Notes under the pieces: generated by a model | Databases searched by the model: none | Told to the model about the DNA's origin: nothing | Seen by the model: the letters and a program-made list of their open reading frames with translations, nothing else | Position numbers and translations under genes: made by a program | Shown here: positions 1-64,000 of the stretch, in pieces | Layout of the letters: every line of letters starts with the position of its first letter | Numbering within the stretch: position 1 is the stretch's first letter | DNA from: Spirochaetae bacterium HGW-Spirochaetae-3 | GTDB taxonomy: Bacteria > Spirochaetota > Spirochaetia > Treponematales > UBA12059 | NCBI GenBank assembly: GCA_002839315.1 | Contig: PGXV01000008.1 | Coordinates: 167,707 to 231,706, forward strand | Length of the DNA stretch: 64,000 nt | Reading direction: 5' to 3'

Positions 1-885
1 GCCCTCGCCGCGGAAGCCGGCCGATCCGTCGCCCGGCCCTCGAGCCTCCGAGCCCGGCTCGCCGGAGCCTTCGCGTGGCTCTTCGTCGCGGGCGCCGGCG
101 GCGCTACCGCGTGGCTACTGTGCGCCTGCGCGAGAGCCGCGCATCCCGCGCTCGGTTCCGCGGCGGACGCCCTCGTCGTCTGGGCGTCGATAGCGCCGGC
201 CGACCTCGCGGCCCACGCGGGCCGGGTCGGGCGGGCGCTCGATCGCGACGCCGAAAGAGACGGCGGGCCGGCGCTCGGCAGGCGCGCCGTATCGATGCTC
301 GTCGGCCGCGACGTCTCGGGACTCGATTATTCGGGCGTCGCCCGCGCCTGCGTCGAGAGCGTCGCCGAAAGCTCCGTAGACGGCGCCGCCGCGCCGCTGT
401 TCTGGGCCGCGCTCCTGGGTCCCTGGGCCGCGTTCGCGTACCGAGCCGTCAATACGATGGACTCGATGTTCGGCCACAAGGATGATCGCTATCGTGATTT
501 CGGTCTCGTCCCGGCGCGCGCCGACGACGTCGCCAACTGGCTACCCGCCCGCGTATCGTCCGTCGTCGCCTGCGCCGCCGCCCCGCTCGTCCGAGGGAGC
601 GCGCGGGCCGCGCTCGGCTCGTTCCTCCGCTGGCGGCTCGCCCACGAGAGCCCCAACGCCGGCCACCCCGAGTCCGCCTACGCGGGCGCCCTGGGCCTCC
701 GGCTCGGCGGCCCGTCGCGCTACGCGGAGGGAGTCATAGACAAGCCGTGGATCAACCCCGACGGCCGCGACGCGTCGCCCGCCGACATAGGCCGCGCCGT
801 CGTCCTCATGTACGCCCAGACCGTACTCTCGGCCGCCGCCTTCGTCGCGGCGCGCGCGTGGATAACAGGCGCGGCTATTCCTTGA
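1..885 (+). CDS. cobD: Adenosylcobinamide-phosphate synthase, 5'-truncated by the window edge
   Basis: This is the C-terminal 294 residues of a CbiB/CobD-family membrane protein. The family attaches aminopropanol phosphate to adenosylcobyric acid in late cobalamin synthesis. The frame is open from base 1, so the start lies outside the window. Family signatures are visible: NTMDSMFGHKDDRYRDFG (typical NT-D-M-GYK-ERY-DFG) and HESPNAGHPESAYAGALG, followed by a C-terminal hydrophobic helix. The gene converges on the chemotaxis receptor to its right and overlaps its end by 11 bases. Whether it belongs to a cobalamin operon cannot be seen. The FecBCD/BtuFCD-type importer 10 kb away may be functionally related, but that is only a guess. 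Confidence 0.93.
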   Translation, partial: ALAAEAGRSVARPSSLRARLAGAFAWLFVAGAGGATAWLLCACARAAHPALGSAADALVVWASIAPADLAAHAGRVGRALDRDAERDGGPALGRRAVSMLVGRDVSGLDYSGVARACVESVAESSVDGAAAPLFWAALLGPWAAFAYRAVNTMDSMFGHKDDRYRDFGLVPARADDVANWLPARVSSVVACAAAPLVRGSARAALGSFLRWRLAHESPNAGHPESAYAGALGLRLGGPSRYAEGVIDKPWINPDGRDASPADIGRAVVLMYAQTVLSAAAFVAARAWITGAAIP

Positions 886-2857
886 GCCGGTAGCTAGCCA
901 TCCTGGAATCCAGGGCGCGGGCCGCGTCGGAATTCTTGCCCATGTCCTCGTCGAGCGCGACGCTTATGCGCAGGACTTCCTTGACGCCGGCGAACAGCTC
1001 CTCGGTCTCTGTGGCCAGGGTCTGCGTGACCCGCTCCAGCTTCTGGATGGACCCCTCTATGCCTTTCTGGTCATCGAGCCGCGCCACGGCGTCGGCTTCC
1101 ATATGCCTTATCCCGTCGAGCAGTCCCGAAAGGCCCCGCATGGCTATCGTCGCCAGGTCCGAGCGCTCCCGGTACGACGACGCCTGCTCGCTCGCCTTCC
1201 TGCCAGCCGCCTCTATGCGCTCGCGAAGCAGGTCGAAGCTCGCGACCAGCTCGTCGATGCTGCCGGCCCCGGCGGTATTCTTCTCCTGCATCGCCTTGAT
1301 CTGCTCGACGATGCCCGCGGACGATACAGACGATGATTCCGCCATCGCCTTTATCTCCTTGGCCACCACCGCGAACCCCTTGCCCGCCGTTCCCGCGTGC
1401 GCAGCCTCTATCGACGCGTTCATCGCCAGCAGGGACGAGCGATCGGCAATATCGACGATGGTCGATACTATGCCGCTGACGCGCTGCCCCATCGCTACCG
1501 TATCTATCGCCGCGTTCTTGGCCTTGTCTATCTCGCCGCCCGCCTTCGCTATAGCCTCCCCGAGCTCGCGGTAGAACGACTCGCTCGCGGCTGATTCGCG
1601 GCGCGCCGTCTCGAACGACTCTACGAACAGACGCACGCTGTCCATCGCGTCGGTCGCCGAGCGACTCTGGTCGGCCGCGCCCTCGGCGTAGCGGGCCAGC
1701 GCCTTCGTCATGCCCTCGATGCCGATCGCGAGGTCGGCGATATGGGTGGCCTCGTCGCCGTTACTCGTCTCGACCCGCTCGAGCGACGACGTTATCGATT
1801 CCGCGACGCCGCGCGACTGCTCTACGAGCCTGGCGGCCTCCTGCGATGACGAGAGCACCTCCTCCGACATCGACCGCACCTCGGAGAACGTGCCCGATAT
1901 TCGCTCCATCAAGTCATTGATGCCGGCGCCCAGATAGCCGATGTCATCGTTGCTCGTTATGAAGATGCGCTTGGATAGATCGACGCTCTCGCCCTGCGTC
2001 TCCAGCTGTGACCGTATCGTCGACATATTCCTGCTCGTCTCTCGGATGAACACGCTGAATATCACGATGCTCGAGCAGAGCAGACCGCCGAATACGATGA
2101 TCGCCGATAGAGCCGCCGACCGGTACGAGGAAGACGCCGCCGCCTGAGCCGCGTCGACCGCCGCCTGAGCCCCTCCCGCGGCCGCCGCGGACGCCGCCTC
2201 CACCGTAGCTCTCGCGATGTCGCGGGACAGGTTAAGGAACGCGATGCCGCCGAACGCTATGATGAAGACGAACAGCGTCACCGCCGGCGTGAACAGCTTG
2301 GAAAACAGCGACGAGTAGCGCTGGAATACCGATAGCTGCGACAGGTGAACGATGCCCAGCCTCATCTTGATACGCATGAACTCCAGGTTCATCAGTCGTT
2401 CGCACAGGACGCCGTTGAGGATGCCGAAGCTGACCGCCCCCGCGACGCGGGAGACGATCTGCTCGGCCGACGGGAAGGCCCCGGCTATCGCGTCGAGGGA
2501 CAGGTTGATGCCATAGGCGAACGCGTACGAGAACGCGCCGAACGCGAACAGGAACGACGGGATCCGGTTCAACGCCTTCCCCGCGGCGGCGAACTCGGCC
2601 TCGCTCAGCGCGCCGCCTCGGTCGAGCGTCCGCATCGCCCTGGCGGCGGGACGGTATACGAGGTATACAACGAACGTGCACAGGAAGTCGAAGGCCAAGC
2701 CGACGGTAAGCATGCGCTTGACGAAGGCTACGGTCATAGCCCGGTCGTAGCCGAGAGCCAGCGGCAGGAGCCCGCAATACAGGGCTATACAGACGATGAC
2801 GCTGAAGAAGCACAGGCCCAGGACTCGCGCCGTAATTACGATAGATCGTTCTTTCAT
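875..2857 (-). CDS. Methyl-accepting chemotaxis protein with polytopic membrane sensor
   Basis: A 660-residue receptor. About six hydrophobic segments fill residues 1-280 (first one ITARVLGLCFFSVIVCIALY), with no large periplasmic domain, so it may sense within the membrane. A HAMP-like segment follows (about 280-340), then the long coiled-coil signalling domain, whose hairpin reads GFAVVAKEIKAMAE (usual [14 protein letters not shown]). I chose the ATG at 2857 (MKERSIVITARVL) because the longer frame would run into the AhpD gene and is not protein-like; no strong ribosome site precedes it. It is the last gene of a kinase-AhpD-receptor run, 41 bases after the AhpD gene. It should signal to CheA/CheW encoded elsewhere. 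Confidence 0.9.
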   Translation of the reverse strand: MKERSIVITARVLGLCFFSVIVCIALYCGLLPLALGYDRAMTVAFVKRMLTVGLAFDFLCTFVVYLVYRPAARAMRTLDRGGALSEAEFAAAGKALNRIPSFLFAFGAFSYAFAYGINLSLDAIAGAFPSAEQIVSRVAGAVSFGILNGVLCERLMNLEFMRIKMRLGIVHLSQLSVFQRYSSLFSKLFTPAVTLFVFIIAFGGIAFLNLSRDIARATVEAASAAAAGGAQAAVDAAQAAASSSYRSAALSAIIVFGGLLCSSIVIFSVFIRETSRNMSTIRSQLETQGESVDLSKRIFITSNDDIGYLGAGINDLMERISGTFSEVRSMSEEVLSSSQEAARLVEQSRGVAESITSSLERVETSNGDEATHIADLAIGIEGMTKALARYAEGAADQSRSATDAMDSVRLFVESFETARRESAASESFYRELGEAIAKAGGEIDKAKNAAIDTVAMGQRVSGIVSTIVDIADRSSLLAMNASIEAAHAGTAGKGFAVVAKEIKAMAESSSVSSAGIVEQIKAMQEKNTAGAGSIDELVASFDLLRERIEAAGRKASEQASSYRERSDLATIAMRGLSGLLDGIRHMEADAVARLDDQKGIEGSIQKLERVTQTLATETEELFAGVKEVLRISVALDEDMGKNSDAARALDSRMASYRLKE

Positions 2858-2898
2858 GGAGACCAGTATCGTACGCGAGGGTCTTCGGAGCAAATTCG

Positions 2899-3537
2899 TT
2901 ACGTCCTCGTCGAGTACTCGTCCAGGTGGAGCGCCTCGCACGAGGAGGAGAATCCCGCGGGCGGCACGCCGAAGGACTGGATAAGGCGGGCCCAGAAGTT
3001 CACCTGGGCGGCGGTACTGGCCAGTATCGTCATGCCGCGCTCGCCGAAAGTTCCGCGCACGAGCGCGACGTTCGACGAGTCGAACGATACGGGCGTCGAC
3101 GTGATCGAAGAGGCGTAGCGGAGCGCGGCCCGTTCCCCCGCGGAGAACGTATCGTCCCACGGCCGGCCGGGATCGGCGGCCATGGCCCGCAACGCCTCGA
3201 CGTCCGCGTCGCTCAGGCCGGCTCCGCGGAAATCCTTCGCGTTCATGTCTATGCAGAACGCGCAGGAGACCCTGAAGGACACGAATATCCTGACCATCGC
3301 CAGGAGCCGCCTCGGCGTCTCCGGCTCGTCGTGCGCGACGAGCGCCTCGAGCAGGCCCGAGCCTACGAGAGCCTTGGGATACCAGCCGAGGATACGGTTA
3401 GCGACGAGCCGCCTGCCGAGCCTCCGCTCCACCGAGCCTAGGAGCAGGCGTAGAGGCCACGCGAGTCGGGGAGCCTCGGGTAGGTAGGCGGCGGTGGCGT
3501 TACGCGTCGCCTCGGCGGTCGGTCGGTTCCGTCTCAC
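2899..3537 (-). CDS. AhpD-like / carboxymuconolactone decarboxylase family protein
   Basis: A 212-residue all-alpha protein with the CxxC redox motif SCAFCIDMNAKD (about residues 92-103) of the AhpD/CMD family. Members are alkylhydroperoxidase partners or decarboxylases; the paired cysteines favour a peroxidase-type thiol role. The motif is followed by the usual FSAGERAALRYASSIT segment. The start is GTG, overlapping the kinase stop as GTGA, so translation is probably coupled. Its place between a two-component kinase and a chemotaxis receptor suggests a link to oxidative or redox sensing, but this is inference. The exact reaction cannot be assigned. Confidence 0.8.
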   Translation of the reverse strand: MRRNRPTAEATRNATAAYLPEAPRLAWPLRLLLGSVERRLGRRLVANRILGWYPKALVGSGLLEALVAHDEPETPRRLLAMVRIFVSFRVSCAFCIDMNAKDFRGAGLSDADVEALRAMAADPGRPWDDTFSAGERAALRYASSITSTPVSFDSSNVALVRGTFGERGMTILASTAAQVNFWARLIQSFGVPPAGFSSSCEALHLDEYSTRT

Positions 3538-5432
3538 GCGTCGAACTCTATCGCGAACCTCGTCCCGCCGTCCCGCTCCACGGAGAGCGTGCCGGCAATC
3601 TGCTCGACGAGCGCCTCGACGAGCTGCATGCCGAAGCCGCCCGGGCCGGACGCCGCGCCCTTCTCCGGTAGGCCTATGCCGTCGTCCTCCACGACCAGCC
3701 GGACCCGGCCGCCTCGATCGACGGCCGACACGACGATGCGGCCGCCCGGCCTACCGGCGAACGCGTGCTTGATGGCGTTGGTCATCAGCTCGTTAACGAT
3801 GAGGCCTATCGGCGATAGCGTCTTGGCGTCGAGGGGGATATCGTCTACGCGGGTCTCCAACGCGATGCGCTTCCGGCTCGGGTAGGTCCGGGCTATCTCG
3901 GTCGCGAGACTCGGCAGGTACTCCTTCAACGACGCGGAACCGACGGTCTCGGCGCGGTACAGCTTGTCGTAGAGCACGGCCAGGCTCGACACTCGGCCGA
4001 CCGCCTCTCCGAGCGCGTCCTTGGCCGCCCCGTCCGCCTGCGCGTCCGCCTGGATCTGCAGCAGGGAGCCGATGCCCTGCATGTTGTTCTTTATACGGTG
4101 GTGGACTTCTTTGAGGACGAGTTCCTTGTCACGCAGCAGGTTCTCCACCCGCTCCTCGGCGCGCTTGCGCTCGCTTATGTCTATGAAGGTACAGACCACC
4201 TGGCGTACCGACCCGTCTTCGCGCAGCTGCGGCACCGCGTCCACCGACAGCCACACGCGGTCGCGGCTCTTCGGCCTGTATACGCCGAGGACCCGGTTGC
4301 GGACGGGCTCGCGGGTAGCGATGGCCACCGGTACCGGGTGGGTGTCGCCGGGATACGGAGCCCCGTCCTCGTGGATGACGTTCCAGCTCGGATCGAACGA
4401 CGTAACGCCGAGTAGCTGGTCCTCGCTAAGGCCGAGGTACTCGAGGGCCTTGGGATTGCTCAGCAGGATCTCCGCGGAGGGGCCCTGCAGGAGAACGCCG
4501 ACCTGCATGTCCCAGACCATCTCGCGGAATTTCTCCTCGCTCTGCTTCAGCGCGTCCTCGGCGCGCTTGCGCTCGGTGATGTCGAAGAAGGACGTCACGA
4601 AATGGTCGGGCTTGTTACGGTAGACGACGATATCGTACCAGCGCCCGGTAAACCTGAAATACTGCTGGAAGCGCATCTCGTTACCGGTCTTGGCTACTTC
4701 GGCGTATCTACCGATCCAGTCGAACGGGTCGTCCTGTATGCCGGGGAACAATTCCGTGATACGCTGCCCCCGCGTGACCGCGACGCCCGTCATGTCCTCG
4801 TAGCTCTTGTTGGCGTCGAGTATGACGTAGTCGACGGGCCTGCCCGCGTCGTCGTAGACCATGCGGTGGTACGCCGTGCCGATCGGCCCCTTCTCGAACA
4901 GCGACCGGAAGGTCCGCTCGCTCTCGTCGAGGGCCCGGGCGTGCTCGATCAGGTCCTCCTGCGTATGGAGTAGTTCCTCGTTGGCGACCTGCATCTGCTC
5001 GTACGCCGCCTCTATCTCCATCTTCTGCGAGCGGATGCTGCAATGGGCGTCGAACAGCTTGAAGGCCATCTTGATAGACGCGTCCAGTACGGTGAAGCTG
5101 GAATTCTTGACCACGTACCCGTAATTGGTGATTTCCTCGGTCTTGCGGACGATCTCCTCTTCGAGGTGCGAGGAAAGGAAGACCACCGGCACGTCGTTCG
5201 CCGCGAGTATCTCGCGGGCCGCCTCCGTACCGTCCATGCCGCCCCCGAGGTTGATATCCATAAGGACGAGATCGACGGGCTCCTGGTTCGAGCGCACGAT
5301 CTCCAGCGCGCGCTCTCCGCTGACCGCCCAGACGGGTCGATACCCGGCGTTCTTCAGCTGCCCGATCTCGCTCATCGCGATCAGCGCCTCGTCCTCGACG
5401 AGCAGGATCGCCTTATTACGCGTTTCTATCAT
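3534..5432 (-). CDS. Receiver-PAS-PAS-HisKA_2 hybrid histidine kinase
   Basis: A 632-residue soluble protein without membrane segments. Domains in order: an N-terminal receiver (ILLVEDEALIAMSE, phospho-Asp in LVLMDINLGGGMDG, then YVVKNSS with the conserved Lys), a coiled coil, two PAS domains each ending in an ITERKRAE/ISERKRAE linker, a HisKA_2-type dimerisation box EVHHRIKNNMQGIGSLLQIQ, and an ATPase domain with N box NELMTNAIKHAF and G boxes DDGIGLPEKG and GGFGMQLV. I preferred the ATG at 5432 over a GTG 18 bases upstream because GAGGACG sits correctly in front of the ATG. Its intact receiver is a useful reference for the abnormal one in the kinase at 21557-23575. Its cognate response regulator is not in the window. 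Confidence 0.9.
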   Translation of the reverse strand: MIETRNKAILLVEDEALIAMSEIGQLKNAGYRPVWAVSGERALEIVRSNQEPVDLVLMDINLGGGMDGTEAAREILAANDVPVVFLSSHLEEEIVRKTEEITNYGYVVKNSSFTVLDASIKMAFKLFDAHCSIRSQKMEIEAAYEQMQVANEELLHTQEDLIEHARALDESERTFRSLFEKGPIGTAYHRMVYDDAGRPVDYVILDANKSYEDMTGVAVTRGQRITELFPGIQDDPFDWIGRYAEVAKTGNEMRFQQYFRFTGRWYDIVVYRNKPDHFVTSFFDITERKRAEDALKQSEEKFREMVWDMQVGVLLQGPSAEILLSNPKALEYLGLSEDQLLGVTSFDPSWNVIHEDGAPYPGDTHPVPVAIATREPVRNRVLGVYRPKSRDRVWLSVDAVPQLREDGSVRQVVCTFIDISERKRAEERVENLLRDKELVLKEVHHRIKNNMQGIGSLLQIQADAQADGAAKDALGEAVGRVSSLAVLYDKLYRAETVGSASLKEYLPSLATEIARTYPSRKRIALETRVDDIPLDAKTLSPIGLIVNELMTNAIKHAFAGRPGGRIVVSAVDRGGRVRLVVEDDGIGLPEKGAASGPGGFGMQLVEALVEQIAGTLSVERDGGTRFAIEFDA

Positions 5433-5534
5433 TTTTTCGTCCTCATCCACCGCCTCGGACCGGGGATCGACAGATCATGATGATACCAACTGTAACGGCC
5501 CCGGCCCGGGTGGTCAAATCGGACGAGGGGAGGA

Positions 5535-5987
5535 CTATATCGCCGCGAGTATCTCCTCGGCGTGGCCTTCCGGCTTGACCTTGGGGAAGACATTCCTGAT
5601 GACGCCGTCCGGACCGATGACGACGGTGGAACGTATGACGCCAAGGAATTTCTTCCCGTACATCGATTTCTCGCCCCAGGCGCCATAGGCATCGAGCGTC
5701 CCGTGCCCCGGATCGGAAAGCAACACGAACTGCAGGCCGTACTTGGCCTTGAACCGCGCGTGCGACGCCGACGTATCCGCGCTGACGCCTATCACGACGG
5801 CGCCCTTGTCGACGAACGATCCGTACGCGTCGCGGAAGCCGCAGGCTTCCTTCGTGCATCCCGGCGTATCGTCCCTGGGATAGAAGTACAGTACCACCGT
5901 CCTACCCCGGTAATCGGACAGGCTGACGGGCTTGCCCGAGTCGTCGTCTAGCGTGAAATCGGAAGCGAGCGCTCCTTCGGTCAGCAT
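5535..5987 (-). CDS. bcp: Thioredoxin-dependent peroxiredoxin, Bcp/PrxQ type
   Basis: A 150-residue cytosolic peroxiredoxin that reduces hydroperoxides with electrons from thioredoxin. The active site reads YPRDDTPGCTKEACGF: the peroxidatic Cys follows TPG and a second Cys lies five residues on, the atypical 2-Cys PrxQ pattern. Length matches the family. AGGAGG lies just before the ATG. The leader holds a perfect 12-base palindrome and the promoter is fronted by heptamer repeats (separate entries), so expression may be controlled by a regulator. Its nearest neighbour on the same strand upstream is the D-aminoacylase, 121 bases away. Confidence 0.94.
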   Translation of the reverse strand: MLTEGALASDFTLDDDSGKPVSLSDYRGRTVVLYFYPRDDTPGCTKEACGFRDAYGSFVDKGAVVIGVSADTSASHARFKAKYGLQFVLLSDPGHGTLDAYGAWGEKSMYGKKFLGVIRSTVVIGPDGVIRNVFPKVKPEGHAEEILAAI

Positions 5988-5999
5988 CGAGAACCTCCT

Positions 6000-6011
6000 G
6001 GGAATATTCCC
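6000..6011. promoter_or_regulatory. Perfect 12-base palindrome in the bcp leader
   Basis: GGGAATATTCCC is perfectly self-complementary. It lies between the predicted bcp -10 box and its ribosome site, about 13 bases upstream of the start codon. The position fits a repressor operator or an mRNA structure. I do not recognise it as a PerR or OxyR site. Confidence 0.4.
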
Positions 6012-6037
6012 GTACGTAGCGAAACGAGGACATTCCT

Positions 6038-6066
6038 AATATACGGGAGAACGAGGTAAACAGGAA
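6038..6066 (-). promoter_or_regulatory. Candidate bcp promoter
   Basis: On the minus strand TTCCTG is followed after 17 bases by TATATT, with the bcp start codon about 50 bases downstream. The -10 box is good and the -35 box mediocre. Confidence 0.4.
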
Positions 6067-6069
6067 GTT

Positions 6070-6086
6070 ATCTGTGATCTGTGATC
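6070..6086. repeat. Short heptamer repeat upstream of the bcp promoter
   Basis: Two and a half copies of the heptamer ACAGATC (reading on the minus strand) begin four bases upstream of the bcp -35 box. The same heptamer forms the large array at 31029-31203, so this looks like a second, small member of a dispersed repeat family. Confidence 0.7.
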
Positions 6087-6107
6087 GAGGATATCGTTAA
6101 AGGGAAT

Positions 6108-7574
6108 TCACCGAAGAGGCGAGACGCCGGACGCGCCCCACGCGACCACGCCGCCGCGTAGCGCGAGGTCGACGCCGACCGAGTAACGGAGCGGTTCCTG
6201 CCAGGTAGCCAGATCGGCTAACGCGTCGGGGCGGAACACGACGATATCGGCGTCGGCGCCCTCGCGGATGACGCCCTTGCCCGGCAGTGAGAACACGGAG
6301 GCCGGCAGAGACGTCGCCTTGCGCACCGCCTCCTCGAGGCTTAGGAGCCGCCTGTCGCGGACCATGCGCGACAGGTACCGAGGGAAGGTCCCGTAGAGCC
6401 TCGGGTGCGGCGACGCGTCGGCGGGTAGCCCGTCGGAGCCGACCATGCACAGCGGGTGAGACAGGATGGCGTCGACGTCGGCTTCGTCCATATGGAAGTA
6501 CGCGCCGCCGCCGGGCTTCAGCGCCTCGAGCGCGTCGTCCGGGTCCAGGCCCAGCCTGTCGGCCGCCTCGCGCAGGTCCAGGCCCGCGAGCTCGGGATGA
6601 GGCCGCGACCAGGTGACGATAACGCGGCGCGACGCACGGGCCGATTCGGCCTCCAGCATCGTCGATCCGGCGTCGTAAGGATAGGCGTCGAAGGCGAGGG
6701 GGATATCGCGAGCGGCCCGATCGATGCGCGAGAGGAGCTCGTCCGCGCGGCCGCGGTTGCCCGGCCCGGCGCATTTCTGGTGCGACAGCACCAGGCGCGC
6801 TCCCGGCTCCGCGGAGGCCCCTATCGCCTCCCTCGCTATGGCGAACGCCTCGTCGAGCGCGGCCCAGACGCCGTCGTACTCGTTCCGCAGGTGTATGGCG
6901 AAGACCTTGCCACGGCGGAAGGCGATACGCGCGAGCGCCGTTACCTCCGCGGCGGACGACGCGAGCGCGGCCGGGTACGCGAGCCCCGCAGACAGGCCGG
7001 CGCATCCGGCGTCCAGCGCCTCTTCCAGATCGCGCTCCATCGCGGCCAGCTCTCCGGGCCGCGCCGGGGCGCCCAGGTCCGCGACGCGGGCCGCCCGCAG
7101 CGACGAATGGCCGCAGAGGACGACCGTATGCCCGCTCGCCCGCCCGTCCGCCAGGGCGTCCGCTCGGGCGAGCGCTTCGAAGTACGCGGGAAAACCCGGG
7201 AAGACGAAGCGCTCGGCGCCGCCCAGGATACCGAGCGGCGGCGGAGGCTCGAGACGACCCGGGCGCGGCGTCCATGGCGCCAGCGAGAACCCGCAGTTAC
7301 CCACGACGACCGTCGTCGCCCCCTGCGACAGCTTGGCGGCGTTCGAGCCGGAGTCGCCCGCGGATCCTTCGAGCACCGCGACGTCGTCGTGCGTATGCGC
7401 GTCGATGAACCCCGGCGCGACGATGGCCCCCGACGCGTCGTACGCGGTCGCCCCGTCGGGCGCTCGGGGTATCGCCCCGACAGCCGCTATCCTGCCTTCG
7501 GAGACGAGCACGTCGGCCCGCCGCGCCGGCCCGCCCGTGCCGTCAACCACCGTACCGTTCCGTATCAACGTCAT
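6108..7574 (-). CDS. N-acyl-D-amino-acid deacylase (D-aminoacylase family)
   Basis: A 488-residue metal-dependent amidohydrolase. It begins with the small beta domain typical of the family (LIRNGTVVDGTGGPARRADV), then the metal-binding motif GFIDAHTHDD. The D-aminoacylase hallmark GNCGFSLAP follows, with later His residues in LVLSHQK and a C-terminal GKGVIREGADADIVVFRP strand segment. It probably hydrolyses N-acyl-D-amino acids or related D-amino compounds, for example from wall turnover. The ATG at 7574 starts the canonical N-terminus; the reading frame extends 40 codons further upstream, but that extension runs through the terminator hairpin and is not family-like. The gene is probably transcribed alone. 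Confidence 0.9.
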   Translation of the reverse strand: MTLIRNGTVVDGTGGPARRADVLVSEGRIAAVGAIPRAPDGATAYDASGAIVAPGFIDAHTHDDVAVLEGSAGDSGSNAAKLSQGATTVVVGNCGFSLAPWTPRPGRLEPPPPLGILGGAERFVFPGFPAYFEALARADALADGRASGHTVVLCGHSSLRAARVADLGAPARPGELAAMERDLEEALDAGCAGLSAGLAYPAALASSAAEVTALARIAFRRGKVFAIHLRNEYDGVWAALDEAFAIAREAIGASAEPGARLVLSHQKCAGPGNRGRADELLSRIDRAARDIPLAFDAYPYDAGSTMLEAESARASRRVIVTWSRPHPELAGLDLREAADRLGLDPDDALEALKPGGGAYFHMDEADVDAILSHPLCMVGSDGLPADASPHPRLYGTFPRYLSRMVRDRRLLSLEEAVRKATSLPASVFSLPGKGVIREGADADIVVFRPDALADLATWQEPLRYSVGVDLALRGGVVAWGASGVSPLR

Positions 7575-7595
7575 GCGGCCCCGGCTCCTATCCTT

Positions 7596-7630
7596 AAAAT
7601 AAAAGGCCGGGGCCTCGTGGAGACCCCGGC
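7596..7630 (-). terminator. Rho-independent terminator
   Basis: On the minus strand a 7-bp GC stem (GCCGGGG at 7606-7612 pairs with CCCCGGC at 7624-7630) with an 11-base loop is followed by CCTTTTATTTTAA. It should end transcripts from the membrane-protein operon at 7747-8942. Confidence 0.8.
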
Positions 7631-7746
7631 GTATCGTTAGCGGTTCGGCGATTCTAGAAGGCCGACCGCGGGCCATGGATCGGAGCGCTGACATGTATAC
7701 GCATGGGCGCCTCCTTCCGTGATCAGATGAATATATGATACGTACA

Positions 7747-8376
7747 CTAGATCCACTTAAGCAAGCCCGCGAACACGATCATGGCGAGAACGTCGACGCC
7801 GACGAGCGAGCCTATGACGAGCCTCTGGGTCCTCGGCTTCCAGTCGTACGCGAAATTGCACATCAGGAAGAACGGCACGTAGACCGTGACGAAGACAGGG
7901 AGGGCGCCCCACCACGGGTAGACCCAATGGAAGGCGGGCGTCATCGCCAGGAATATCTCGATGACCGAGAACAGCGCGGCGTTAACGACGGCGATCAGCA
8001 CGCGGTTGTTGACGCCGAGTATCCTGGCCTTGGGGTCCGCCGGCAGTATCTTGGAGAAGATGACGCCAGCCACGGCGAACATCATCGACAGCTCCCAGCC
8101 CACGCCGACTAGCAGCAGGAAGGACGTCCCGGTCGGTACCGTCCACAGCGCGTGCCCGGAGAAGTGCTGTATCAAGGCGTTCACTATCTCGAAGAGCCAG
8201 TGAGTCGCGTACAGGGACAGCCCCGCCGCTACGCCCTTCCAGTTACGCTTCTCTATCTCGGTAAAGTAGACGTACATGGCGAAGGCCAGTAACGGTATGA
8301 AGTACCACTGGAAGTCGTCGCCCTTCCTCAGTATCGCCAACGCCGCGTCGGTTAGTTCCGGGTGATTCAGTTGCAT
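7747..8376 (-). CDS. Uncharacterised six-to-seven-helix membrane protein
   Basis: A 209-residue polytopic protein I do not recognise. Hydrophobic helices are evident, for example WYFIPLLAFAMYVYF, TSFLLLVGVGWELSMMFAVAG, VLIAVVNAALFSVIEIFLA, and a final IGSLVGVDVLAMIVFAGLL. The protein is rich in Trp and Tyr near the helix ends, with charged residues in the connecting loops. AAGGAG lies before the ATG. It follows the 8415-8942 gene by 38 bases on the same strand and is followed by a strong terminator, so the two probably form a two-gene operon. No function can be proposed. Confidence 0.75.
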   Translation of the reverse strand: MQLNHPELTDAALAILRKGDDFQWYFIPLLAFAMYVYFTEIEKRNWKGVAAGLSLYATHWLFEIVNALIQHFSGHALWTVPTGTSFLLLVGVGWELSMMFAVAGVIFSKILPADPKARILGVNNRVLIAVVNAALFSVIEIFLAMTPAFHWVYPWWGALPVFVTVYVPFFLMCNFAYDWKPRTQRLVIGSLVGVDVLAMIVFAGLLKWI

Positions 8377-8414
8377 ATCAGTACTCCTTGATTATATCGA
8401 CTCGATTACCTTCG

Positions 8415-8942
8415 TCAGTTCATCTGGCTCTTGGTGAACCTCGGTATCAGCTCGGGGAAGATGCGCCATATCTCGGCCCGGTACATGGCGCGCGGCACGA
8501 TCCCGTCCGCCTCCGGGAGCGGCCGCGCGTTGTACTCCGACGAGTCGGCGCAGGCCGTGTCCGTATCCAGGGCCATCCGTATATGGGCGGTCTGCGCCCG
8601 CCGCGCCAGCGTGTCATCGCTACGGAAGAACCGTAGCGGCGGCCTCCAGTCATCTATCTTCTCCAGGATAGGCATCTCGACGGCCAGGGAGCGCTCCATG
8701 TACTCGCCGAAGTACAGGACGAACGCGTCTACCGAGTCCACGCCCTTCGCGTCGGCGAATATGGAATACAGGGTCCGCGCCTCGGTAAAGATGAAGACGT
8801 CCCGGTTCTTGAGCGTATAGACGTCGGCGTACCACGTTCCCATGAACTCCCGCTCTACCAGTTCCTCCGGCGGGCTCAGCTCCTCGGCGTGGATATACCC
8901 GAGCAGCCTGCCGCTCGCCAGCAACTGAATAGGCTTCCCCAT
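8415..8942 (-). CDS. Uncharacterised protein, possibly DUF6933-like
   Basis: A 175-residue soluble protein. The segment GTWYADVYTLKNRDVFIFTE followed by ARTLYSIF resembles, from memory, the small DUF6933 family, whose members share a W-A-...-FxxxxTxYS pattern. I could not check this. GGGAGG precedes the ATG. A possible promoter has TATACT on the minus strand (8995-9000) with a poor -35 box. It heads a probable two-gene operon with the membrane protein downstream. No catalytic motif is seen. Confidence 0.65.
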   Translation of the reverse strand: MGKPIQLLASGRLLGYIHAEELSPPEELVEREFMGTWYADVYTLKNRDVFIFTEARTLYSIFADAKGVDSVDAFVLYFGEYMERSLAVEMPILEKIDDWRPPLRFFRSDDTLARRAQTAHIRMALDTDTACADSSEYNARPLPEADGIVPRAMYRAEIWRIFPELIPRFTKSQMN

Positions 8943-9051
8943 ACGGCCTCCCGTATCGTCCCGATAGAGATAAGTCCCAATGAGCGACGGGACCAGTATA
9001 CCCGGAAAGACGATACGCGGAAGAAATATTCATATAAGGTTCTAACTCTCC

Positions 9052-9081
9052 TTGACAGCCGCCCGAGCTCGGCGATATGAG
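9052..9081 (+). promoter_or_regulatory. Candidate promoter of the Ste24-like protease gene
   Basis: A perfect TTGACA at 9052-9057 is followed after 18 bases by TATGAG (9076-9081). The protease start codon with its AGGAG site lies about 70 bases downstream. Confidence 0.45.
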
Positions 9082-9149
9082 ATACCACATCGTGCCGCCA
9101 GGAAGTCGTCCCGAGGAGCGAGGAGTATATACTATTCACAGGAGTACGC

Positions 9150-10454
9150 ATGAGTAGCTCGACCATCATCGCCATCTACATAGCCCTCGCGGCCGCCGAC
9201 CTCGGTTGGGGGATACTCCTGGGGCTGCTCAACCGTCGCAGCGTCCTGGCGAGCCAAGCGCGCGTCCCGCCGGAGCTAGCCGGGAGCGTTAGCCCCGAGG
9301 AGGCGGAGAAATCGCGGTCCTACACCCTGGCACGCATGCGCCTCTCCTTCGTCCAGGAACCCGTGACGACCGCTATCGTCGTCGCCGTCGCGGCCGCGGG
9401 GATCTTCGGGCTCCTGGACGATATCGTCCGCGGCCTCGTCGAAGGCGAGTACTGGCGGGGCGCGCTGTTCCTCGGCGCCGTCGCGGTCGCCTCTGGCCTG
9501 CTCTCCCTACCCTTCTCCATATACTCCACCTTCGTCCTCGAGAAACGCTTCGGGTTCAATACCACGACGATACGGACATGGCTCGTAGATGGCCTCAAGG
9601 GCTCGGTCATCGCGACGGTACTGGGGCTACCCCTCCTGTGGCTTCTCTTCGTCTTCATGAACGCGACGGGAAGCCTGTGGTGGCTCTGGGCGGCGACCAT
9701 ATTCTCCGCGCTGAGCGTCGTCCTCTCCCTGCTCTATCCCCTCGTCATCGCGCCCCTGTTCAACACGTTCACCCCCCTGCCCGACGGAAGCCTAGCGGAG
9801 AGGATACGGGCGATGGCCGAGCGGACGGGATTCCGGATGAGCGGGGTATTCGTCATGGACGGATCCAAACGATCCCGCCATTCGAACGCCTACTTCACGG
9901 GGCTGGGAAAGGCCAAGCGCATCGTCCTCTACGACACCCTCGTCGATAGCATGGACGAGGACGAGATACTCGCCGTGCTCGGGCACGAGATCGGGCACGA
10001 GAAGAAGAGGCACATCGTCAAGGGGACCGTCCTGTCGATCGGCCTCTCCTTCGCGACCTTCTACGCCCTCTCGCTACTGGCCCGTTGGCCCGAACTATAC
10101 GCGGCCTTCGGCTTCGCGCGGGACGGAGCGGCCTACCCGACGAAGGAGGCCCTCCTCCTCGTCTTCGGACTCGTATCGGGACCGGCGACGTTCTTCCTCG
10201 CGCCCATCTTCTCGGCCTGGTCCCGGGCGCACGAGTACGAGGCGGACCGCTTCGCCGTGGAGGCGATGGATTCCTACCCGGCGGGCGTCGCGGCCCTGTC
10301 CTCCGCCCTCATCCGACTCAACAAGGAGAACGCGTCTAACCTATGGCCGCATCCCCTGTACTCGTTCTGGTACTATTCCCACCCGACCCTGCTGGAGCGG
10401 CTACGAGCGATACAGGGGGACAGGGAGGAAGGGCGGACTGCCCTATTTATATGA
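9150..10454 (+). CDS. M48 family membrane metalloprotease, Ste24/CAAX prenyl protease 1-like
   Basis: A 434-residue integral membrane zinc protease. The zinc-binding motif is LGHEIGHEKKRH (about residues 277-288) with the third ligand in EYEADRFA (about 362). Several membrane helices flank the catalytic domain, as in Ste24 and unlike the shorter HtpX. Bacterial members are thought to degrade or process membrane proteins. NSLW-like and SxRxEYEAD context (WSRAHEYEAD) agree with the Ste24 branch. AGGAG sits five bases before the ATG. It is flanked by a divergent operon on the left and a convergent ABC operon on the right, so it is monocistronic. Confidence 0.9.
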   Translation: MSSSTIIAIYIALAAADLGWGILLGLLNRRSVLASQARVPPELAGSVSPEEAEKSRSYTLARMRLSFVQEPVTTAIVVAVAAAGIFGLLDDIVRGLVEGEYWRGALFLGAVAVASGLLSLPFSIYSTFVLEKRFGFNTTTIRTWLVDGLKGSVIATVLGLPLLWLLFVFMNATGSLWWLWAATIFSALSVVLSLLYPLVIAPLFNTFTPLPDGSLAERIRAMAERTGFRMSGVFVMDGSKRSRHSNAYFTGLGKAKRIVLYDTLVDSMDEDEILAVLGHEIGHEKKRHIVKGTVLSIGLSFATFYALSLLARWPELYAAFGFARDGAAYPTKEALLLVFGLVSGPATFFLAPIFSAWSRAHEYEADRFAVEAMDSYPAGVAALSSALIRLNKENASNLWPHPLYSFWYYSHPTLLERLRAIQGDREEGRTALFI

Positions 10455-10528
10455 ATTACGATTCTTGCCGATGGGCGAGCAGGTTAGAATAGCAGGAGAT
10501 ACGACACAGATAGGAAAACTTAGTTGGC

Positions 10529-11311
10529 TTACATCCCCATACCATCTCCATAAGCGAAGAATGAGCCCCGCGCAGTTAAAATCCTATGTATTTTCATCTC
10601 ATATGCATCCGAAAGCAATTCATCGCTCAATTCACCGGGGATACCGTCGAATAGCACTGAACCTTTAGCCAGGAGCACAATGCGATCGCAGAACGCGGAA
10701 GCCATCATAAGGTCATGGACGCTCACGAGTATAGCAACCGAGTCTTCCCGGGCGAGCGACTTGAGAAGAGAGAACGTCGACAGGAGGTATTTAGGATCGA
10801 GCGACGATGAGGGCTCGTCACACAGCAGTAAAGGCGTCGATTGGGCGACGATTCGAGCCATAAGGACGCGCTGATACTCTCCGCCGCTCAAGCACGAAGC
10901 CTTTCGCCCTAGCCAATCATCGATTCCTAATCGTAGAGCGGCCCATCGGGCGATATCCTCGTCTTCTTTCATGAAGCCGCCGAGGCTCCTATACGGCCTC
11001 CTACCGGAAAGAACGATATCGAAAACGGTCGCGGCTTTCGGCGTATTCTGGCGCTGTATTAAGTACGCTATCTGCCGGGCCCGCTCTATCGGGCTCATCT
11101 CGTACGGATCGCACGAGAGGATGCGCACTCGCCCGGAGCGCGGCCTTAATCGCCCGAACGCGAGATCAAGAATCGTCGTCTTGCCCGCCCCGTTCGGACC
11201 GATGAGACCTACCACCTGTCCAGGATAGACGCGTAGCCCCAGATGCTCGAATACGGGAGGTCGACCGGCATAGGAGAAAGACACATCGTTTAGTTCTAGC
11301 CTTGGTTCCAC
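10529..11311 (-). CDS. ABC transporter ATP-binding protein, FecE/BtuD type
   Basis: A 260-residue ATPase with Walker A GPNGAGKTT, Q loop AYLIQRQNT, signature LSGGEYQRV and Walker B LLLCDEPSSSLD, then an H loop in SVHD. It powers the FecCD-type permease encoded just upstream. The gene starts with GTG and overlaps the permease end by 16 bases. It is the last gene of the operon. The imported ligand (iron chelate, haem or cobalamin) cannot be told from the ATPase. Confidence 0.92.
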   Translation of the reverse strand: MEPRLELNDVSFSYAGRPPVFEHLGLRVYPGQVVGLIGPNGAGKTTILDLAFGRLRPRSGRVRILSCDPYEMSPIERARQIAYLIQRQNTPKAATVFDIVLSGRRPYRSLGGFMKEDEDIARWAALRLGIDDWLGRKASCLSGGEYQRVLMARIVAQSTPLLLCDEPSSSLDPKYLLSTFSLLKSLAREDSVAILVSVHDLMMASAFCDRIVLLAKGSVLFDGIPGELSDELLSDAYEMKIHRILTARGSFFAYGDGMGM

Positions 11312-12348
11312 AGTCTTTTCCTATTCACTATAACGAGGGAGAATAAGAACACGACGCCGACTATCGATGTAATGGCGCCGATAGGCAGTACTATCGGCGC
11401 GGCTATTCGCATAGCCGCGACATCGGACAACACGAGTAGCGTAGCGCCGATAGCGGAAGATAGAGGCACGAGAAGACGCGGGTCGTCCATGCCAAGCATT
11501 CTAGAGATATGCGGGGCTACGAGCCCGATAAAACCGATAACGCCGACGATCGATATAACGCACGACGTCATGAGGGCGGAAACGAGGAGACAAGCAAGAC
11601 GCACCTTAGCTACATCGACGCCCACTACCGATGCGTTACTATCGCCCTCTACGATGATAGAGAGATCGTAGAGCAAGGGAGCCGTAACGAGTAGCGATAA
11701 GACGAGCAAAGCCGAGAGCGTAGCGACAGAATCCCATGACGCGCTCGAAAGCGATCCGGAGGTCCAGAACACCGCTCGGTATACGGCCTCTGGACTTGCG
11801 AAATAATGAAGCAACGTCGTAAGCGACGAGAAGAAGAAATTAAGCCCCATGCCGGCGAGTATGATGATGAGAGGCGACGCCCCGAGGGTAGATGCCATTG
11901 CGTAGACCGCTAGGCTAGCGGCCATGGAGAAGCAGAATGCGTTGCCGGCGATGATCGGCCCCGTCGCCAGGACGGAACGCCCGGCTACAATGGCGAGCGA
12001 AGCCCCGAAGCCAGCAGCGGACGATATACCGAGAGTATAAGGAGACGCCAGCGGGTTTCCGAGAATGCTTTGCATCAAGGCCCCGGATAACCCGAGCCCG
12101 GCTCCCGATACTACGGCCAACGCTATCCTGGGCAATCGGATACGCAACATGATGGCCGCGGTCCGAGCGGCGACAGGATCACCGGGTCGCAATAACGCCG
12201 AAAAGAATGCCGCCGGCTTAATCGGAGTATCCCCAGCGAACATCGCCGCGAACGCCGCTATGAGTACCGCCGATAATCCGAGCGCGACTATCAGCGACTT
12301 ATTACGCTCAAAAGCGACGATTCGCGATTTAATAGCGACTTCGTTCAC
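11296..12348 (-). CDS. FecCD/BtuC-family ABC permease
   Basis: A 350-residue permease with about ten membrane helices and family signatures MLRIRLPRIALAVVSGAGLGLSGALMQ and a C-terminal GLVAPHISRML motif. It forms the membrane channel for import of a metal chelate or corrinoid. I chose the GTG at 12348, which overlaps the binding-protein stop as GTGA; another GTG 24 bases upstream lacks a usable ribosome site. It is translationally coupled on both sides. Confidence 0.92.
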   Translation of the reverse strand: MNEVAIKSRIVAFERNKSLIVALGLSAVLIAAFAAMFAGDTPIKPAAFFSALLRPGDPVAARTAAIMLRIRLPRIALAVVSGAGLGLSGALMQSILGNPLASPYTLGISSAAGFGASLAIVAGRSVLATGPIIAGNAFCFSMAASLAVYAMASTLGASPLIIILAGMGLNFFFSSLTTLLHYFASPEAVYRAVFWTSGSLSSASWDSVATLSALLVLSLLVTAPLLYDLSIIVEGDSNASVVGVDVAKVRLACLLVSALMTSCVISIVGVIGFIGLVAPHISRMLGMDDPRLLVPLSSAIGATLLVLSDVAAMRIAAPIVLPIGAITSIVGVVFLFSLVIVNRKRLWNQG

Positions 12349-13388
12349 TGTATTCCGTAGCTCCTGACCCACTCCGCGTAATAGCCAGGCAAGCCGTATA
12401 CGACAGAGAATATTATTTCAGCGACTCGGTCGGCTTCGGCGGGAGGCACGATCTCCGGATACAGTATCGAAGCCATATAATAAGCCTCGGCCATCGATGC
12501 GGCGTAGTCCTTTCCGTCATGCGAAGTCTGCGAATAATAGACGCGGCCGTTCCTGGAAGCGGATACTAGCGAGAACTCGGGGTCGGAGATGAATCGCTCC
12601 CTTGGAAGGTATGACGGTTTCTCTAGCCAATCCACGAAGACTATCTCCGGGTCCCACGCGATGATGCGCTCTTTATTAATCTCGACGGAACCCCATGACG
12701 TCGAGGCCTTGACGTCCGCCGCGACGTTTACGCCTCCGGCTATCACGAGAGATTGATACACCGGCATAGTCTGGGTAAAGCGACCGCAATTCGTGAACAA
12801 GCCAAGGTACACGCGCTTACGTTTACCCTCCGGAACGGAATCGACGCGCTGCTTAAGGTCGGCGGACATATCGGAGAGGAAGCCTATCAATTCCTCGGCC
12901 CTCTTGGAGGCTCCAGCCACGGTACCGATAATCCTGATGATCTCATAATCCTCGTCGGGTTCGGAAGTAACGCACACGACCGGAATGCCGAGCGCGCGCT
13001 GCATGGCGTCCGCCTTGTCCGCGGTCGACGTCGTGATGACCAGGTCGGGGCTCAAGGAAAGAATGGCCTCGAGGTTCGGTTCCTTGCGGTCGCCGACCAC
13101 CGGCAACGCCGCGAGGCCCGGCCTAGCAATGAACGGCAGCATCCCGTCCTTGGCCGCCAGGCTCTTCCTGTCCACGGCCACGATTCTGTCTGCGGCGCCG
13201 ACCTGGACGAGGATGCGGAGGGCCGACGGCACGAGCGACACGATACGCCGCGCCTCGCCCGGCAAGGTGACGATCCGCCCTTCGTAGTCGGTGACGACGA
13301 TCGAGCCCTTTAAGGTTGATACCGATTGACCGTGTGCATTCAGCTGGATGCACAAGAGCGCTATTACGAAGATGCATGTCTTTTTCAT
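12345..13388 (-). CDS. Periplasmic substrate-binding protein, BtuF/FepB type
   Basis: A 347-residue protein with a type I signal peptide (MKKTCIFVIALLCIQLNAHG) and no lipobox cysteine. The two-lobed binding-protein pattern is clear: RRIVSLVPSALRILVQVGAADRIVAV in lobe one, then NLEAILSLSPDLVIT, a long helix, and EIVFVDW in lobe two. It should deliver an iron chelate, haem or cobalamin to the permease. No cobalamin riboswitch is seen before it; only 34 bases separate it from the lipoprotein gene, with which it shares a transcript. GC is lower here than in the flanking housekeeping genes. Confidence 0.85.
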   Translation of the reverse strand: MKKTCIFVIALLCIQLNAHGQSVSTLKGSIVVTDYEGRIVTLPGEARRIVSLVPSALRILVQVGAADRIVAVDRKSLAAKDGMLPFIARPGLAALPVVGDRKEPNLEAILSLSPDLVITTSTADKADAMQRALGIPVVCVTSEPDEDYEIIRIIGTVAGASKRAEELIGFLSDMSADLKQRVDSVPEGKRKRVYLGLFTNCGRFTQTMPVYQSLVIAGGVNVAADVKASTSWGSVEINKERIIAWDPEIVFVDWLEKPSYLPRERFISDPEFSLVSASRNGRVYYSQTSHDGKDYAASMAEAYYMASILYPEIVPPAEADRVAEIIFSVVYGLPGYYAEWVRSYGIQ

Positions 13389-13422
13389 TAGTGTCTCCGA
13401 GATGTTTTATAAGAACCGAGGA

Positions 13423-14340
13423 TTATAATCGTTCCAGGGCAAGCCCGAGCGCGACGATATCGCCATCGCTATGTACGCTTTCATGAACGAGTATCAACTC
13501 CCGTAGCATATCAGGAGTCAGCGCATAGCGACCTATCAATTCATCCTTCGTAATATCCTCGTCATAGATAGCGATTTCAAGGACGCTCTGTTCTTTCAGG
13601 ACTATGGTCGTGTCGGCTGCTTCGTCCATCGCTAATCGATCGTACGCCGTATCGGACCGGAATACCTCCGTTCCATCCACCTTTACCTGAACGACAATAT
13701 CGGGCCTAGAGAATGCGTCCCAGGGAATCCCCTTCATGCTCTCGTTGCGTACTTGGACGCCCGCAATGCTCAGTTCGAAGGCTCCCTTGATAGAACCGAC
13801 GGCTTTATCCGTCAGGACGGAGTATTGCTTGACCATGGTTTCAGTGGACGACAAGAGCGCGCTGGCCAGCGACTGTACCTTGCCCGTCTCTACGTCCACT
13901 ATCTTGCAGTACAGACTAAAGCAATCGCCCTCGTTCCGTAGCGTGCCCACCACGATAGAGTCTACGGCGAGGATCTTGCCGAGTTCCTTGATGCTCTCCT
14001 CGGCGACGAGGTCCGTCCTAGTAAACTCCAGCTCGGACAGTATCGCATCGACCCGTTCCCTCTCGACGAGCGTGTATTCTTTAGGATCGAATAGCACCGT
14101 CTGAAGCGAATTGGCGATGTTGTCCCCTAGCATGGTCTTATTGCCGTACTCGCTGATGATGGGCAGTACGGCTATCCTACAATCGGCCGGCAACTTGACT
14201 AGGTACCGTACCAGTCCGTTGGCTACCTTCTCCACGCCTTCGTAGTATTCATACCTCTCTACATCTAGCTTCTTGCCGGTCGTAGCGCACGAACTCAGGA
14301 ACACGCCCACGATACACACGACGACAGATACTTTCTTCAT
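13423..14340 (-). CDS. Lipoprotein with FlgO/CsgG-like N-terminal and C2-like C-terminal domain
   Basis: A 305-residue lipoprotein: after a signal peptide the lipobox reads LSSCATT. Residues of about 45-190 resemble the FlgO/CsgG nucleotide-binding-like fold (RIAVLPIISEYGNKTMLGDNIANSL.., LVERERVDAILSELEF, IVVGTL). The last 100 residues (RPDIVVQVKVDG .. LEIAIYDEDITKDELIGRY) look like a C2-type beta sandwich. I chose the second ATG (14340) because AAGGA is correctly spaced from it. As first gene of the importer operon it may help assemble or dock a surface receptor; this is inference. GC here is about 50% on a sampled line. Confidence 0.75.
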   Translation of the reverse strand: MKKVSVVVCIVGVFLSSCATTGKKLDVERYEYYEGVEKVANGLVRYLVKLPADCRIAVLPIISEYGNKTMLGDNIANSLQTVLFDPKEYTLVERERVDAILSELEFTRTDLVAEESIKELGKILAVDSIVVGTLRNEGDCFSLYCKIVDVETGKVQSLASALLSSTETMVKQYSVLTDKAVGSIKGAFELSIAGVQVRNESMKGIPWDAFSRPDIVVQVKVDGTEVFRSDTAYDRLAMDEAADTTIVLKEQSVLEIAIYDEDITKDELIGRYALTPDMLRELILVHESVHSDGDIVALGLALERL

Positions 14341-14376
14341 GATCATTCCTTGTAATTAAATTGAAATCGGTTAAGC

Positions 14377-14423
14377 ATTATATAAATCTTACCAAGCTAT
14401 CTCTTTTCGTATTATAGATTATA
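14377..14423 (-). promoter_or_regulatory. AT-rich promoter region of the lipoprotein/importer operon
   Basis: In the 109 bases between hsdR and the lipoprotein gene the minus strand carries three TATAAT hexamers (14377-14382, 14411-14416, 14418-14423). None has a convincing -35 box at 16-18 bases. The AT richness contrasts with the surroundings and marks this as the operon promoter region. Confidence 0.4.
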
Positions 14424-14449
14424 TCCCCTCTTCCCCATTCTCTCCCGTT

Positions 14450-17400
14450 TCAACTCGCCGTCGAGTATATCCCCGTATCCCGCTCCGGATAGCACTCGTA
14501 CATATGCTCGAAGACCGCGGCGCACTTTTCTTTATACACCTCGGGCGTGTACGCGCGCGGTAGGCCTATATCGAGGACGTTCTCTATCTCTATCCTGAGC
14601 GTCGCGCGGGCAGCGGACTTCTGGCGCCAGTTGATGATGAGCAGGCGCTTCAGGCTCGCGAGCAGTACCCTGGCGACCTTCTTTACCTCCGCCCGTTCAG
14701 CCGCGCTCAGTTCGGGCGCCGGCCGCGTCAGGATATCGAAGATGACCAGCTCTTCCTCGCTCATCGACTCGCGGACGTGGCGTTCCTGCTCGACGTCGAG
14801 GCTTCGGCTCAGCTTGAGCAATTCCTGGAACAGATCCTCTATGCTACGGCTACCGGCGTTGTAGCCCTCTATCAATTCCTCGAATTTAGCGCCGAAGTCG
14901 GCGCGAGTCGGATTCAATTGGACGAGGCGTTCCAGGCGCGCCCGTATCGCTGCCTTGAGCATCTCTATCTCGGTATTCTTGTGGCGCGATTTCTTGAAGC
15001 GCTCGGCCAGCGTGTTGAAATCGATCTTAGACAGGTCGAGCGGAGCGGGTCCTCGGTCGCGTATCGTTATGCCCGTGATCGACTCGTCGAGCAGGTCGTT
15101 GATCGCGCCCATGACGCCCGTTATATCGGGCCTATCAGGATCGAGCCTCGCTTTTATCGCTTCTACCAGGGCGGACATGCACGATATTACGCCGATAAAC
15201 TCCAGCGCTGCCGGATCGGGCAGAACGGCCTTATACAAGGTGACCGCGAGCCGCTCGTGCCCGAAGAACTCGCGCCGTACGTCGTCGGGCGCTATCAGCG
15301 CGTCCATCGCGTCGTCTACGGCTTGTAGCCTGTCCATGCTGGCGGCGGGCAGACTCTGTATATCGGCCAACGATACGCGATGGCGCGCGCAGAACGCCGT
15401 CGCCTCCCGTATGGCATCGCGCAGCTGCCCGAGCAGTTCCTTCTTGTCCCTGACCGGGCTCTCCCCGCCCTTGCCCACGCCGTATATTGCCAGCGCCTTC
15501 TCCAGCGACGCGAAGACGTTGGCGTAGTCGACGATGGTACCCGAGTGCTTGCCGGAGAAGACGCGGTTGGCCCGCGCTATCGTCTGCATGAGCGTATGGT
15601 TGCGCATCGGCTTGTCCAGGTAGATCGTGGAACAGCTGGGCGCGTCGAACCCGGTCAGCCACATCGCGCATACGAACGCTATGCGCAGGGGATCCTTGGT
15701 GTCGCGGAACTTCTCGTCCAGCCTGGGCTGCGAGACGTTCATGCGCCTGCGGTGCGGCTCCATGTCCAGGCCCAACGCCTTCATCTGCGCTATCTCGTTC
15801 TGTCCCGGCGACACGATTACGGCCATATCGGTCGTCGTAAGGACGTCAAGCCGGTCGAGTAGTCCGACAATCTTCTCCCTGTTATCGGCTGATGGCTCGT
15901 CGCGTTCCGGCAGGTACCCGAGCCGGCCCAGCTCCTTGCGCACGCGCTCGGTCTCGACGGCCCAGTGCGCGCGCACCTTGTCGTACATGCGTAGGGCCGT
16001 AGCCTTGTCTATCGACACGACCATGGCCTTACCGAGGAAACCTCGCCCAAGGAAATGCCTGACTATATCCTTGGCCACCGTCTCAAGCCGGTCTTCACGC
16101 GTTATCAGGTGATACTGCCTGCCCAGTTCCCGTTCCAGCCGGGCGGACTGCTCGTCGTCCAGCTCCGCCTCGTCTATCAGGTCGTAGATATCGTCGTTCA
16201 GGTCGGGATTGACCAGTTGTAGCTCGGGCGTGCGGTTCTCGTAGAACAGCGGCACGGTAGCGCCGTCCTCTATAGACTGCTTGAAGTCGTAGACGGACAC
16301 GTAGTCGCCGAAGACTTCCTTGGTGCGTTCCTCGCCCGCTATCAAGGGCGTACCGGTGAACGCGAGGAACAGGGCCCGGGGCAGGGCCGCGCGCATGTTC
16401 AAGGCCAGCGTGTCGTACTGGCTACGATGCGCCTCGTCGGTCAGCACTATCACGTCCGGCCTGTCGCACAACATCTCGGAGGTCTGGAACTTATGCACGA
16501 GCGTAAAGACGTAGCGATGATTGCCTCGCAGTAGCTCGCGCAGCTGGGCGCCGCTCGACGCGTGGCAGGTATCGCCCTCGGCCTCGCTTATGGCGCCGGC
16601 CGCCTTGAATGTCTTGGCTATCTGCTGGTCCAGCTCCACGCGGTCCGTCACGATGACGAAGGTCCAGTTGCCCGTGATCTTGCGCAGCACCTTCTGGGCG
16701 AAGAACACCATGGAGAAGCTCTTGCCCGAGCCCTGCGTCTGCCAGAACACCCCGGCTCGGCCGTGCCTTTGGCGCCTCGCCTCCAGCATAGAGCGGATAG
16801 CGTTGTTGACACCGAGGTACTGGTGGTTCTGGCCTATGATCTTGACCAGCCCCTCCTTGTGCTCGGAGAACAGCGTAAAGTTCTCCACGATATCGAGGAG
16901 CCGCGCCTTGTCGCAGGTACCGCGCAGCAATACCTCGAGCGACACGCGTCGGCTCTCGTCCTCCCGCTCCACGCGCTTCCACTCGAAGAATCGATCCCAA
17001 TCGGCTGTCAGCGAACCTATCCGGCTCTCCGTACCGTTGGACGCTATCAGCGCGGCGTTGTACCAGAATAGCGACGGTATCTCGCGCTTGTAATGCGTCA
17101 GGTTGTCGGCATAGGCAACGCGGGCGGCGACGCCCGGCTTCTTTAATTCTATGACGATGAACGGCAGGCCGTTGACGAAGCCGACCAGGTCGGGCCTGCA
17201 GGTGTAAAGCGCCCCCGTCACGCTGAACTGGCTAACAAGCGTAAAGTCGTTATCGGCCGGGTGTTCCCAGTCTATCAGCCGTAGCCGCTCCGCCTTCTGC
17301 CCGCCATGCTCATGGTCCGGTATCGATACCCGCAAGCCTTCCTTCAGCATTGCGTATATATCGCGGTTGGCCGCCTCCAGGCTCATAGCCGACCGGTCGC

Positions 17401-17617
17401 ACGTCAGCTCGTCCATCGCCGAGGCGATTGCCTCCATAGGCATGCCAGGATTGAGCCTGACCATGGCCGCCCTCAGACGCGGAGCCAACACGACCTCGCC
17501 CCTCGTCTCCCGACCGAACATCCCGCTCTCGTCGGTCGCGACCTCCCATCCCAATTCCGAGAAGAGCGCGATAGCGGGCCGTTCCACCAGGTCGTCTTCT
17601 GAATAGGGATGACTCAT
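14450..17617 (-). CDS. hsdR: Type I restriction enzyme, endonuclease/translocase subunit HsdR
   Basis: A 1055-residue motor and nuclease subunit. The PD-(D/E)xK nuclease core is seen at about residues 139-160 (PDLVGFVNGLPFIVIELKKPG). Walker A reads TQGSGKSFSMVFF (about 290), and the DEAD/DEAH box reads VIVLTDEAHRSQYD. Helicase motifs continue with LAFTGTPLI and a late QTIARANRV. The C-terminal 200 residues are the helical HsdM-binding region. It starts three bases after the hsdS stop, so hsdM, hsdS and hsdR are one transcript. The gene is full length with no frameshift, and its GC matches the host average. Confidence 0.95.
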   Translation of the reverse strand: MSHPYSEDDLVERPAIALFSELGWEVATDESGMFGRETRGEVVLAPRLRAAMVRLNPGMPMEAIASAMDELTCDRSAMSLEAANRDIYAMLKEGLRVSIPDHEHGGQKAERLRLIDWEHPADNDFTLVSQFSVTGALYTCRPDLVGFVNGLPFIVIELKKPGVAARVAYADNLTHYKREIPSLFWYNAALIASNGTESRIGSLTADWDRFFEWKRVEREDESRRVSLEVLLRGTCDKARLLDIVENFTLFSEHKEGLVKIIGQNHQYLGVNNAIRSMLEARRQRHGRAGVFWQTQGSGKSFSMVFFAQKVLRKITGNWTFVIVTDRVELDQQIAKTFKAAGAISEAEGDTCHASSGAQLRELLRGNHRYVFTLVHKFQTSEMLCDRPDVIVLTDEAHRSQYDTLALNMRAALPRALFLAFTGTPLIAGEERTKEVFGDYVSVYDFKQSIEDGATVPLFYENRTPELQLVNPDLNDDIYDLIDEAELDDEQSARLERELGRQYHLITREDRLETVAKDIVRHFLGRGFLGKAMVVSIDKATALRMYDKVRAHWAVETERVRKELGRLGYLPERDEPSADNREKIVGLLDRLDVLTTTDMAVIVSPGQNEIAQMKALGLDMEPHRRRMNVSQPRLDEKFRDTKDPLRIAFVCAMWLTGFDAPSCSTIYLDKPMRNHTLMQTIARANRVFSGKHSGTIVDYANVFASLEKALAIYGVGKGGESPVRDKKELLGQLRDAIREATAFCARHRVSLADIQSLPAASMDRLQAVDDAMDALIAPDDVRREFFGHERLAVTLYKAVLPDPAALEFIGVISCMSALVEAIKARLDPDRPDITGVMGAINDLLDESITGITIRDRGPAPLDLSKIDFNTLAERFKKSRHKNTEIEMLKAAIRARLERLVQLNPTRADFGAKFEELIEGYNAGSRSIEDLFQELLKLSRSLDVEQERHVRESMSEEELVIFDILTRPAPELSAAERAEVKKVARVLLASLKRLLIINWRQKSAARATLRIEIENVLDIGLPRAYTPEVYKEKCAAVFEHMYECYPERDTGIYSTAS

Positions 17618-17620
17618 AGA

Positions 17621-18805
17621 TCAACCTGCCTTTACTTCCAACTGCCCTGACATCAAACGCGGCAAGAGAAGGTCACGAGTGCGACGGAGATTCTGGATTT
17701 GGCATTGTAAGGTAGCCACTTGCCATTCAAATGCATCTGCCAAATCGCAGAACTTTTCCAGAAATCCTAATGGTGGAACAATAATATCCAGTGTATAAGC
17801 TTGATTTCGACTTAAGCCAGGAACTGCGGCGTCACTATTTATGAAGTTCAGCGTTGGAAGAACGTAGAATAAGAATCGCAGGGGAAGGTTAGAAGTAACG
17901 AAATATGCTGTATCAATAACAAAGAAATCTTCATCACACCAGAACACACTTCCGACATTGCCCTTCCTACCTACAATAATTCCAGGACCTTTGACTAATG
18001 CAACTTTATGTGTTCCGACAATTCCGCTTGATCCAAATACTAAAAACTCGCCATCCTGTCGATCTTCTTTCTTGAGAGCCTTGCCATAATTCAATTTAAC
18101 CACAGCCCCGAGCTTTTCAACCTCCCACCCCTCCGGTATATCCCCGAGCGGCGAGCTTACCATCCTTACTTTCTCATGCCCCGGAAAGCGGAACTTGACG
18201 AACCACTCGCGGTACAGGGAGCGAGCCATGCCTTCCAGGATACGGATGCGGCGCTGGCAATTCTCTATCAGCTCATCGTAGGCTGAAAGGATGGAGGCGA
18301 TGCGGTGTTGGAGATGCAATGGAGGCAGTTCTATCTCAAATTTTCTTAAGATATCTAGGTTAATATGGGGAACACCAGAAGAGAATGCTAGATTCTGAAT
18401 TGCCTTTACCATCACATTAGAAGTGAATACATAATATAGAAAAAGCTCATCAGCAATTTCAGCGTCAGGGGTTAGCTTCATTTGGCTTTGCGAAATTACA
18501 AATCTCTGATAACTCGTATCTCTCGGGATTAACCCTACTTGTCCAATTGTTCCTCTCTGTGTAAAGACCAAGTCACCAGGGTGAGCATTATTCGCTAATA
18601 ATTCATTAGCTTTTTCTTCAGAGACCCAAACAAATTCTTCAGTTGAGAATCTGGTATTCTCGGGTAAATTAACACCTCTAATAACTGGAACGCCAGAATC
18701 AATATAGTCTTTAGTAGTTAGTTTTGAACCAAAGGGACCACCATTCAATGCCCATCGCTTTCTTGCTGCGATCTCCTTTATTTTATATGTATGCCAACCT
18801 TCCAT
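17621..18805 (-). CDS. hsdS: Type I restriction-modification specificity subunit HsdS
   Basis: A 394-residue subunit with two target-recognition domains (about 1-155 and 230-365), each followed by a conserved helix: LQHRIASILSAYDELIENCQ centrally and LRRTRDLLLPRLMSGQLE at the end. Each domain reads half of a bipartite DNA site. The start at 18805 lies five bases after the hsdM stop with GGAGGGG and GAGAGG in front. The recognition domains are strikingly AT-rich (33-38% GC on sampled lines) while the central helix is about 62%, pointing to import or exchange of the recognition domains. Specificity cannot be predicted. Confidence 0.93.
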   Translation of the reverse strand: MEGWHTYKIKEIAARKRWALNGGPFGSKLTTKDYIDSGVPVIRGVNLPENTRFSTEEFVWVSEEKANELLANNAHPGDLVFTQRGTIGQVGLIPRDTSYQRFVISQSQMKLTPDAEIADELFLYYVFTSNVMVKAIQNLAFSSGVPHINLDILRKFEIELPPLHLQHRIASILSAYDELIENCQRRIRILEGMARSLYREWFVKFRFPGHEKVRMVSSPLGDIPEGWEVEKLGAVVKLNYGKALKKEDRQDGEFLVFGSSGIVGTHKVALVKGPGIIVGRKGNVGSVFWCDEDFFVIDTAYFVTSNLPLRFLFYVLPTLNFINSDAAVPGLSRNQAYTLDIIVPPLGFLEKFCDLADAFEWQVATLQCQIQNLRRTRDLLLPRLMSGQLEVKAG

Positions 18806-18809
18806 CCTC

Positions 18810-20429
18810 TCACCCCTCCAAGATCTCGGCCACATTGGCGGCGATGGTCGCTTCAAGCTCGCGGGCCTGGGCGTTAAGGGCCTCCAGCTCTTCGTTGAGA
18901 GCCTCGAGCTGTTCCTTGAAGTCCTCGTCGCTGACGTTCTCCTCGGGCGCGACGCCGACGTAGCGGCCGGGGTTGAGCGACCAGCCCTGGGCCGCTATGT
19001 CGGTTATCGCGGCGGCCTTGCACAGGCCGGGGATATCCTTGTACTTGAGCCTCTTGCCGAAGACTTCCTTGAGCTTCGCCTCCACCTCGCCGTCGCCGAG
19101 CGTCAGGTCGGGGTCGCCGCCGCGATACAGGCGAACAATGTTGGCTATGAAGCTTATCTGCACCGGCGTCCACTCGCGGTGCGATCGGTCCACCTGGCGG
19201 TATATATGGCGGGCGTCAATAAAGAGAACCGTGTCGGCGTGCGGCGTGCCCGCCTTGGCCTTGTCCAGGAACCATAGGGTACAAGGCAGGGTAACCGTGT
19301 AGAACATGTTAGGCCCGACGGCGACCATGACGTCCACCGAACGGTCCTGTATCATCTGCCGCCTGATCTCCATCTCCGACGAGCGGGCGTCCGACGCGGA
19401 GTTGGCCATCACGAAGCCTGCCCGGCCCGTGTCGTTGAGCGACGAGTAGAAGAGCTGTATCCACAGGTAGTTGGCGTTATCGGTCTTGGGCAGGCCGAAC
19501 GGGAAGCGCCTGCCCGGACCTACGGAGTCCTTGAGGCGCTCCTTGTCCACCGCGTTGACGTTGAACGGCGGATTGGCCATGACGAAGTCGAAGCGGCCCA
19601 CCGCGTCGTGGGGATCGTCGTAGTAGCTGTTGACGTTGCCGCCGTGTTTGATGTCGCCTTCCAGCCCGTGTATGGCGAGGTTCATGCGGCATAGCCGGCC
19701 CGTGTCGTCGGTCTTCTCAACGCCGTGTATGTCCAGCTCGCTCGCGGGGTTCTTCTTGTGCTCGGCCACGAAGCGCGACGACTGCACGAACATGCCGCCC
19801 GAGCCGCAGGCCGGGTCGAGGATGCGGCCGGTATACGGCTCTATGACCTCGGCCAGTAGCCTGACTATGGAACTGGGTGTATAGAACTCCCCGCCGCCCT
19901 GCCCCTCGGTCATCGCGAACTCGCCCAGGAAATACTCGTATATGCGCCCGAACGCGTCGTAATCGAGCGACGCGGGTATCTCCGACAGTTTCTTGAGGAG
20001 CTCCTTGAGGAGCGTGCTCGTGAACAGGTTATAGGTCTTGGGAAGAACCCCCGCCAGCTGCGCGTTGTACTTCTCTATGTCACGCATCGCAGCGTTGACC
20101 TCGGCGCCTATATCCTCGCCCTCGGGCAGGTTAAGGAGGTAATCGAAGTGGGCGTCCGGCGGCAGGTACAGGATGCCGTCGGCGTGGTAGGCCTCGGGGT
20201 TATCGACGCGGGAGCCCCTGCGCGACGATGCGCCAGCCTTGGCCAGCCTGGCCCGCTGGGCGCCGAAGCGCGCCTCCGCGAAACGCAGGAATATAAGGCC
20301 GAGGATGGGCCCCGAATATTCCTGCGGCTTAAGCCCCGAATTGGCTCGGAACTGGTCAGCCGCGTCCCACAGGTTCTTCTCCAGCGTAGTCGTCGCTATA
20401 TCTTTCTCAGAGGGAGCTATCCATTGCAT
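18810..20429 (-). CDS. hsdM: Type I DNA adenine methyltransferase subunit HsdM
   Basis: A 539-residue N6-adenine methyltransferase. The N-terminal helical domain ([19 protein letters not shown]) is followed by the SAM-binding motif [12 protein letters not shown] and catalytic motif FVMANPPFN (about 295-305). Together with HsdS it methylates the hemimethylated site and forms the core of the restriction complex. It is the promoter-proximal gene of hsdMSR. The last 40 residues form a predicted coiled coil rich in Glu, Leu and Ala. Confidence 0.95.
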
Positions 20430-20796
20430 CGGCGTATATCTCCGGTTTTATCATGTAGTCGGCTAATCAAGATTGATGCGCGGGAGAGGGTCCCCCGCCC
20501 CGGACGATGATTGTATGCCCGTAAGCCCTGTCTGTCAAAACGTACCTCCCCCCGCATCCTCTTCATTCCCTTCCCCTCATCTGCTCCGTGTCTCTTTGTT
20601 AAAATTCCCATTCTTCTCTTTCTTCCCTCTTATCCTCGTATACTCTTCGTTTTCCCTATTTATCAACGATTCCAACGATTTACCCCGTTATCCCTTGCTA
20701 TTAGCAGCGGGAAAGCCAACCCTTCAGTGCGGAGCACCTAATCCGAGGAATCCACGGCTTCGGATAAGGACTTACAAGAGTCTACGAGGAGCACCG
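20430..20796. other. Divergent intergenic region between hsdM and the 20797 gene
   Basis: This 367-base region should hold both promoters. It contains a pyrimidine-rich, AT-rich stretch (about 20560-20690) unlike the flanking genes. It also has a short stem (ATCCGA at 20741-20746 with TCGGAT at 20760-20765) and two copies of GGAGCACC, the second just before the start codon of the 20797 gene. I saw no convincing -35/-10 pair and no RNA gene. Confidence 0.4.
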
Positions 20797-21264
20797 ATGT
20801 CTCAAACCAATCTGATAAACCTGAAGATCTCAGACGATGACGTGGCTATCATCCACGACGCCATCGAGACGCTGCGGGCCACGCTGATGCCGCACCTGAA
20901 GACGCTCAACATAAAGGAACGCAACAAGATGCTGAAGCTGGGCGACAAGTCCGTCGCCTTCGTGCAGAAATCGTTCGAGTACGGCGAGCAGTACAAGAAC
21001 CTGGTACCCAGCTTCCTGGCGATGGAAGCCTTCGGCACGGATATCAAGGCGACCGACACGCTACAGCTGATGATACGCGCGCTCGCGCCGATATGCGAGG
21101 CGCTTGAAGACAGCCTGATGCTGACGGGATCGGAGGCCTACGAGGGAGCGCTGATGTTCTATCAGAACGTCAAGGGCGCGGCCAGGGCCAAGGACCCGAA
21201 CGCCAAGATGATATTCGACGATCTTTCTGACCAGTTCAAGAAAGCCCCCCGCCGCAAGGACTGA
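20797..21264 (+). CDS. Conserved hypothetical protein
   Basis: A 155-residue, mostly helical, acidic protein starting MSQTNLINLKISDDDV. Its pattern (..LPHLKTLNIKERNKMLKLGDKS.. and ..LMLTGSEAYEGALMFYQNVK..) matches, from memory, a small family of uncharacterised proteins common in Bacteroidetes and some spirochaetes. The ATG at 20797 has GAGGAG nine bases upstream; the longer upstream frame is low-complexity and unlikely to be translated. It has no signal peptide or membrane segment. It ends 82 bases before the 21-nt tandem repeat. Function unknown. Confidence 0.75.
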   Translation: MSQTNLINLKISDDDVAIIHDAIETLRATLMPHLKTLNIKERNKMLKLGDKSVAFVQKSFEYGEQYKNLVPSFLAMEAFGTDIKATDTLQLMIRALAPICEALEDSLMLTGSEAYEGALMFYQNVKGAARAKDPNAKMIFDDLSDQFKKAPRRKD

Positions 21265-21346
21265 CGATGGCTTCCCGGCGCGCCGTGGAGACCCTCGGCG
21301 TCGGGTCCGTCAGTCAAGCGACTATCCGCGAATACCCTCGGACATG

Positions 21347-21512
21347 CTATCGACCACCTCCGAGGTACTATCGACCACCCCCGAGGTACTATCGACCACC
21401 TCCGAGGTACTATCGACCACCTCCGAGGTACTATCGACCACCTCCGAGGTACTATCGACCCTCCGAGGTACTATCGACCACCTCCGAGGTACTATCGACC
21501 ACCTCCGAGGTA
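21347..21512. repeat. 21-nt tandem repeat, eight copies
   Basis: Eight head-to-tail copies of a 21-base unit beginning CTATCGACC and containing the dyad ACCTC-C-GAGGT. Copy 2 has one base changed, copy 6 lacks two bases (19 nt), and a broken ninth copy follows at 21513. It lies between two convergent genes, so it may fold into successive hairpins in the 3' ends of both transcripts. There are no unique spacers, so it is not CRISPR. Confidence 0.93.
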
Positions 21513-21556
21513 CTATCGATACTCGCGTCCCTTGATGCCTCGGCGCTATACCAGCA

Positions 21557-23575
21557 CTATCTCTTGAATTGCAGTATGAAGGCCGTTCCGCCGTCACGCT
21601 CTATCCTGACCGTACCTTTCAGCTGCGAGACCAGGGTACGGACCAGTATGAGCCCGAACCCGGTCGAGTTCTCGAGGGTCATCGGATCGGGGATGCCCCT
21701 GCCGTCGTCACGGATGATCATGGTTACCGAACCGTCCCGCGCCGAGGTCGAGACGGAGATGGTCCCCCCGTCCTTGGCCGGGAACGCGTACTTCATGGAA
21801 TTCGTAAGCAGCTCGGTAACGATGATGCCGATGGACTGCAGCCGCTTGCCGTCGAGGGTAAAATCCTCGAGGTCCTTCTTTATCCGTACCAGGTCGCCGT
21901 TGGGGAAAGTGGCTATGATCTCGTCGATCAGGGAGGAGACGTATTCCTTCATGGAAATCTCGCTGTAGTCGACGGAGCGGTAGAGCTTGTCATAGAGCAG
22001 CATCATGCTCGTCACGCGGTTCTGCGAATCCTCCAGGGCGGCCTTGGCCGTCGGATCCTCGAGCATCTCGGCCTGGAGCCCGAGCAGGCTCTTGATGGTG
22101 TTCATGCTGTTCTTGATACGGTGGTGCACCTCCTTGAGGACGAGCTCCTTCTCCGCCAGCAGGGCCTGTATGGTCGTCTCGGCCAGCTTGCGCTCGGTGA
22201 CGTCCTCTATGGCGAGGAGGATTATACGCGGCTTGCCGGACTCCTGTATGATCTGGCGGGCGTTCAGGAGCATGGTGCGCCGGCCTATCGTGGCGAAATC
22301 GTGCTCGACCTCGTAGTCGTCGAAGGAGACCTGGCGGGGCAGGATGTTCTCCAGGAGCTCTCGCAGGCCGGGTATGTCCCACTGCTTGTTCCCCAGGTCG
22401 TATATCAGCCGTCCCACGGTCTCGGAGGGTAGCACCTTGAAGAAGTCATAGAAGGAGCGGCTGACCGTGACTACCCGCAGGTCCTGGTCCAGCGACAGCA
22501 GGGGCTCCCTGACCGTGTCGATGACGTTCTCGGCGAACTCGCTCGCCTCGTCGGCCGCGCGCTTGATCGCCTCGAGCTCCTTCCGCGTGGCTTCCAGCCC
22601 GCTTTCGTACTCCTTCCTCTCGGTGATATCCCTGATGTTGCACTGTATCACCCTGGCGCCGGACACCTCGTAGACGTTGCTGATGAACTCGACCTCGATG
22701 ATCTTCCCGGTTATGGTCTCCAGCGGGAGGTTCTCGTAGCGCACGTAGCTGTTCTTCTGCAGCTCGGCGAACTTTTCGCGGTTGCCTACGATATCCTTCA
22801 GGAAGCCGATGTCCCATATCGCCTTTCCCATGAATAGCTGGTATGAATAGCCGAGCAGGGATATAAGGAACGGATTCACGTCGACGATCATCCCGGTCTC
22901 CGCGTCCAGGATGAGGATGCCTTCCTGGGTCGTCTCGAAGAGCCGACGATACCTGCTCTCGGAATCGCGTATCTTCTCGTCGAGCGCCTTGCGCTCCGTA
23001 AGCTCTTCCTTGAGCTTACGATTGGCCTCGAAGAGCTTGAAGGCCATCTTGATCGAGGCGTCCAGGACCGTGATGCTCGAGTTCTTGACTACGTAGCCGT
23101 ACGACGAGATTTTCTGGGTTCTTTCGACGATATCGGGCTCGGTATGGCTCGACAGGAAGAGTATGGGAATGTCGCGATGCTTCAGGATCAGCTCCGCTGC
23201 CTGCGTGCCGTCCATTCCGGTGCCCAGGTCGATGTCCATGAGGACCAGGTCGATCAGGTCGTTGCCCTTTACGATTTCCACGGCCTGCTCGGCGTTGCTC
23301 GCCAGGATGACGTGGTAGCCGATCTTCTCGAGGGGATCCTTCTTGCTTTCGGGGACGAGGGCCAGCTCGATCTCGGACTGATCCTTCATTATCTCGACCG
23401 CCTTCTCGCCGGTGTTGATGGTGATCACCTTGTAGCCGTACTTCTCGAGGAAGAGCTTCTGGCCCATGGCGATAATCATCTCGTCCTCGACGAGCAGGAG
23501 GGTCTTTAACCCGAATTTCTCGTTCGGCAGAGGCCCGACGACGCTACCGATCCTATCGTTGCCTTCAGGAATCAT
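21557..23575 (-). CDS. Receiver-PAS-PAS-HisKA_2 histidine kinase with duplicated half-receiver
   Basis: A 672-residue soluble hybrid kinase, paralogous to the one at 3534-5432. The receiver begins LLLVEDEMIIAMG and its phospho-Asp is in LVLMDIDLGTGMDG, then YVVKNSS. Between them, residues about 43-81 (LEKYGYKV..) duplicate 82-115 (LEKIGYHV..), adding 39 residues and putting the acidic pocket and phospho-Asp far apart. Two PAS domains (DITERKEYE, DVTERKLAE linkers), the phosphoacceptor box EVHHRIKNSMNTIKSLL and an ATPase domain (ELLTNSMKYAF, DDGRGIPDP, GFGLILV) follow. GGAG lies six bases before the ATG. Whether the receiver still folds is uncertain. Confidence 0.88.
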   Translation of the reverse strand: MIPEGNDRIGSVVGPLPNEKFGLKTLLLVEDEMIIAMGQKLFLEKYGYKVITINTGEKAVEIMKDQSEIELALVPESKKDPLEKIGYHVILASNAEQAVEIVKGNDLIDLVLMDIDLGTGMDGTQAAELILKHRDIPILFLSSHTEPDIVERTQKISSYGYVVKNSSITVLDASIKMAFKLFEANRKLKEELTERKALDEKIRDSESRYRRLFETTQEGILILDAETGMIVDVNPFLISLLGYSYQLFMGKAIWDIGFLKDIVGNREKFAELQKNSYVRYENLPLETITGKIIEVEFISNVYEVSGARVIQCNIRDITERKEYESGLEATRKELEAIKRAADEASEFAENVIDTVREPLLSLDQDLRVVTVSRSFYDFFKVLPSETVGRLIYDLGNKQWDIPGLRELLENILPRQVSFDDYEVEHDFATIGRRTMLLNARQIIQESGKPRIILLAIEDVTERKLAETTIQALLAEKELVLKEVHHRIKNSMNTIKSLLGLQAEMLEDPTAKAALEDSQNRVTSMMLLYDKLYRSVDYSEISMKEYVSSLIDEIIATFPNGDLVRIKKDLEDFTLDGKRLQSIGIIVTELLTNSMKYAFPAKDGGTISVSTSARDGSVTMIIRDDGRGIPDPMTLENSTGFGLILVRTLVSQLKGTVRIERDGGTAFILQFKR

Positions 23576-23827
23576 GGGCGCTCCAATCTAGGCGAGCATA
23601 CCGACCCCGCGCCTGGAGGAGAGCTCCCTTGGCGGAGATCAGCTTGAGCTATTAGGTATAATAATACTCTTTTTCTTCTCTCTTTTTCATATTATTCCTA
23701 TTTATAGGTGTTTTCCCCTTTTCCCCGCCGAGCCCCGGTTCCGAGCCCCTATCGCTAGCCTTCGAGTCGCTTCGATGGTAGAGTAAGGGTTTACTAACGG
23801 CGTACTACACTCGTTCCGGGAGCGCTT

Positions 23828-24703
23828 ATGCATAGATCGATGCCCCTCTTCATCGCGGTATTCATGTCGGTGGCGGCAGGCGCCCAGCAGGCGCCCGCCA
23901 GGGGCGGGCCGGGCTCCCTCGTCTCGGTCTCCGCGGTAGAGACGAGGACGACGAGCATAGGCGTCGCCGGCCGGCTGGAGCCCGCGAGGCGTATCGTCCA
24001 CACCGTCGGCGCGGCGGGCGTCGTCGAGCGGGTGTACGCGCGCGTCGGCGACGCGGTAACCGAGGGGCAGGTCCTGGCGACGATAGGCAGGGACGAGCCG
24101 GGCGAGTCGTACCGGCCGCTGTCGGTCGTCTCGCGCGTCGCGGGAAGGGTATCCGAGGTGCTGCTGATACAGGGCGCCGAGGTAAAGGCGGGCGCGGAGG
24201 CCGTCGCCGTCGTCGACGACTCGGCGTTCCGCCTCGTGGCGGCTCTGAGCGACAAGGACGCGTTCCGCGTCGCCGACGGGGGAGCCTCGCCGGTCGTCGC
24301 GCGCTCCGCCGACGGCGTCGTCCTCCGCGGGGACCTCGTCGGCGTATCGACCGAGCCCGACTACGCGACGGGGCTCTTCGACGCGACCCTCCGCTTCGCC
24401 GCCCAGCCGGGCGCCAGGATAGGCATGGTGCTGTTCATGGACCTGCCCGTGGAGTCGGTACGGGGCCAGTTCGTCGCCCAGGGCCTCGTCGTACGGCGCT
24501 TCGGCCGCAGCGTACTGTGGGTCGTGGGCGAGGACGACCGGCTCAGGCAGGTCCAGGTGACGACGGGCAGGCCCTACGGGGCGGATATACAGGTACTCTC
24601 GGGGCTCGCCCCCGGCACGCGCTATCCGTCGAGGCTGACGGGTTTCGAGAAGGAGGGCATGAGCCTCGAGGAATACCGGGAAGCCCAGAAGAAGGGTTCC
24701 TGA
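23828..24703 (+). CDS. RND efflux periplasmic adaptor (HlyD/MFP family)
   Basis: A 291-residue secreted adaptor linking the inner-membrane pump to the TolC-like channel. A signal peptide (about residues 1-19) precedes a lipoyl/barrel-sandwich domain (GVVERVYARVGDAVTEGQVLA .. VVSRVAGRVSEVLLIQGAEV), then beta-barrel domains. It is short for the family because the alpha-helical hairpin between the lipoyl halves is almost absent. GGGAG lies before the ATG. It is the first gene of the efflux operon and lies two bases from the pump gene. Confidence 0.85.
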   Translation: MHRSMPLFIAVFMSVAAGAQQAPARGGPGSLVSVSAVETRTTSIGVAGRLEPARRIVHTVGAAGVVERVYARVGDAVTEGQVLATIGRDEPGESYRPLSVVSRVAGRVSEVLLIQGAEVKAGAEAVAVVDDSAFRLVAALSDKDAFRVADGGASPVVARSADGVVLRGDLVGVSTEPDYATGLFDATLRFAAQPGARIGMVLFMDLPVESVRGQFVAQGLVVRRFGRSVLWVVGEDDRLRQVQVTTGRPYGADIQVLSGLAPGTRYPSRLTGFEKEGMSLEEYREAQKKGS

Positions 24704-24704
24704 C

Positions 24705-27700
24705 GTGCTCAAGCTGATATTCAACAAGACGACGGGCTTCGTCGTCTTCTCTATACTCCTGTGCGCGCTCGGGGTGGTCCTGGCGTCGCGGCTCCCGGTG
24801 ATGATGTACCCGCAGACCCGCAGGCCGATGGTCTCCGTCCGGTTCGCCCATCCGGGCATATCGGCCATAGACTTCCAGCGAGATTACGCCGACTCGATAG
24901 AGCCCCGCCTCTCGGCCCTCGACGGGGTCGATCTCATGGAGACGACCTATTCCAGCGATTCCAGCAGCATCACCCTCACCTTCGACTGGGAGACGAAGAG
25001 CGACGACGCCAAGGCGCTCGTCGAGTCGACGATGTACTCCGTCAACGGCGGGCTACCCTCAGATATACGCGACGGCTACAGCATACGGTTCAGGGAGGGC
25101 GAGAACGCGGGCTTCATCGTCATGGGCGCCGTCTCGGACGAGACGGCGCCCGAGGTCCTGATGGAGCGGCTCTCGGCGAACGTCGAGCCGCGGCTGCGCG
25201 CTATCAAGGACGTGGAGGAATTCGGCATCTTCGGCCTCGAGGAGCTCCAGGTCGACGTGACCCTCGACCAGCGCGCGATGCTGTCGTACGGGCTGACGGT
25301 CTCCGACGTGAACGCGGCCTTCCAGGCGGGGCTGTCGCCCCAGCCGCTCGGCACCCTCAGGGAGTCCGGGACGCGGTACAGCGTGCGCGTCGACCGCGCC
25401 GACCCCGACCTCGCGGCCCTGCCCCGGATGGAGATAAAGCGCATCGGCGACACGCTGGTATCGCTCGCCGACGTATCGGACATCGTCGTCCGCTATACCG
25501 TCCCGAGCCACGTCTTCATGATAGAGGACAGACCGGCCATACAGGTGATGCTTACCCCTGTGGAGGGCGGCAACCTCAACCGCATGACCGAGGAGCTGAC
25601 GGCCATCATGGAGGACGCCAGGGACTCGGGCCAGCTTCCCGCCGACACGGAGTTCAATCTCTACGTGGATCCGGCCAAGTACATCAACCGCTCCATCAGG
25701 CAGGTGATCAACGCCGCGCTGATAGGCGGCGCGCTGGCCGTCCTCATCGTGTTCCTCATCCTCGGCGAGCCGAGGAACACCCTGATCATAGCGGTCTCGC
25801 TGCCCGTATCCATCATGCTCTCGTTCATCCTGATGTACGCCTTCGGGGTGTCGCTCAACCTGATATCGCTCGGCGGCTTCGCGCTGGCGGTCGGCATGAT
25901 CGTCGACTCGACCATCGTGGTGATGGAGAACATCCACAGGCGGCGGCGCGAGGACAGGCGCCCCCTCAACTCGGCGATGTGGAAGCATATCGTCATGGAC
26001 GCGACGAGGCAGGTCCGCGGCCCGGTCGTATCGTCGACGCTGACCTCGGTGCTCGTGTTCCTGCCGCTGTCGTTCTCCGCCCCGCTCGCCAACGCGATCC
26101 TCGGCGACCAGGCGAGGACGGTCGTGTTCTCGCTCCTCTGCTCGCTCTTCGTGTCGCTGAGCCTCGTGCCGGTGATCGCCTACGTCCTCTTCAGGGGCAG
26201 GGGCAACCAGAACGTCGACCACCTGAGCGCCAGGGGCTTCGCCAGGCTGTCGGAGCCGATAGTACAGGCCGTCATAGCGGGCTACCGGAGGATACTGCGG
26301 GTCCTGATATCCAGGCGGCGGGTCGCGGGCGCCTTCCTGGCGGCGACGCTCGCGGTCATGGTGATCGCCGTCGCCGCGCTCTTTCCCCGTATTCCCAAGG
26401 AGATCATGTCCAAGCCGCAGTCGGACCGCGTCGTGCTGTTCTTCAGGCACGGCGAGTACGATACGTCGGTGGACATCATCGAGCGGCTCATGCCCGAGCT
26501 GCGCGAGCGCATGGCGAACGCGCTGTCGGGGCTCGAGTACCGCAGCTACGCCAACGTATCGGGGCGCTTCAACCAGGTGCTCGTCGACTTCGACGATCCC
26601 GGGCGGGTCGACGAGGCGATCGGGCGGCTGGAGCGGGAATTCGTCAGCGAGGGCTACTGGTACTTCAACATACAGGCGTGGGATCCCGCCGCCCTGCCGC
26701 TGCCCCAGGTCTACGCGCTGCAGCTGAGCGTCTACGGCCCGGACTCCGCGCGGAAGGTGGCTATCCTCGACGATATGCAGCGCCTGCTCAACGACTCCCG
26801 CCTGTACGGCCGCATCAACGTCAGGCCGTCGCCGACCATGGCCAACGAGCTGGTACTCAGCCCCAGGAACGAGACCCTGCGCGGCTTCACCGGGCTCACG
26901 GCCGCGTCGCTGACGGCCCTGGCCAGGCGCGCCCTCGGCGGGACGGTGGCGACGACCGTCACCGACGGCACCTACGAGGTGGACGTCTCGGCCGAGTACC
27001 CCGACTCGGAGCTGGACGCGCGCGGCAAGCTCGAGGACCTCCTCGTGCCGTGGCGCGGTTCCTTCGTGCCGTTCAAGCACTTCTTCGACTTCGAGGAACG
27101 CTCGGGGGTGTCGCAGATATACTCGGAGGACGGCGAGTTGGCCTTCAGGCTGTACGCCAGCTCGTCGGCCGACGTCTCCGACGCCGAGCGGGCCCGGAAG
27201 GAGCGCGACGCCGTCGCGCTCCTGTCCGAGAAGCTGGTCATGCCCGCGGGATACAGCTACGCGCTCGACAATCCACGGGTCGAGATCGACGACGCGGTCC
27301 GCTCGCTCTTCGTCGCGATGGGCATTTCCATCGTGCTCATATACCTCCTGCTATGCTTCCAGTTCAACTCGCTGTGGATACCACTGATCATACTCGTTAC
27401 CATACCGCTGGGCTTCGTCGGGGTCGTCGCGTCGCTGTACGCATTCCATTCGACGCTTAACCTCAACTCGTTGCTCGGCACGATCCTCCTCGGGGGCATC
27501 GTCGTCAACAACGCGATCATCATGATCGACTTCTACCTGAACGTCAGGAAGGACTATCCCGACCACCGTTCCGCGATAGAGGCGACGGCGGCGCTGCGCT
27601 TCCAGCCCATCCTGATAACGACGCTTACCACCATCTTCGGCATGCTGCCCATAGCGATAGGGCTCGGCTCCGGATCGTCGATACTGCAGCCGCTCGGCAT

Positions 27701-27788
27701 AGCGGTCTCCGGGGGCCTGATCGTCTCGTCGTTCCTGACGCTGTTCGCCATCCCGGCCATACTCAGCCTGTGGAGATACAACCCATGA
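24705..27788 (+). CDS. RND family efflux pump, inner-membrane subunit
   Basis: A 1027-residue proton-driven pump of the AcrB/MMPL superfamily with twelve membrane helices and two large periplasmic loops. The helix-4 signature is GGFALAVGMIVDSTIVVMEN: one Asp of the usual Asp-Asp proton relay is replaced by Ser. A second helix group (LLGTILLGGIVVNNAIIMID) is seen near the C-terminus. The start is GTG, two bases after the adaptor stop. Substrate is unknown; drugs, bile salts, lipids or metabolites are all possible. Confidence 0.94.
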   Translation: MLKLIFNKTTGFVVFSILLCALGVVLASRLPVMMYPQTRRPMVSVRFAHPGISAIDFQRDYADSIEPRLSALDGVDLMETTYSSDSSSITLTFDWETKSDDAKALVESTMYSVNGGLPSDIRDGYSIRFREGENAGFIVMGAVSDETAPEVLMERLSANVEPRLRAIKDVEEFGIFGLEELQVDVTLDQRAMLSYGLTVSDVNAAFQAGLSPQPLGTLRESGTRYSVRVDRADPDLAALPRMEIKRIGDTLVSLADVSDIVVRYTVPSHVFMIEDRPAIQVMLTPVEGGNLNRMTEELTAIMEDARDSGQLPADTEFNLYVDPAKYINRSIRQVINAALIGGALAVLIVFLILGEPRNTLIIAVSLPVSIMLSFILMYAFGVSLNLISLGGFALAVGMIVDSTIVVMENIHRRRREDRRPLNSAMWKHIVMDATRQVRGPVVSSTLTSVLVFLPLSFSAPLANAILGDQARTVVFSLLCSLFVSLSLVPVIAYVLFRGRGNQNVDHLSARGFARLSEPIVQAVIAGYRRILRVLISRRRVAGAFLAATLAVMVIAVAALFPRIPKEIMSKPQSDRVVLFFRHGEYDTSVDIIERLMPELRERMANALSGLEYRSYANVSGRFNQVLVDFDDPGRVDEAIGRLEREFVSEGYWYFNIQAWDPAALPLPQVYALQLSVYGPDSARKVAILDDMQRLLNDSRLYGRINVRPSPTMANELVLSPRNETLRGFTGLTAASLTALARRALGGTVATTVTDGTYEVDVSAEYPDSELDARGKLEDLLVPWRGSFVPFKHFFDFEERSGVSQIYSEDGELAFRLYASSSADVSDAERARKERDAVALLSEKLVMPAGYSYALDNPRVEIDDAVRSLFVAMGISIVLIYLLLCFQFNSLWIPLIILVTIPLGFVGVVASLYAFHSTLNLNSLLGTILLGGIVVNNAIIMIDFYLNVRKDYPDHRSAIEATAALRFQPILITTLTTIFGMLPIAIGLGSGSSILQPLGIAVSGGLIVSSFLTLFAIPAILSLWRYNP

Positions 27789-29074
27789 GAAAGTCGGCGC
27801 TCCTCCTCTGCATGGCGCTCGGAGCCGCCCGGCTCCACGCCGACCCGATGGCCCTGTCGGTCGGCGACGCGGTCGACCTCGCGCTCGGCGCGAGCCTCGA
27901 GGCGTACGGGCTGGAGCTCGCCGCCCTGGAGGCCCGGCGCTCGCTCGACAATCGATGGAACCTCTTCCTTCCGGCCCTGAGCGCCGGCGCGAGCGCGAAG
28001 CTCGGCGACCGGCTCCTGACCGATACGCCGCTCGGGTCGTCGACGGACGGCCTCGATACGACCCTTACCCTCGGCACGAGGCTGAGCCTCGCGAACGGGT
28101 TGCCGTTCGACCTGGAGGAGCGCCGCGCCGCGGCGACGGCCGCCGAGCTGGCCGCGGCGGACGCGAGGGCCCGGGTCGCGCGGGACGCGCAGAAGGCGTA
28201 CTTCCTGCTCGCGTCGCTGGAGCAGGACCTTGCCAACAAGGCCAGGGCGACGGGCCTGGCCGAGGAACGGTCCGGGCTGGCGGCGCTCCGTTTCGACCGG
28301 GGCCTCGGTTCCGAGCTCGACTCCCTGCGCGCGCAGTTGTCCGAGCGCAACGCCCGGGCGGCGTACGAGAAGGCGTTAGCCGACTACGAGAAGCGCAAGG
28401 CGGCGTTCAGGCGCCGGCTCGGGCTGGAGGCCGGCGTCCAGCTGACGCTATCGACTCCCCTGACCGCGCCGGCGCTCTCCGACGACGCCGAAGGCGCGGG
28501 CGACGCGCCGATAGAGGGGCGGTACGACGTCCGCAAGGCCGGGCTCGCGATGAAGGCCGCCGCCACCGCGACGGCCCGCTACGTCGCCGTCTACAGGCTG
28601 CCGCTCGTGACCCTCGACGCGTCGTGGAACTTCTCCCTGACCGATCCAGCGTCGGCGCGCGACGCGTACTCGGTCGGAGCCGGGCTCGCGTTCAACGCTG
28701 ACGCGTGGATACCGAACTCCCGCAGGGACCTGGAACTCCGCGTACTGCGGGAGACCGAGACAAGGCTCGCGATGACGTACGCGCAGGCGAAGCGCGACGC
28801 GAGGGACGAGATCGCGGCGCTACGCATCGATATCGGGTCGGCCCGTAGCGCCATAGCGCTGGCCGAGGGCCAGGAGAGCCTCGCGGTTCGCATCCTCGCC
28901 CGCGCCAGGGAGGCGTACGAGCGCGGCTCGGCGACCGTACTGGAGCTAGAGGACGCCCGGCTGGCCGCGGACTCGGCTACGCAGTCGCTCATAGCGAGCC
29001 GCTACCAGTACCTGTCGCTGATCATAGACCTCGGATACGCCCTCGGCGTCGATTGGCGTGAGCTGGTACGGTAG
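27785..29074 (+). CDS. TolC-family outer-membrane efflux protein
   Basis: A 429-residue protein with a signal peptide (MRKSALLLCMALGAARLHAD) and two helical TolC repeats rich in Ala, Leu, Glu and Arg (for example LALGASLEAYGLELAALEARRSL, about 22-45). It forms the outer-membrane exit duct of the pump. The ATG at 27785 overlaps the pump stop as ATGA, so the three efflux genes are translationally coupled. Its stop codon lies in a hairpin shared with the convergent nitroreductase gene. Confidence 0.9.
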   Translation: MRKSALLLCMALGAARLHADPMALSVGDAVDLALGASLEAYGLELAALEARRSLDNRWNLFLPALSAGASAKLGDRLLTDTPLGSSTDGLDTTLTLGTRLSLANGLPFDLEERRAAATAAELAAADARARVARDAQKAYFLLASLEQDLANKARATGLAEERSGLAALRFDRGLGSELDSLRAQLSERNARAAYEKALADYEKRKAAFRRRLGLEAGVQLTLSTPLTAPALSDDAEGAGDAPIEGRYDVRKAGLAMKAAATATARYVAVYRLPLVTLDASWNFSLTDPASARDAYSVGAGLAFNADAWIPNSRRDLELRVLRETETRLAMTYAQAKRDARDEIAALRIDIGSARSAIALAEGQESLAVRILARAREAYERGSATVLELEDARLAADSATQSLIASRYQYLSLIIDLGYALGVDWRELVR

Positions 29075-29097
29075 GCCGCGGCCGCGGCCGGCCTACC
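29070..29097. terminator. Bidirectional hairpin spanning two convergent stop codons
   Basis: GGTAGGCCG (29070-29078) pairs with CGGCCTACC (29089-29097), giving a 9-bp GC-rich stem with a 10-base loop. The stop codons of the TolC gene (TAG, 29072-29074) and of the nitroreductase gene (CTA, 29093-29095) both lie in the stem. There is no U tract, so it may act with Rho or mainly protect mRNA ends. Confidence 0.55.
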
Positions 29098-29719
29098 ACC
29101 TATCGGTATGTATCCTGTCCGCGACGCTAAAGGCCTTCTGCTTCGTCCTCCTCGCATCCGCCTCGGGATATCCCAGCGCCAGGACGCAGGGAATCTCGTA
29201 CTCGTCGGGTATCCTTAACTCCGAGCGCATCGCGACGCGGTCCCGCTCGCTCGGTATTCGCGTCACGCCGTAGACGTTCTCGCTCGACGCCTCGATCAGC
29301 ATGTTCTCTATGCTGCACCAGATGGACGCGAAATAGTTCAATGACGACAGATCGCTCGGCGTCAGCAACTTTCCGGGCTCATAATAGCAGGGTACGATCA
29401 GCAGGCCCGCGTCAAGCAGCATCGAGCGCTGCTTCGGAATGGCGTCGATATACATCTCCCGTTGATCGTCATCGGTCAGGCCGGACTCCTCCATACGCTT
29501 CCGCGCCGCTTCGCCCGTTATGTCGCTGGCGATGCTTCGTATGATCCTCAGCCTCGCGGCCCGATCGTCCACGACGACGAATTCCCATTTCCGCATGTGA
29601 TCGTTCGACGGCGCGGCCATCCCGGCCTCGATGATCCTATCCCTGACGGCGTCGTCGACCTTCCTGCCGTCGAAGTCCCTGATGGTCTTCCTCGTCTTGA
29701 TAGCCTCGAATGCGTCCAT
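29093..29719 (-). CDS. Nitroreductase family flavoprotein
   Basis: A 208-residue FMN-dependent NAD(P)H oxidoreductase of the nitroreductase fold. The N-terminal FMN motif is TRKTIRDFDGRKVDD and the second is AAPSNDHMRKWEFVVVDD. The middle helix SIWCSIENMLIEASSENVYGVT and C-terminal LALGYPEA are also typical. I chose the ATG at 29719 (MDAFEAIKTRK), the usual family start; another ATG 33 bases upstream is possible. Natural substrate unknown. It probably follows the methyltransferase gene in one transcript, 112 bases downstream of it. Confidence 0.88.
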   Translation of the reverse strand: MDAFEAIKTRKTIRDFDGRKVDDAVRDRIIEAGMAAPSNDHMRKWEFVVVDDRAARLRIIRSIASDITGEAARKRMEESGLTDDDQREMYIDAIPKQRSMLLDAGLLIVPCYYEPGKLLTPSDLSSLNYFASIWCSIENMLIEASSENVYGVTRIPSERDRVAMRSELRIPDEYEIPCVLALGYPEADARRTKQKAFSVADRIHTDRW

Positions 29720-29831
29720 TACCGTTGCTTCCCTTCGTCGTTCGGCGTTCATGTCCGAAGCGAGTATAGGCCGCGGGTCCGTCAACCGATGTCATATATT
29801 ATCTACGTCGCCGGCGCGGCCTATAGCGGCG

Positions 29832-30869
29832 CTATAGCATCCTAAGGACCAGGCAATGGCTCAGCGGGCAGTCGGCGCTCGCGGCGGGTTCCCAGCCGGC
29901 GGAACGGGCGACACCGAGGAACGCCTCGAGGCCGCGCAGCCGGGCGGCGGTCCCGGTCGCCTCGTTGACCGACAGCGCCGGCCCCGTCGCCTTGCCTATG
30001 GTCCCCACGACGACGGCGTCGCGGGGCGCGCCGACCCGGACGGCTTCGAGGGTAGCCAGTATCGCCTCGTCGGAGGCGTATTCGAACAGACCGCCCTCTG
30101 ACGCTATGACGACGCCGGGATCACCGCCGCGGGAGTCGCCGTCGGCGATGGAGCGGAGGCGCTCGGCGAGGGGCCGAACGTCGTTCCAGTCGTAGGCGCG
30201 GCGCTCTACGCGTATTAGAAGCCCGGCGAGCGGGCCTCCTTCCGTCATCAGGGCCGCGAGCGAGCGGGCGCCGAACTCGGGTCCGTCTCCGTCCAGGTCC
30301 AGTACTTCGACGCCGATATCCGCTCCTTCGACCAGTCCCGGTTCGCGCCTGCGCGCCATCATGAGGGCGTTGAGGGTATCGGACGAAGGGCCTCCGGCGA
30401 TATTGAGGAGGTGGAGCCGCGCGCCAGGCCCGCGGGTCGCCATCATGGCTATCAGCGCGTCGGCCTCGAGCCGGGCGGTCGCCTCCAGGCGCATCCGGGC
30501 CGACAGGCAGGGCAACGATGAAGCGATGGCGCGGTCTATCTTCTTGGCCCATCCGTCGCCCAGGTTATCGGGCCCCAGCTTGAGCATGTACGTGCCGAGG
30601 CCGCTGGCGTAACCGCCGCCCGCGCCGGAGATAGCGCGCGCGAGCATGGAGCCGCGCAGCATAGGCCTCATCAGCATGGTTTGGATTCGGGACGGCTTCC
30701 TCATGGCCCCGGGCCGCGTCGCGGCTATCAGGGCCGCGGGGTCTACGCAGAACGCGGGATGATCCACGTCGATGACGGGCAGCTCTATGCCGTCCGGCGA
30801 GAAGGCGTAGCGGACGCCTGGCTTCTTGTTTCGCTCGGGGATAGTCGTAGCTCGGTAGGTGACGCTCAT
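29832..30869 (-). CDS. Putative class I SAM-dependent methyltransferase
   Basis: A 345-residue soluble protein. A Rossmann-type glycine motif is seen at LHLLNIAGGPSSDTLNAL (about 170) and an acidic strand at GVEVLDLDGDGPEFG (about 208), which is the motif I / motif II layout of class I methyltransferases. The N-terminal 120 residues and C-terminal segment are not recognised. AGGAG lies five bases before the ATG. The promoter abuts a G8 tract and lies just downstream of a 25-copy heptamer array, so expression may vary by slippage. Substrate unknown. Confidence 0.68.
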   Translation of the reverse strand: MSVTYRATTIPERNKKPGVRYAFSPDGIELPVIDVDHPAFCVDPAALIAATRPGAMRKPSRIQTMLMRPMLRGSMLARAISGAGGGYASGLGTYMLKLGPDNLGDGWAKKIDRAIASSLPCLSARMRLEATARLEADALIAMMATRGPGARLHLLNIAGGPSSDTLNALMMARRREPGLVEGADIGVEVLDLDGDGPEFGARSLAALMTEGGPLAGLLIRVERRAYDWNDVRPLAERLRSIADGDSRGGDPGVVIASEGGLFEYASDEAILATLEAVRVGAPRDAVVVGTIGKATGPALSVNEATGTAARLRGLEAFLGVARSAGWEPAASADCPLSHCLVLRML

Positions 30870-30939
30870 GCAAACTCCTATGGAAAGGAAGATTTGCCTC
30901 GCCGCGAGAAGATGATGGTCTTGTTCGGGTAGGCCATTA

Positions 30940-30968
30940 TTATTACACGAAAACGGCCTGAATTTCAA
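30940..30968 (-). promoter_or_regulatory. Promoter of the methyltransferase-like gene
   Basis: On the minus strand TTGAAA (30963-30968) is followed after 17 bases by TAATAA (30940-30945), about 70 bases upstream of the start codon. The -35 box directly abuts an eight-base C run (G8 on the plus strand). Confidence 0.6.
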
Positions 30969-30976
30969 GGGGGGGG
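30969..30976. repeat. Homopolymeric G8 tract next to a promoter
   Basis: Eight consecutive G (plus strand) directly upstream of the -35 box of the methyltransferase-like gene. Such tracts are prone to slipped-strand length change. It is the longest homopolymer I noticed in the window. Confidence 0.85.
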
Positions 30977-31028
30977 TAGGAAAAGTGATCTGTAATCAGC
31001 GATCAGTTATCAAGATAGCGTATCTTCC

Positions 31029-31203
31029 ACAGATTACAGATTACAGATTACAGATTACAGATTACAGATTACAGATTACAGATTACAGATTACAGATTAC
31101 AGATTACAGATCACAGATCACAGATCACAGATCACAGATCACAGATCACAGATCACAGATCACGGATTACGGATTACGGATTACTGATCACGGATTACTG
31201 ATC
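31029..31203. repeat. Heptamer tandem array (ACAGATT/ACAGATC), 25 units
   Basis: Twenty-five uninterrupted 7-base units: eleven ACAGATT, eight ACAGATC, then six variants (ACGGATT four times, ACTGATC twice). Variants are grouped in blocks, as expected from repeated local expansion. The left flank (30985-31010) holds a degenerate inverted copy (GTGATCTGTAATCAGCGATC), so a long hairpin is possible. The array overlaps the last codons of ftsK and lies upstream of the methyltransferase promoter. The 325-base gap 30870-31194 holds this array, the G8 tract and the promoter only. Confidence 0.97.
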
Positions 31204-33876
31204 GCTCTCTTCCGAATCAGTCGCCTCGTCCGCGTCCGCCTCTTCCTCGTCGGGCGTGAAGTCGGGCACGTACTTGGCGCGCGGGCTCGGGATACGGCCC
31301 ATCTCGGGATTGTGCATGAGGTCGCGGGGCTTGCTGCCCTGGGCCTTCCCGACGATGCCCTTCTCCTCCATCAGTTCGACGAGGCGGGCGGCGCGGTTGT
31401 AGCCTATCTTCAGCTTGCGCTGCAGGAAGCTGGCGCTCGCCTTGCCCTGCGACAGCACGATCTCCAGTGCCTTCTCGTACAGCGGGTCGTCGTCCTCCTC
31501 GTCGAAGAGCGACGGCCCCTCGTCGTCGTCCTCGTCGACGAATATCTCCTCGTCTATGTAGTCGGGCTCGCCGAGCGTCTTGACGTAGGCGACGACGCGC
31601 TCGACCTCGTCGTCGGAGACGAAGGCGCCCTGCATGCGCACCGGGAAGGCGTCGGTCGCGCTGGAGTACAGCATGTCGCCGCGGCCCAGCAGCTTCTCGG
31701 CGCCTACCATGTCTATGATGATGCGCGAGTCGAACTTGCCGGCGACCATGAACGCGATGCGGCTGGGGATGTTCGCCTTGATGAGGCCGGTGATCACGTC
31801 GATGCTCGGCCGCTGGGTCGCGAGCACGAGGTGGATGCCTACCGCGCGCGACATGGCGGCGAGCCTGGCCAGCGTCGACTCCAGCTCCTTGCCGGTCGTC
31901 GCCATCAGGTCGGCGAACTCGTCGATGATTACGACGATGTACGGTAGCTTCTCGGTCGCCATGTTCTTCTCGGCGATCTTGCGGTTGAACGAGCGGATGT
32001 CGCGCACGCCCATCGCGTCAAGGAGGCTGTAGCGCCGCTCCATCTCGCAGATGCAGTACTGCAGCGCCTGGAACGCCCGCTTGGGCTCGGTTATCACCGG
32101 GGTCAGGAGGTGGGGTATGCCGTTGTACAGCTTGAGCTCGACGATCTTGGGGTCTATCAGTATCAGCTTGACCTCGTTGAACGAGCGCTTGTACAGGATG
32201 GACAGGATGATGGAGTTGACGCAGACCGACTTGCCGGAACCGGTGGCTCCGGCGATAAGGAGGTGCGGCGTCTGGGTCAGCTCCACGACCTGGACGTCGC
32301 CGGTTATATCCTTGCCCAGGACGACCGGCACCTCCATCTTCGCGTTCTTGAAGACATCGCTCTCGACTATCTCCTTGAACGACACGATGGCGCGGCGCTC
32401 GTTCGGCACCTCTATGCCGACGGCGTGCTTGCCGGGTATCGGGGCGACGATTCGTACGCTGGACGCGGCCAGGCGGAGGGCTATGTTGTCGCAGAGATTG
32501 GCTATCTTGGACAGCCGCACGCCGGGCGCTGGCAGTATCTCGAACATCGTGATGACCGGCCCCTTGCGTATACCGGTGACCTCGGCCTCTATGCCGAATT
32601 CCTTGAGCGTATCGCGGAGGACCTCGGCGGCGCGGCGGGTCTTATCGTCTATGATCCAGTACTGGCCGTCGGGGTAGGCGGTCAGGATGCCCTCGGTGGG
32701 CAGGGAATACTGGACGATGGGCTTCTTCAACGTGGGCCGGGGAGGCCTCGCCGGCGGGACGGACAGCTCGACGGGCGCCTGAGCGGGCCTCGCGGGGGGC
32801 GGCGCCGCGGCGGCGGACTTCACGAGGGTAGCCGCCGGGTTGACCGCGGCCGCGTCGAATCGCCCGGATCGTTCGGCGAGGTCGGCGGCGTCGCGGACGG
32901 CGTCGGTATGCTCGCCGTCCTGGAATATCTCCACCTTGGGCAGTAGCGCCGAACGGCGGACCTCGGCGGGATCGTCCTCGGCGGGGGCGGCGTCGACGAG
33001 ATCGGCGTCGGCCCAGAAATCGGCGTCGAGGGCCGGATCGCTTTCTATGAGGCTCTTGGGCTCGGCCGGCCTCTCGGTACCTCGGCCGAACATCAGCCGT
33101 ATGGGTTCCTCGGCTGCGGCGCCCTGTTCGGCTGCGGGCTCGACTACGGGCGTCGGGAGCGGGTCCGGGTCCGCCGCATCGAGATCCTCGAGCAACTCGA
33201 TCTCTTCGAGCTCGGCGGTCGGGGTCTCGTCGAACTCCGGCTCGGGCGCCGCGGAGCGGGCGGCGTCGGACAGCGACCGCAGGAACGGAGCGGGCGGGAG
33301 GTCGGGATAACTCAGGTCGAGGACGCGGGGCTCTTCGTCGTCCGCCGCCTCATCGGGTTCGATAACGGGCGGACGCTCCTTGGCGCGGGCGCGCGGAGGC
33401 GCCTGATCAGGGTAATCGTCGTCCGCGGACGACGTTCCCGCGGACGACGGGGCCGTACGGAGGCGGCGGGCTATCGCGCCTACGAGGAACGAGGTCGCCA
33501 GCGTCGCGACGAAGCCCGCGGCCGAGACGCCGGCGGCTCCCAGCGGCCTCAGCCCCGGATACGCCGCCAGCCAGCGGGCGGGATCGTCGAGGAAGCGGGC
33601 CGTGCCCGCCAGGGACGCGAACGGCAACAGGCTACCGACGAGCCCGAAGAGGATATCGAACCTAAAGCCCGGTATGGCGATGATAAGGGCGCCGACCAAG
33701 GGGTACGCGGGCAGCACGAAGGCCGCCCACGAGAGGCCGTCGAGGAGGAATCCTCCGAATCCGCCGCCGCCGCCGATGGCGGCCGAGACGAGAAGCGCGA
33801 ACAGGGCCGCCCCGAAGACGCCGAGTCCGGCGCACGACGCGACGACGATCGAGGTTGCCTTACGATCTGTATACAA
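31195..33876 (-). CDS. ftsK: DNA translocase FtsK/SpoIIIE
   Basis: An 893-residue septal DNA pump that clears and unlinks chromosome termini at division. About four N-terminal membrane helices (residues 10-150) are followed by a 200-residue acidic, Pro/Ala/Asp/Glu-rich linker. The motor comes next, with Walker A GATGSGKSVCVNS and Walker B YIVVIIDEFADLM, then a C-terminal gamma winged helix (ASFLQRKLKIGYNRAARLVE) that reads KOPS-type DNA. The start is TTG with GGAG nine bases upstream. The TAA stop lies inside the heptamer array. It follows uppP by 41 bases. Confidence 0.95.
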   Translation of the reverse strand: MYTDRKATSIVVASCAGLGVFGAALFALLVSAAIGGGGGFGGFLLDGLSWAAFVLPAYPLVGALIIAIPGFRFDILFGLVGSLLPFASLAGTARFLDDPARWLAAYPGLRPLGAAGVSAAGFVATLATSFLVGAIARRLRTAPSSAGTSSADDDYPDQAPPRARAKERPPVIEPDEAADDEEPRVLDLSYPDLPPAPFLRSLSDAARSAAPEPEFDETPTAELEEIELLEDLDAADPDPLPTPVVEPAAEQGAAAEEPIRLMFGRGTERPAEPKSLIESDPALDADFWADADLVDAAPAEDDPAEVRRSALLPKVEIFQDGEHTDAVRDAADLAERSGRFDAAAVNPAATLVKSAAAAPPPARPAQAPVELSVPPARPPRPTLKKPIVQYSLPTEGILTAYPDGQYWIIDDKTRRAAEVLRDTLKEFGIEAEVTGIRKGPVITMFEILPAPGVRLSKIANLCDNIALRLAASSVRIVAPIPGKHAVGIEVPNERRAIVSFKEIVESDVFKNAKMEVPVVLGKDITGDVQVVELTQTPHLLIAGATGSGKSVCVNSIILSILYKRSFNEVKLILIDPKIVELKLYNGIPHLLTPVITEPKRAFQALQYCICEMERRYSLLDAMGVRDIRSFNRKIAEKNMATEKLPYIVVIIDEFADLMATTGKELESTLARLAAMSRAVGIHLVLATQRPSIDVITGLIKANIPSRIAFMVAGKFDSRIIIDMVGAEKLLGRGDMLYSSATDAFPVRMQGAFVSDDEVERVVAYVKTLGEPDYIDEEIFVDEDDDEGPSLFDEEDDDPLYEKALEIVLSQGKASASFLQRKLKIGYNRAARLVELMEEKGIVGKAQGSKPRDLMHNPEMGRIPSPRAKYVPDFTPDEEEADADEATDSEESDQ

Positions 33877-33917
33877 TGCTTTTAGCTCCGATCCTTAGTA
33901 TCTGTATCGGCGTATCG

Positions 33918-34715
33918 TCAGAGGAGGAATAGTCCCAGGAGTCCCGCCGGCGCGAGGTAGGCGGCGAACCAGGCCAATTTGCCCTTCCTGACGAGCGGCA
34001 TCAAGAGGAGCAGCGACGCGACGCCGGCTACGAACGCTACGCCGCAGCCTACTATAAGCGGGGTGACGGCCACGGTCCCGGTCAGCTCGGCCAGGTCGCC
34101 TAGTCTTAGCGCGAGGGCGCCGAGTATAGCGGGAACGGCCAGCAGGAAGGAGAACTCGCCGGCCGTCTCGCGCTTCAGGCCCGACGCTAGCCCGGCGCTT
34201 ATCGTTATGCCGGAGCGACTGATGCCGGGGAATACGCCTATGCCCTGCGCCAACCCGACGATGACGCCGTGACGAAGCCCCATGGCGCGATAATCGGTCG
34301 TTCCCCGCCCGAAGCGGGAGCTCGCGACGAGTATCGCGGCCGTGACGATAAGGAGACCGGCGACTATCCTGGGCGAGCCCGTCAGATCGACCCGCTCCGC
34401 CGCGAGGCCGACGGCGGCGGTCAGTACCGTCGCCACGATGGCTGGTAGCACGATGGCGAGGTTCTCCGCGTCATCCTCGCCGCTCTTCCCGGCTAACCAC
34501 CGGCACGCCGAGACGACTATGCCCAGTATCCGCTTCCTGAATACCAGGAGTATCGAAGCCAGCGTCGCCAAGTGGAGCACTACGTCGAACAGGGCGGGCA
34601 CCTCTGAGAGTCCCATGATGTCCTTGAACACCAGCAGATGCCCGCTGGACGATATCGGCAGGAATTCGGCCACGCCTTGGAATAGCCCCAGGATGCATGC
34701 TTGCGCTACGGTCAT
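33918..34715 (-). CDS. uppP: Undecaprenyl-diphosphate phosphatase
   Basis: A 265-residue membrane enzyme (BacA/UppP) that recycles the lipid carrier of peptidoglycan synthesis. Signatures are EFLPISSSGHLLVF near the N-terminus and FPGISRSGITISAGL in the second half; about seven to eight helices. The ATG at 34715 gives the canonical start (MTVAQACILGLFQGVAEFLP). Upstream codons in frame are Arg-rich and not family-like. It probably heads the uppP-ftsK transcript. Confidence 0.95.
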   Translation of the reverse strand: MTVAQACILGLFQGVAEFLPISSSGHLLVFKDIMGLSEVPALFDVVLHLATLASILLVFRKRILGIVVSACRWLAGKSGEDDAENLAIVLPAIVATVLTAAVGLAAERVDLTGSPRIVAGLLIVTAAILVASSRFGRGTTDYRAMGLRHGVIVGLAQGIGVFPGISRSGITISAGLASGLKRETAGEFSFLLAVPAILGALALRLGDLAELTGTVAVTPLIVGCGVAFVAGVASLLLLMPLVRKGKLAWFAAYLAPAGLLGLFLL

Positions 34716-34813
34716 CGATCTCCTCCGGGCCCGGACTATAGCACGCCGCGGGGACGCCTTCAACGATGGAACCCCCGCATACCGACGATGGACCGATATG
34801 GGTCGCGCGGGAC

Positions 34814-34842
34814 TTGAAAATCTCCATTCTTACAGGTACTTT
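34814..34842 (+). promoter_or_regulatory. Candidate slyD operon promoter
   Basis: TTGAAA (34814-34819), 17-base spacer, TACTTT (34837-34842). The slyD start codon is 113 bases downstream. Confidence 0.35.
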
Positions 34843-34955
34843 ATGAACGACGAATAGGCGTATCTTTACGGACGAGATTTTTCGTGATCATCCAGAGGCG
34901 TACAACGTTCCGTTCGGCCCCGCCCGTCTACAACCCGCTACACAAGGAAGGCAAC

Positions 34956-35513
34956 ATGGATATCCAGAAAGATCGCGTCGTGTCGATAGACTACATGCTC
35001 AAGGACGATCAGGGACAGATGATCGACCGCTCCGAGGGCGATCCGCTCGTCTATCTCCACGGTAACGACAACATCATCCCCGGCCTCGAGAAGCAGCTCG
35101 CGGGCAAGAAAGCCGGCGACAAGGTCGCCTGCGTCATAGCCCCCGCCGACGCGTACGGCGAGCACGACGAGGAGATGGTGTTCACCGTCTCCAAGAAGGA
35201 CTTCGCCGAGCCCGAGAAGATCGAGGTCGGCATGCAGTTCCAGGCCCAGGAAGAGGGCGGCATGCGCGTCGTAACCATCGTCGGCGTCGCCGGCGACGAG
35301 GTCAAGATCGACGCCAACCACCCGCTCGCCGGCAAGACGCTCCACTTCGACGTAACCGTCAAGGACGTCCGCGAGGCCAGCCCCGAGGAGCTGGAGCACG
35401 GCCACGTGCACGGAGACGACGACGACGGCTGCGGATGCGGTTGCGGCGACGGCGGTTGCGGCGACGGCGAATGCGACGACGAGGGCGGTTGCGGCTGCGG
35501 CGGATGCCACTGA
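34956..35513 (+). CDS. slyD: FKBP-type peptidyl-prolyl isomerase SlyD with Cys-rich metal tail
   Basis: A 185-residue cytosolic prolyl isomerase and chaperone. The FKBP core (DYMLKDDQGQMIDRSEGDP .. FVPGLEKQL-like IIPGLEKQLAGKKAGDK) carries an IF domain and the DANHPLAGKTLHFDVTVKDV segment typical of SlyD. The last 37 residues are almost only Gly, Cys, Asp, Glu and His, with eleven Cys in CGCGCGD..CGCGGCH-type pairs; this tail should bind nickel, zinc or similar metals. The gene overlaps the next reading frame by 10 bases, so the metal tail and the NusG_II protein are encoded on overlapping DNA. Confidence 0.95.
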   Translation: MDIQKDRVVSIDYMLKDDQGQMIDRSEGDPLVYLHGNDNIIPGLEKQLAGKKAGDKVACVIAPADAYGEHDEEMVFTVSKKDFAEPEKIEVGMQFQAQEEGGMRVVTIVGVAGDEVKIDANHPLAGKTLHFDVTVKDVREASPEELEHGHVHGDDDDGCGCGCGDGGCGDGECDDEGGCGCGGCH

Positions 35514-35914
35514 CCGATAGGCACAGCAAGCGGCTGCGGAAGGCGAGGTCTATTCTCAGGCCGCTTGACGTCCTGATCGTAGCCTCGTCGGCCGCATTGC
35601 TCGTCGCGTTGTCCATAGCCGTATACGGCGGCCCCCCGTCGGCGACCCTCGTCGTCTCCACCGAGATGGGCGAATGGGTCTATCCGATGTCGCAAGACAG
35701 GGACATCGAGGCGCAAGGTCCGCTCGGAATCACCTATATACATATCGGGGACGGGAACGCCCATATAGAAGACTCCCCCTGCGCCAACAAGACCTGCGTG
35801 GCGTCCCTTCCGATTAGCAAGACCGGGGAGTGGGCCGCGTGCCTCCCGAACGGCGTGTTCATACACATAGAAGGCGCGGAGGACGACGGTGAAATCGATG
35901 CGTTCGTCAAATAG
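35504..35914 (+). CDS. NusG domain II-containing membrane-anchored protein (EetA-like)
   Basis: A 136-residue protein with one N-terminal membrane anchor (VLIVASSAALLVALSIAVY) and an extracytosolic NusG_II domain. The family cysteines are present: SPCANKTC and AACLPNGVFIHIEG. The domain resembles that of EetA-type accessory proteins in flavin-based electron transfer loci, as far as I recall. The ATG at 35504 lies inside slyD, and the gene overlaps the Gx-transporter gene by 26 bases, so the set is translationally coupled. Confidence 0.85.
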   Translation: MPLTDRHSKRLRKARSILRPLDVLIVASSAALLVALSIAVYGGPPSATLVVSTEMGEWVYPMSQDRDIEAQGPLGITYIHIGDGNAHIEDSPCANKTCVASLPISKTGEWAACLPNGVFIHIEGAEDDGEIDAFVK

Positions 35915-36476
35915 GCCCTCGTTCCCCGACGGCGGCCGCAGGATAGCCGCCTTCCTGGCGGCCCTCGCCTTCTTCCTTTCGACGGTGGAATACATGCTCC
36001 CGAGGCCCGTGCCCTTCATGCGGCTCGGGCTGGCCAACCTTCCCATCCTCATAGCGGTGGACCTCTTACCGTTCGGCGCGTACATGGCGCTGGCCCTGGT
36101 CAAGGTCGTCGGGATGAGCGTGCTCACGGGATCGCTGTTCACGTACGTAGCGCTGTTCTCCCTGGCCGGGACGCTCGCGAGCGCCCTCACGATGCGCGGC
36201 CTCAGGGTCGTCGCCGGTCCCAAGGCGCTCTCGTACGTCGGGCTCTGCGTAGCGGGCGCGGTCGTTTCGAATATGGCGCAGGTCGCGTTGGCCCGCGTAT
36301 TCGTGTTCGGCCCGAGCGCCAAGTTCATGGCGCCTATGTTCCTCGGGCTTGGGCTCGTATCGGGCCTGACGCTCGGAGCCTTTACCCAGGTCTTCGCGTC
36401 CCGCTCGTCATGGCTCGCGAAGGTCCGCTCGAGCGCGCGCGCAAGCGAAGGGGAGGCCCTCGATGACCAGGCCTGA
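35889..36476 (+). CDS. Gx transporter family membrane protein (EetB-like)
   Basis: A 195-residue polytopic protein of the Gx transporter family, often annotated as heptaprenyl diphosphate synthase component I. Typical sequence: PVPFMRLGLANLPILIAVDLL and a glycine-rich ..SVLTGSLFTYVALFSLAGTLAS. The family resembles ECF substrate-binding (S) components. The GTG at 35889 is preferred because GGAGG is six bases before it; the ATG nine bases later is too far from it. It overlaps both neighbours and pairs with the NusG_II protein as in eetA-eetB loci. Confidence 0.85.
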   Translation: MKSMRSSNRPSFPDGGRRIAAFLAALAFFLSTVEYMLPRPVPFMRLGLANLPILIAVDLLPFGAYMALALVKVVGMSVLTGSLFTYVALFSLAGTLASALTMRGLRVVAGPKALSYVGLCVAGAVVSNMAQVALARVFVFGPSAKFMAPMFLGLGLVSGLTLGAFTQVFASRSSWLAKVRSSARASEGEALDDQA

Positions 36477-37083
36477 GCGAAGGGAGCGATGGGAATCCAG
36501 CTTCGATCCGGCGCGGCTCGCGATCGCCGGCGTGGCGCTGTCGGCGTTGCTGCTGTTCCAGCCGACGCTCGCGGGACGCGTCGCAATGCTCGTCGGCGCC
36601 GCCGTCGCCGCGTGGTCGTCGGGCCGCCGCTTGTCCCCGCTGACGACGGCGATCGTGATGGCCAGTATCGTCGGCGCCAACCTCCTCGTTCCCATCGGCC
36701 GCGTCGTCGCTAGCGTCGGTCCGTTCCGCGTAACCGAGACGGCCTTGACGGCGGGCCTGGGCAAGGCGGTGACCTTCGAGGCCCTTATGTTCATCTCCAA
36801 GGCCTGCCTGGGCCCCGGGCTGCGCCTGCCGGGCAGGTTCGGAGAATTCTTCGCCGAGGCCCTGCGCGGCTACGACAGGATCCTGGAGCACAAGTCATCG
36901 GTAAGGATCTCGGGGTTCATAAAGTCCATCGACGAGATCCTGGTTTCGGTTTATGATGGTGCCGCTTCCGCCGCGGAAATCGCGGACAAGGACCGTACGG
37001 TACCCAGGTCCCGGTTCAGGCGTAGCGACATGGCGCTCATCGCCATGATAATGGCCGCCGGGGTTCCGCTCTTCTTCAATTAA
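36463..37083 (+). CDS. Predicted membrane protein, EcfT-like
   Basis: A 206-residue protein with about four helices (LAIAGVALSALLLFQP, VAMLVGAAVAAWSS, LTTAIVMASIVGANLLVPIG, and a C-terminal MALIAMIMAAGVPLFF). The segment VTETALTAGLGKAVTFEALM followed by an amphipathic helix and ALRGYDRILEHKSS recalls the coupling region of ECF transmembrane components. It is short for EcfT and no ECF ATPase is adjacent. It overlaps the Gx gene by 14 bases. An ECF-like T component for the Gx protein is my best guess. Confidence 0.5.
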   Translation: MTRPERRERWESSFDPARLAIAGVALSALLLFQPTLAGRVAMLVGAAVAAWSSGRRLSPLTTAIVMASIVGANLLVPIGRVVASVGPFRVTETALTAGLGKAVTFEALMFISKACLGPGLRLPGRFGEFFAEALRGYDRILEHKSSVRISGFIKSIDEILVSVYDGAASAAEIADKDRTVPRSRFRRSDMALIAMIMAAGVPLFFN

Positions 37084-37143
37084 AAAGCGCAGAGGACGAC
37101 TTCTCGTTTGGAGCTGCCCATCCAGAAATGCTGAGGACGCGAA

Positions 37144-39273
37144 ATGGTTCTTTCTTTACGAAAACGACTGCTTCTACTCTTAAGCGCGCCGTTAGCGCTC
37201 GCCGTCGTCATGGGCCTGGTAACCATTGCGATCACGATGAAGGACAAGTCCAGGATCGACGTCGCCGCCGACAAGCTGTCGGCGATGAAGGCGATCAGCG
37301 GCCTCCTGTCGGCGATACAGAATGAGCGCGGCATCGCCTATCTCTCCCTGACGGGCACCGCCGCAGCCGACAAGATCATATCCACCAGGCACACGGCGAA
37401 CGAGGCCTGGGATACCGCCCAGGCGCCGCTTACGGCTAAGGCCATCGCCCCGGAGATAGCGGAATCGATCACCGAGGCGATAGCCGGGATTACCCAGCTA
37501 CGCAAGCAGATAGACGGCAGGTCGATGATGGCCAAGGCCGCATATACGGGTTATTCGGATCTCCTGAGCCTGATACTGACCGAGCAGTCGACGCTATCCA
37601 GGACGGAAGTCGCCGAAGCCTCGCTCCAGCTGCAATCGATCGTCTTCCTGGAGATGGCCAAGGAAAACGCGGGCCGCCTCCAATGCCTGTCCAGTACGAT
37701 ACTCTCGGTCGACGAGCCGATAGACAACAACTCCATCCTTGAGCTCGTCGACGCCAACGCCGGCGTCATGGTCAACCTGACCAACGTTTCCAGCGATATA
37801 ATCGAAGACGCGTCGTCGACGCTTTTCGAGCTCGAGCACAGCCCGGAATGGCGCATCGTGCAGGGCGCCGTCATAGGGATCATGGGCAAGGCTACCGAAG
37901 GCGCCTACGGGCTTGACGGGCAACGATTCTACGAAGAGACCGCGCCGATCCGCGGGACGATACAGAGCGTCATCGACATGGTCATAGCCAGTACGGACAG
38001 CTGGTTCGAGCAGCGATCGTCCCAGCTGACGCGCGGTATCGTGCTCATGGCGGCTATCCTCGGCGTCGCCGAGCTCTTCGTGCTCCTCATATCCATATTC
38101 ATACTGTCTAGCGTCACGTCCAGGATCAACGGCGTATCGAACGGCATGAAGAACGTGTCGTCCGGCGACGCCGACCTGACGCGAACGATAGAGCCCGGAG
38201 CCAAGGACGAGCTGGGTACGCTCGCCGAGTACTTCAACGCGTTTGTCGCGATGCTCCGGGGCATGATCGACCGGGTCAAGACGGATATGGGCTCGCTCAA
38301 CGAAGGCATGACGCGCCTGTCGACCAACACCGAGGAGACAGCCGGCGCCGTGCGCCAGATTACCGCCACCATAGAGAGCCTCAAGCTCCAGACTATCAAC
38401 CAGAGCGCCTCGGTCACCGAGTCGAGCGCGACGGTAGAGCAGATAGCCAAGAACATAGAACGCCTGTACCGTCTCATCGAGAAGCAGTCGGAGGGCGTAT
38501 CGTCGTCGTCCAGCTCCATCGAGGAGATGGTCGCCAGCATCCAGTCGGTTACCGCCAACATCGAGCGGATGGGATCGTACTACGAGAAGCTGCTCGGCAA
38601 GTCGGACACCGGTCGCGGCGCTATAGAGACGGTCGTCCGACAGGTCCGCGAGATAGACGCCCAGTCGGAGAGCCTGCAGGAGGCCAACGCGCTGATAGCG
38701 GGCATAGCGGCTCAGACGAACCTGCTGGCCATGAACGCGGCGATAGAGGCGGCGCACGCGGGAGAGGCCGGCATGGGCTTCGCGGTGGTAGCGGACGAGA
38801 TACGGAAGCTGGCGGAGAACGCCGCGACACAGTCCAAGACCATAGGGCAGAACATCAAGGGCATACGCGGCGGCATCAACGACGTCGTGGCCAGCTCCGG
38901 CGCGAGCGCTGCTACCTTCGACGAGATACTCGAGCAGATCCGGATACTGTCCAGGCTCGAGGAAGAGGTCAAGTACTCGATGCAGGAGCAGAGCGCCGGC
39001 TCGTCCCAGATACTCGATTCGCTGGCGAGCATCAACGAGGTGACCGCGGACGTCCGGCAGTCCGCCGAGGAGATGCAGGAAGGCTCCAACGCCGTGCTCC
39101 TCGAGATGCGCCGCCTACTGCAGCTGGCGAGCGAACTGGAGAACGGCATGAGCGAGATGGCCGCGGGCGCCGGGGAGATCCAGCGAGCGGCGCAGGATAC
39201 CAACGAGCTTACCATAAAGGCGTCGCGCAGCGTCAATTCAGCCACGAGCGAGATCGAGCGGTTCAAGTCGTAG
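37144..39273 (+). CDS. Methyl-accepting chemotaxis protein with NIT sensor domain
   Basis: A 709-residue receptor. Membrane helix 1 lies at about 10-32 and helix 2 at about 300-325 ([21 protein letters not shown]). Between them is a helical periplasmic domain containing [12 protein letters not shown], the NIT (nitrate/nitrite-sensing) signature. A HAMP domain follows, then the signalling coiled coil with hairpin [19 protein letters not shown]. Ligand is unproven; the NIT fold often senses nitrate, nitrite or small anions. GAGGA lies before the ATG. It is separated from the EcfT-like gene by 60 bases. Confidence 0.92.
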
Positions 39274-39281
39274 GGAAGCGC

Positions 39282-39310
39282 GAGCGTGAGCTTATATAAC
39301 GCTCACGCTC
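39282..39310. terminator. Hairpin between convergent mcp and leuS genes
   Basis: A perfect 10-bp stem (GAGCGTGAGC with GCTCACGCTC) with loop TTATATAAC lies between the two convergent stop codons. No T tract is present on either strand, so terminator function is plausible but not proven. Confidence 0.5.
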
Positions 39311-39339
39311 ACCCACCCATAGCCGCCTAGCGGCCCCCG

Positions 39340-41778
39340 TTACCGCACTACGAAATTGATCAGCTTCCCCGGTACGACTATCGTCTTGACGACCTGCTTG
39401 CCGGCCAGGTGCTCGGCGACCTTGGGATGCGCCTTGGCGGTAGCCTCGAGCGCGTCCCTGGCCGTTCCCTTCGCGGCCTTGAAGTCGCCACGCAGCTTTC
39501 CGTTCACCTGCACGACGATAGTATCCTCTTCGTCCTCGCAGAGCGCCGGATCGTAGGTCGGCCACGCCGCCTTGGATACGCTGCCCTGCCCGCCCATCTT
39601 CTCCCACAGCTCCTCGGCGAGGTGCGGGGCGTACGGCGACACGAGCCGCACGAGGGTCGACCACAGGCTCCGCGGCAGCTCGTCCAGCTTCGCCGCCTCG
39701 GTGGACAGTACCATCATCGCCGATACGGCCGTGTTGAAGTCGAGCGTCGAAGTATCCCCGTCTACCTTCTTGATCGTACGGTGCATCAGCTTCAGGAGCT
39801 CGCCCGACGGTTCGGCGTCGACCAGCGGCTTGTCGCCCATCGCGTACAGGCGCTCGAGGAAGCGGGAGACGCCGACGAGGCCGGCCGTCATCCACGGCTT
39901 GGATACCTCGAGCGGCCCCATGAACATCTCGTATAGCCTGAGCGCGTCCGCGCCGAATTCCCTGACGATGTCGTCGGGGTTGATCACGTTGCCGCGGCTC
40001 TTGGACATCTTCTGGTTATCCTCGCCCAGGATCATGCCCTGGTTGACGAGGCGCTGGTACGGCTCCTTCGTGTTGACGAGCCCCAGGTCGAAGAGCACCT
40101 TGTGCCAGAAACGGGCGTACAGCAGGTGGAGCACCGCGTGCTCGACGCCGCCGACGTAGAGGTCTACCGGCATCCAGTAGTCGATCTTGTCCCGGCCGAC
40201 GAAGGCCTTCTCGTTCCTGGGGTCGAGGTAGCGGAGCTGGTACCAGCAGGAACCGGCCCACTGGGGCATCGTATTGGTCTCGCGCTTGGCGGGAGCGCCG
40301 CATACGGGGCAGGTCGTATCGACCCATTCGTCTATCTTCGCCAGCGGACTCTCGCCGGTGCCTGACGGCTCGTAGCTACTCACCTCGGGCAGGGTCAGCG
40401 GCAGCTGGTCCTCGGGCACCGCGACGACACCGCACGCGGGGCAGTGGACCACGGGTATGGGCTCGCCCCAGTAGCGCTGGCGGCTGAACAGCCAGTCGCG
40501 CAGCTTGTAGTTGACGGTGCCCTTGCCGAGGCCCCGCTCTTCCAGCCAGGCGGTCATCGCCTTCTTGGCCTCTTCGGTGCCCATGCCGTCGAGGAACCCG
40601 GAATTGACCGCGACGCCGTCGGCGGCGGTGCACTCGGCAGGCTCGTTTTTAGAGGGAACGGCCTTGCCGTCGGCGCCTGGCTTCGCTACCACCTCGATGA
40701 TGGGCAGGCCGAACGCCTTCGCGAAGTCCCAGTCGCGCTCGTCGTGGGCCGGCACGGCCATGATGGCGCCCGTGCCGTAGGACGCGAGCACGTAGTCGGA
40801 TATCCATATCGGTATGCGCTCGCCGTTGACCGGGTTGATCGCGTAGGCGCCGGTGAAGACGCCGGTCTTGTCCTTGGCCAGGTCTGTTCGCTCCAGGTCG
40901 CTCTTCTTGGCGGCGCCGTCTACGTAGGCGTCGACGGCGGCCTTCTGAGCCCCGCTCGTTATCTTCGCGACGAGCGCGTGCTCGGGCGCCAGCACCATGT
41001 ACGTGGCGCCGAACAGCGTGTCGGGGCGCGTTGTGAACACCTCCAGCGAGTCGCCGGCTCCGTCTACCGTGAACGTGACGCTGGCGCCCTCCGAGCGGCC
41101 TATCCAGTTGCGCTGCATCTGCTTTACCGGCTCCGGCCAGTCGAGGCCGTCGAGGTCCTCGATGAGCCGGTCGGCGTACGCGGTGATCCTGAGTATCCAC
41201 TGGCGTATCCGCTTGCGCGTCACCTTCGTGCCGCAACGGTCGCACGCGCCGTCCTTGACCTCCTCGTTCGCCAGGCCGGTCTTGCACGACGGGCACCAGT
41301 TGATCGGGGCGTCCGACTCGTAGGCGAGGCCGCGCTTGAACAGTTGCACGAATATCCACTGGGTCCACTTGTAGTAGTCGGCCTCGCAGGTCGACACCTC
41401 GCGGTCCCAGTCGTAGGAGAAGCCGAGGCTCTTGATCTGCTCGCGGAAGCGGTCGATGTTGGCGCGCGTGGTCACCGCTGGATGGGTCCCCGTCTGGATG
41501 GCGTAGTTCTCGGCGGGCAGGCCGAAGGAATCGAAGCCCATGGGATGGAGGACGTTATAGCCGTTCATGCGCATATAGCGGCAGTATATGTCCGTGGCGG
41601 TATAGCCCTCGGGATGGCCGACGTGCAGGCCGGCGCCGGACGGGTACGGGAACATGTCGAGCACGTAGCGACGCTTCGACTTAGGGAAGGACGCGTCCTC
41701 TACGGCGCGAAACGTCTTCTTCTCGTCCCAATACTTCTGCCACTTTGGTTCGATTTCGCTGAACGGGTACTTGGCCAT
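39340..41778 (-). CDS. leuS: Leucyl-tRNA synthetase
   Basis: An 812-residue class I aminoacyl-tRNA synthetase with an editing domain. The HIGH motif appears as [16 protein letters not shown] and the KMSKS motif as [10 protein letters not shown]. Cysteine pairs ([27 protein letters not shown]) form zinc-binding inserts. The ATG at 41778 ([17 protein letters not shown]) is the canonical start. A good promoter and a strong leader hairpin lie directly upstream. Length is slightly below E. coli LeuS but full for many bacteria. Confidence 0.97.
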
Positions 41779-41802
41779 GCTGTCGCTCCGATGCATTGAT
41801 GC

Positions 41803-41831
41803 GACGAGGGGCGCACTCGGCGCCCCTCGTC
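41803..41831. promoter_or_regulatory. Strong hairpin in the leuS 5' leader
   Basis: A perfect 12-bp stem (GACGAGGGGCGC with GCGCCCCTCGTC, loop ACTCG) lies between the predicted leuS transcription start and its start codon, 25 bases upstream of the ATG. It has no U tract. It could be a leader control element or the end of the upstream transport operon transcript. No T-box features are seen. Confidence 0.6.
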
Positions 41832-41849
41832 TGCTTGAGTTCCTTAGCG

Positions 41850-41878
41850 ATAATACCTTATAGGAAGAAACGCGGCAA
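41850..41878 (-). promoter_or_regulatory. leuS promoter
   Basis: On the minus strand TTGCCG (41873-41878) is followed after exactly 17 bases by TATTAT (41850-41855). The start codon lies about 70 bases downstream, leaving a leader of about 65 bases with the hairpin. Confidence 0.65.
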
Positions 41879-41886
41879 CCGGGGAG

Positions 41887-42366
41887 CTACAGGGTCGGCT
41901 CCAGTAATACCGGGTCGTCGAGGCTCGGCAGTTCTTCGTCCCTCGACTGCTTCTCGTAGACGACGACGAAGGGTTCCCAGAAATCGTCCGCGCCGGCGGC
42001 CATCTTGGGTATGGACAGGAGCACCATATCGGTCTTCAGGTCGATCCTGAACGAGGCCTCGAGCCGCGTCGCGCCTTCCTGCGTCTCTATCCGCACGCGA
42101 TGCGTCTGCCCGGTCAGCTTGACGAGCTCGCGGTCGCGGGCATACATCTCCAGCGGATCTTGGCCGTCTATGAAGACCTTGACCCGCCTGAACGCCTGCG
42201 CTCCGCCGTCGGGTAGCGTCTTGTTGTCGATCAGTAGCGTATGGCCCCTGCCGTTCAGGAATACGAACACCGAGAGCGCCAGGTATACCGCGACGATGGC
42301 GGCCCTGACGACGAAACGGCGTGTCCTCACGGCGGCGCCGTTACCGTTCTTCGGTTTATCGCTCAT
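41887..42366 (-). CDS. Small membrane-anchored protein of the DUF3798 transport operon
   Basis: A 159-residue protein I do not recognise with certainty. One N-terminal membrane helix (VVRAAIVAVYLALSVFVFLN) is followed by an extracytosolic domain of about 120 residues with beta-rich character (VKVFIDGQDPLEM, LVKLTGQTHRVRIE). It starts in an ATGA overlap with the second permease gene, so it belongs to the transporter and is coupled to it. It may assist assembly of the permease or capture of ligand. Confidence 0.75.
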   Translation of the reverse strand: MSDKPKNGNGAAVRTRRFVVRAAIVAVYLALSVFVFLNGRGHTLLIDNKTLPDGGAQAFRRVKVFIDGQDPLEMYARDRELVKLTGQTHRVRIETQEGATRLEASFRIDLKTDMVLLSIPKMAAGADDFWEPFVVVYEKQSRDEELPSLDDPVLLEPTL

Positions 42367-43484
42367 ACCACGCCTCCCTTGGCGTCCGGGTCTACGGTGT
42401 TCTGCCGCATGCCCGCTCGGTCTATAGCCACGCCGCGGCGCTTGCGCCAGGCGTGCAGCACGAGGGCGAGCGCGATGGCGCCGTAGCTGAACGCGTCGCG
42501 GAAGTACTCGCCTATCTGGGCCGAGCCGAACAGCTGGGCTCCCGCGCGCGGCATCACGATGTACATGAGGTGCAGCAGCACGACGCCGACGAACACGTTG
42601 GGTATCGTCGCCTTGGTGACCGAAGCGCCTCCGACGAGTATGGCGGCGGCTGCGAAGAATCCGGTCTGCCTATGCGCGTTATACGTCGCCATGTTGCCCA
42701 TGTTCTGCAGGAAGATGATCTGGCCTATCATCGCGAGCACCGTTGACATGACGATCGCTATGATGCGCGTCTTCTCTACCGGTATGCCCGACGCGTTGGA
42801 TACCGGCTGGTCCTGGCCGATGGCGCGCATGTCCTGGCCGAGCTTGGTCTTCCGGAACCAGATGATGAAGACGCAGAGCAAGGCTATGACGAGATAGGTG
42901 GCGATCGGGAAATTGAGGCCGAACGCCTTGACCATCAGCAGCTTGTCGAGGCTCTGCCTGACCGAGTCGAGGTTGACCGTGTTCCTGACGCCGTAGCCGC
43001 GCGACAGCGTCAGCGCGGCGGAGCGCATCGGGATGATGGCGCCCATCAGGTACAGCACGACGAACTGGTAGACGCCGTCCATGAAGAAGCCGAGTATGTA
43101 GCCGGTAGCCATCTCGCGGCCCTTGGCGCGGTTGAGGACGGAGCCGCACACGATGCCGAGGCCTATCGCTATCGGCAGGCCGATCAGCACCCCGAAGCCG
43201 AGGCCCCAGACGCCCGATATGTTCCAGTCCACCGCCCAGATGAGGCCGAGCTGGCCGGCCATGGCGCCGAGCACCATGCCGAAGTTAATGCCCATGCCCG
43301 CCATGATCGGCAGTATCAGGCTGAATACGAGGAACGAGTTGCGCCCGATACGCGTGAAGATGTCCTGCAGTATATAGTTGGCCGACAGGCCGGAGATCGG
43401 CGTCGCTATCGCGGTCAGCACGAGGAAGATCACGACGACGACGTTGTCGTCGACGAATCTCTTGAAATCGAACTTCTTCGTCAT
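42363..43484 (-). CDS. ABC transporter permease 2 (BMP/sugar-type)
   Basis: A 373-residue permease with about ten helices, of the BPD_transp_2 family used by ribose- and nucleoside-type importers. Typical segments are GMGINFGMVLGAMAGQLGLIW and LVGGASVTKATIPNVFVGVVLLHLM. The ATG at 43484 overlaps the stop of the first permease as ATGA; the long upstream frame is out of register with any family sequence. It pairs with the 43481-44524 protein as a heterodimeric channel. Confidence 0.9.
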   Translation of the reverse strand: MTKKFDFKRFVDDNVVVVIFLVLTAIATPISGLSANYILQDIFTRIGRNSFLVFSLILPIMAGMGINFGMVLGAMAGQLGLIWAVDWNISGVWGLGFGVLIGLPIAIGLGIVCGSVLNRAKGREMATGYILGFFMDGVYQFVVLYLMGAIIPMRSAALTLSRGYGVRNTVNLDSVRQSLDKLLMVKAFGLNFPIATYLVIALLCVFIIWFRKTKLGQDMRAIGQDQPVSNASGIPVEKTRIIAIVMSTVLAMIGQIIFLQNMGNMATYNAHRQTGFFAAAAILVGGASVTKATIPNVFVGVVLLHLMYIVMPRAGAQLFGSAQIGEYFRDAFSYGAIALALVLHAWRKRRGVAIDRAGMRQNTVDPDAKGGVV

Positions 43485-44524
43485 TTCGACACCTTCGTCT
43501 TTCGGGTAAGCGCGTACAGTATCATGCCGTTCGACAGTACGATGCGGATGACTTCCGACATGTCCGTCTGCAGGACGCTGTTGATGACGCTCGGCGTCAT
43601 GGTCAGGATTCCCTGGAACAGGAGCGTACCTACCAGCACGTTGACCATGCTCGCCTTGTTGACGCTCGCGCCGCCGATCAGGAGCGCGGCTATAGCCGGG
43701 AACGCCATGAAGAGCGGGGCTTGGTAGAGCTGGATGAAACCGAAGCTCTGCTGGTATACGAGTATGCCGACCGCGCCGAGCATGGTGGACAGCATCACGC
43801 TGACGGTGCGCATCTTGTCGGAGGAGACGCCGCCGGCCCGCGCGAAGTCGGCGTTGGAACCGACCGCGGTCATCGCGGTGCCGGTCTTGGTCCTGAAGAA
43901 CAGGTAGACGAGGAAGGCGCACAGCGCGACGAACAGTATCATGCCCGTCGGGAAGGTGAAGTTCTGCCCTATCCTGACCGCGAGGAAGTTATTGAGGATC
44001 TTACCCCAGAAGTTCTCCAGAGTAATCGTCGTTCGAAGCCCCCTGCCGGTGTAGCCCCAGACCATCGCGGGGCTCGAGTACGGGAGGAGGAGCCATAGGA
44101 TAGAGAAGAACGTTACGAGGGAGAAGCCGACGTACATCGCTATCGTCATCTCCTCGCCCTTGACCTTATTGAGGAGCAGGCCGTATAGCCAGCCGAACAG
44201 CGCCGCGAAAGGAAGGCAGATGGCGACGGCGCCGAAGAAACCGAACCAGCCGGTCAGGCCGAACTGCATCGCCAGGGTCGAGCCGAGGAGGCCGGCGATT
44301 ATACCGACCGGCAGGCCGAAGTTAAGGCCGCAGCCCGACTGGACCATCGGCACGAGCGCGAGCACGAGGATGGCGTTCTGGCCGAAGCGGTTGAACACGT
44401 CGGAGAACGACGTGCTCACGCTGACGCCAACGAACGGCGCGCCTATGAAGAGCGCGATAAGGAAGAAGAAAATGATGATGCGCGGCCAGCCGAAGTCAGC
44501 CGCGAATTCCTTGAAGTTACGCAT
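43481..44524 (-). CDS. ABC transporter permease 1 (BMP/sugar-type)
   Basis: A 347-residue permease, paralogous to the next gene: GCGLNFGLPVGIIAGLLGST and LIGGASVNKASMVNVLVGTLLF match its segments. About ten helices. It overlaps the ATPase gene by eight bases upstream and the second permease by four downstream. Confidence 0.9.
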   Translation of the reverse strand: MRNFKEFAADFGWPRIIIFFFLIALFIGAPFVGVSVSTSFSDVFNRFGQNAILVLALVPMVQSGCGLNFGLPVGIIAGLLGSTLAMQFGLTGWFGFFGAVAICLPFAALFGWLYGLLLNKVKGEEMTIAMYVGFSLVTFFSILWLLLPYSSPAMVWGYTGRGLRTTITLENFWGKILNNFLAVRIGQNFTFPTGMILFVALCAFLVYLFFRTKTGTAMTAVGSNADFARAGGVSSDKMRTVSVMLSTMLGAVGILVYQQSFGFIQLYQAPLFMAFPAIAALLIGGASVNKASMVNVLVGTLLFQGILTMTPSVINSVLQTDMSEVIRIVLSNGMILYALTRKTKVSK

Positions 44525-46118
44525 GCGCGGCCTCCTGCTTAACCTCGCCGGCCATCAATAGGCCGAATTCAGCAATGTCGGCGTCCGGCGGCAAGATGCC
44601 TGCGATACGGCCCTCGTCGACTATCGCGACGCGGTCGCATATGGACCTGAGTTCCTCCAGCTCGCTGGAGACCATGACTATCGTCGTACCGTTATCGCGG
44701 TTGTAGTGGCGTAGCGACTGGAGCACGAGCTCCTTGGCGCCGACGTCGATACCGCGCGTAGGCTCGCTGACGAATAGCAGGTTCGGCCCCACGGCGAAGG
44801 CCTTGGCCAGGCATATCTTCTGCTGGTTCCCGCCCGATAGTTCCTTGGCGAACTGCTTGGGCCCGGTGCACTTGATGGACAGCTGCTCGATATACTCTTC
44901 GGCCAGCTTGCGGAGCCCGGCCTCGTCGCGCAGCTTTAGCAACCCGCCCAGGTACGACTTGAGGTAGCCCCCCTGGATCTGCATGGCCGTGAAACCGATG
45001 TTCCACTCGAGCGTCTCGTCGAGGAGGAGCCCAACGCCGCGACGGTCCTCGGAAACGAAGGCCATACCCATGGAAAGGGCTCCGCGCGGATCGTTGAGCG
45101 GAACGGGCTTGCCGTGCAGCAGCACGGTGCCGCCTCCGGCGTATAGACCCATGACTCCGTTGGGTATACCGAGCTTGCCCTGGCCGGCCAATCCGCCGAT
45201 ACCGAAGATCTCTCCCTCGCGTACCGTGAACGACACGTCGCGGACGGCCTCTCCGGGCATGTCGACCCAGAGCCGTTCCACCTTCAGCGCCTCTCCGGAG
45301 AATTTCCTCGACGCCAGGTCGGGGCGCTTGGCGTCGACCGAGCGGCCGACCATCCATGAGGCTATGTCCCGCACCGACGTACCGGCGGCGGGCGCTTCCT
45401 TGACGACGCGGCCGTCGCGCAATACGACGATGGTATCGGCCACCGTCGCGACCTCGTGGAGGCGGTGCGATATGAAGATTATCGATATGCCCTGCGCCGC
45501 GAGCCGGCGCAACGCCTCGAGCAGTATCTCCGCCTCGGACTCGGCGAGCACCGCGGTCGGCTCGTCCAGCACGAGGAGCCTGACGTTGGCGCGGTTGATC
45601 TCTCGGGCGATCTCGGTGAACTGCTTGTGCCCCACGGGCATCTCGGAGACGAGGGTCTCCGTATCGAGCTTGACTCCTAGTCGATCGATAGCCTTCTCGG
45701 CTCTAGTACGCATCGCGGTCCGGTCCAGGATACTCATCCTATCGCCGAACACCTCGCAGACGAAGTTAGCCTTCATAGGCTCCCGGTTGAGGACGATGTT
45801 CTCTGCCGTCGTGAACCCTGGAATCAGTGAGAATTCCTGATGCACCATACCGATTCCGGCGTCGAGCGCGTCGAACGGGCTCTTGAACTTGACCGGCTGG
45901 CCGTCCAGCTCTATCTGGCCGCCGTAGCCCCCGGTCTCCGTAATGACCGGCATACCGAAGAGTATGCGCATCAGCGTCGTCTTGCCGGCGCCGTTCTCGC
46001 CGACCAGGCCTATGATCTTGCCCGGTTCGACGTCGAACGACACGTCCTCGAGTACGGTATTGCCGTAAAAATCCTTTGATATGCCCTTGAGCGAAAGCAA
46101 GGGCGGTACGTTGGGCAT
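44517..46118 (-). CDS. ABC transporter ATPase with two nucleotide-binding domains
   Basis: A 533-residue fused ATPase of the ribose/BMP-importer class. Domain 1 has Walker A GENGAGKTT and Walker B LLVLDEPTAVL; its expected LSxGQ signature is replaced by MPVGHKQF. Domain 2 has a degenerate Walker A (GLAGQGKLGI, as usual in this class), signature LSGGNQQK and FVSEPTRGIDVG. The ATG at 46118 gives the family start. A strong terminator separates it from the upstream binding-protein gene, which likely lowers its expression relative to the binding protein. Confidence 0.93.
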   Translation of the reverse strand: MPNVPPLLSLKGISKDFYGNTVLEDVSFDVEPGKIIGLVGENGAGKTTLMRILFGMPVITETGGYGGQIELDGQPVKFKSPFDALDAGIGMVHQEFSLIPGFTTAENIVLNREPMKANFVCEVFGDRMSILDRTAMRTRAEKAIDRLGVKLDTETLVSEMPVGHKQFTEIAREINRANVRLLVLDEPTAVLAESEAEILLEALRRLAAQGISIIFISHRLHEVATVADTIVVLRDGRVVKEAPAAGTSVRDIASWMVGRSVDAKRPDLASRKFSGEALKVERLWVDMPGEAVRDVSFTVREGEIFGIGGLAGQGKLGIPNGVMGLYAGGGTVLLHGKPVPLNDPRGALSMGMAFVSEDRRGVGLLLDETLEWNIGFTAMQIQGGYLKSYLGGLLKLRDEAGLRKLAEEYIEQLSIKCTGPKQFAKELSGGNQQKICLAKAFAVGPNLLFVSEPTRGIDVGAKELVLQSLRHYNRDNGTTIVMVSSELEELRSICDRVAIVDEGRIAGILPPDADIAEFGLLMAGEVKQEAAHA

Positions 46119-46240
46119 GGTTCCTACCTTTTTATAGAGGTCGGGCGTTCGTCGATTCAATCGGCGACGCTGGCCCGGAATGAGGCGGCGGGGATACCGC
46201 ACGCGGTGGATCATGATAAACGACGCTAGCGATCTTGTCA

Positions 46241-46274
46241 AAAACAAAAAGGGCCGCCCCTTACGGGACGGCCC
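46241..46274 (-). terminator. Rho-independent terminator after the binding-protein gene
   Basis: On the minus strand GGGCCGTCCC-GTAA-GGGGCGGCCC forms a 10-base-arm stem with one mismatched pair, followed by TTTTTGTTTT. It lies between the lipoprotein gene and the ATPase gene, so some read-through is needed to express the membrane components. The excess of binding protein this gives is usual for ABC importers. Confidence 0.85.
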
Positions 46275-46302
46275 TTGGAAGCCCTATCGCCGTCAGGCGA
46301 TC

Positions 46303-47535
46303 TTACTTCTTGAACTTGATGGAGTAGTACTTCTCGGGGACGACCTGCTTGGTCGTCGGCAGGTAACCCTTGCCGAAGACGTAGGTGTCCATGTAGACGA
46401 GAAGGTGGTTCTTAGCCTTTACGCCGGTGTTGGCGTCGATGTAGTAGCCGCCGTTCCAGTTGGCGCCGGGGGTGTAGACGGCGAATGCATCGAACAATCC
46501 GCTGAGGCTGTCCTTGGTGGTCTTGCCCTCGATGACGTTCTTGGCGAACTCGCCGAGGCCGGCGGTGACGGTGAAGCCGTAGCTATAGGCCCAGGTGCCG
46601 AAACGGCCGGCGCCGCCCTTGTCGACGACGGCCTGCTCGACCTTCTTGAGGATGGCGGGGAAGTTGCCGGCCTCTGCGGTCAGATCGATGCCGAGAGCGC
46701 CTGGATAACCCATGAGGGGCGACGGGAGGTCGGCTTCGACGAAGATTCCGCCGTACTGGAGCAGCTGCTTGAGCAACGGCTCGGTGTGTGCGTCGTTCGT
46801 GCAGAAGAACGCGGTTTCCTTGCCGTACTTCTGGATCCACGAGGGGACCTTCTCGAGGATGAACTGCTGGGCGCCGGCGGGGCCGACGTCGGAGGTCGGG
46901 TCGGGGGCGGTCTCGAACGCGAACTTGAGCCCGAGGTCGATACAGGCCTGCTCCATGATCTGCCTGCGGAGGCCGAGGGTCTCGTAGGACATATGGCGCG
47001 GGAACGAAATGTGGACGAAGGTCTTGGCGCCGAGTTCCTTGGCGGCCCAGATGATCGTATAGCCGCGGCTGATGAAGTCGCTGTTCAGCGCCAGGTCGGC
47101 GGCCGCCTCGATCACGAGCGGATCCTCATGGGGCTCGCCGGCGAACAGGAGTATGTCGGCGCGCTTCTCGCGGACGCGCTTGAATCCCTCGGCGGCGCCG
47201 GGAACGGCCTGGTTCATCACGATGGCCTTCATGAGCGGATCGTCGGCGAGCGCGACGATCTGGGAGATCGTGGTCTCCTGCTGATCCATGAACATATCGG
47301 GATAGGTGATATGCTGGATCATGCCGCCGTCGGCTACCTTGCCGTAGCGCTTGATCAGTTCTTCCGCGCCGCGGAGGTCGTCCTCGGACTGGGAAACGGT
47401 ACCGGTCACCACGCCGATGTGGTAGGCGGCCTTTGCGGGTTCGCCGGCGGCAGCGGGCTTTTCGGCCTTCTGGCATCCAGCGAATAGGATAGCGGCCGAT
47501 ACGACGGCTACCGCGAATACGCGAGACATTTTCAT
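46303..47535 (-). CDS. DUF3798-type lipoprotein, substrate-binding component
   Basis: A 410-residue lipoprotein (lipobox ILFAGCQK) with the periplasmic-binding fold. The start of the mature domain, AYHIGVVTGTVSQSEDDLRG, is what I remember as the DUF3798 signature. Later segments include TTISQIVALADDPLMKAIVM and TAFFCTNDAHTEPLLKQLL, as in sugar/BMP-like binding proteins. GGAGGA sits before the ATG. It heads a transport operon driven by a promoter with a palindromic operator candidate. Ligand unknown. Confidence 0.82.
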   Translation of the reverse strand: MKMSRVFAVAVVSAAILFAGCQKAEKPAAAGEPAKAAYHIGVVTGTVSQSEDDLRGAEELIKRYGKVADGGMIQHITYPDMFMDQQETTISQIVALADDPLMKAIVMNQAVPGAAEGFKRVREKRADILLFAGEPHEDPLVIEAAADLALNSDFISRGYTIIWAAKELGAKTFVHISFPRHMSYETLGLRRQIMEQACIDLGLKFAFETAPDPTSDVGPAGAQQFILEKVPSWIQKYGKETAFFCTNDAHTEPLLKQLLQYGGIFVEADLPSPLMGYPGALGIDLTAEAGNFPAILKKVEQAVVDKGGAGRFGTWAYSYGFTVTAGLGEFAKNVIEGKTTKDSLSGLFDAFAVYTPGANWNGGYYIDANTGVKAKNHLLVYMDTYVFGKGYLPTTKQVVPEKYYSIKFKK

Positions 47536-47547
47536 GAATCCTCCTTA

Positions 47548-47564
47548 TGTCGGGGGCCCCGACA
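47548..47564. promoter_or_regulatory. Palindromic operator candidate of the transport operon
   Basis: TGTCGGGG-G-CCCCGACA is a perfect inverted repeat with a one-base centre. It lies between the -10 box and the ribosome site of the lipoprotein gene, starting about where transcription should begin. The position suits a repressor site. Confidence 0.6.
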
Positions 47565-47572
47565 ATTTGTCT

Positions 47573-47600
47573 ATTGTAAACCATTGAGGGAAGTCGTCAA
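47573..47600 (-). promoter_or_regulatory. Promoter of the DUF3798 transport operon
   Basis: On the minus strand TTGACG (47595-47600), 16-base spacer, TACAAT (47573-47578). It overlaps, head to head, the promoter of the aldo/keto reductase gene. Confidence 0.65.
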
Positions 47601-47613
47601 GGCCCGGTATACT
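47584..47613 (+). promoter_or_regulatory. Promoter of the aldo/keto reductase gene, probably leaderless
   Basis: TTGAGG (47584-47589), 18-base spacer, TATACT (47608-47613). The ATG is only seven bases after the -10 box, and no ribosome site precedes it, so transcription probably starts at or next to the ATG. Confidence 0.55.
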
Positions 47614-47620
47614 CGATACC

Positions 47621-48757
47621 ATGCTATACAGACGGTTTCCAAGGATAGACGGACTGGATATATCGGCGTTAGGGCTCGGATGCATGCGATTGCCGACGAA
47701 AGGCGACGATCCGTCCGCCATAGACGAAGCGGCGGCCACCGATATTCTCGCCTCGGCCCTCGACGCCGGGGTCAACTATATCGACACCGCGTGGCCGTAC
47801 CATAGGCAGGCGAGCGAACCGTGGCTCGGAGCCGCGGTCGAGCGCCTCGCATGCCGCGATCGCGTATTGCTCGCGACGAAGGCTCCGGTCTGGCTCATCA
47901 ACGAGCCCGGCGACTGGGAGAAGCACCTGTCGGAGCAGCTCAAGAGGCTTCGCACCGATCGCATCGACTTCTACCTCGCGCACGCGCTGTCGCGGGGTCG
48001 ATGGAAAACCGTCGTCGAGACGGGCGGCCTGGAGTTCCTCGCCAAGGCGAAGGCCGACGGCAGGATAGGCCACGTCGGCTTCTCGTTCCACGATTCCCTT
48101 GAAGCGTTCAAGGAAATCGTCGACGGATGGGACGGATGGGAATTCTGCCAGGTCCAATACAACTACTTCGACGAGGATTACCAGGCGGGGGACGAGGGGA
48201 TACGCTACGCGGCCGCCCGGGGCCTCGGCGTCATCGTCATGGAGCCCCTGCGCGGCGGCGTACTGGCCAGGGTCCCCGACGAGGCGCGCAGGATATTCTC
48301 GAAATACCCGACGCCGCGCATGGCGGCCGAATGGGCCTTACGCCACGTCCTCGACAGACAGGAAGTCGTCACCGTCCTGTCCGGCATGGGTAGCCGGGAC
48401 CAACTCCGGGAGAACGCGGCCGTAGCCTCGTCGGCCAGGCCCAACGCGATCACGAAGGACGAGCGCGCGATACTCGACGAGGCGCGGGCGTGGTTCGGCT
48501 CGAGGATGGCCGTACCGTGCACGAATTGCGGCTACTGCAAGCCCTGTCCGAGCGGCGTCGCCATCCCGGGCGTCTTCAGGCTGTGGAACGACGCGTCCAT
48601 CTTCGGCGCGGTCGACCAGGCGAGGAAGGACTACGCCGCCGAGTTCGGATCCACGGGAGCGGGAGCCTGCGTCGAATGCGGCGCCTGCGTACCGAAATGC
48701 CCGCAGGGCATAGACATACCGGCCGCTCTCAGGAAGGCCGCCGCGATCCTGTCGTAA
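47621..48757 (+). CDS. Aldo/keto reductase with C-terminal 4Fe-4S domain
   Basis: A 378-residue oxidoreductase. The AKR barrel (about 1-280) shows the catalytic Asp and Tyr in YIDTAWPYHRQ, Lys in LATKAP and His in FYLAHAL. The C-terminal domain carries two ferredoxin-like clusters, CTNCGYCKPC and CVECGACVPKC. This fused form is common in anaerobes, but its substrate is unknown. The start ATG appears leaderless (see promoter). It is divergent from the transport operon, with 85 bases between. Confidence 0.9.
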   Translation: MLYRRFPRIDGLDISALGLGCMRLPTKGDDPSAIDEAAATDILASALDAGVNYIDTAWPYHRQASEPWLGAAVERLACRDRVLLATKAPVWLINEPGDWEKHLSEQLKRLRTDRIDFYLAHALSRGRWKTVVETGGLEFLAKAKADGRIGHVGFSFHDSLEAFKEIVDGWDGWEFCQVQYNYFDEDYQAGDEGIRYAAARGLGVIVMEPLRGGVLARVPDEARRIFSKYPTPRMAAEWALRHVLDRQEVVTVLSGMGSRDQLRENAAVASSARPNAITKDERAILDEARAWFGSRMAVPCTNCGYCKPCPSGVAIPGVFRLWNDASIFGAVDQARKDYAAEFGSTGAGACVECGACVPKCPQGIDIPAALRKAAAILS

Positions 48758-48782
48758 CGGCGGCCCCGGACCGCGGTCCACA

Positions 48783-48817
48783 CTGTAGCCGCGGTCCACG
48801 CCGGAGCGCGGCTACAG
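48783..48817. terminator. Hairpin between convergent AKR and TraB genes
   Basis: CTGTAGCCGCG (48783-48793) pairs with CGCGGCTACAG (48807-48817), an 11-bp stem with a 13-base loop. The right arm includes the TraB stop codon. A second small palindrome, GGACCGCGGTCC, lies just to the left. No T tract. Confidence 0.55.
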
Positions 48818-49987
48818 CGCTCCGCCGGCGAGGAACGGCAACGCGATGAAGTTGCCGAGCGCGCCGCCGAGGCTCGACAGGAAGAAGACGAGCAGGATAT
48901 GGGTCACCTTGTTCCTATAGAAGCCCCGAAAGCTCGAGACGTCCGTCGCCAGCGTCTGGAAATCGGAGACCTGCGGCTTGCGTAGCCACGCCTCGACGAC
49001 GCCGGAGAACAGGCCTACGGCGACGAGCGGGTTCAGCGTCGCGATAGGCGCCGCGGCGAACGATACCAGCACGGTAAGGGGATGGGCCAGGCACAGGACG
49101 GAGCCGACCGCGGCCAGCGTTCCGTTAAGGACGACCCAGCGTAGCAGCATCTGCAGGCTGGCCTCAGCCCCCGACGTGAAAAACCCTATCGTTATGAAGC
49201 CGACGATCAGCGCGGGCACGAGCCAACCGGCCGACCGCGCGATTATTCCGGGCGGCGGGACGACGTCCAGGTCCGATACGTCGGTCGTCGATCCCCCGGA
49301 CGCGAGGCGGCCGAGCCACATCTCCACGCCGGACGCGTGGCCGGCCCCGATGACCGCGACGATAGAGTCGCCGGGCATGGCCCATATCTTGGACGCGATA
49401 TAACGGTCGCGCTCGTCTATGAGGACTTCCTTCACGCTCGGAAGGTACTCGGCCAGCTCGCCCATCATCTCGTCGAGCTCGGAACGCACCTTCAGCCGCT
49501 CTATCTCGGCGGCGTCCGGCTTCTCGCTGGAGAAGGCGGCGGATATCAGCTGGGCGACCAGTTTCGACTTGTTCCAGAGATTGGACCTGCCCCAGGCCCT
49601 GCGCAACGTCGTCTGCACGTCGCGATCGCAGAAGCCGAACGGGATACCGGCGGCCTCGGCCGCCCGGATAGCCGCGACCATCTCCTCGCCCGGCTTGACG
49701 CCGGAATCGACGCCCATCCTGCGCTGGAACGAGCTGAGCGCCAGGTTGGCGAGCAGGAGGAAGGCGCGACCTTCCCTGATAACCTTGATGATATCCGTCT
49801 TCTCCCATTGATCGGGAGCGTTCATCGACTTCCAGCGGCCCTCGTCCAGTTCGACGCACAGGCCGTCGGGCTTCTCCGATTCGATGACGGCGACGACTTC
49901 GTCGACGCTCTCCCTCGAGACGTGGGCGGTTCCCACGAGCACAATCCTACGCCCCGACAGCTCGAGCGCCTTTACCGTATCAGACAT
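48812..49987 (-). CDS. TraB/PrgY family membrane protein
   Basis: A 391-residue protein. The N-terminal TraB domain begins VLVGTAHVSRESVDEV with GLCVELDEGRW following, matching the GxxH and E/R residues conserved in the family. About four C-terminal helices follow (ALIVGFITIGFF, WVVLNGTLAAVGSVLCLAHP). PrgY-like members of this family inhibit peptide pheromones; TIKI-like members are metalloproteases, so peptide cleavage is plausible. GGAG precedes the ATG. It follows the TPR lipoprotein by 21 bases and shares its transcript. Confidence 0.88.
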   Translation of the reverse strand: MSDTVKALELSGRRIVLVGTAHVSRESVDEVVAVIESEKPDGLCVELDEGRWKSMNAPDQWEKTDIIKVIREGRAFLLLANLALSSFQRRMGVDSGVKPGEEMVAAIRAAEAAGIPFGFCDRDVQTTLRRAWGRSNLWNKSKLVAQLISAAFSSEKPDAAEIERLKVRSELDEMMGELAEYLPSVKEVLIDERDRYIASKIWAMPGDSIVAVIGAGHASGVEMWLGRLASGGSTTDVSDLDVVPPPGIIARSAGWLVPALIVGFITIGFFTSGAEASLQMLLRWVVLNGTLAAVGSVLCLAHPLTVLVSFAAAPIATLNPLVAVGLFSGVVEAWLRKPQVSDFQTLATDVSSFRGFYRNKVTHILLVFFLSSLGGALGNFIALPFLAGGAL

Positions 49988-50008
49988 CGCGACTCCGTTC
50001 GTTCGACT

Positions 50009-51439
50009 TCATTTCAGCGCGGCCAGGCGGGCCAGGTCGGCCTCCGCCATACGGCGCTCTATGGTACCTATGCGCTCGGAGTCGTACGACATCCGTATAT
50101 ACTTGGATCCAAGATCCATCTTGCCCTTGCCGACCCAGTACGAGCCCAGGTAGAACAGAAGGCCGGCCTTCACGTCCAGGCTCTTCTCGGCGCCTATGCC
50201 TATCTCGAGCTCCGATGTCATCTCGCCCTGGTCGTACAGCAGACGCAACGCCAACCACTGCAGGGGATACTTCTCGCGGTTTATCTTGGCGAGCGTCTTC
50301 CCGGCGTACTCCTTGGCGGCCTTCGCGTCCCCGGAGCGGAACAGCGACAGCGCCGCCGCGACGAAGTACTCGGGATGGGCCCGGGTATACCCGGAAGCCT
50401 TATCGAACGCGGCGAACGCTTCGTCCCAGCGGCCGAGCCGGTACGCGAGCACGGCTTCCGACTCGAGCGAGTACCAATAATCGGGATACAGCTTCGAGAC
50501 CGTACGGTAATCATCCAGTCCGGCCGCGTCGTTCCCCATGGACTCGTAGATGGAGCCGCGGTACACGTACGGCAGGAAGTAATCGGGGACAAGCCGTATC
50601 GACTCGGAGAAATCCGCCAGGGCTTGCTCGCCGCGACCGGTATCGAGGTAGAGCCGGCCGCGTTCCAGGTAGTTCCACGACGATTCGGGGGCGAGCCTCA
50701 CCGCCGCGTCCAGGTCGGCCTCGCATTCGGCGTAGCGGCCGAGCTGATAGAGCGCGCGACTGCGGTCAAGATACGCGATGGCGTCGCCTGGCGCCACGGC
50801 GACGGCCCTGTCGAGCAGCTCGAGAGCCGCCTTCGTGTCTTCGCGCCGGTACTTGACGCGGGCCAGGCCGAGCAGGGCCTCTACGTTGTCGGGCGCGGCG
50901 GAGAGCGAGGCAGCGAACGCCTCCTCGGCCTTCCTGTAGTTCTTGCCCTCGTAGTGGATGTCGCCCAGAGCGGCCTGCGCGTCGGCGTTACCAGGATACT
51001 TCGCGACCAGCGCCTCGATAGCGGCGCGATGCGCCTCGGGATGGCCGTCGAAGCGCTCCAGCTCGGCGAGCGCGAACAGCGCCTCGGCGTTGTCCGGGAA
51101 GGCCGCCAGCTCGGCGGCCAGGACGGCGCGGGCGTCGCCAAGGCGCCCCATGGATAACAGGACGGACGCGCGGAGTACGGGATATGATCTATTATCGGGG
51201 GCGGAGGAGGCAAGCGAGGCGAGGCGCGTCTCGGCGGACTCGTACTCGCCGGCCTCTATGGCGCGATATATCGCGTCCAGTTCCATCCGTTCCTTTTCTG
51301 CCTTGGTGAGTTCCTGAGGAACGGGCTTGCCGGACGCGGCTCCCGGAAGGCCGCGGTCGGCCGCCGGTATGCCCGCGCAGGAAGCCGAAAGGGCTACGAC
51401 GATGGCAACGGCACAGGCCGCCGCCGTGTAATTTCTCAT
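50009..51439 (-). CDS. TPR-repeat lipoprotein
   Basis: A 476-residue lipoprotein: signal peptide and lipobox SASCAG (about residues 17-22), then about ten tetratricopeptide repeats, for example YRKAEEAFAASLSAAPDNVE and AALELLDRAVAVAPGDAIAY. Such proteins scaffold envelope complexes. GGAG lies before the ATG. Divergent from the 51573 gene and upstream of TraB in one transcript. Partner unknown. Confidence 0.88.
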   Translation of the reverse strand: MRNYTAAACAVAIVVALSASCAGIPAADRGLPGAASGKPVPQELTKAEKERMELDAIYRAIEAGEYESAETRLASLASSAPDNRSYPVLRASVLLSMGRLGDARAVLAAELAAFPDNAEALFALAELERFDGHPEAHRAAIEALVAKYPGNADAQAALGDIHYEGKNYRKAEEAFAASLSAAPDNVEALLGLARVKYRREDTKAALELLDRAVAVAPGDAIAYLDRSRALYQLGRYAECEADLDAAVRLAPESSWNYLERGRLYLDTGRGEQALADFSESIRLVPDYFLPYVYRGSIYESMGNDAAGLDDYRTVSKLYPDYWYSLESEAVLAYRLGRWDEAFAAFDKASGYTRAHPEYFVAAALSLFRSGDAKAAKEYAGKTLAKINREKYPLQWLALRLLYDQGEMTSELEIGIGAEKSLDVKAGLLFYLGSYWVGKGKMDLGSKYIRMSYDSERIGTIERRMAEADLARLAALK

Positions 51440-51473
51440 GCTACGCTCCGGTCGACTGGTCGGATTCCGGGCA

Positions 51474-51502
51474 ATGGTAGCCGGTTTACGACGGTTTTAC
51501 AA
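51474..51502 (-). promoter_or_regulatory. Candidate promoter of the TPR lipoprotein gene
   Basis: On the minus strand TTGTAA (51497-51502), 17-base spacer, TACCAT (51474-51479), about 35 bases before the start codon. Confidence 0.4.
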
Positions 51503-51533
51503 GTCGAACAGCGGAGGCTCCCGGCGACCGCGG

Positions 51534-51563
51534 TTGCGTAAGGCGTCGCGATGCGTATATAGT
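51534..51563 (+). promoter_or_regulatory. Candidate promoter of the 51573 gene
   Basis: TTGCGT (51534-51539) followed after 18 bases by TATAGT (51558-51563), or after 16 by TATATA. The -10 box ends nine bases before the ATG at 51573. Confidence 0.4.
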
Positions 51564-51572
51564 CCACTTGAT

Positions 51573-53378
51573 ATGAGAATTAGCGCATTCGGAAAGGCCG
51601 CGGCGATGGCCTTCTTATATATCGCCGTATTCGTCCTCCTCGTCGTCATCCAGTTCCCGTCGGCCGGTCCCATCACCGCGCTGGCGGGCGGCGTCTCTTT
51701 CAGGGGCCTTCCGGGTACCGACGGAACGGGCATACGCTCGGCCGAACTCGGCGCGAACGGGCTCCGCCTCGTATTCTCCGAGCGCTATCCGCTATCGCTG
51801 CGAGACGCGGGCGGCAAGGAACGGAAGGCCGTACCGGTCGCGTACGAGACCCGCGGCGACGGCTTCATCGTAAAATTCAACGACGGAACGACCATAACCG
51901 TCAGCGGCGACGGCGACGGTCGGGCCTCATGGAGGCTCGCGCCCAAAAGCGCCGCCGTCTCCTCGACGATACGGTACGAGCTGGCGTACGGCGCCGCCCT
52001 GATAGCGCCGGGCGACGACGGCTCGCTCCGGCTCTCGCTTGGCGGGTCGACGTACAGGATATCCGGCATAGCTTCGGGCGGGGAAGCCCATACGCTGAGC
52101 TTGAACGCCACGAAAGGCGTCCTTCGCCCGTTCGTGGCGATGCGCGAGACGGAGGGTAAGGCGGCTGTCCCTGCGCAATTTATCGCGCAGGCTCCTATGG
52201 ACCCCGCGGCATGGACCAAGGCGATATCCGATTGGCGGGAAAAGGCGTGGACCGCCTTCTCGGGCCCGACGTTCGACGCCGCCGCTGGAACCTGGACCCC
52301 GACCCTCGGCACTCCTGGAGCCTTCGACGAGACGGTCTTCGTAGCCTATATGGCCGAGGCCATGCGCCGGGGCCGCGTCGCCGAAGCGGCGGAACTCGTA
52401 TCGGTCGCGCGGAGCGCGCACGCCGCCGGCTTGAGCTGGAAGAGCGCGCCGTTCGCGGGAAAGACGACGACGTCGATGGCCGCCTTCGAGGAGGCCAACC
52501 TGGCCGAGGTCAAGACGACAGAGCGACTGGTACAATCGCGATCCGCCAGCCTCTTCTATAGGAAGGACGTCGTAGCTCTGCTCCTGGACAGGTCGCCCTA
52601 TTCGCTCGCCCAAGAGGCCATGTCGTTGGCCCGTACGGCGGATTTCTCCAAGGCCGACGCCGTGCAATCCGTGGCTCTCATAGAGGCGTACCTCGACGCC
52701 AGGAATTATATGGGCGAAGAGGAGAATCCGTTCTCCAGGGCCGTAGAGCTCGTCGACAGGACCATCTCGCCCGCCATACGCAAGGCCGACGGCGGCTTCT
52801 TCCTGGAAACCGGGGCCGACGGACGCTGCGACGCGCTCGCCGGACTGCAGGCGGGAGAGGCCCTCATACGTCTCGCCGACGCCGTCGGCAAGCCTATCTA
52901 CGCAGGCATAGGGCAGAGCCTCGTGACCAGCCTCCTAAAGCTGGCGACGGCCGACGGTTCGTTACCCGCGAGCGTGACCATTGAGGGAGGCTCCGCGATC
53001 CAATCCGACTATCGCCTCTCCGCCGCGGCCGCGTACCCCGTGGTCGCCGAGTCGCCTTACTATCCCAGGGCGGTCAGTTTCTACAAGCAGCTCGGACCGG
53101 GCGCATGGGCCTGGTCATGCGCCCCCGGCATACGCGTGGAGTCGAAGCCCGGAGAGACGGTATTCACCGTTGACTACCCCGTAGGCTATTCGCATTATCT
53201 GACGCTGTACGGGGTCAAACCCTACGTGAAGATACAACTGTACGGACTCGACTACAACATGGACGCCGGGTTCGAGAACTACAACGCGTCAGGCTATTTC
53301 TACAAGAAGACGGCCGGAGCGATGTACCTGAAGATGCGTCATAAGGCGCGAGGAGAGAACATACGGCTCTTCTACTGA
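51573..53378 (+). CDS. Large secreted or membrane-anchored protein of unknown function
   Basis: A 601-residue protein with one N-terminal hydrophobic segment (MAFLYIAVFVLLVVIQFPSA), a signal peptide or anchor. The rest is extracytosolic: a beta-rich first third (ELGANGLRLVFSERYPLSLR, VAYETRGDGFIVKFNDGTT), a helical middle, and a Tyr-rich end. I do not recognise a family. Two starts are possible: the ATG at 51573, which would be nearly leaderless, and the ATG at 51606 with GGAAAGG eight bases upstream. It is divergent from a TPR lipoprotein, a possible envelope partner. Confidence 0.72.
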   Translation: MRISAFGKAAAMAFLYIAVFVLLVVIQFPSAGPITALAGGVSFRGLPGTDGTGIRSAELGANGLRLVFSERYPLSLRDAGGKERKAVPVAYETRGDGFIVKFNDGTTITVSGDGDGRASWRLAPKSAAVSSTIRYELAYGAALIAPGDDGSLRLSLGGSTYRISGIASGGEAHTLSLNATKGVLRPFVAMRETEGKAAVPAQFIAQAPMDPAAWTKAISDWREKAWTAFSGPTFDAAAGTWTPTLGTPGAFDETVFVAYMAEAMRRGRVAEAAELVSVARSAHAAGLSWKSAPFAGKTTTSMAAFEEANLAEVKTTERLVQSRSASLFYRKDVVALLLDRSPYSLAQEAMSLARTADFSKADAVQSVALIEAYLDARNYMGEEENPFSRAVELVDRTISPAIRKADGGFFLETGADGRCDALAGLQAGEALIRLADAVGKPIYAGIGQSLVTSLLKLATADGSLPASVTIEGGSAIQSDYRLSAAAAYPVVAESPYYPRAVSFYKQLGPGAWAWSCAPGIRVESKPGETVFTVDYPVGYSHYLTLYGVKPYVKIQLYGLDYNMDAGFENYNASGYFYKKTAGAMYLKMRHKARGENIRLFY

Positions 53379-53716
53379 ACGGCAGGGAACTGCCCGATCG
53401 CTTCGAGACTCCAGGCGAGCTGATCTATCTCGTCGAAGACGGGCGCGACGCCGCCGATCGGCTCGGACGCGCGGCGTCCGGGCGACTGATACGCTCGGCG
53501 CTGGATTGGTCGGGAACCCCTTCGGACGCGCTCGAACGGGCCGCGTCGCGGTTATCGGCCGTAATCCGACCCGAAGCCGTCGCCGCGGCCTTGCCGGAGC
53601 CTCCCCGCGGAGGCTATATCGTATCTATCCGGAGGGATGACCGCGAGCGTTTCGAGGAAACGATGGATCGCGTCTCCATTCGCTGGATAGGAGAGACCGT
53701 AGCGGGCGCATTCTAG
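53375..53716 (+). CDS. Small ORF with no standard start codon, following the 51573 gene
   Basis: This frame is open from the TAA at 53342-53344 to the TAG at 53714-53716 and reads like protein: LNGRELPDRFETPGELIYLV and, near the end, YIVSIRRDDRERF. Host-like GC pattern in the third codon position supports coding. No ATG, GTG or TTG occurs early enough. Candidates are CTG (53375, given here) or ACG (53363) with AGGAGAG five bases before it. A frameshift from the upstream gene or a sequencing error are alternatives. About 113-117 residues; function unknown. Confidence 0.5.
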   Translation: MNGRELPDRFETPGELIYLVEDGRDAADRLGRAASGRLIRSALDWSGTPSDALERAASRLSAVIRPEAVAAALPEPPRGGYIVSIRRDDRERFEETMDRVSIRWIGETVAGAF

Positions 53717-53776
53717 TGGCTTTAAAAACCATGTCGTCGTATACTCGCAACGATACCGCGAGGATGAGAGAATAGA

Positions 53777-54817
53777 GTGGAAAATAGCGAAATTACCGCG
53801 CTCAGGGACGAATACGAGAAACAGGTATTCGATCTCAAGCAACTATTCGAAATTTCCAAGAGCCTCAACTCGACGCTAGACTATAGTATCCTGATAGAAT
53901 CGATTCTCTATACGATCATGGGGCAGATGAAGGTGCTCAAGGCCGCGCTCTACGCCAAGAAAGGCATAGACTCGACGCAATTCAACCTGCACCGGAACTA
54001 CAAGGGCTTCGATATAGACCACGAGCACGATTACTGTATCGCAGAGGACGCCCCCGCGATGCGACTGTTCGCGCGCGAGACGCGTTGCTGGACCCTGCCC
54101 GAGCTTCGCGAGCGGTTCGGCGACCTGGGCGGGCTCGAGCCGCTGGAGCCGATGGGGCCGTGCCTCGTGGTGCCGCTCAAGGCCAAGGGAGTCGTCAACG
54201 GGCTGATCCTGCTCGGAGAACAGATAGTCAACGATGGATTCTCGCAATACGAGAAGGACTACCTCCTCAATATAGCGATACTCGCGGCCATCGCGATAAA
54301 CAACGCGTTCCTGTTCGAGATGACGACGACGGACATGATGACGAAGCTCAGGATGAAGCACTACTTCTACACGGTGCTCCTCGAGAAGATGGAAGAGAGC
54401 GCGTTCTCCCAGAATCCCCTATCGGTGATCATGTGCGACATCGACCACTTCAAGATATTCAACGATACATACGGCCATAGCTGCGGCGACGAGGTCCTCA
54501 AGAGCGTAGCCAGGCTGATCCAGAGCCAGACGCGATCCGTCGACGTAGCCGCCCGCTACGGCGGCGAGGAATTCTGCATGCTGCTGCCCGATACGGACGC
54601 CAAGGCGGCCGAGCGGATCGCCGAGCGGATCAGGCACAACGTCGAGAACATGGCGATAGACTACGACGGTCAGCGCATGTCGGTTACCCTGTCGCTCGGC
54701 GTGGCTCAATACGACCAGAACCGCGACCTGAACGGCAAGTCCGTGCTCGACAGGGCGGACCAGGCGCTGTACGTCTCCAAGCAGGGCGGCCGTAACAAGG
54801 TCTCGGTAGCGCGCTGA
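53777..54817 (+). CDS. GAF-GGDEF diguanylate cyclase
   Basis: A 346-residue soluble enzyme making cyclic di-GMP. A short N-terminal coiled coil is followed by a GAF domain (about 30-180) and a GGDEF domain (about 185-346) with active site RYGGEEF. RSVD lies five residues before it, the inhibitory I-site. Upstream are the metal-binding CDIDHFKIFND and HSCGDEVLK segments. The start is GTG. A TATACT at 53740-53745 may be its -10 box. It overlaps the ferredoxin gene as TGATG, suggesting redox-linked control. Confidence 0.93.
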   Translation: MENSEITALRDEYEKQVFDLKQLFEISKSLNSTLDYSILIESILYTIMGQMKVLKAALYAKKGIDSTQFNLHRNYKGFDIDHEHDYCIAEDAPAMRLFARETRCWTLPELRERFGDLGGLEPLEPMGPCLVVPLKAKGVVNGLILLGEQIVNDGFSQYEKDYLLNIAILAAIAINNAFLFEMTTTDMMTKLRMKHYFYTVLLEKMEESAFSQNPLSVIMCDIDHFKIFNDTYGHSCGDEVLKSVARLIQSQTRSVDVAARYGGEEFCMLLPDTDAKAAERIAERIRHNVENMAIDYDGQRMSVTLSLGVAQYDQNRDLNGKSVLDRADQALYVSKQGGRNKVSVAR

Positions 54818-55143
54818 TGGCCCGGGCGAGGCTCTCGTACGCGGATCGGGCCGACGTCGTATTCGAAGCTTCGCCGGTCGTATCGCTACTCGTCGCGGCG
54901 CAGCGGGCGGGGGCGCCCCTCAGGCACGATTGCGGAGGCAAGGCGCTATGCGGAACCTGCCGGGTCCGCGTCGACTCCGGATCCTTCAGCCCGATCCTGG
55001 GCAGGGAACGCGCCAGGCTAGACGCGGTCGGGGCCGGTAGCGAGGAACGGCTCGCGTGCCAGGCCCGAGCCGGATCAGACGTGGAGATAACGGCGATACT
55101 ACCGCTCTCCCCCGCGCGCGGCGCCGCGGCGCGACCGGAATGA
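54817..55143 (+). CDS. 2Fe-2S ferredoxin
   Basis: A 108-residue plant-type ferredoxin. The cluster ligands are HDCGGKALCGTC and a later LACQA, the C-x5-C-x2-C ... C pattern. The N-terminal beta strands are typical. Translational coupling to the diguanylate cyclase (TGATG) is unusual; the ferredoxin could deliver electrons to a partner of that enzyme or be coexpressed by chance. Confidence 0.9.
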   Translation: MARARLSYADRADVVFEASPVVSLLVAAQRAGAPLRHDCGGKALCGTCRVRVDSGSFSPILGRERARLDAVGAGSEERLACQARAGSDVEITAILPLSPARGAAARPE

Positions 55144-55159
55144 ACCGAAGAGAGGTACC

Positions 55160-56755
55160 ATGATCGACAGAACGGATTCCGGTTGGTGGCGCGACGCCGT
55201 CTTCTACCAGATATACCCGCGTAGCTTCAGCGACTCCGACGGCGACGGTATAGGCGACCTGCGCGGCATCGAGGAGCGGCTCGCCTACCTGTCCGAGCTC
55301 GGCGTCGACGCGCTATGGATAAGTCCCTTCTTCAAGAGCCCGATGAAGGACTTCGGCTACGACATATCCGACTACGAGGACGTCGATCCGATATTCGGCG
55401 GCCTCGACGATTTCCGCTCGCTGCTCGCCGCCGCCCACGAGCGCGGAATAAGGATCGTCGTCGACCTCGTCGTCAACCACTCTTCCGACGAGCACCCGTG
55501 GTTCGAGGCGGCTCGCTCGTCCAAGGACGACCCCAGGCACGGCTGGTATATATGGAAACCGATCGAAGGCCGAAAGCCGCCCAACAACTGGATCAGCCTG
55601 TTCGAGCAGCGCTCGGCCTGGTACCCCAACGAGGAGACCGGCGAATGGTACCTGGCCACCTTTACACGCAACCAACCCGAATTCGACTGGCGCAATCCGG
55701 AGCTGCGTAAGGCAATCTACGGCGCCGCCCGCTTCTGGCTTGACCTGGGCGCGGACGGATTCCGTATGGACGTCGCCACCGCGTACTTCAAGGACGCGAA
55801 GTACCGATCCAATCCGTTCAGCTGGAACCTCGTTCCCGACCTGTTGCAGAAGCACGTCTACGACCGCAACCGACCGGAGGTGCACGGCGTCTTCAAGGAA
55901 TTCCGGGCGCTGGCCGACTCGTACGGAGACCGCATGCTGATAGGAGAGACCCACGGCCTGGACCCGGCCCTCGCCGCGTCGTGCCACGGGGAACGTGACG
56001 ACGAGCTCCATATGGCGTTCAACTTCGACTTCCTGTTCCGGCCCTGGGGCGCGCGCTCGTTCAGGGAATCGGCGGAGCGCTGGTACAGGCTGCTGCCGGA
56101 AGGCGCATGGCCCAACTTCACGCTATCCAACCACGACCAGAAACGCCACTATTACCGCTATCGCGCGGGAGCCGATTCCGACGGGCGCGCCAGGGTGGCG
56201 GCCGCGATGCTACTGTGCCTGCGCGGCACGCCGTTCCTGTACTACGGCGAGGAGATAGGCATGACCTGCGGGCGTATCCCGAAGGCGGCGCTACGGGATC
56301 CGCTCGGCCTGTCCACCTGGCCCCTGCCCTTCGGCCGCGACGCTTCGCGCACGCCGATGCAGTGGGACGACTCGCCCAACGCGGGCTTCGGCCCAGCCGA
56401 GCCGTGGCTGCCGGTCAACGCGGACTATAAGGCGAAGAACGTCGCCGCTCAGAGGGCCGACCCCGATTCGCTATGGAACTGGTACGCGTCGCTCATCCGG
56501 CTGCGCAAGGCCGAGCCGGCCCTGGTATCGGGCGACATGGCCTGGCTGGACGCGCCCGCCGACGTCATGGCCTGGAGCCGTACGAGAGAGGGTCGCACGG
56601 TCGACGTCTACCTGAACTTCTCGGGCAAGACGCGCAGCGTCGATGTGCGGGCCGGCATCGCGGCTGCGGGCACCGTAGCGCCGGCCGGTAGCGAGGTCGC
56701 GGCAGGCGAGCGCCGGCTGGGACCGTACGAAGTATTCATAGTGACGAGGAGATAG
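55160..56755 (+). CDS. GH13 alpha-glucosidase / oligo-1,6-glucosidase
   Basis: A 531-residue cytosolic (beta/alpha)8 glycosidase. Family motifs: AVFYQIYPRSF, VVDLVVNHSS, the nucleophile in GADGFRMDVA (about 200), acid/base Glu in MLIGETHG (about 262), and third acid in LSNHDQKR (about 324; usual NHDQPR). The GIGDLRGI calcium-like turn and PMQWDDSPNAGF are typical of oligo-1,6-glucosidases and related alpha-glucosidases. It probably hydrolyses short maltose-, isomaltose- or trehalose-type sugars. It starts 17 bases after the ferredoxin stop, with GAGAGG before the ATG. Confidence 0.93.
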   Translation: MIDRTDSGWWRDAVFYQIYPRSFSDSDGDGIGDLRGIEERLAYLSELGVDALWISPFFKSPMKDFGYDISDYEDVDPIFGGLDDFRSLLAAAHERGIRIVVDLVVNHSSDEHPWFEAARSSKDDPRHGWYIWKPIEGRKPPNNWISLFEQRSAWYPNEETGEWYLATFTRNQPEFDWRNPELRKAIYGAARFWLDLGADGFRMDVATAYFKDAKYRSNPFSWNLVPDLLQKHVYDRNRPEVHGVFKEFRALADSYGDRMLIGETHGLDPALAASCHGERDDELHMAFNFDFLFRPWGARSFRESAERWYRLLPEGAWPNFTLSNHDQKRHYYRYRAGADSDGRARVAAAMLLCLRGTPFLYYGEEIGMTCGRIPKAALRDPLGLSTWPLPFGRDASRTPMQWDDSPNAGFGPAEPWLPVNADYKAKNVAAQRADPDSLWNWYASLIRLRKAEPALVSGDMAWLDAPADVMAWSRTREGRTVDVYLNFSGKTRSVDVRAGIAAAGTVAPAGSEVAAGERRLGPYEVFIVTRR

Positions 56756-56757
56756 CC

Positions 56758-57159
56758 ATGGGAGAACTCAAGACAGGGCTTATGGGACGCAAGGAGCTGG
56801 TCGTCGAGGAGCGCCATACCGCGGCCCACCTGGGTTCTGGCGGGGTGCCGGTCTACGCCACGCCGATGATGGTGCTCGCGATGGAGGAAGCGGCCCTGGG
56901 CGCCGTCGACCGCCTGCTCGGCCCCGGCGAGGCGACGGTAGGCTACAGCCTCGACGTCAAGCATCTCGCCGCTACCCCGCTGGGCATGAGAGTCGTCGCC
57001 ACAGCCGAGCTGGTCGCTATCGAGGGCAGGATGCTCACCTTCCGCGTCGAGGCCCGCGACGACGCAGAGCTGATAGGCGAAGGCACGCACGTCCGAGCCG
57101 TCATCGATACGGAACGATTCAAGGCCAAGCTCGAGAAGAAGATCGCCGCCAGGCAGTAG
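56758..57159 (+). CDS. Hotdog-fold thioesterase, FlK-like
   Basis: A 133-residue acyl-CoA thioesterase family protein. It shows YATPMMVLAMEEAAL (active-site Thr/Glu helix), VKHLAATPLG (His) and EGTHVRAVI. This is the fluoroacetyl-CoA thioesterase-like branch, though members of unknown substrate dominate. It begins two bases after the glucosidase stop, so translation is coupled. The family helps control CoA-ester pools. Confidence 0.88.
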   Translation: MGELKTGLMGRKELVVEERHTAAHLGSGGVPVYATPMMVLAMEEAALGAVDRLLGPGEATVGYSLDVKHLAATPLGMRVVATAELVAIEGRMLTFRVEARDDAELIGEGTHVRAVIDTERFKAKLEKKIAARQ

Positions 57160-57162
57160 AAT

Positions 57163-57191
57163 TTGCCGGCGGGGCCGGCTCTCCGTATACT
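57163..57191 (+). promoter_or_regulatory. Promoter of the DHOD-like gene
   Basis: TTGCCG (57163-57168), exactly 17-base spacer, TATACT (57186-57191). The start codon, with AAAGGAG in front, is 44 bases downstream. It is one of the clearest promoters in the window. Confidence 0.65.
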
Positions 57192-57234
57192 GGAACGAGC
57201 GGCGCGTCGCCGCATCACGGTAAAAGGAGTGGCC

Positions 57235-58212
57235 ATGGCCGATCTTAGCGTTTCATTCCTCGGTCTTTCTCTGCGCAATCCCATAATAGCCGGTTCGTCC
57301 GGGATGACTTCGACGAAGGAAGGCGCGCGCAGGGCCGCGGACGCCGGCGCCGGCGCGATCGTCCTCAAGTCGCTGTTCGAGGAACAACTCCGGGCCGAGC
57401 TACGGTCGATTACCGGCGCGGCGGACTCCCATCCCGAGGCGGAGGCCTTCCTCGCGGGCATGGGCATGAACGAGGGGGCCGACGAGTACCTCGAGCTCAT
57501 CAGGGACGCGAAAGCGGAATCGGATATCCCAGTAATAGCCAGCGTCAACTGTTCGGGAGACTCGCTCTGGTCGGATTTCGCGTCACGGATCGAGTCGGCC
57601 GGCGCGGACGCGCTTGAACTGAACCTCGGCATGGTGCCCGTCGATCCGACGGCCTCCGCGGCGGCCATCGAAGACCGTCTCGTAGCGCTCGTCGGAGCCG
57701 TCTCCAAGTCGATCAGGATCCCCGTCTGCTCCAAGATCGGCTCGTCGTATACCAACGTCGGCAACCTCGCGGCCAGGTTAGCCAAGGCCGGGTCGCGAGG
57801 GCTAACCCTATTCAACCGTTTCTACCGCATGGACGTCGACCTCGATTCCATGAGCCTGTCCGCGGGACCGATGCGCGGTAGTCCCGAGGCCTATCACGAG
57901 AGCCTCCGCTGGATATCGCTGCTCGAGGGGCGGGTCGGCGCCGAGCTATGCGCGTCCGGCGGCGTCTACGACGGGTCGATCGCGCTACGCCTGATCGCCG
58001 CTGGGGCCTCGTCCGTACAGATGTGCTCGGCCATCTACGCGAAGGGCTACATGGCCATCGCGTCGACGCTAGAGGAGATGGACGCGTGGATGGACGCGCA
58101 CAAGGTCGCGAGGGTAACGGACCTGAAAGGCAGGCTGGCCAGGCGAAACTCCGCGTCGCCGGAGCTGTACGGAAGGCTCCACTACGTCAAGGCGCTGACC
58201 GGACAGACCTGA
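57235..58212 (+). CDS. Dihydroorotate dehydrogenase-like FMN oxidoreductase
   Basis: A 325-residue (beta/alpha)8 flavoprotein. The DHOD-like start NPIIAGSSGMT, NCSGDSLW, the LNLGM strand, CSKIGSSYTNVGNLAARLAKAG and the C-terminal SGGVYDG phosphate-binding segment are seen. It belongs to the DHOD-like group of unassigned function rather than true PyrD, since the active-site region (residues 125-145) differs from PyrD. The true start is the ATG at 57235; no pyrimidine gene is nearby. It has its own promoter and converges on the partner-switching operon. Confidence 0.85.
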   Translation: MADLSVSFLGLSLRNPIIAGSSGMTSTKEGARRAADAGAGAIVLKSLFEEQLRAELRSITGAADSHPEAEAFLAGMGMNEGADEYLELIRDAKAESDIPVIASVNCSGDSLWSDFASRIESAGADALELNLGMVPVDPTASAAAIEDRLVALVGAVSKSIRIPVCSKIGSSYTNVGNLAARLAKAGSRGLTLFNRFYRMDVDLDSMSLSAGPMRGSPEAYHESLRWISLLEGRVGAELCASGGVYDGSIALRLIAAGASSVQMCSAIYAKGYMAIASTLEEMDAWMDAHKVARVTDLKGRLARRNSASPELYGRLHYVKALTGQT

Positions 58213-58231
58213 GACTGCCCGCCCGCCCGGG

Positions 58232-58699
58232 TTAGAACGTCAGGAAGACCCTGTCGACGTACAGCCCGGGGCGGTACCGTATCGTCTTCGCGACGTTCCT
58301 GCACATCGACAGGCCGAGCCCGTGCCAACGGCGCTCGCGCTCGTCGAAGCGGGGAAGCGACGCCTCGACCCGCTCCAGGCAGGACGCGAACTCGGAGAAC
58401 TCCCTATGGCTATCGACGAAGAACGCGAGGGTCAGCCCGGAGGCCCTTTTCCTGACGAGCACGGTCACGCCGGCCTCGCTTACCTCGCCATGCGTCAGCA
58501 GGTTGTCGATGATCTCGTCACCGGCGACGATGAGCGCGCAGGCCTCGGAATTCGCCAGGAACCCGAGGGAGCGTACGAACCCGTCGTACGTGTCGAAGGC
58601 GTCCGGCCCCGGGGACACGTGTATACGCGACCTTTCTAGCGCGGCGCCGTCGCACGCTACGTCGAAGCAGCGTGCGCTCGGCTGGGAGAAGCTGGGCAT
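58232..58699 (-). CDS. RsbW-like serine kinase / anti-sigma or switch kinase
   Basis: A 155-residue protein of the GHKL ATPase family. The N box reads AGDEIIDNLLTHG and a G box appears at HGLGLSMCRNVAK. It should phosphorylate the STAS protein encoded just upstream, the classic partner-switch. The target (sigma factor or other) is unknown. The ATG lies 14 bases after the STAS stop; last gene of the operon. Confidence 0.82.
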   Translation of the reverse strand: MPSFSQPSARCFDVACDGAALERSRIHVSPGPDAFDTYDGFVRSLGFLANSEACALIVAGDEIIDNLLTHGEVSEAGVTVLVRKRASGLTLAFFVDSHREFSEFASCLERVEASLPRFDERERRWHGLGLSMCRNVAKTIRYRPGLYVDRVFLTF

Positions 58700-58713
58700 G
58701 CTATCGCGGCCGG

Positions 58714-59043
58714 CTAGGCCGGCAGTTCCTTCAAGGACGGGGCGGTCGGGAAGCGGTCGGAGAAGCCGGTGGATTCTATCGCGAGCCTTGCCACCTCCGA
58801 GGGCGCTACGACGACGAATCGCTTGCCCGCGGTCTCGGCGTCCTCGATGGCGGCCAGCAGCACGCCTATTCCCGCGCTCGTCATGGAACTGACGCCGGAC
58901 AGGTCCACCGCCATGTCTACGCGTCCCGCATGACGCATCGTCTTTTCCTGAAGCTCGTTATAGGTATAGCTGTTGATGGGGCCGTGTACCGACAGCACCG
59001 TCCACGAACCGCGCTCCGCAACCTCGACGCTTATTCCGGTCAT
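58714..59043 (-). CDS. STAS-domain anti-sigma factor antagonist
   Basis: A 109-residue STAS domain with the phospho-acceptor site SSMTSAGIGVLL (SpoIIAA/RsbV type; the Ser or Thr just before AG is the likely phosphosite). It should be phosphorylated by the RsbW-like kinase and dephosphorylated by the SpoIIE-type phosphatases. The start overlaps the large phosphatase stop as ATGA. Confidence 0.93.
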   Translation of the reverse strand: MTGISVEVAERGSWTVLSVHGPINSYTYNELQEKTMRHAGRVDMAVDLSGVSSMTSAGIGVLLAAIEDAETAGKRFVVVAPSEVARLAIESTGFSDRFPTAPSLKELPA

Positions 59044-61169
59044 CGTTTATTCTCCTTGGGGGCGCCTTGATAATCTATGGCGACCACCGTTATGTCGTCG
59101 TCGAGACGGCCTCCGGCGAAGGCGCTCGCGGACCGTACGACGGCTTCCACCGTCTCGGCGGCGCTCGAAGCCTTATTCTCTCCGAGGATGCGCACGAGAC
59201 GCTCCTTGCCGTAGCGCTCCCCGCGGACGCTCTCCGCCTCCACGATACCGTCAGTACTTATAAGCAGGCGCGACCCGGGCGGCAGCGCGAGCTTCCTCGT
59301 CTTAAGGTACGGCTCGATATTCTTGACGAAACCGAGCATCTTGCCCTCGCCCTGGGTCTCGATGACCGAGTCCAGGCTCGGAGAGCGGAAGAACATCGCG
59401 GGTATGCCGCAGTTTATGAAGTAGATCGATCCCTTGTCGAGGGCCAGGAACCCGAACACCCCGGAGAAGAACGTACCGCGCGGTAGCCGCTCCTTGATGA
59501 ACGCGTTAGTCCTCGACACGAGCTTCACGAAGTCCTTCTCCTCGCGCAGCAGCGTGCGTATCATAGACTTGAGGATCACCATCGACATGCTCGCGTTCAG
59601 CCCCTTGCCCGAGACGTCGCCGACGACGAAGAACCACCGGTGCTCCGATATCCTCACCGAGTCGAACAGGTCTCCGCCGAGGCCGCGCGGAGACTGGCAC
59701 TTGAACGCGACGCTGACTCCGGGGTGGTCTATGGGATCGATACGCTCCTGTACGGACCGGACGACCTGGTCGGCGAGGCCGATCTCCTTCTCCACGGTAT
59801 CGAGCAGGGACTCGCGCGAGACGTGCCGCGCGTAGTACGCCACGACGAACAGCTTGCCGTGCACCGCGTCGAACGCGGCGTAGTCGAGCGCGTCGTAATC
59901 CGCGCCGGAGCGCTTGGGGCCGAACGCGAACACGCCTACGACGCGGCGGCCTTCCTTGGCCAGCACTATGGCCTCGGAGCCGAGCACGTCGAAGAAGGCC
60001 AGCAACGCGGCTTTCAGGTCGGCCAACGACTCGTCCGCGACGACGTCCGTCTTCAGTATCACATGCCGATCCACGGCGGCGAGGGCCTCGAGCGTGGGCG
60101 AGCCCGGAGTGGACACGAGCTGGTCGTCGTCGGGATAGACGCGCCGCAACCCTCCGGAATCGTCCTCGGACAGCGCCGAGAACCAGGAGCAGCCGAAGGC
60201 GCCTTCCATGATCGAAGAGAGGGCCGACAGCACGGATTCCCGTCCGGCGGACAGGTCCAGATGGGCGATCGCGGCCTCGAGATCCTCGCGGGACGACTGG
60301 TCGTGCTCGGCCCCTATCCGGCCCCGCGCGAACGACTCCGCCCAGCGTCCGAATACGATGAAAGCCAATGCCGCGAAGGCGATGGAAGTCGCGGGGGACG
60401 CCGCCCTGAACAGGAAGGCGACGGCGACGGCGAAGCCGAGCGGCAGGCCGAATCCCAGCAGCACGACAGCCCAGGCCGCCAGGCCCTTGGCCGCGGTATG
60501 CGCCTGGAAGACGCGGGTCGACGAGAACGCGTACGATGCCGCCAGCGCCGCGAACAGACAATTGGCCGCGGACAACGGGTACACCGCGACGAGCCGCGTC
60601 GACGGGCCGAGCACAGCGAAGGCGTAGCCCCACGCCACGCTGACGGCGAGGCCGGCGGCCATGACGGCCAGGTGCTGACGATAGACCCGGCTCCGTATCG
60701 ATACGGCCCTGACGACCATCGTGACGGCGGAGAGTATCCCGATCGACGCCACGGCTATGGCTATGGCGGCGTGGTAGTCGCCCTCGAAACGGATGTACTC
60801 GAGGCCGAAACGCTTCAGGTCGACTATATACGCGTCGGTGAAGACGATAGCCCAGGCCGCGGCCGCGGCGATCGCCGCGAGCGCGATATCGAGCGCGACG
60901 ATGCGCTTGGCGTACGGGTAGCCGACGGCGAGGCGCAGGAACGCCAGGTACGATACGACGACTCCCGCGCCGGCGCAGCGTACAAGGATGAGCGCCGCTC
61001 CCCTATAGTCGGCGGCGAGCAGGTAACCGGCGGAAAGCAGAATCGCGTAGGCGACGCTCGCGAAGGCGGCGACGCGGAACGCCCTGGCGCTCGAGCCGCG
61101 AGCCTTCACGCCGAAGACGGTCACGGCCGTAAGGATCGCGGCCAGGAAGGTGAATAGGGTCAGTCCCAT
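59040..61169 (-). CDS. SpoIIE-type PP2C phosphatase with N-terminal seven-helix membrane domain
   Basis: A 709-residue phosphatase. Helices cover residues 1-240 (GLTLFTFLAAILTAVTVFGV .. VLLGFGLPLGFAVAVAFLFR). A GAF-like segment follows (about 290-420), then the PP2C domain (about 490-709) with the metal-site motif VVGDVSGKGLNASMSM and the later LLISTDGIVEAES. The ATG at 61169 (MGLTLFTFL) is inside a longer non-homologous frame. It probably dephosphorylates the STAS protein after sensing an envelope signal. It overlaps the first phosphatase by 10 bases. Confidence 0.9.
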   Translation of the reverse strand: MGLTLFTFLAAILTAVTVFGVKARGSSARAFRVAAFASVAYAILLSAGYLLAADYRGAALILVRCAGAGVVVSYLAFLRLAVGYPYAKRIVALDIALAAIAAAAAWAIVFTDAYIVDLKRFGLEYIRFEGDYHAAIAIAVASIGILSAVTMVVRAVSIRSRVYRQHLAVMAAGLAVSVAWGYAFAVLGPSTRLVAVYPLSAANCLFAALAASYAFSSTRVFQAHTAAKGLAAWAVVLLGFGLPLGFAVAVAFLFRAASPATSIAFAALAFIVFGRWAESFARGRIGAEHDQSSREDLEAAIAHLDLSAGRESVLSALSSIMEGAFGCSWFSALSEDDSGGLRRVYPDDDQLVSTPGSPTLEALAAVDRHVILKTDVVADESLADLKAALLAFFDVLGSEAIVLAKEGRRVVGVFAFGPKRSGADYDALDYAAFDAVHGKLFVVAYYARHVSRESLLDTVEKEIGLADQVVRSVQERIDPIDHPGVSVAFKCQSPRGLGGDLFDSVRISEHRWFFVVGDVSGKGLNASMSMVILKSMIRTLLREEKDFVKLVSRTNAFIKERLPRGTFFSGVFGFLALDKGSIYFINCGIPAMFFRSPSLDSVIETQGEGKMLGFVKNIEPYLKTRKLALPPGSRLLISTDGIVEAESVRGERYGKERLVRILGENKASSAAETVEAVVRSASAFAGGRLDDDITVVAIDYQGAPKENKR

Positions 61170-62551
61170 AGTCGCCCGACCTTCGCCGCGAGTATCGTGA
61201 TGTCGTCGCGAAGCTGCTTGTCGGCGACGTAGGTCTCTCCCAGCGTCGCCAGCCTGTCCACGAGATCGTCTATGCTTATATCCACCGCGCTCCCCATCAA
61301 CTTGACGAATTCGTTCGACTGGTCGAGGACGACGCCGTCGTCGCTCGTTATCTCGGTCAGGCCGTCGGTAGTCAGCACGATGGCGTCGTCGGTCCGCAGT
61401 TCCATCTCCTCGACCTCTACCGATACTATCGGCACGAGGCCGACGATACCGCAGTTCGAAGCCAGCCGCTTTACGACGGGCCCCTTGATGGTCCTTACGA
61501 CGACGTACTGGTCGGGCATCGCCGCGTTGACGTATCGAAGGCGCTTGGCGCCTATGTCGACGAGCCCCAGGAACATCACGACGTACTTGTCGTCGAAGCC
61601 CATGCCGCGGATAGAGCCGTCGCAGGCGCGGACGAGGGCCGCCAGGTCGGTCTTGTCCCCGGCCGCGCGGACGGTATTTATGACGATGCCCATCACGAGC
61701 GCGGCGGCCAGGCCCTTGCCCGATACGTCGCCCATCACGAGCAGCGTCCTGTCGTCGTCTATACGGATAGCGTCGTAGAAATCCCCGGATACGTTGACGA
61801 GCGGGCGCCAGTACGCCGCTAACGTCAGCTTGGGCTGCTCGGGCAGCATCTCGGGCAGGAAAGTACGTTGTGTCTCCGCTATCTGGCGCCATTCCTTCGT
61901 CAGAGCGGCTATCTCGAAGAGCTTGGCCACGGTCAGCACGCGATCGAAGAAGATCAGGAGCTCGCCGTACAGCACGCGGTACGCGTCCTGGTCGACATAG
62001 GGGGAGACGCGCGAGAACACGAAGAAGTAGTAGCCTTTGCACAGTACGAAGAAACCGCGCGCGCCATCGCTCGACACGGTGAGGTTAAGGTTCGCGTCCA
62101 TGAACACGAGCCCCTCGGACAGCTCGCGGAAATTTCGCTTTAGCATAGGCACGAGGCCCGGATCGGCAGTCAACGCCGCCGGGCTCGCGTAGACGACTTC
62201 CCAGGTATTGCTGCGTATCAGCACGACGGACGCGTCGAGGGACTTCTCGAGGCTCTCCCTGATGGCGGCGACGAATTCCGGCATGGTGAAGCAGGTACGT
62301 ACGCGTTCCACGAAATCGAGCACGAGGCGGGACATGCCGCCGTCCATGACGGCGCGGTATACGCGCGATTCCACCTTGGATATGATGGCGCGCCTCGCGA
62401 CGAACACGATCAGGAACGCGGCGCACGCCGCGATCGACGTAGCCGCGATGCCGGACTGAGCGCTGGCTATGAAGACGATAACTGAAAACGCCATGGCGGC
62501 TAACGCCCATGAAACGGCCGAAGCCGCGGCCTTGGCTCTACGGTAGTCCAA
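61160..62551 (-). CDS. SpoIIE-type PP2C phosphatase with two N-terminal helices
   Basis: A 463-residue phosphatase. Two helices (AVSWALAAMAFSVIVFIASA, SIAACAAFLIVFVARR) anchor it; a sensor-like region lies at about 100-240. The PP2C domain shows LLVMGDVSGKGLAAALVMG, IRGMGFDDKYVVMFLG and IVLTTDGLTEITSDDG. The TTG at 62551 is preferred because GGAG is correctly placed before it; a TTG 21 bases upstream has no site. First gene of the switch operon. It differs from the next phosphatase in sensor region, so two inputs may meet one switch. Confidence 0.9.
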   Translation of the reverse strand: MDYRRAKAAASAVSWALAAMAFSVIVFIASAQSGIAATSIAACAAFLIVFVARRAIISKVESRVYRAVMDGGMSRLVLDFVERVRTCFTMPEFVAAIRESLEKSLDASVVLIRSNTWEVVYASPAALTADPGLVPMLKRNFRELSEGLVFMDANLNLTVSSDGARGFFVLCKGYYFFVFSRVSPYVDQDAYRVLYGELLIFFDRVLTVAKLFEIAALTKEWRQIAETQRTFLPEMLPEQPKLTLAAYWRPLVNVSGDFYDAIRIDDDRTLLVMGDVSGKGLAAALVMGIVINTVRAAGDKTDLAALVRACDGSIRGMGFDDKYVVMFLGLVDIGAKRLRYVNAAMPDQYVVVRTIKGPVVKRLASNCGIVGLVPIVSVEVEEMELRTDDAIVLTTDGLTEITSDDGVVLDQSNEFVKLMGSAVDISIDDLVDRLATLGETYVADKQLRDDITILAAKVGRLWD

Positions 62552-62656
62552 AGAATCCGCTCCTGCGATCAAGCTGACGAGAGTCTCATGGTCGCATGAC
62601 CCGGGTCGGCTGTCAATCGAAGCGAGCTAAATTATAGGATCGGGGCGAATTCCCCC

Positions 62657-63391
62657 CTACTCGGTCCACTTCACGTAGAACTCGAAGGGCCGCTCGAGCA
62701 CCATAGCGTCCAACGCGGGGATCGAAAGGCTCGCGGACCTGCCGGAAGAGCCGACGACGGCTTCGCCGCCCGTCTCGATGACCGCGCCGGGGAACGATAC
62801 GGTCAACGAGAACGACAGCCCGTCTATCGCGCTCGCCGCGGCCTTGCCCAGGAGCCCCGCGAGCATGGAACGGTATTCGTCGCGACTGACCGGATTGTCG
62901 TAGATGGCCGGCGGCTGAAGCGCCTCAAGAAGGTCGCCGTCGAGGCCCGGGAACAGCCGGGAAAGGGCGGCGGCGTTATCCCGGTCGGCGCGGAACCGCA
63001 AGGACGCCCAGCCCGGCCCACGGGCGTAGCGCAGTACGGCGGCTAGTTCCGCGTCGGCGGCGAGAAGGCTCCCCAGGTCTGCGACGTCGAACGAGCCGCG
63101 ATAGGCGCGCGCGGAGGGAGACGTCGAGGACCTGACGGCGACGCTCCTGGCCGACACCGACGACGCGACGGCCGCGGCGTCGAACATCGCGGTCCGCGAT
63201 GCGCCGGAAGCCGCGCCAGAGGCGGCGAATTGCCGTACCTTCGCCTCGACCGCGGCGGGTACCTCGATATTCAGCGACAGCGTCGCGGACTTGTCGGCGC
63301 GAACGGCCATATCGGCGGTCGCGCCGCAGGACGCCGCGATGACCGTAGCGAAAGAGACTAAAACGAGGCTTACGTGGTCGATGCGGCGCAT
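62657..63391 (-). CDS. Lipoprotein of unknown function
   Basis: A 244-residue lipoprotein with lipobox VIAASCGA (about 16-23). The first 100 mature residues are Ala/Ser-rich and low complexity; the C-terminal half (LRYARGPGWASLRFRADRDN .. SFSLTVSFPGAVIETGGEAV) looks like an LppM-like or similar beta-rich domain, not confirmed. AAGGAG lies before the ATG and a strong promoter upstream. It lies upstream of, and could share a transcript with, the phosphatase operon (105 bases between). Confidence 0.75.
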   Translation of the reverse strand: MRRIDHVSLVLVSFATVIAASCGATADMAVRADKSATLSLNIEVPAAVEAKVRQFAASGAASGASRTAMFDAAAVASSVSARSVAVRSSTSPSARAYRGSFDVADLGSLLAADAELAAVLRYARGPGWASLRFRADRDNAAALSRLFPGLDGDLLEALQPPAIYDNPVSRDEYRSMLAGLLGKAAASAIDGLSFSLTVSFPGAVIETGGEAVVGSSGRSASLSIPALDAMVLERPFEFYVKWTE

Positions 63392-63430
63392 GTACTCTCC
63401 TTGACGTGCCGTTCGGCCGACGGCTTTAAT

Positions 63431-63459
63431 AGTATACGGTTCGTCATGTAGTATGACAA
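63431..63459 (-). promoter_or_regulatory. Promoter of the 62657-63391 lipoprotein gene
   Basis: On the minus strand TTGTCA (63454-63459), 17-base spacer, TATACT (63431-63436), about 40 bases before the ATG. Nearby on the plus strand TATAAT at 63484-63489 could be the -10 box of the acyl-CoA synthetase gene, but it has no clear -35 box. Confidence 0.6.
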
Positions 63460-63565
63460 CGATCGGAGCCGAAGGTTACTCGATATAATGGGACGCAACC
63501 TTTCCGGGCGAGTCGTGTCTAAGACAGAAGCGTACTTCGCGCTTTCGAAAATGGAGGATGAAGAA

Positions 63566-64000
63566 ATGGCTGAACGCACTCCGTGGAAATTCCTGGACGA
63601 TTATAGGGGGAAGTATTTCTCGGGAGAATGGCCCACCCTGCCTGAACTCTTCAGGATAAGCGCCTCGCGGTACCCCGACCGCGCGTGCTTTACCGTATAC
63701 GAGCCGGACCGCGTGACGCTGACGTATGCCGAGGCCTTGGCCAGGATAGAGCGGCTCGCGGCGTTCCTGGCGTCCGAGGGCGTAAGGAAGGGCGACAAAA
63801 TTACCGTCACGGGCAAGAACTCCCCGGAGTGGGCGGTAGCCTACCTCGCGGCCCTGTTCGCCGGCGCGGTCGTCGTACCCGTCGATTACCAGATCAAGAT
63901 CGAGGAAATACAAGCCATCGTCAAGGCCTCCGACTCGGTCGCCGCCTTCGTCGACGAGGAGAAGTACGACGCGCTCGATCCGGCCAAGCTCGGCCTGCGC
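63566..64000 (+). CDS. Long-chain acyl-CoA synthetase (AMP-forming), 3'-truncated by the window edge
   Basis: The first 145 residues of an adenylate-forming enzyme. It begins MAERTPWKFLDDYRGKYF and shows RYPDRACFTVYEPDRVTLTY, RLAAFLASEGVRKGDKITVTG and KNSPEWAVAYLAALFAGAVV, the standard start of FadD-type ligases that activate fatty acids. The ATP-binding motifs lie beyond the window. GGAGG is eight bases before the ATG at 63566; an in-frame ATG 15 bases upstream lacks a site. Confidence 0.9.
   Translation, partial: MAERTPWKFLDDYRGKYFSGEWPTLPELFRISASRYPDRACFTVYEPDRVTLTYAEALARIERLAAFLASEGVRKGDKITVTGKNSPEWAVAYLAALFAGAVVVPVDYQIKIEEIQAIVKASDSVAAFVDEEKYDALDPAKLGLR

Follow-up and report, generated by a model that had tools for sequence, protein, structure and literature searches.

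An EetB-like protein and a divergent short ECF-T-like partner linked to ApbE across Spirochaetia: a candidate flavin exporter core

Results

Here we describe a string of four overlapping genes in the genome of Spirochaetae bacterium HGW-Spirochaetae-3, located in a window (the whole stretch of DNA that was analysed) of 64,000 nucleotides. The genes, all on the forward strand, are the following:

34950..35513, + strand: SlyD-type FKBP peptidyl-prolyl isomerase with a Cys/His-rich tail (PF00254, E 1.6e-11), first gene of the conserved string
35504..35914, + strand: EetA-like NusG_II protein (PF07009, E 4e-17)
35889..36476, + strand: EetB-like PF07456 (Hpre_diP_synt_I/Gx) protein (PF07456, E 1e-29)
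36463..37083, + strand: divergent short ECF-T-like membrane protein, here called the third gene, a putative FmnA-like partner (AF2 model, Foldseek, hhalign and fusions)

The NusG_II gene starts with an ATG at 35504, 10 bases inside the end of slyD; the PF07456 gene starts with a GTG at 35889 and overlaps the NusG_II gene by 26 bases (an alternative ATG is possible at 35898); and the third gene, which extends from an ATG at 36463 to 37083, overlaps the PF07456 gene by 14 bases. Overlaps of this kind suggest translational coupling. The product of 34950..35513 also matched the NCBIfam model for SlyD with an E-value of 3e-39, which is under that model's own cut-off. The order SlyD, NusG_II, Gx and third gene is kept in most family-level relatives that have the third gene, and because of this conservation the string is not a product of chance; SlyD lies upstream of the module both in the family relatives and in several treponemes. 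The neighbours of the string in the window encode UppP, FtsK, SlyD itself, a chemoreceptor and LeuRS, and the window also encodes an RND pump and an outer-membrane efflux protein, as expected for a diderm. At the edge of the FtsK region (approximately 30990-31160) lies a short tandem DNA repeat, which in one frame reads as repeated LQITDYR.

An earlier, sequence-only reading had recognized an overlapping triad of NusG_II, Gx and EcfT-like genes at 35504-37083; these coordinates proved exact, and Pfam confirmed the NusG_II and Gx families. It had also singled out a Cys-rich SlyD joined to the triad by overlap, of which the overlap stands but the tail is no special feature, as a Cys-rich tail is ordinary for SlyD. 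Its description of the triad as "Eet-like" is apt for an exporter but not for a pathway of extracellular electron transfer (EET): genes for Ndh2, DmkA/DmkB, PplA and ApbE/FmnB, and indeed any other gene of the Gram-positive EET system, are absent from the neighbourhood of the string, and a complete EET locus was rejected for this reason.

The NusG_II protein consists of a hydrophobic N-terminal stretch, from which a membrane anchor was read by eye rather than predicted by a program, and a NusG_II domain with the pattern SPCxNxxC...CLPN, whose cysteines (C93, C98 and C113) are invariant across 16 family homologues. Its profile matches solved NusG_II proteins (4esn, E 3e-13), and the product of 35504..35914 thus combines the features expected of EetA, a membrane-anchored NusG_II domain and conserved cysteines. 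No NusG_II gene adjoins the module in the treponemes examined, and the protein is therefore probably not essential for transport; it may serve as an accessory, cysteine-bearing domain outside the cytosol. One genome (G027; loci L108 and L109) carries the complete module of NusG_II, EetB-like and third gene in two copies. At another locus (L112:9477-10166, + strand), an open reading frame resembling an ABC ATPase, either an ECF ATPase or any other ABC ATPase, adjoins the NusG_II gene in divergent orientation.

The PF07456 protein of the window matches its family with 103.8 bits (cut-off 30) and is encoded by a single-copy gene; it is a predicted flavin-binding subunit of the ECF-S type, for which we infer FAD binding and export by analogy with Listeria. 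One open reading frame encodes both the PF07456 and the third domain in 12 of the 44 loci examined, which come from several families. One of these natural fusions, encoded by a genome in a single contig, gave a confident model (pLDDT 87.8, pTM 0.84); the S half of this fused homologue (not of the window protein) matches RibU of T. maritima (5kbw; Foldseek probability 0.98, TMt 0.61, E 0.55), and the T half matches EcfT (Foldseek probability 0.97). The E-values for the parts are modest because the whole fusion was queried, so that full-length chance matches to other carriers dominate; these low-probability matches to multi-helix carriers were set aside, and the comparison relied on the high-probability part matches to ECF-T and RibU. 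That the PF07456 and third proteins act together is indicated by their fusions and their frequent adjacency, and the genomic association of PF07456 with ApbE and with an ECF-T-like protein, fusion included, is the one expected of an EetB-type ECF-S subunit. Two families have the third gene apart from eetB, immediately downstream of rpoA-rplQ (L118, 7512-8210, - strand; L120, 7491-8144, + strand), and PF07456 is located elsewhere in most of the genomes of these families that were checked. Of the 12 genomes in the order of the window's genome that lack the third gene, 10 have no PF07456 either, and the remaining two have long PF07456 frames, which may represent a hidden, diverged fusion.

The third protein had no significant match in Pfam, remaining outside the cut-off of PF02361 (CbiQ), and an ECF-T search of its own genome recovered four other genes and not the third gene. 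Weak CbiQ matches were obtained for 4 of 19 members of its family (best E 0.0099), and a genome scan found one homologue that matches CbiQ directly (E 0.009). The AlphaFold (AF2) model of the third protein has a mean pLDDT of 77.5, with an average of 52-63 in the stretch 121-180, and a Foldseek comparison of this model with the PDB placed EcfT or CbiQ structures in all of the top 11 positions (best E 2.8e-4; TMq, by query length, 0.67). A profile of 66 diverse homologues aligned with a profile of EcfT proteins of the same lineage (hhalign, E 1.3e-5), with the GPFRVTETALTAGL stretch lying on the EcfT beta hairpin and the following helix; the sole PDB sequence reached by the family profile was again EcfT, at a non-significant E of 1.5. 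Fold and profile comparisons thus agree on an ECF-T fold for the membrane domain.

The family is shorter than EcfT (median 209 vs 265 residues) and does not have the two Ala-Arg-Gly-type coupling motifs of ECF-T proteins: only 2 of the 66 homologues have an [AS]RG in the second half and none has two, whereas at least one is present in 12 of 19 EcfT reference rows. It has a signature of its own, conserved at 95% or more (P77, G79, T91, A94, G98, S112, P123-G124, G127 and D157), and a two-helix element is conserved in its C-terminus, with an Asp that is nearly invariant. By sequence comparison and modelling, the third protein is best described as a remote, shortened relative of ECF-T and not as a standard member. 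The earlier label "EcfT-like" therefore holds by family profile and fold but not by Pfam for the window protein itself, and an HMM placement outside the ECF families, which had been named as evidence against the earlier reading, is the opposite of what we found, as profile and fold group the third gene with ECF-T.

The operon has no ATPase gene. The sequence-only reading had suggested a search for an ECF ATPase elsewhere in the genome, and ATPase genes do accompany the four other ECF-T genes, as far as their loci were read; likewise, an ECF-type ATPase adjoins an ECF-T gene in each of six module-bearing genomes that were checked, including that of a treponeme with 1.14 Mb. The Ala-Arg-Gly motif is the means by which ECF-T proteins grip their ATPases. 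With neither an ATPase gene in the operon nor a coupling motif in the T-like protein, ATP coupling is uncertain and may be altered; the pair could share an ATPase with other loci, as in Listeria.

The third gene is present in 20 of 23 genomes from the family of the window's genome; a profile search detected it in 309 of 395 genomes and 119 of 133 genera of the class Spirochaetia. A search of a public genome collection with a narrower alignment of the third gene yielded 18 loci, all from MAGs named as spirochaetes. Over the 395 genomes, 293 have both the third gene and ApbE, 16 only the third gene, 38 only ApbE, and 48 neither, for an odds ratio of 23; the corresponding numbers within the order are 77, 0, 6 and 6. 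These are raw genome counts, uncorrected for shared descent. The apbE gene and the third gene are about 1 kb (1.1 kb) or less apart in at least 17 genomes from at least 11 family-level groups, against a chance expectation of approximately 0.001 per genome.

The genome of the window encodes one ApbE with a lipoprotein-type N-terminus, on another contig than the string, and 12 FMN_bind domains. Seven FMN_bind proteins were read, of which five have the exact flavinylation motif D/E-x-x-[ST]-G-A-[ST] and a sixth has D-A-I-A-G-A-T. A FAD_binding_2 domain is likewise found in five of the seven, and most have an N-terminus that by eye is of the lipoprotein or secreted type. ApbE and candidate substrates with the flavinylation motif, on which the sequence-only reading had made itself dependent, are therefore both at hand. 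The same genome encodes a set of paralogous proteins with FMN_bind and FAD_binding_2 domains (L122, L129, L130, L131 and L132), which to judge by their sequences is probably a sizeable group of flavinylated extracytosolic reductases.

A treponeme genome that consists of a single contig of 1,139,633 bases (G099) encodes SlyD followed by a fused PF07456-third open reading frame of 374 amino acids on the - strand (approximately 373,960-375,084; L165:7961-9085). TP0348 has been listed as a hypothetical protein of 374 amino acids on the reverse strand at 374,026-375,150 (PMC3373638), and TP0349 as SlyD (PMC5015957). We take G099 to be Treponema pallidum or a very close relative, and its fused gene to be TP0348. 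No NusG_II gene lies beside the fused gene of G099, in line with a dispensable EetA.

Discussion

In Treponema pallidum, the transfer of flavin by ApbE/Ftp in the periplasm has been studied in detail. The Ftp/ApbE of this species (TP0796; PMC4767422) is a periplasmic user of FAD of the kind that the module described here would feed, and T. pallidum appears to have a fused EetB-T protein in TP0348; within the accessible literature on its flavin trafficking, no transporter that takes FAD out of the cytosol has been named. The closest characterized system is that of Listeria monocytogenes, whose EetB (PF07456) binds FAD and resembles an ECF-S subunit (Rivera-Lugo et al. 2023, PMC9973259). EetB, the ECF-T protein FmnA and EcfA/A' are needed for the flavinylation of PplA unless FAD is added, while deletion of eetA causes no EET phenotype (PMC9973259). 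The spirochaete module shares with EetB-FmnA-EcfA/A' the combination of a PF07456 S-type protein with an ECF-T-type partner, the neighbouring NusG_II/EetA gene, the association with ApbE and the occurrence of S-T fusions. In contrast to Listeria, its T partner is short, unseen by Pfam CbiQ and devoid of coupling motifs, and the string has SlyD in front and no genes for Ndh2, DmkA/B, PplA or an ATPase. Compared with EcfT and CbiQ structures (PDB 8bms, 7nnt, 5x3x), the third protein has the same membrane-domain fold and an aligning G-x-x-x-x-T-x-x-A-L-x-x-G at the beta hairpin and helix, but it is smaller (approximately 206 vs 265 residues), lacks the Ala-Arg-Gly motifs and part of the first coupling helix region, and has conserved residues of its own.

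The occurrence of the module in a diderm had at first seemed an oddity. It is not one, as the module is widespread in Spirochaetia and PF07456, counted in 4,214 genomes, was already known from other phyla besides the predominant Firmicutes (PMC9973259). Flavin-based EET genes of the EetAB/FmnA type have also been proposed for a phylum of the Gram-negative type, Candidatus Effluviviacota (PMC11323493), there as part of a full EET pathway, whereas the spirochaete locus contains the exporter core alone. Among the neighbours of PF07456 genes, eetA was found in 3,328 genomes and ECF-T genes in just 291, and a few S-T fusions were named (PMC9973259); in our reading, the spirochaete T partner would escape family searches of this kind. 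The class-wide divergent T partner, its fusions and its link to ApbE are new here.

The best explanation, to which we assign a probability of about 0.78, is that the module is the core of an ECF-like flavin (FAD) exporter that feeds ApbE. The families and folds of the proteins, their fusions, the co-presence with ApbE and the adjacency of apbE in relatives are direct observations; FAD as the substrate and the outward direction are carried over, as the presumed state of affairs, from EetB/FmnA of Listeria. The PF07456 protein (S-type) and the third protein (short T-type) would form the membrane core, which would move FAD from the cytosol out to the periplasm, where the lipoprotein ApbE would use it to attach FMN to FMN_bind redox proteins. 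The energy would come from an ECF ATPase encoded at another locus, which the T-type protein may engage through shortened coupling helices with the signature L-x-x-PG-x-x-G ... D-x-x-L in place of Ala-Arg-Gly. The earlier proposal of a flavin, quinone or metal delivery module for periplasmic redox proteins is thereby narrowed to flavin, which is favoured by ApbE, FMN_bind and the ECF-T placement, whereas nothing favours the other two cargoes. The existence of EetB-positive genomes without the third gene counts against an exporter core of this composition, although long open frames in several of them hint at a diverged fusion. A bolder version, in which an S-T unit, often a single polypeptide with a T half that has lost the usual ATPase grip, exports FAD in spirochaetes including the agent of syphilis (TP0348), with coupling to ATP either altered or absent, and supplies ApbE directly, is decidedly tentative.

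The most serious variant concerns the energy source and not the exporter itself: flavin might leave the cell with no ATPase involved, the driving force being a gradient or the consumption of periplasmic FAD by ApbE, and the T-like protein being a mere membrane scaffold for the S subunit. The operon without an ATPase gene and the missing Ala-Arg-Gly motifs and shortened C-terminus of the 66 homologues are in keeping with this variant, which we nevertheless find rather doubtful, given that each of the six genomes checked contains one or more further ECF-T loci with an ATPase alongside, that export in Listeria requires EcfA/A' (PMC9973259), and that the C-terminal two-helix element with its nearly invariant Asp has been retained. 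Uptake of riboflavin or FAD by the S/T pair, in the manner of RibU-EcfT, would agree with the usual mode of ECF transporters and with the fold of the EetB half, which resembles the riboflavin importer subunit RibU. Import is nonetheless improbable, as the presence and gene neighbourhood of the pair track ApbE, an extracytosolic user of FAD, and in Listeria export depends on the PF07456 member tested, which is no substitute for RibU in uptake (PMC9973259).

Two further readings assign the string to other cargoes. A metal-delivery unit, composed of SlyD as metallochaperone and a CbiMNQO-like metal ECF transporter, could be suspected from the overlap of the Cys-rich SlyD with the operon and from the metals carried by Cbi-type ECF-T proteins. 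It is very unlikely: the S protein belongs to PF07456 and not to CbiM, SlyD does not adjoin the module in many families of Spirochaetia while ApbE does in several, and a metal role was rejected because a Cbi-type locus, with a Q component and an ATPase of its own, lies elsewhere in the genome. Least credible of all is a function in polyprenyl or quinone metabolism, for which the Pfam family name "heptaprenyl diphosphate synthase component I" is the sole argument and which was rejected on that account; the neighbourhood contains no prenyl synthase gene, the folds are those of ECF-S and ECF-T proteins with a link to ApbE, and the PF07456 protein of Listeria is experimentally a FAD-binding transporter subunit (PMC9973259).

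The class-wide, ApbE-linked pair of an EetB-like and a T-like protein is a concrete candidate for the route by which FAD enters the spirochaete periplasm, with TP0348 as the version of Treponema pallidum. It extends the model of the EetB exporter by a T-type partner that escapes family searches, and this partner may account for some of the genomes in which eetB seems to be without an ECF-T gene. Should the T protein function in the absence of the usual coupling motifs, it would also bear on the question of how an ECF transporter can run outward.
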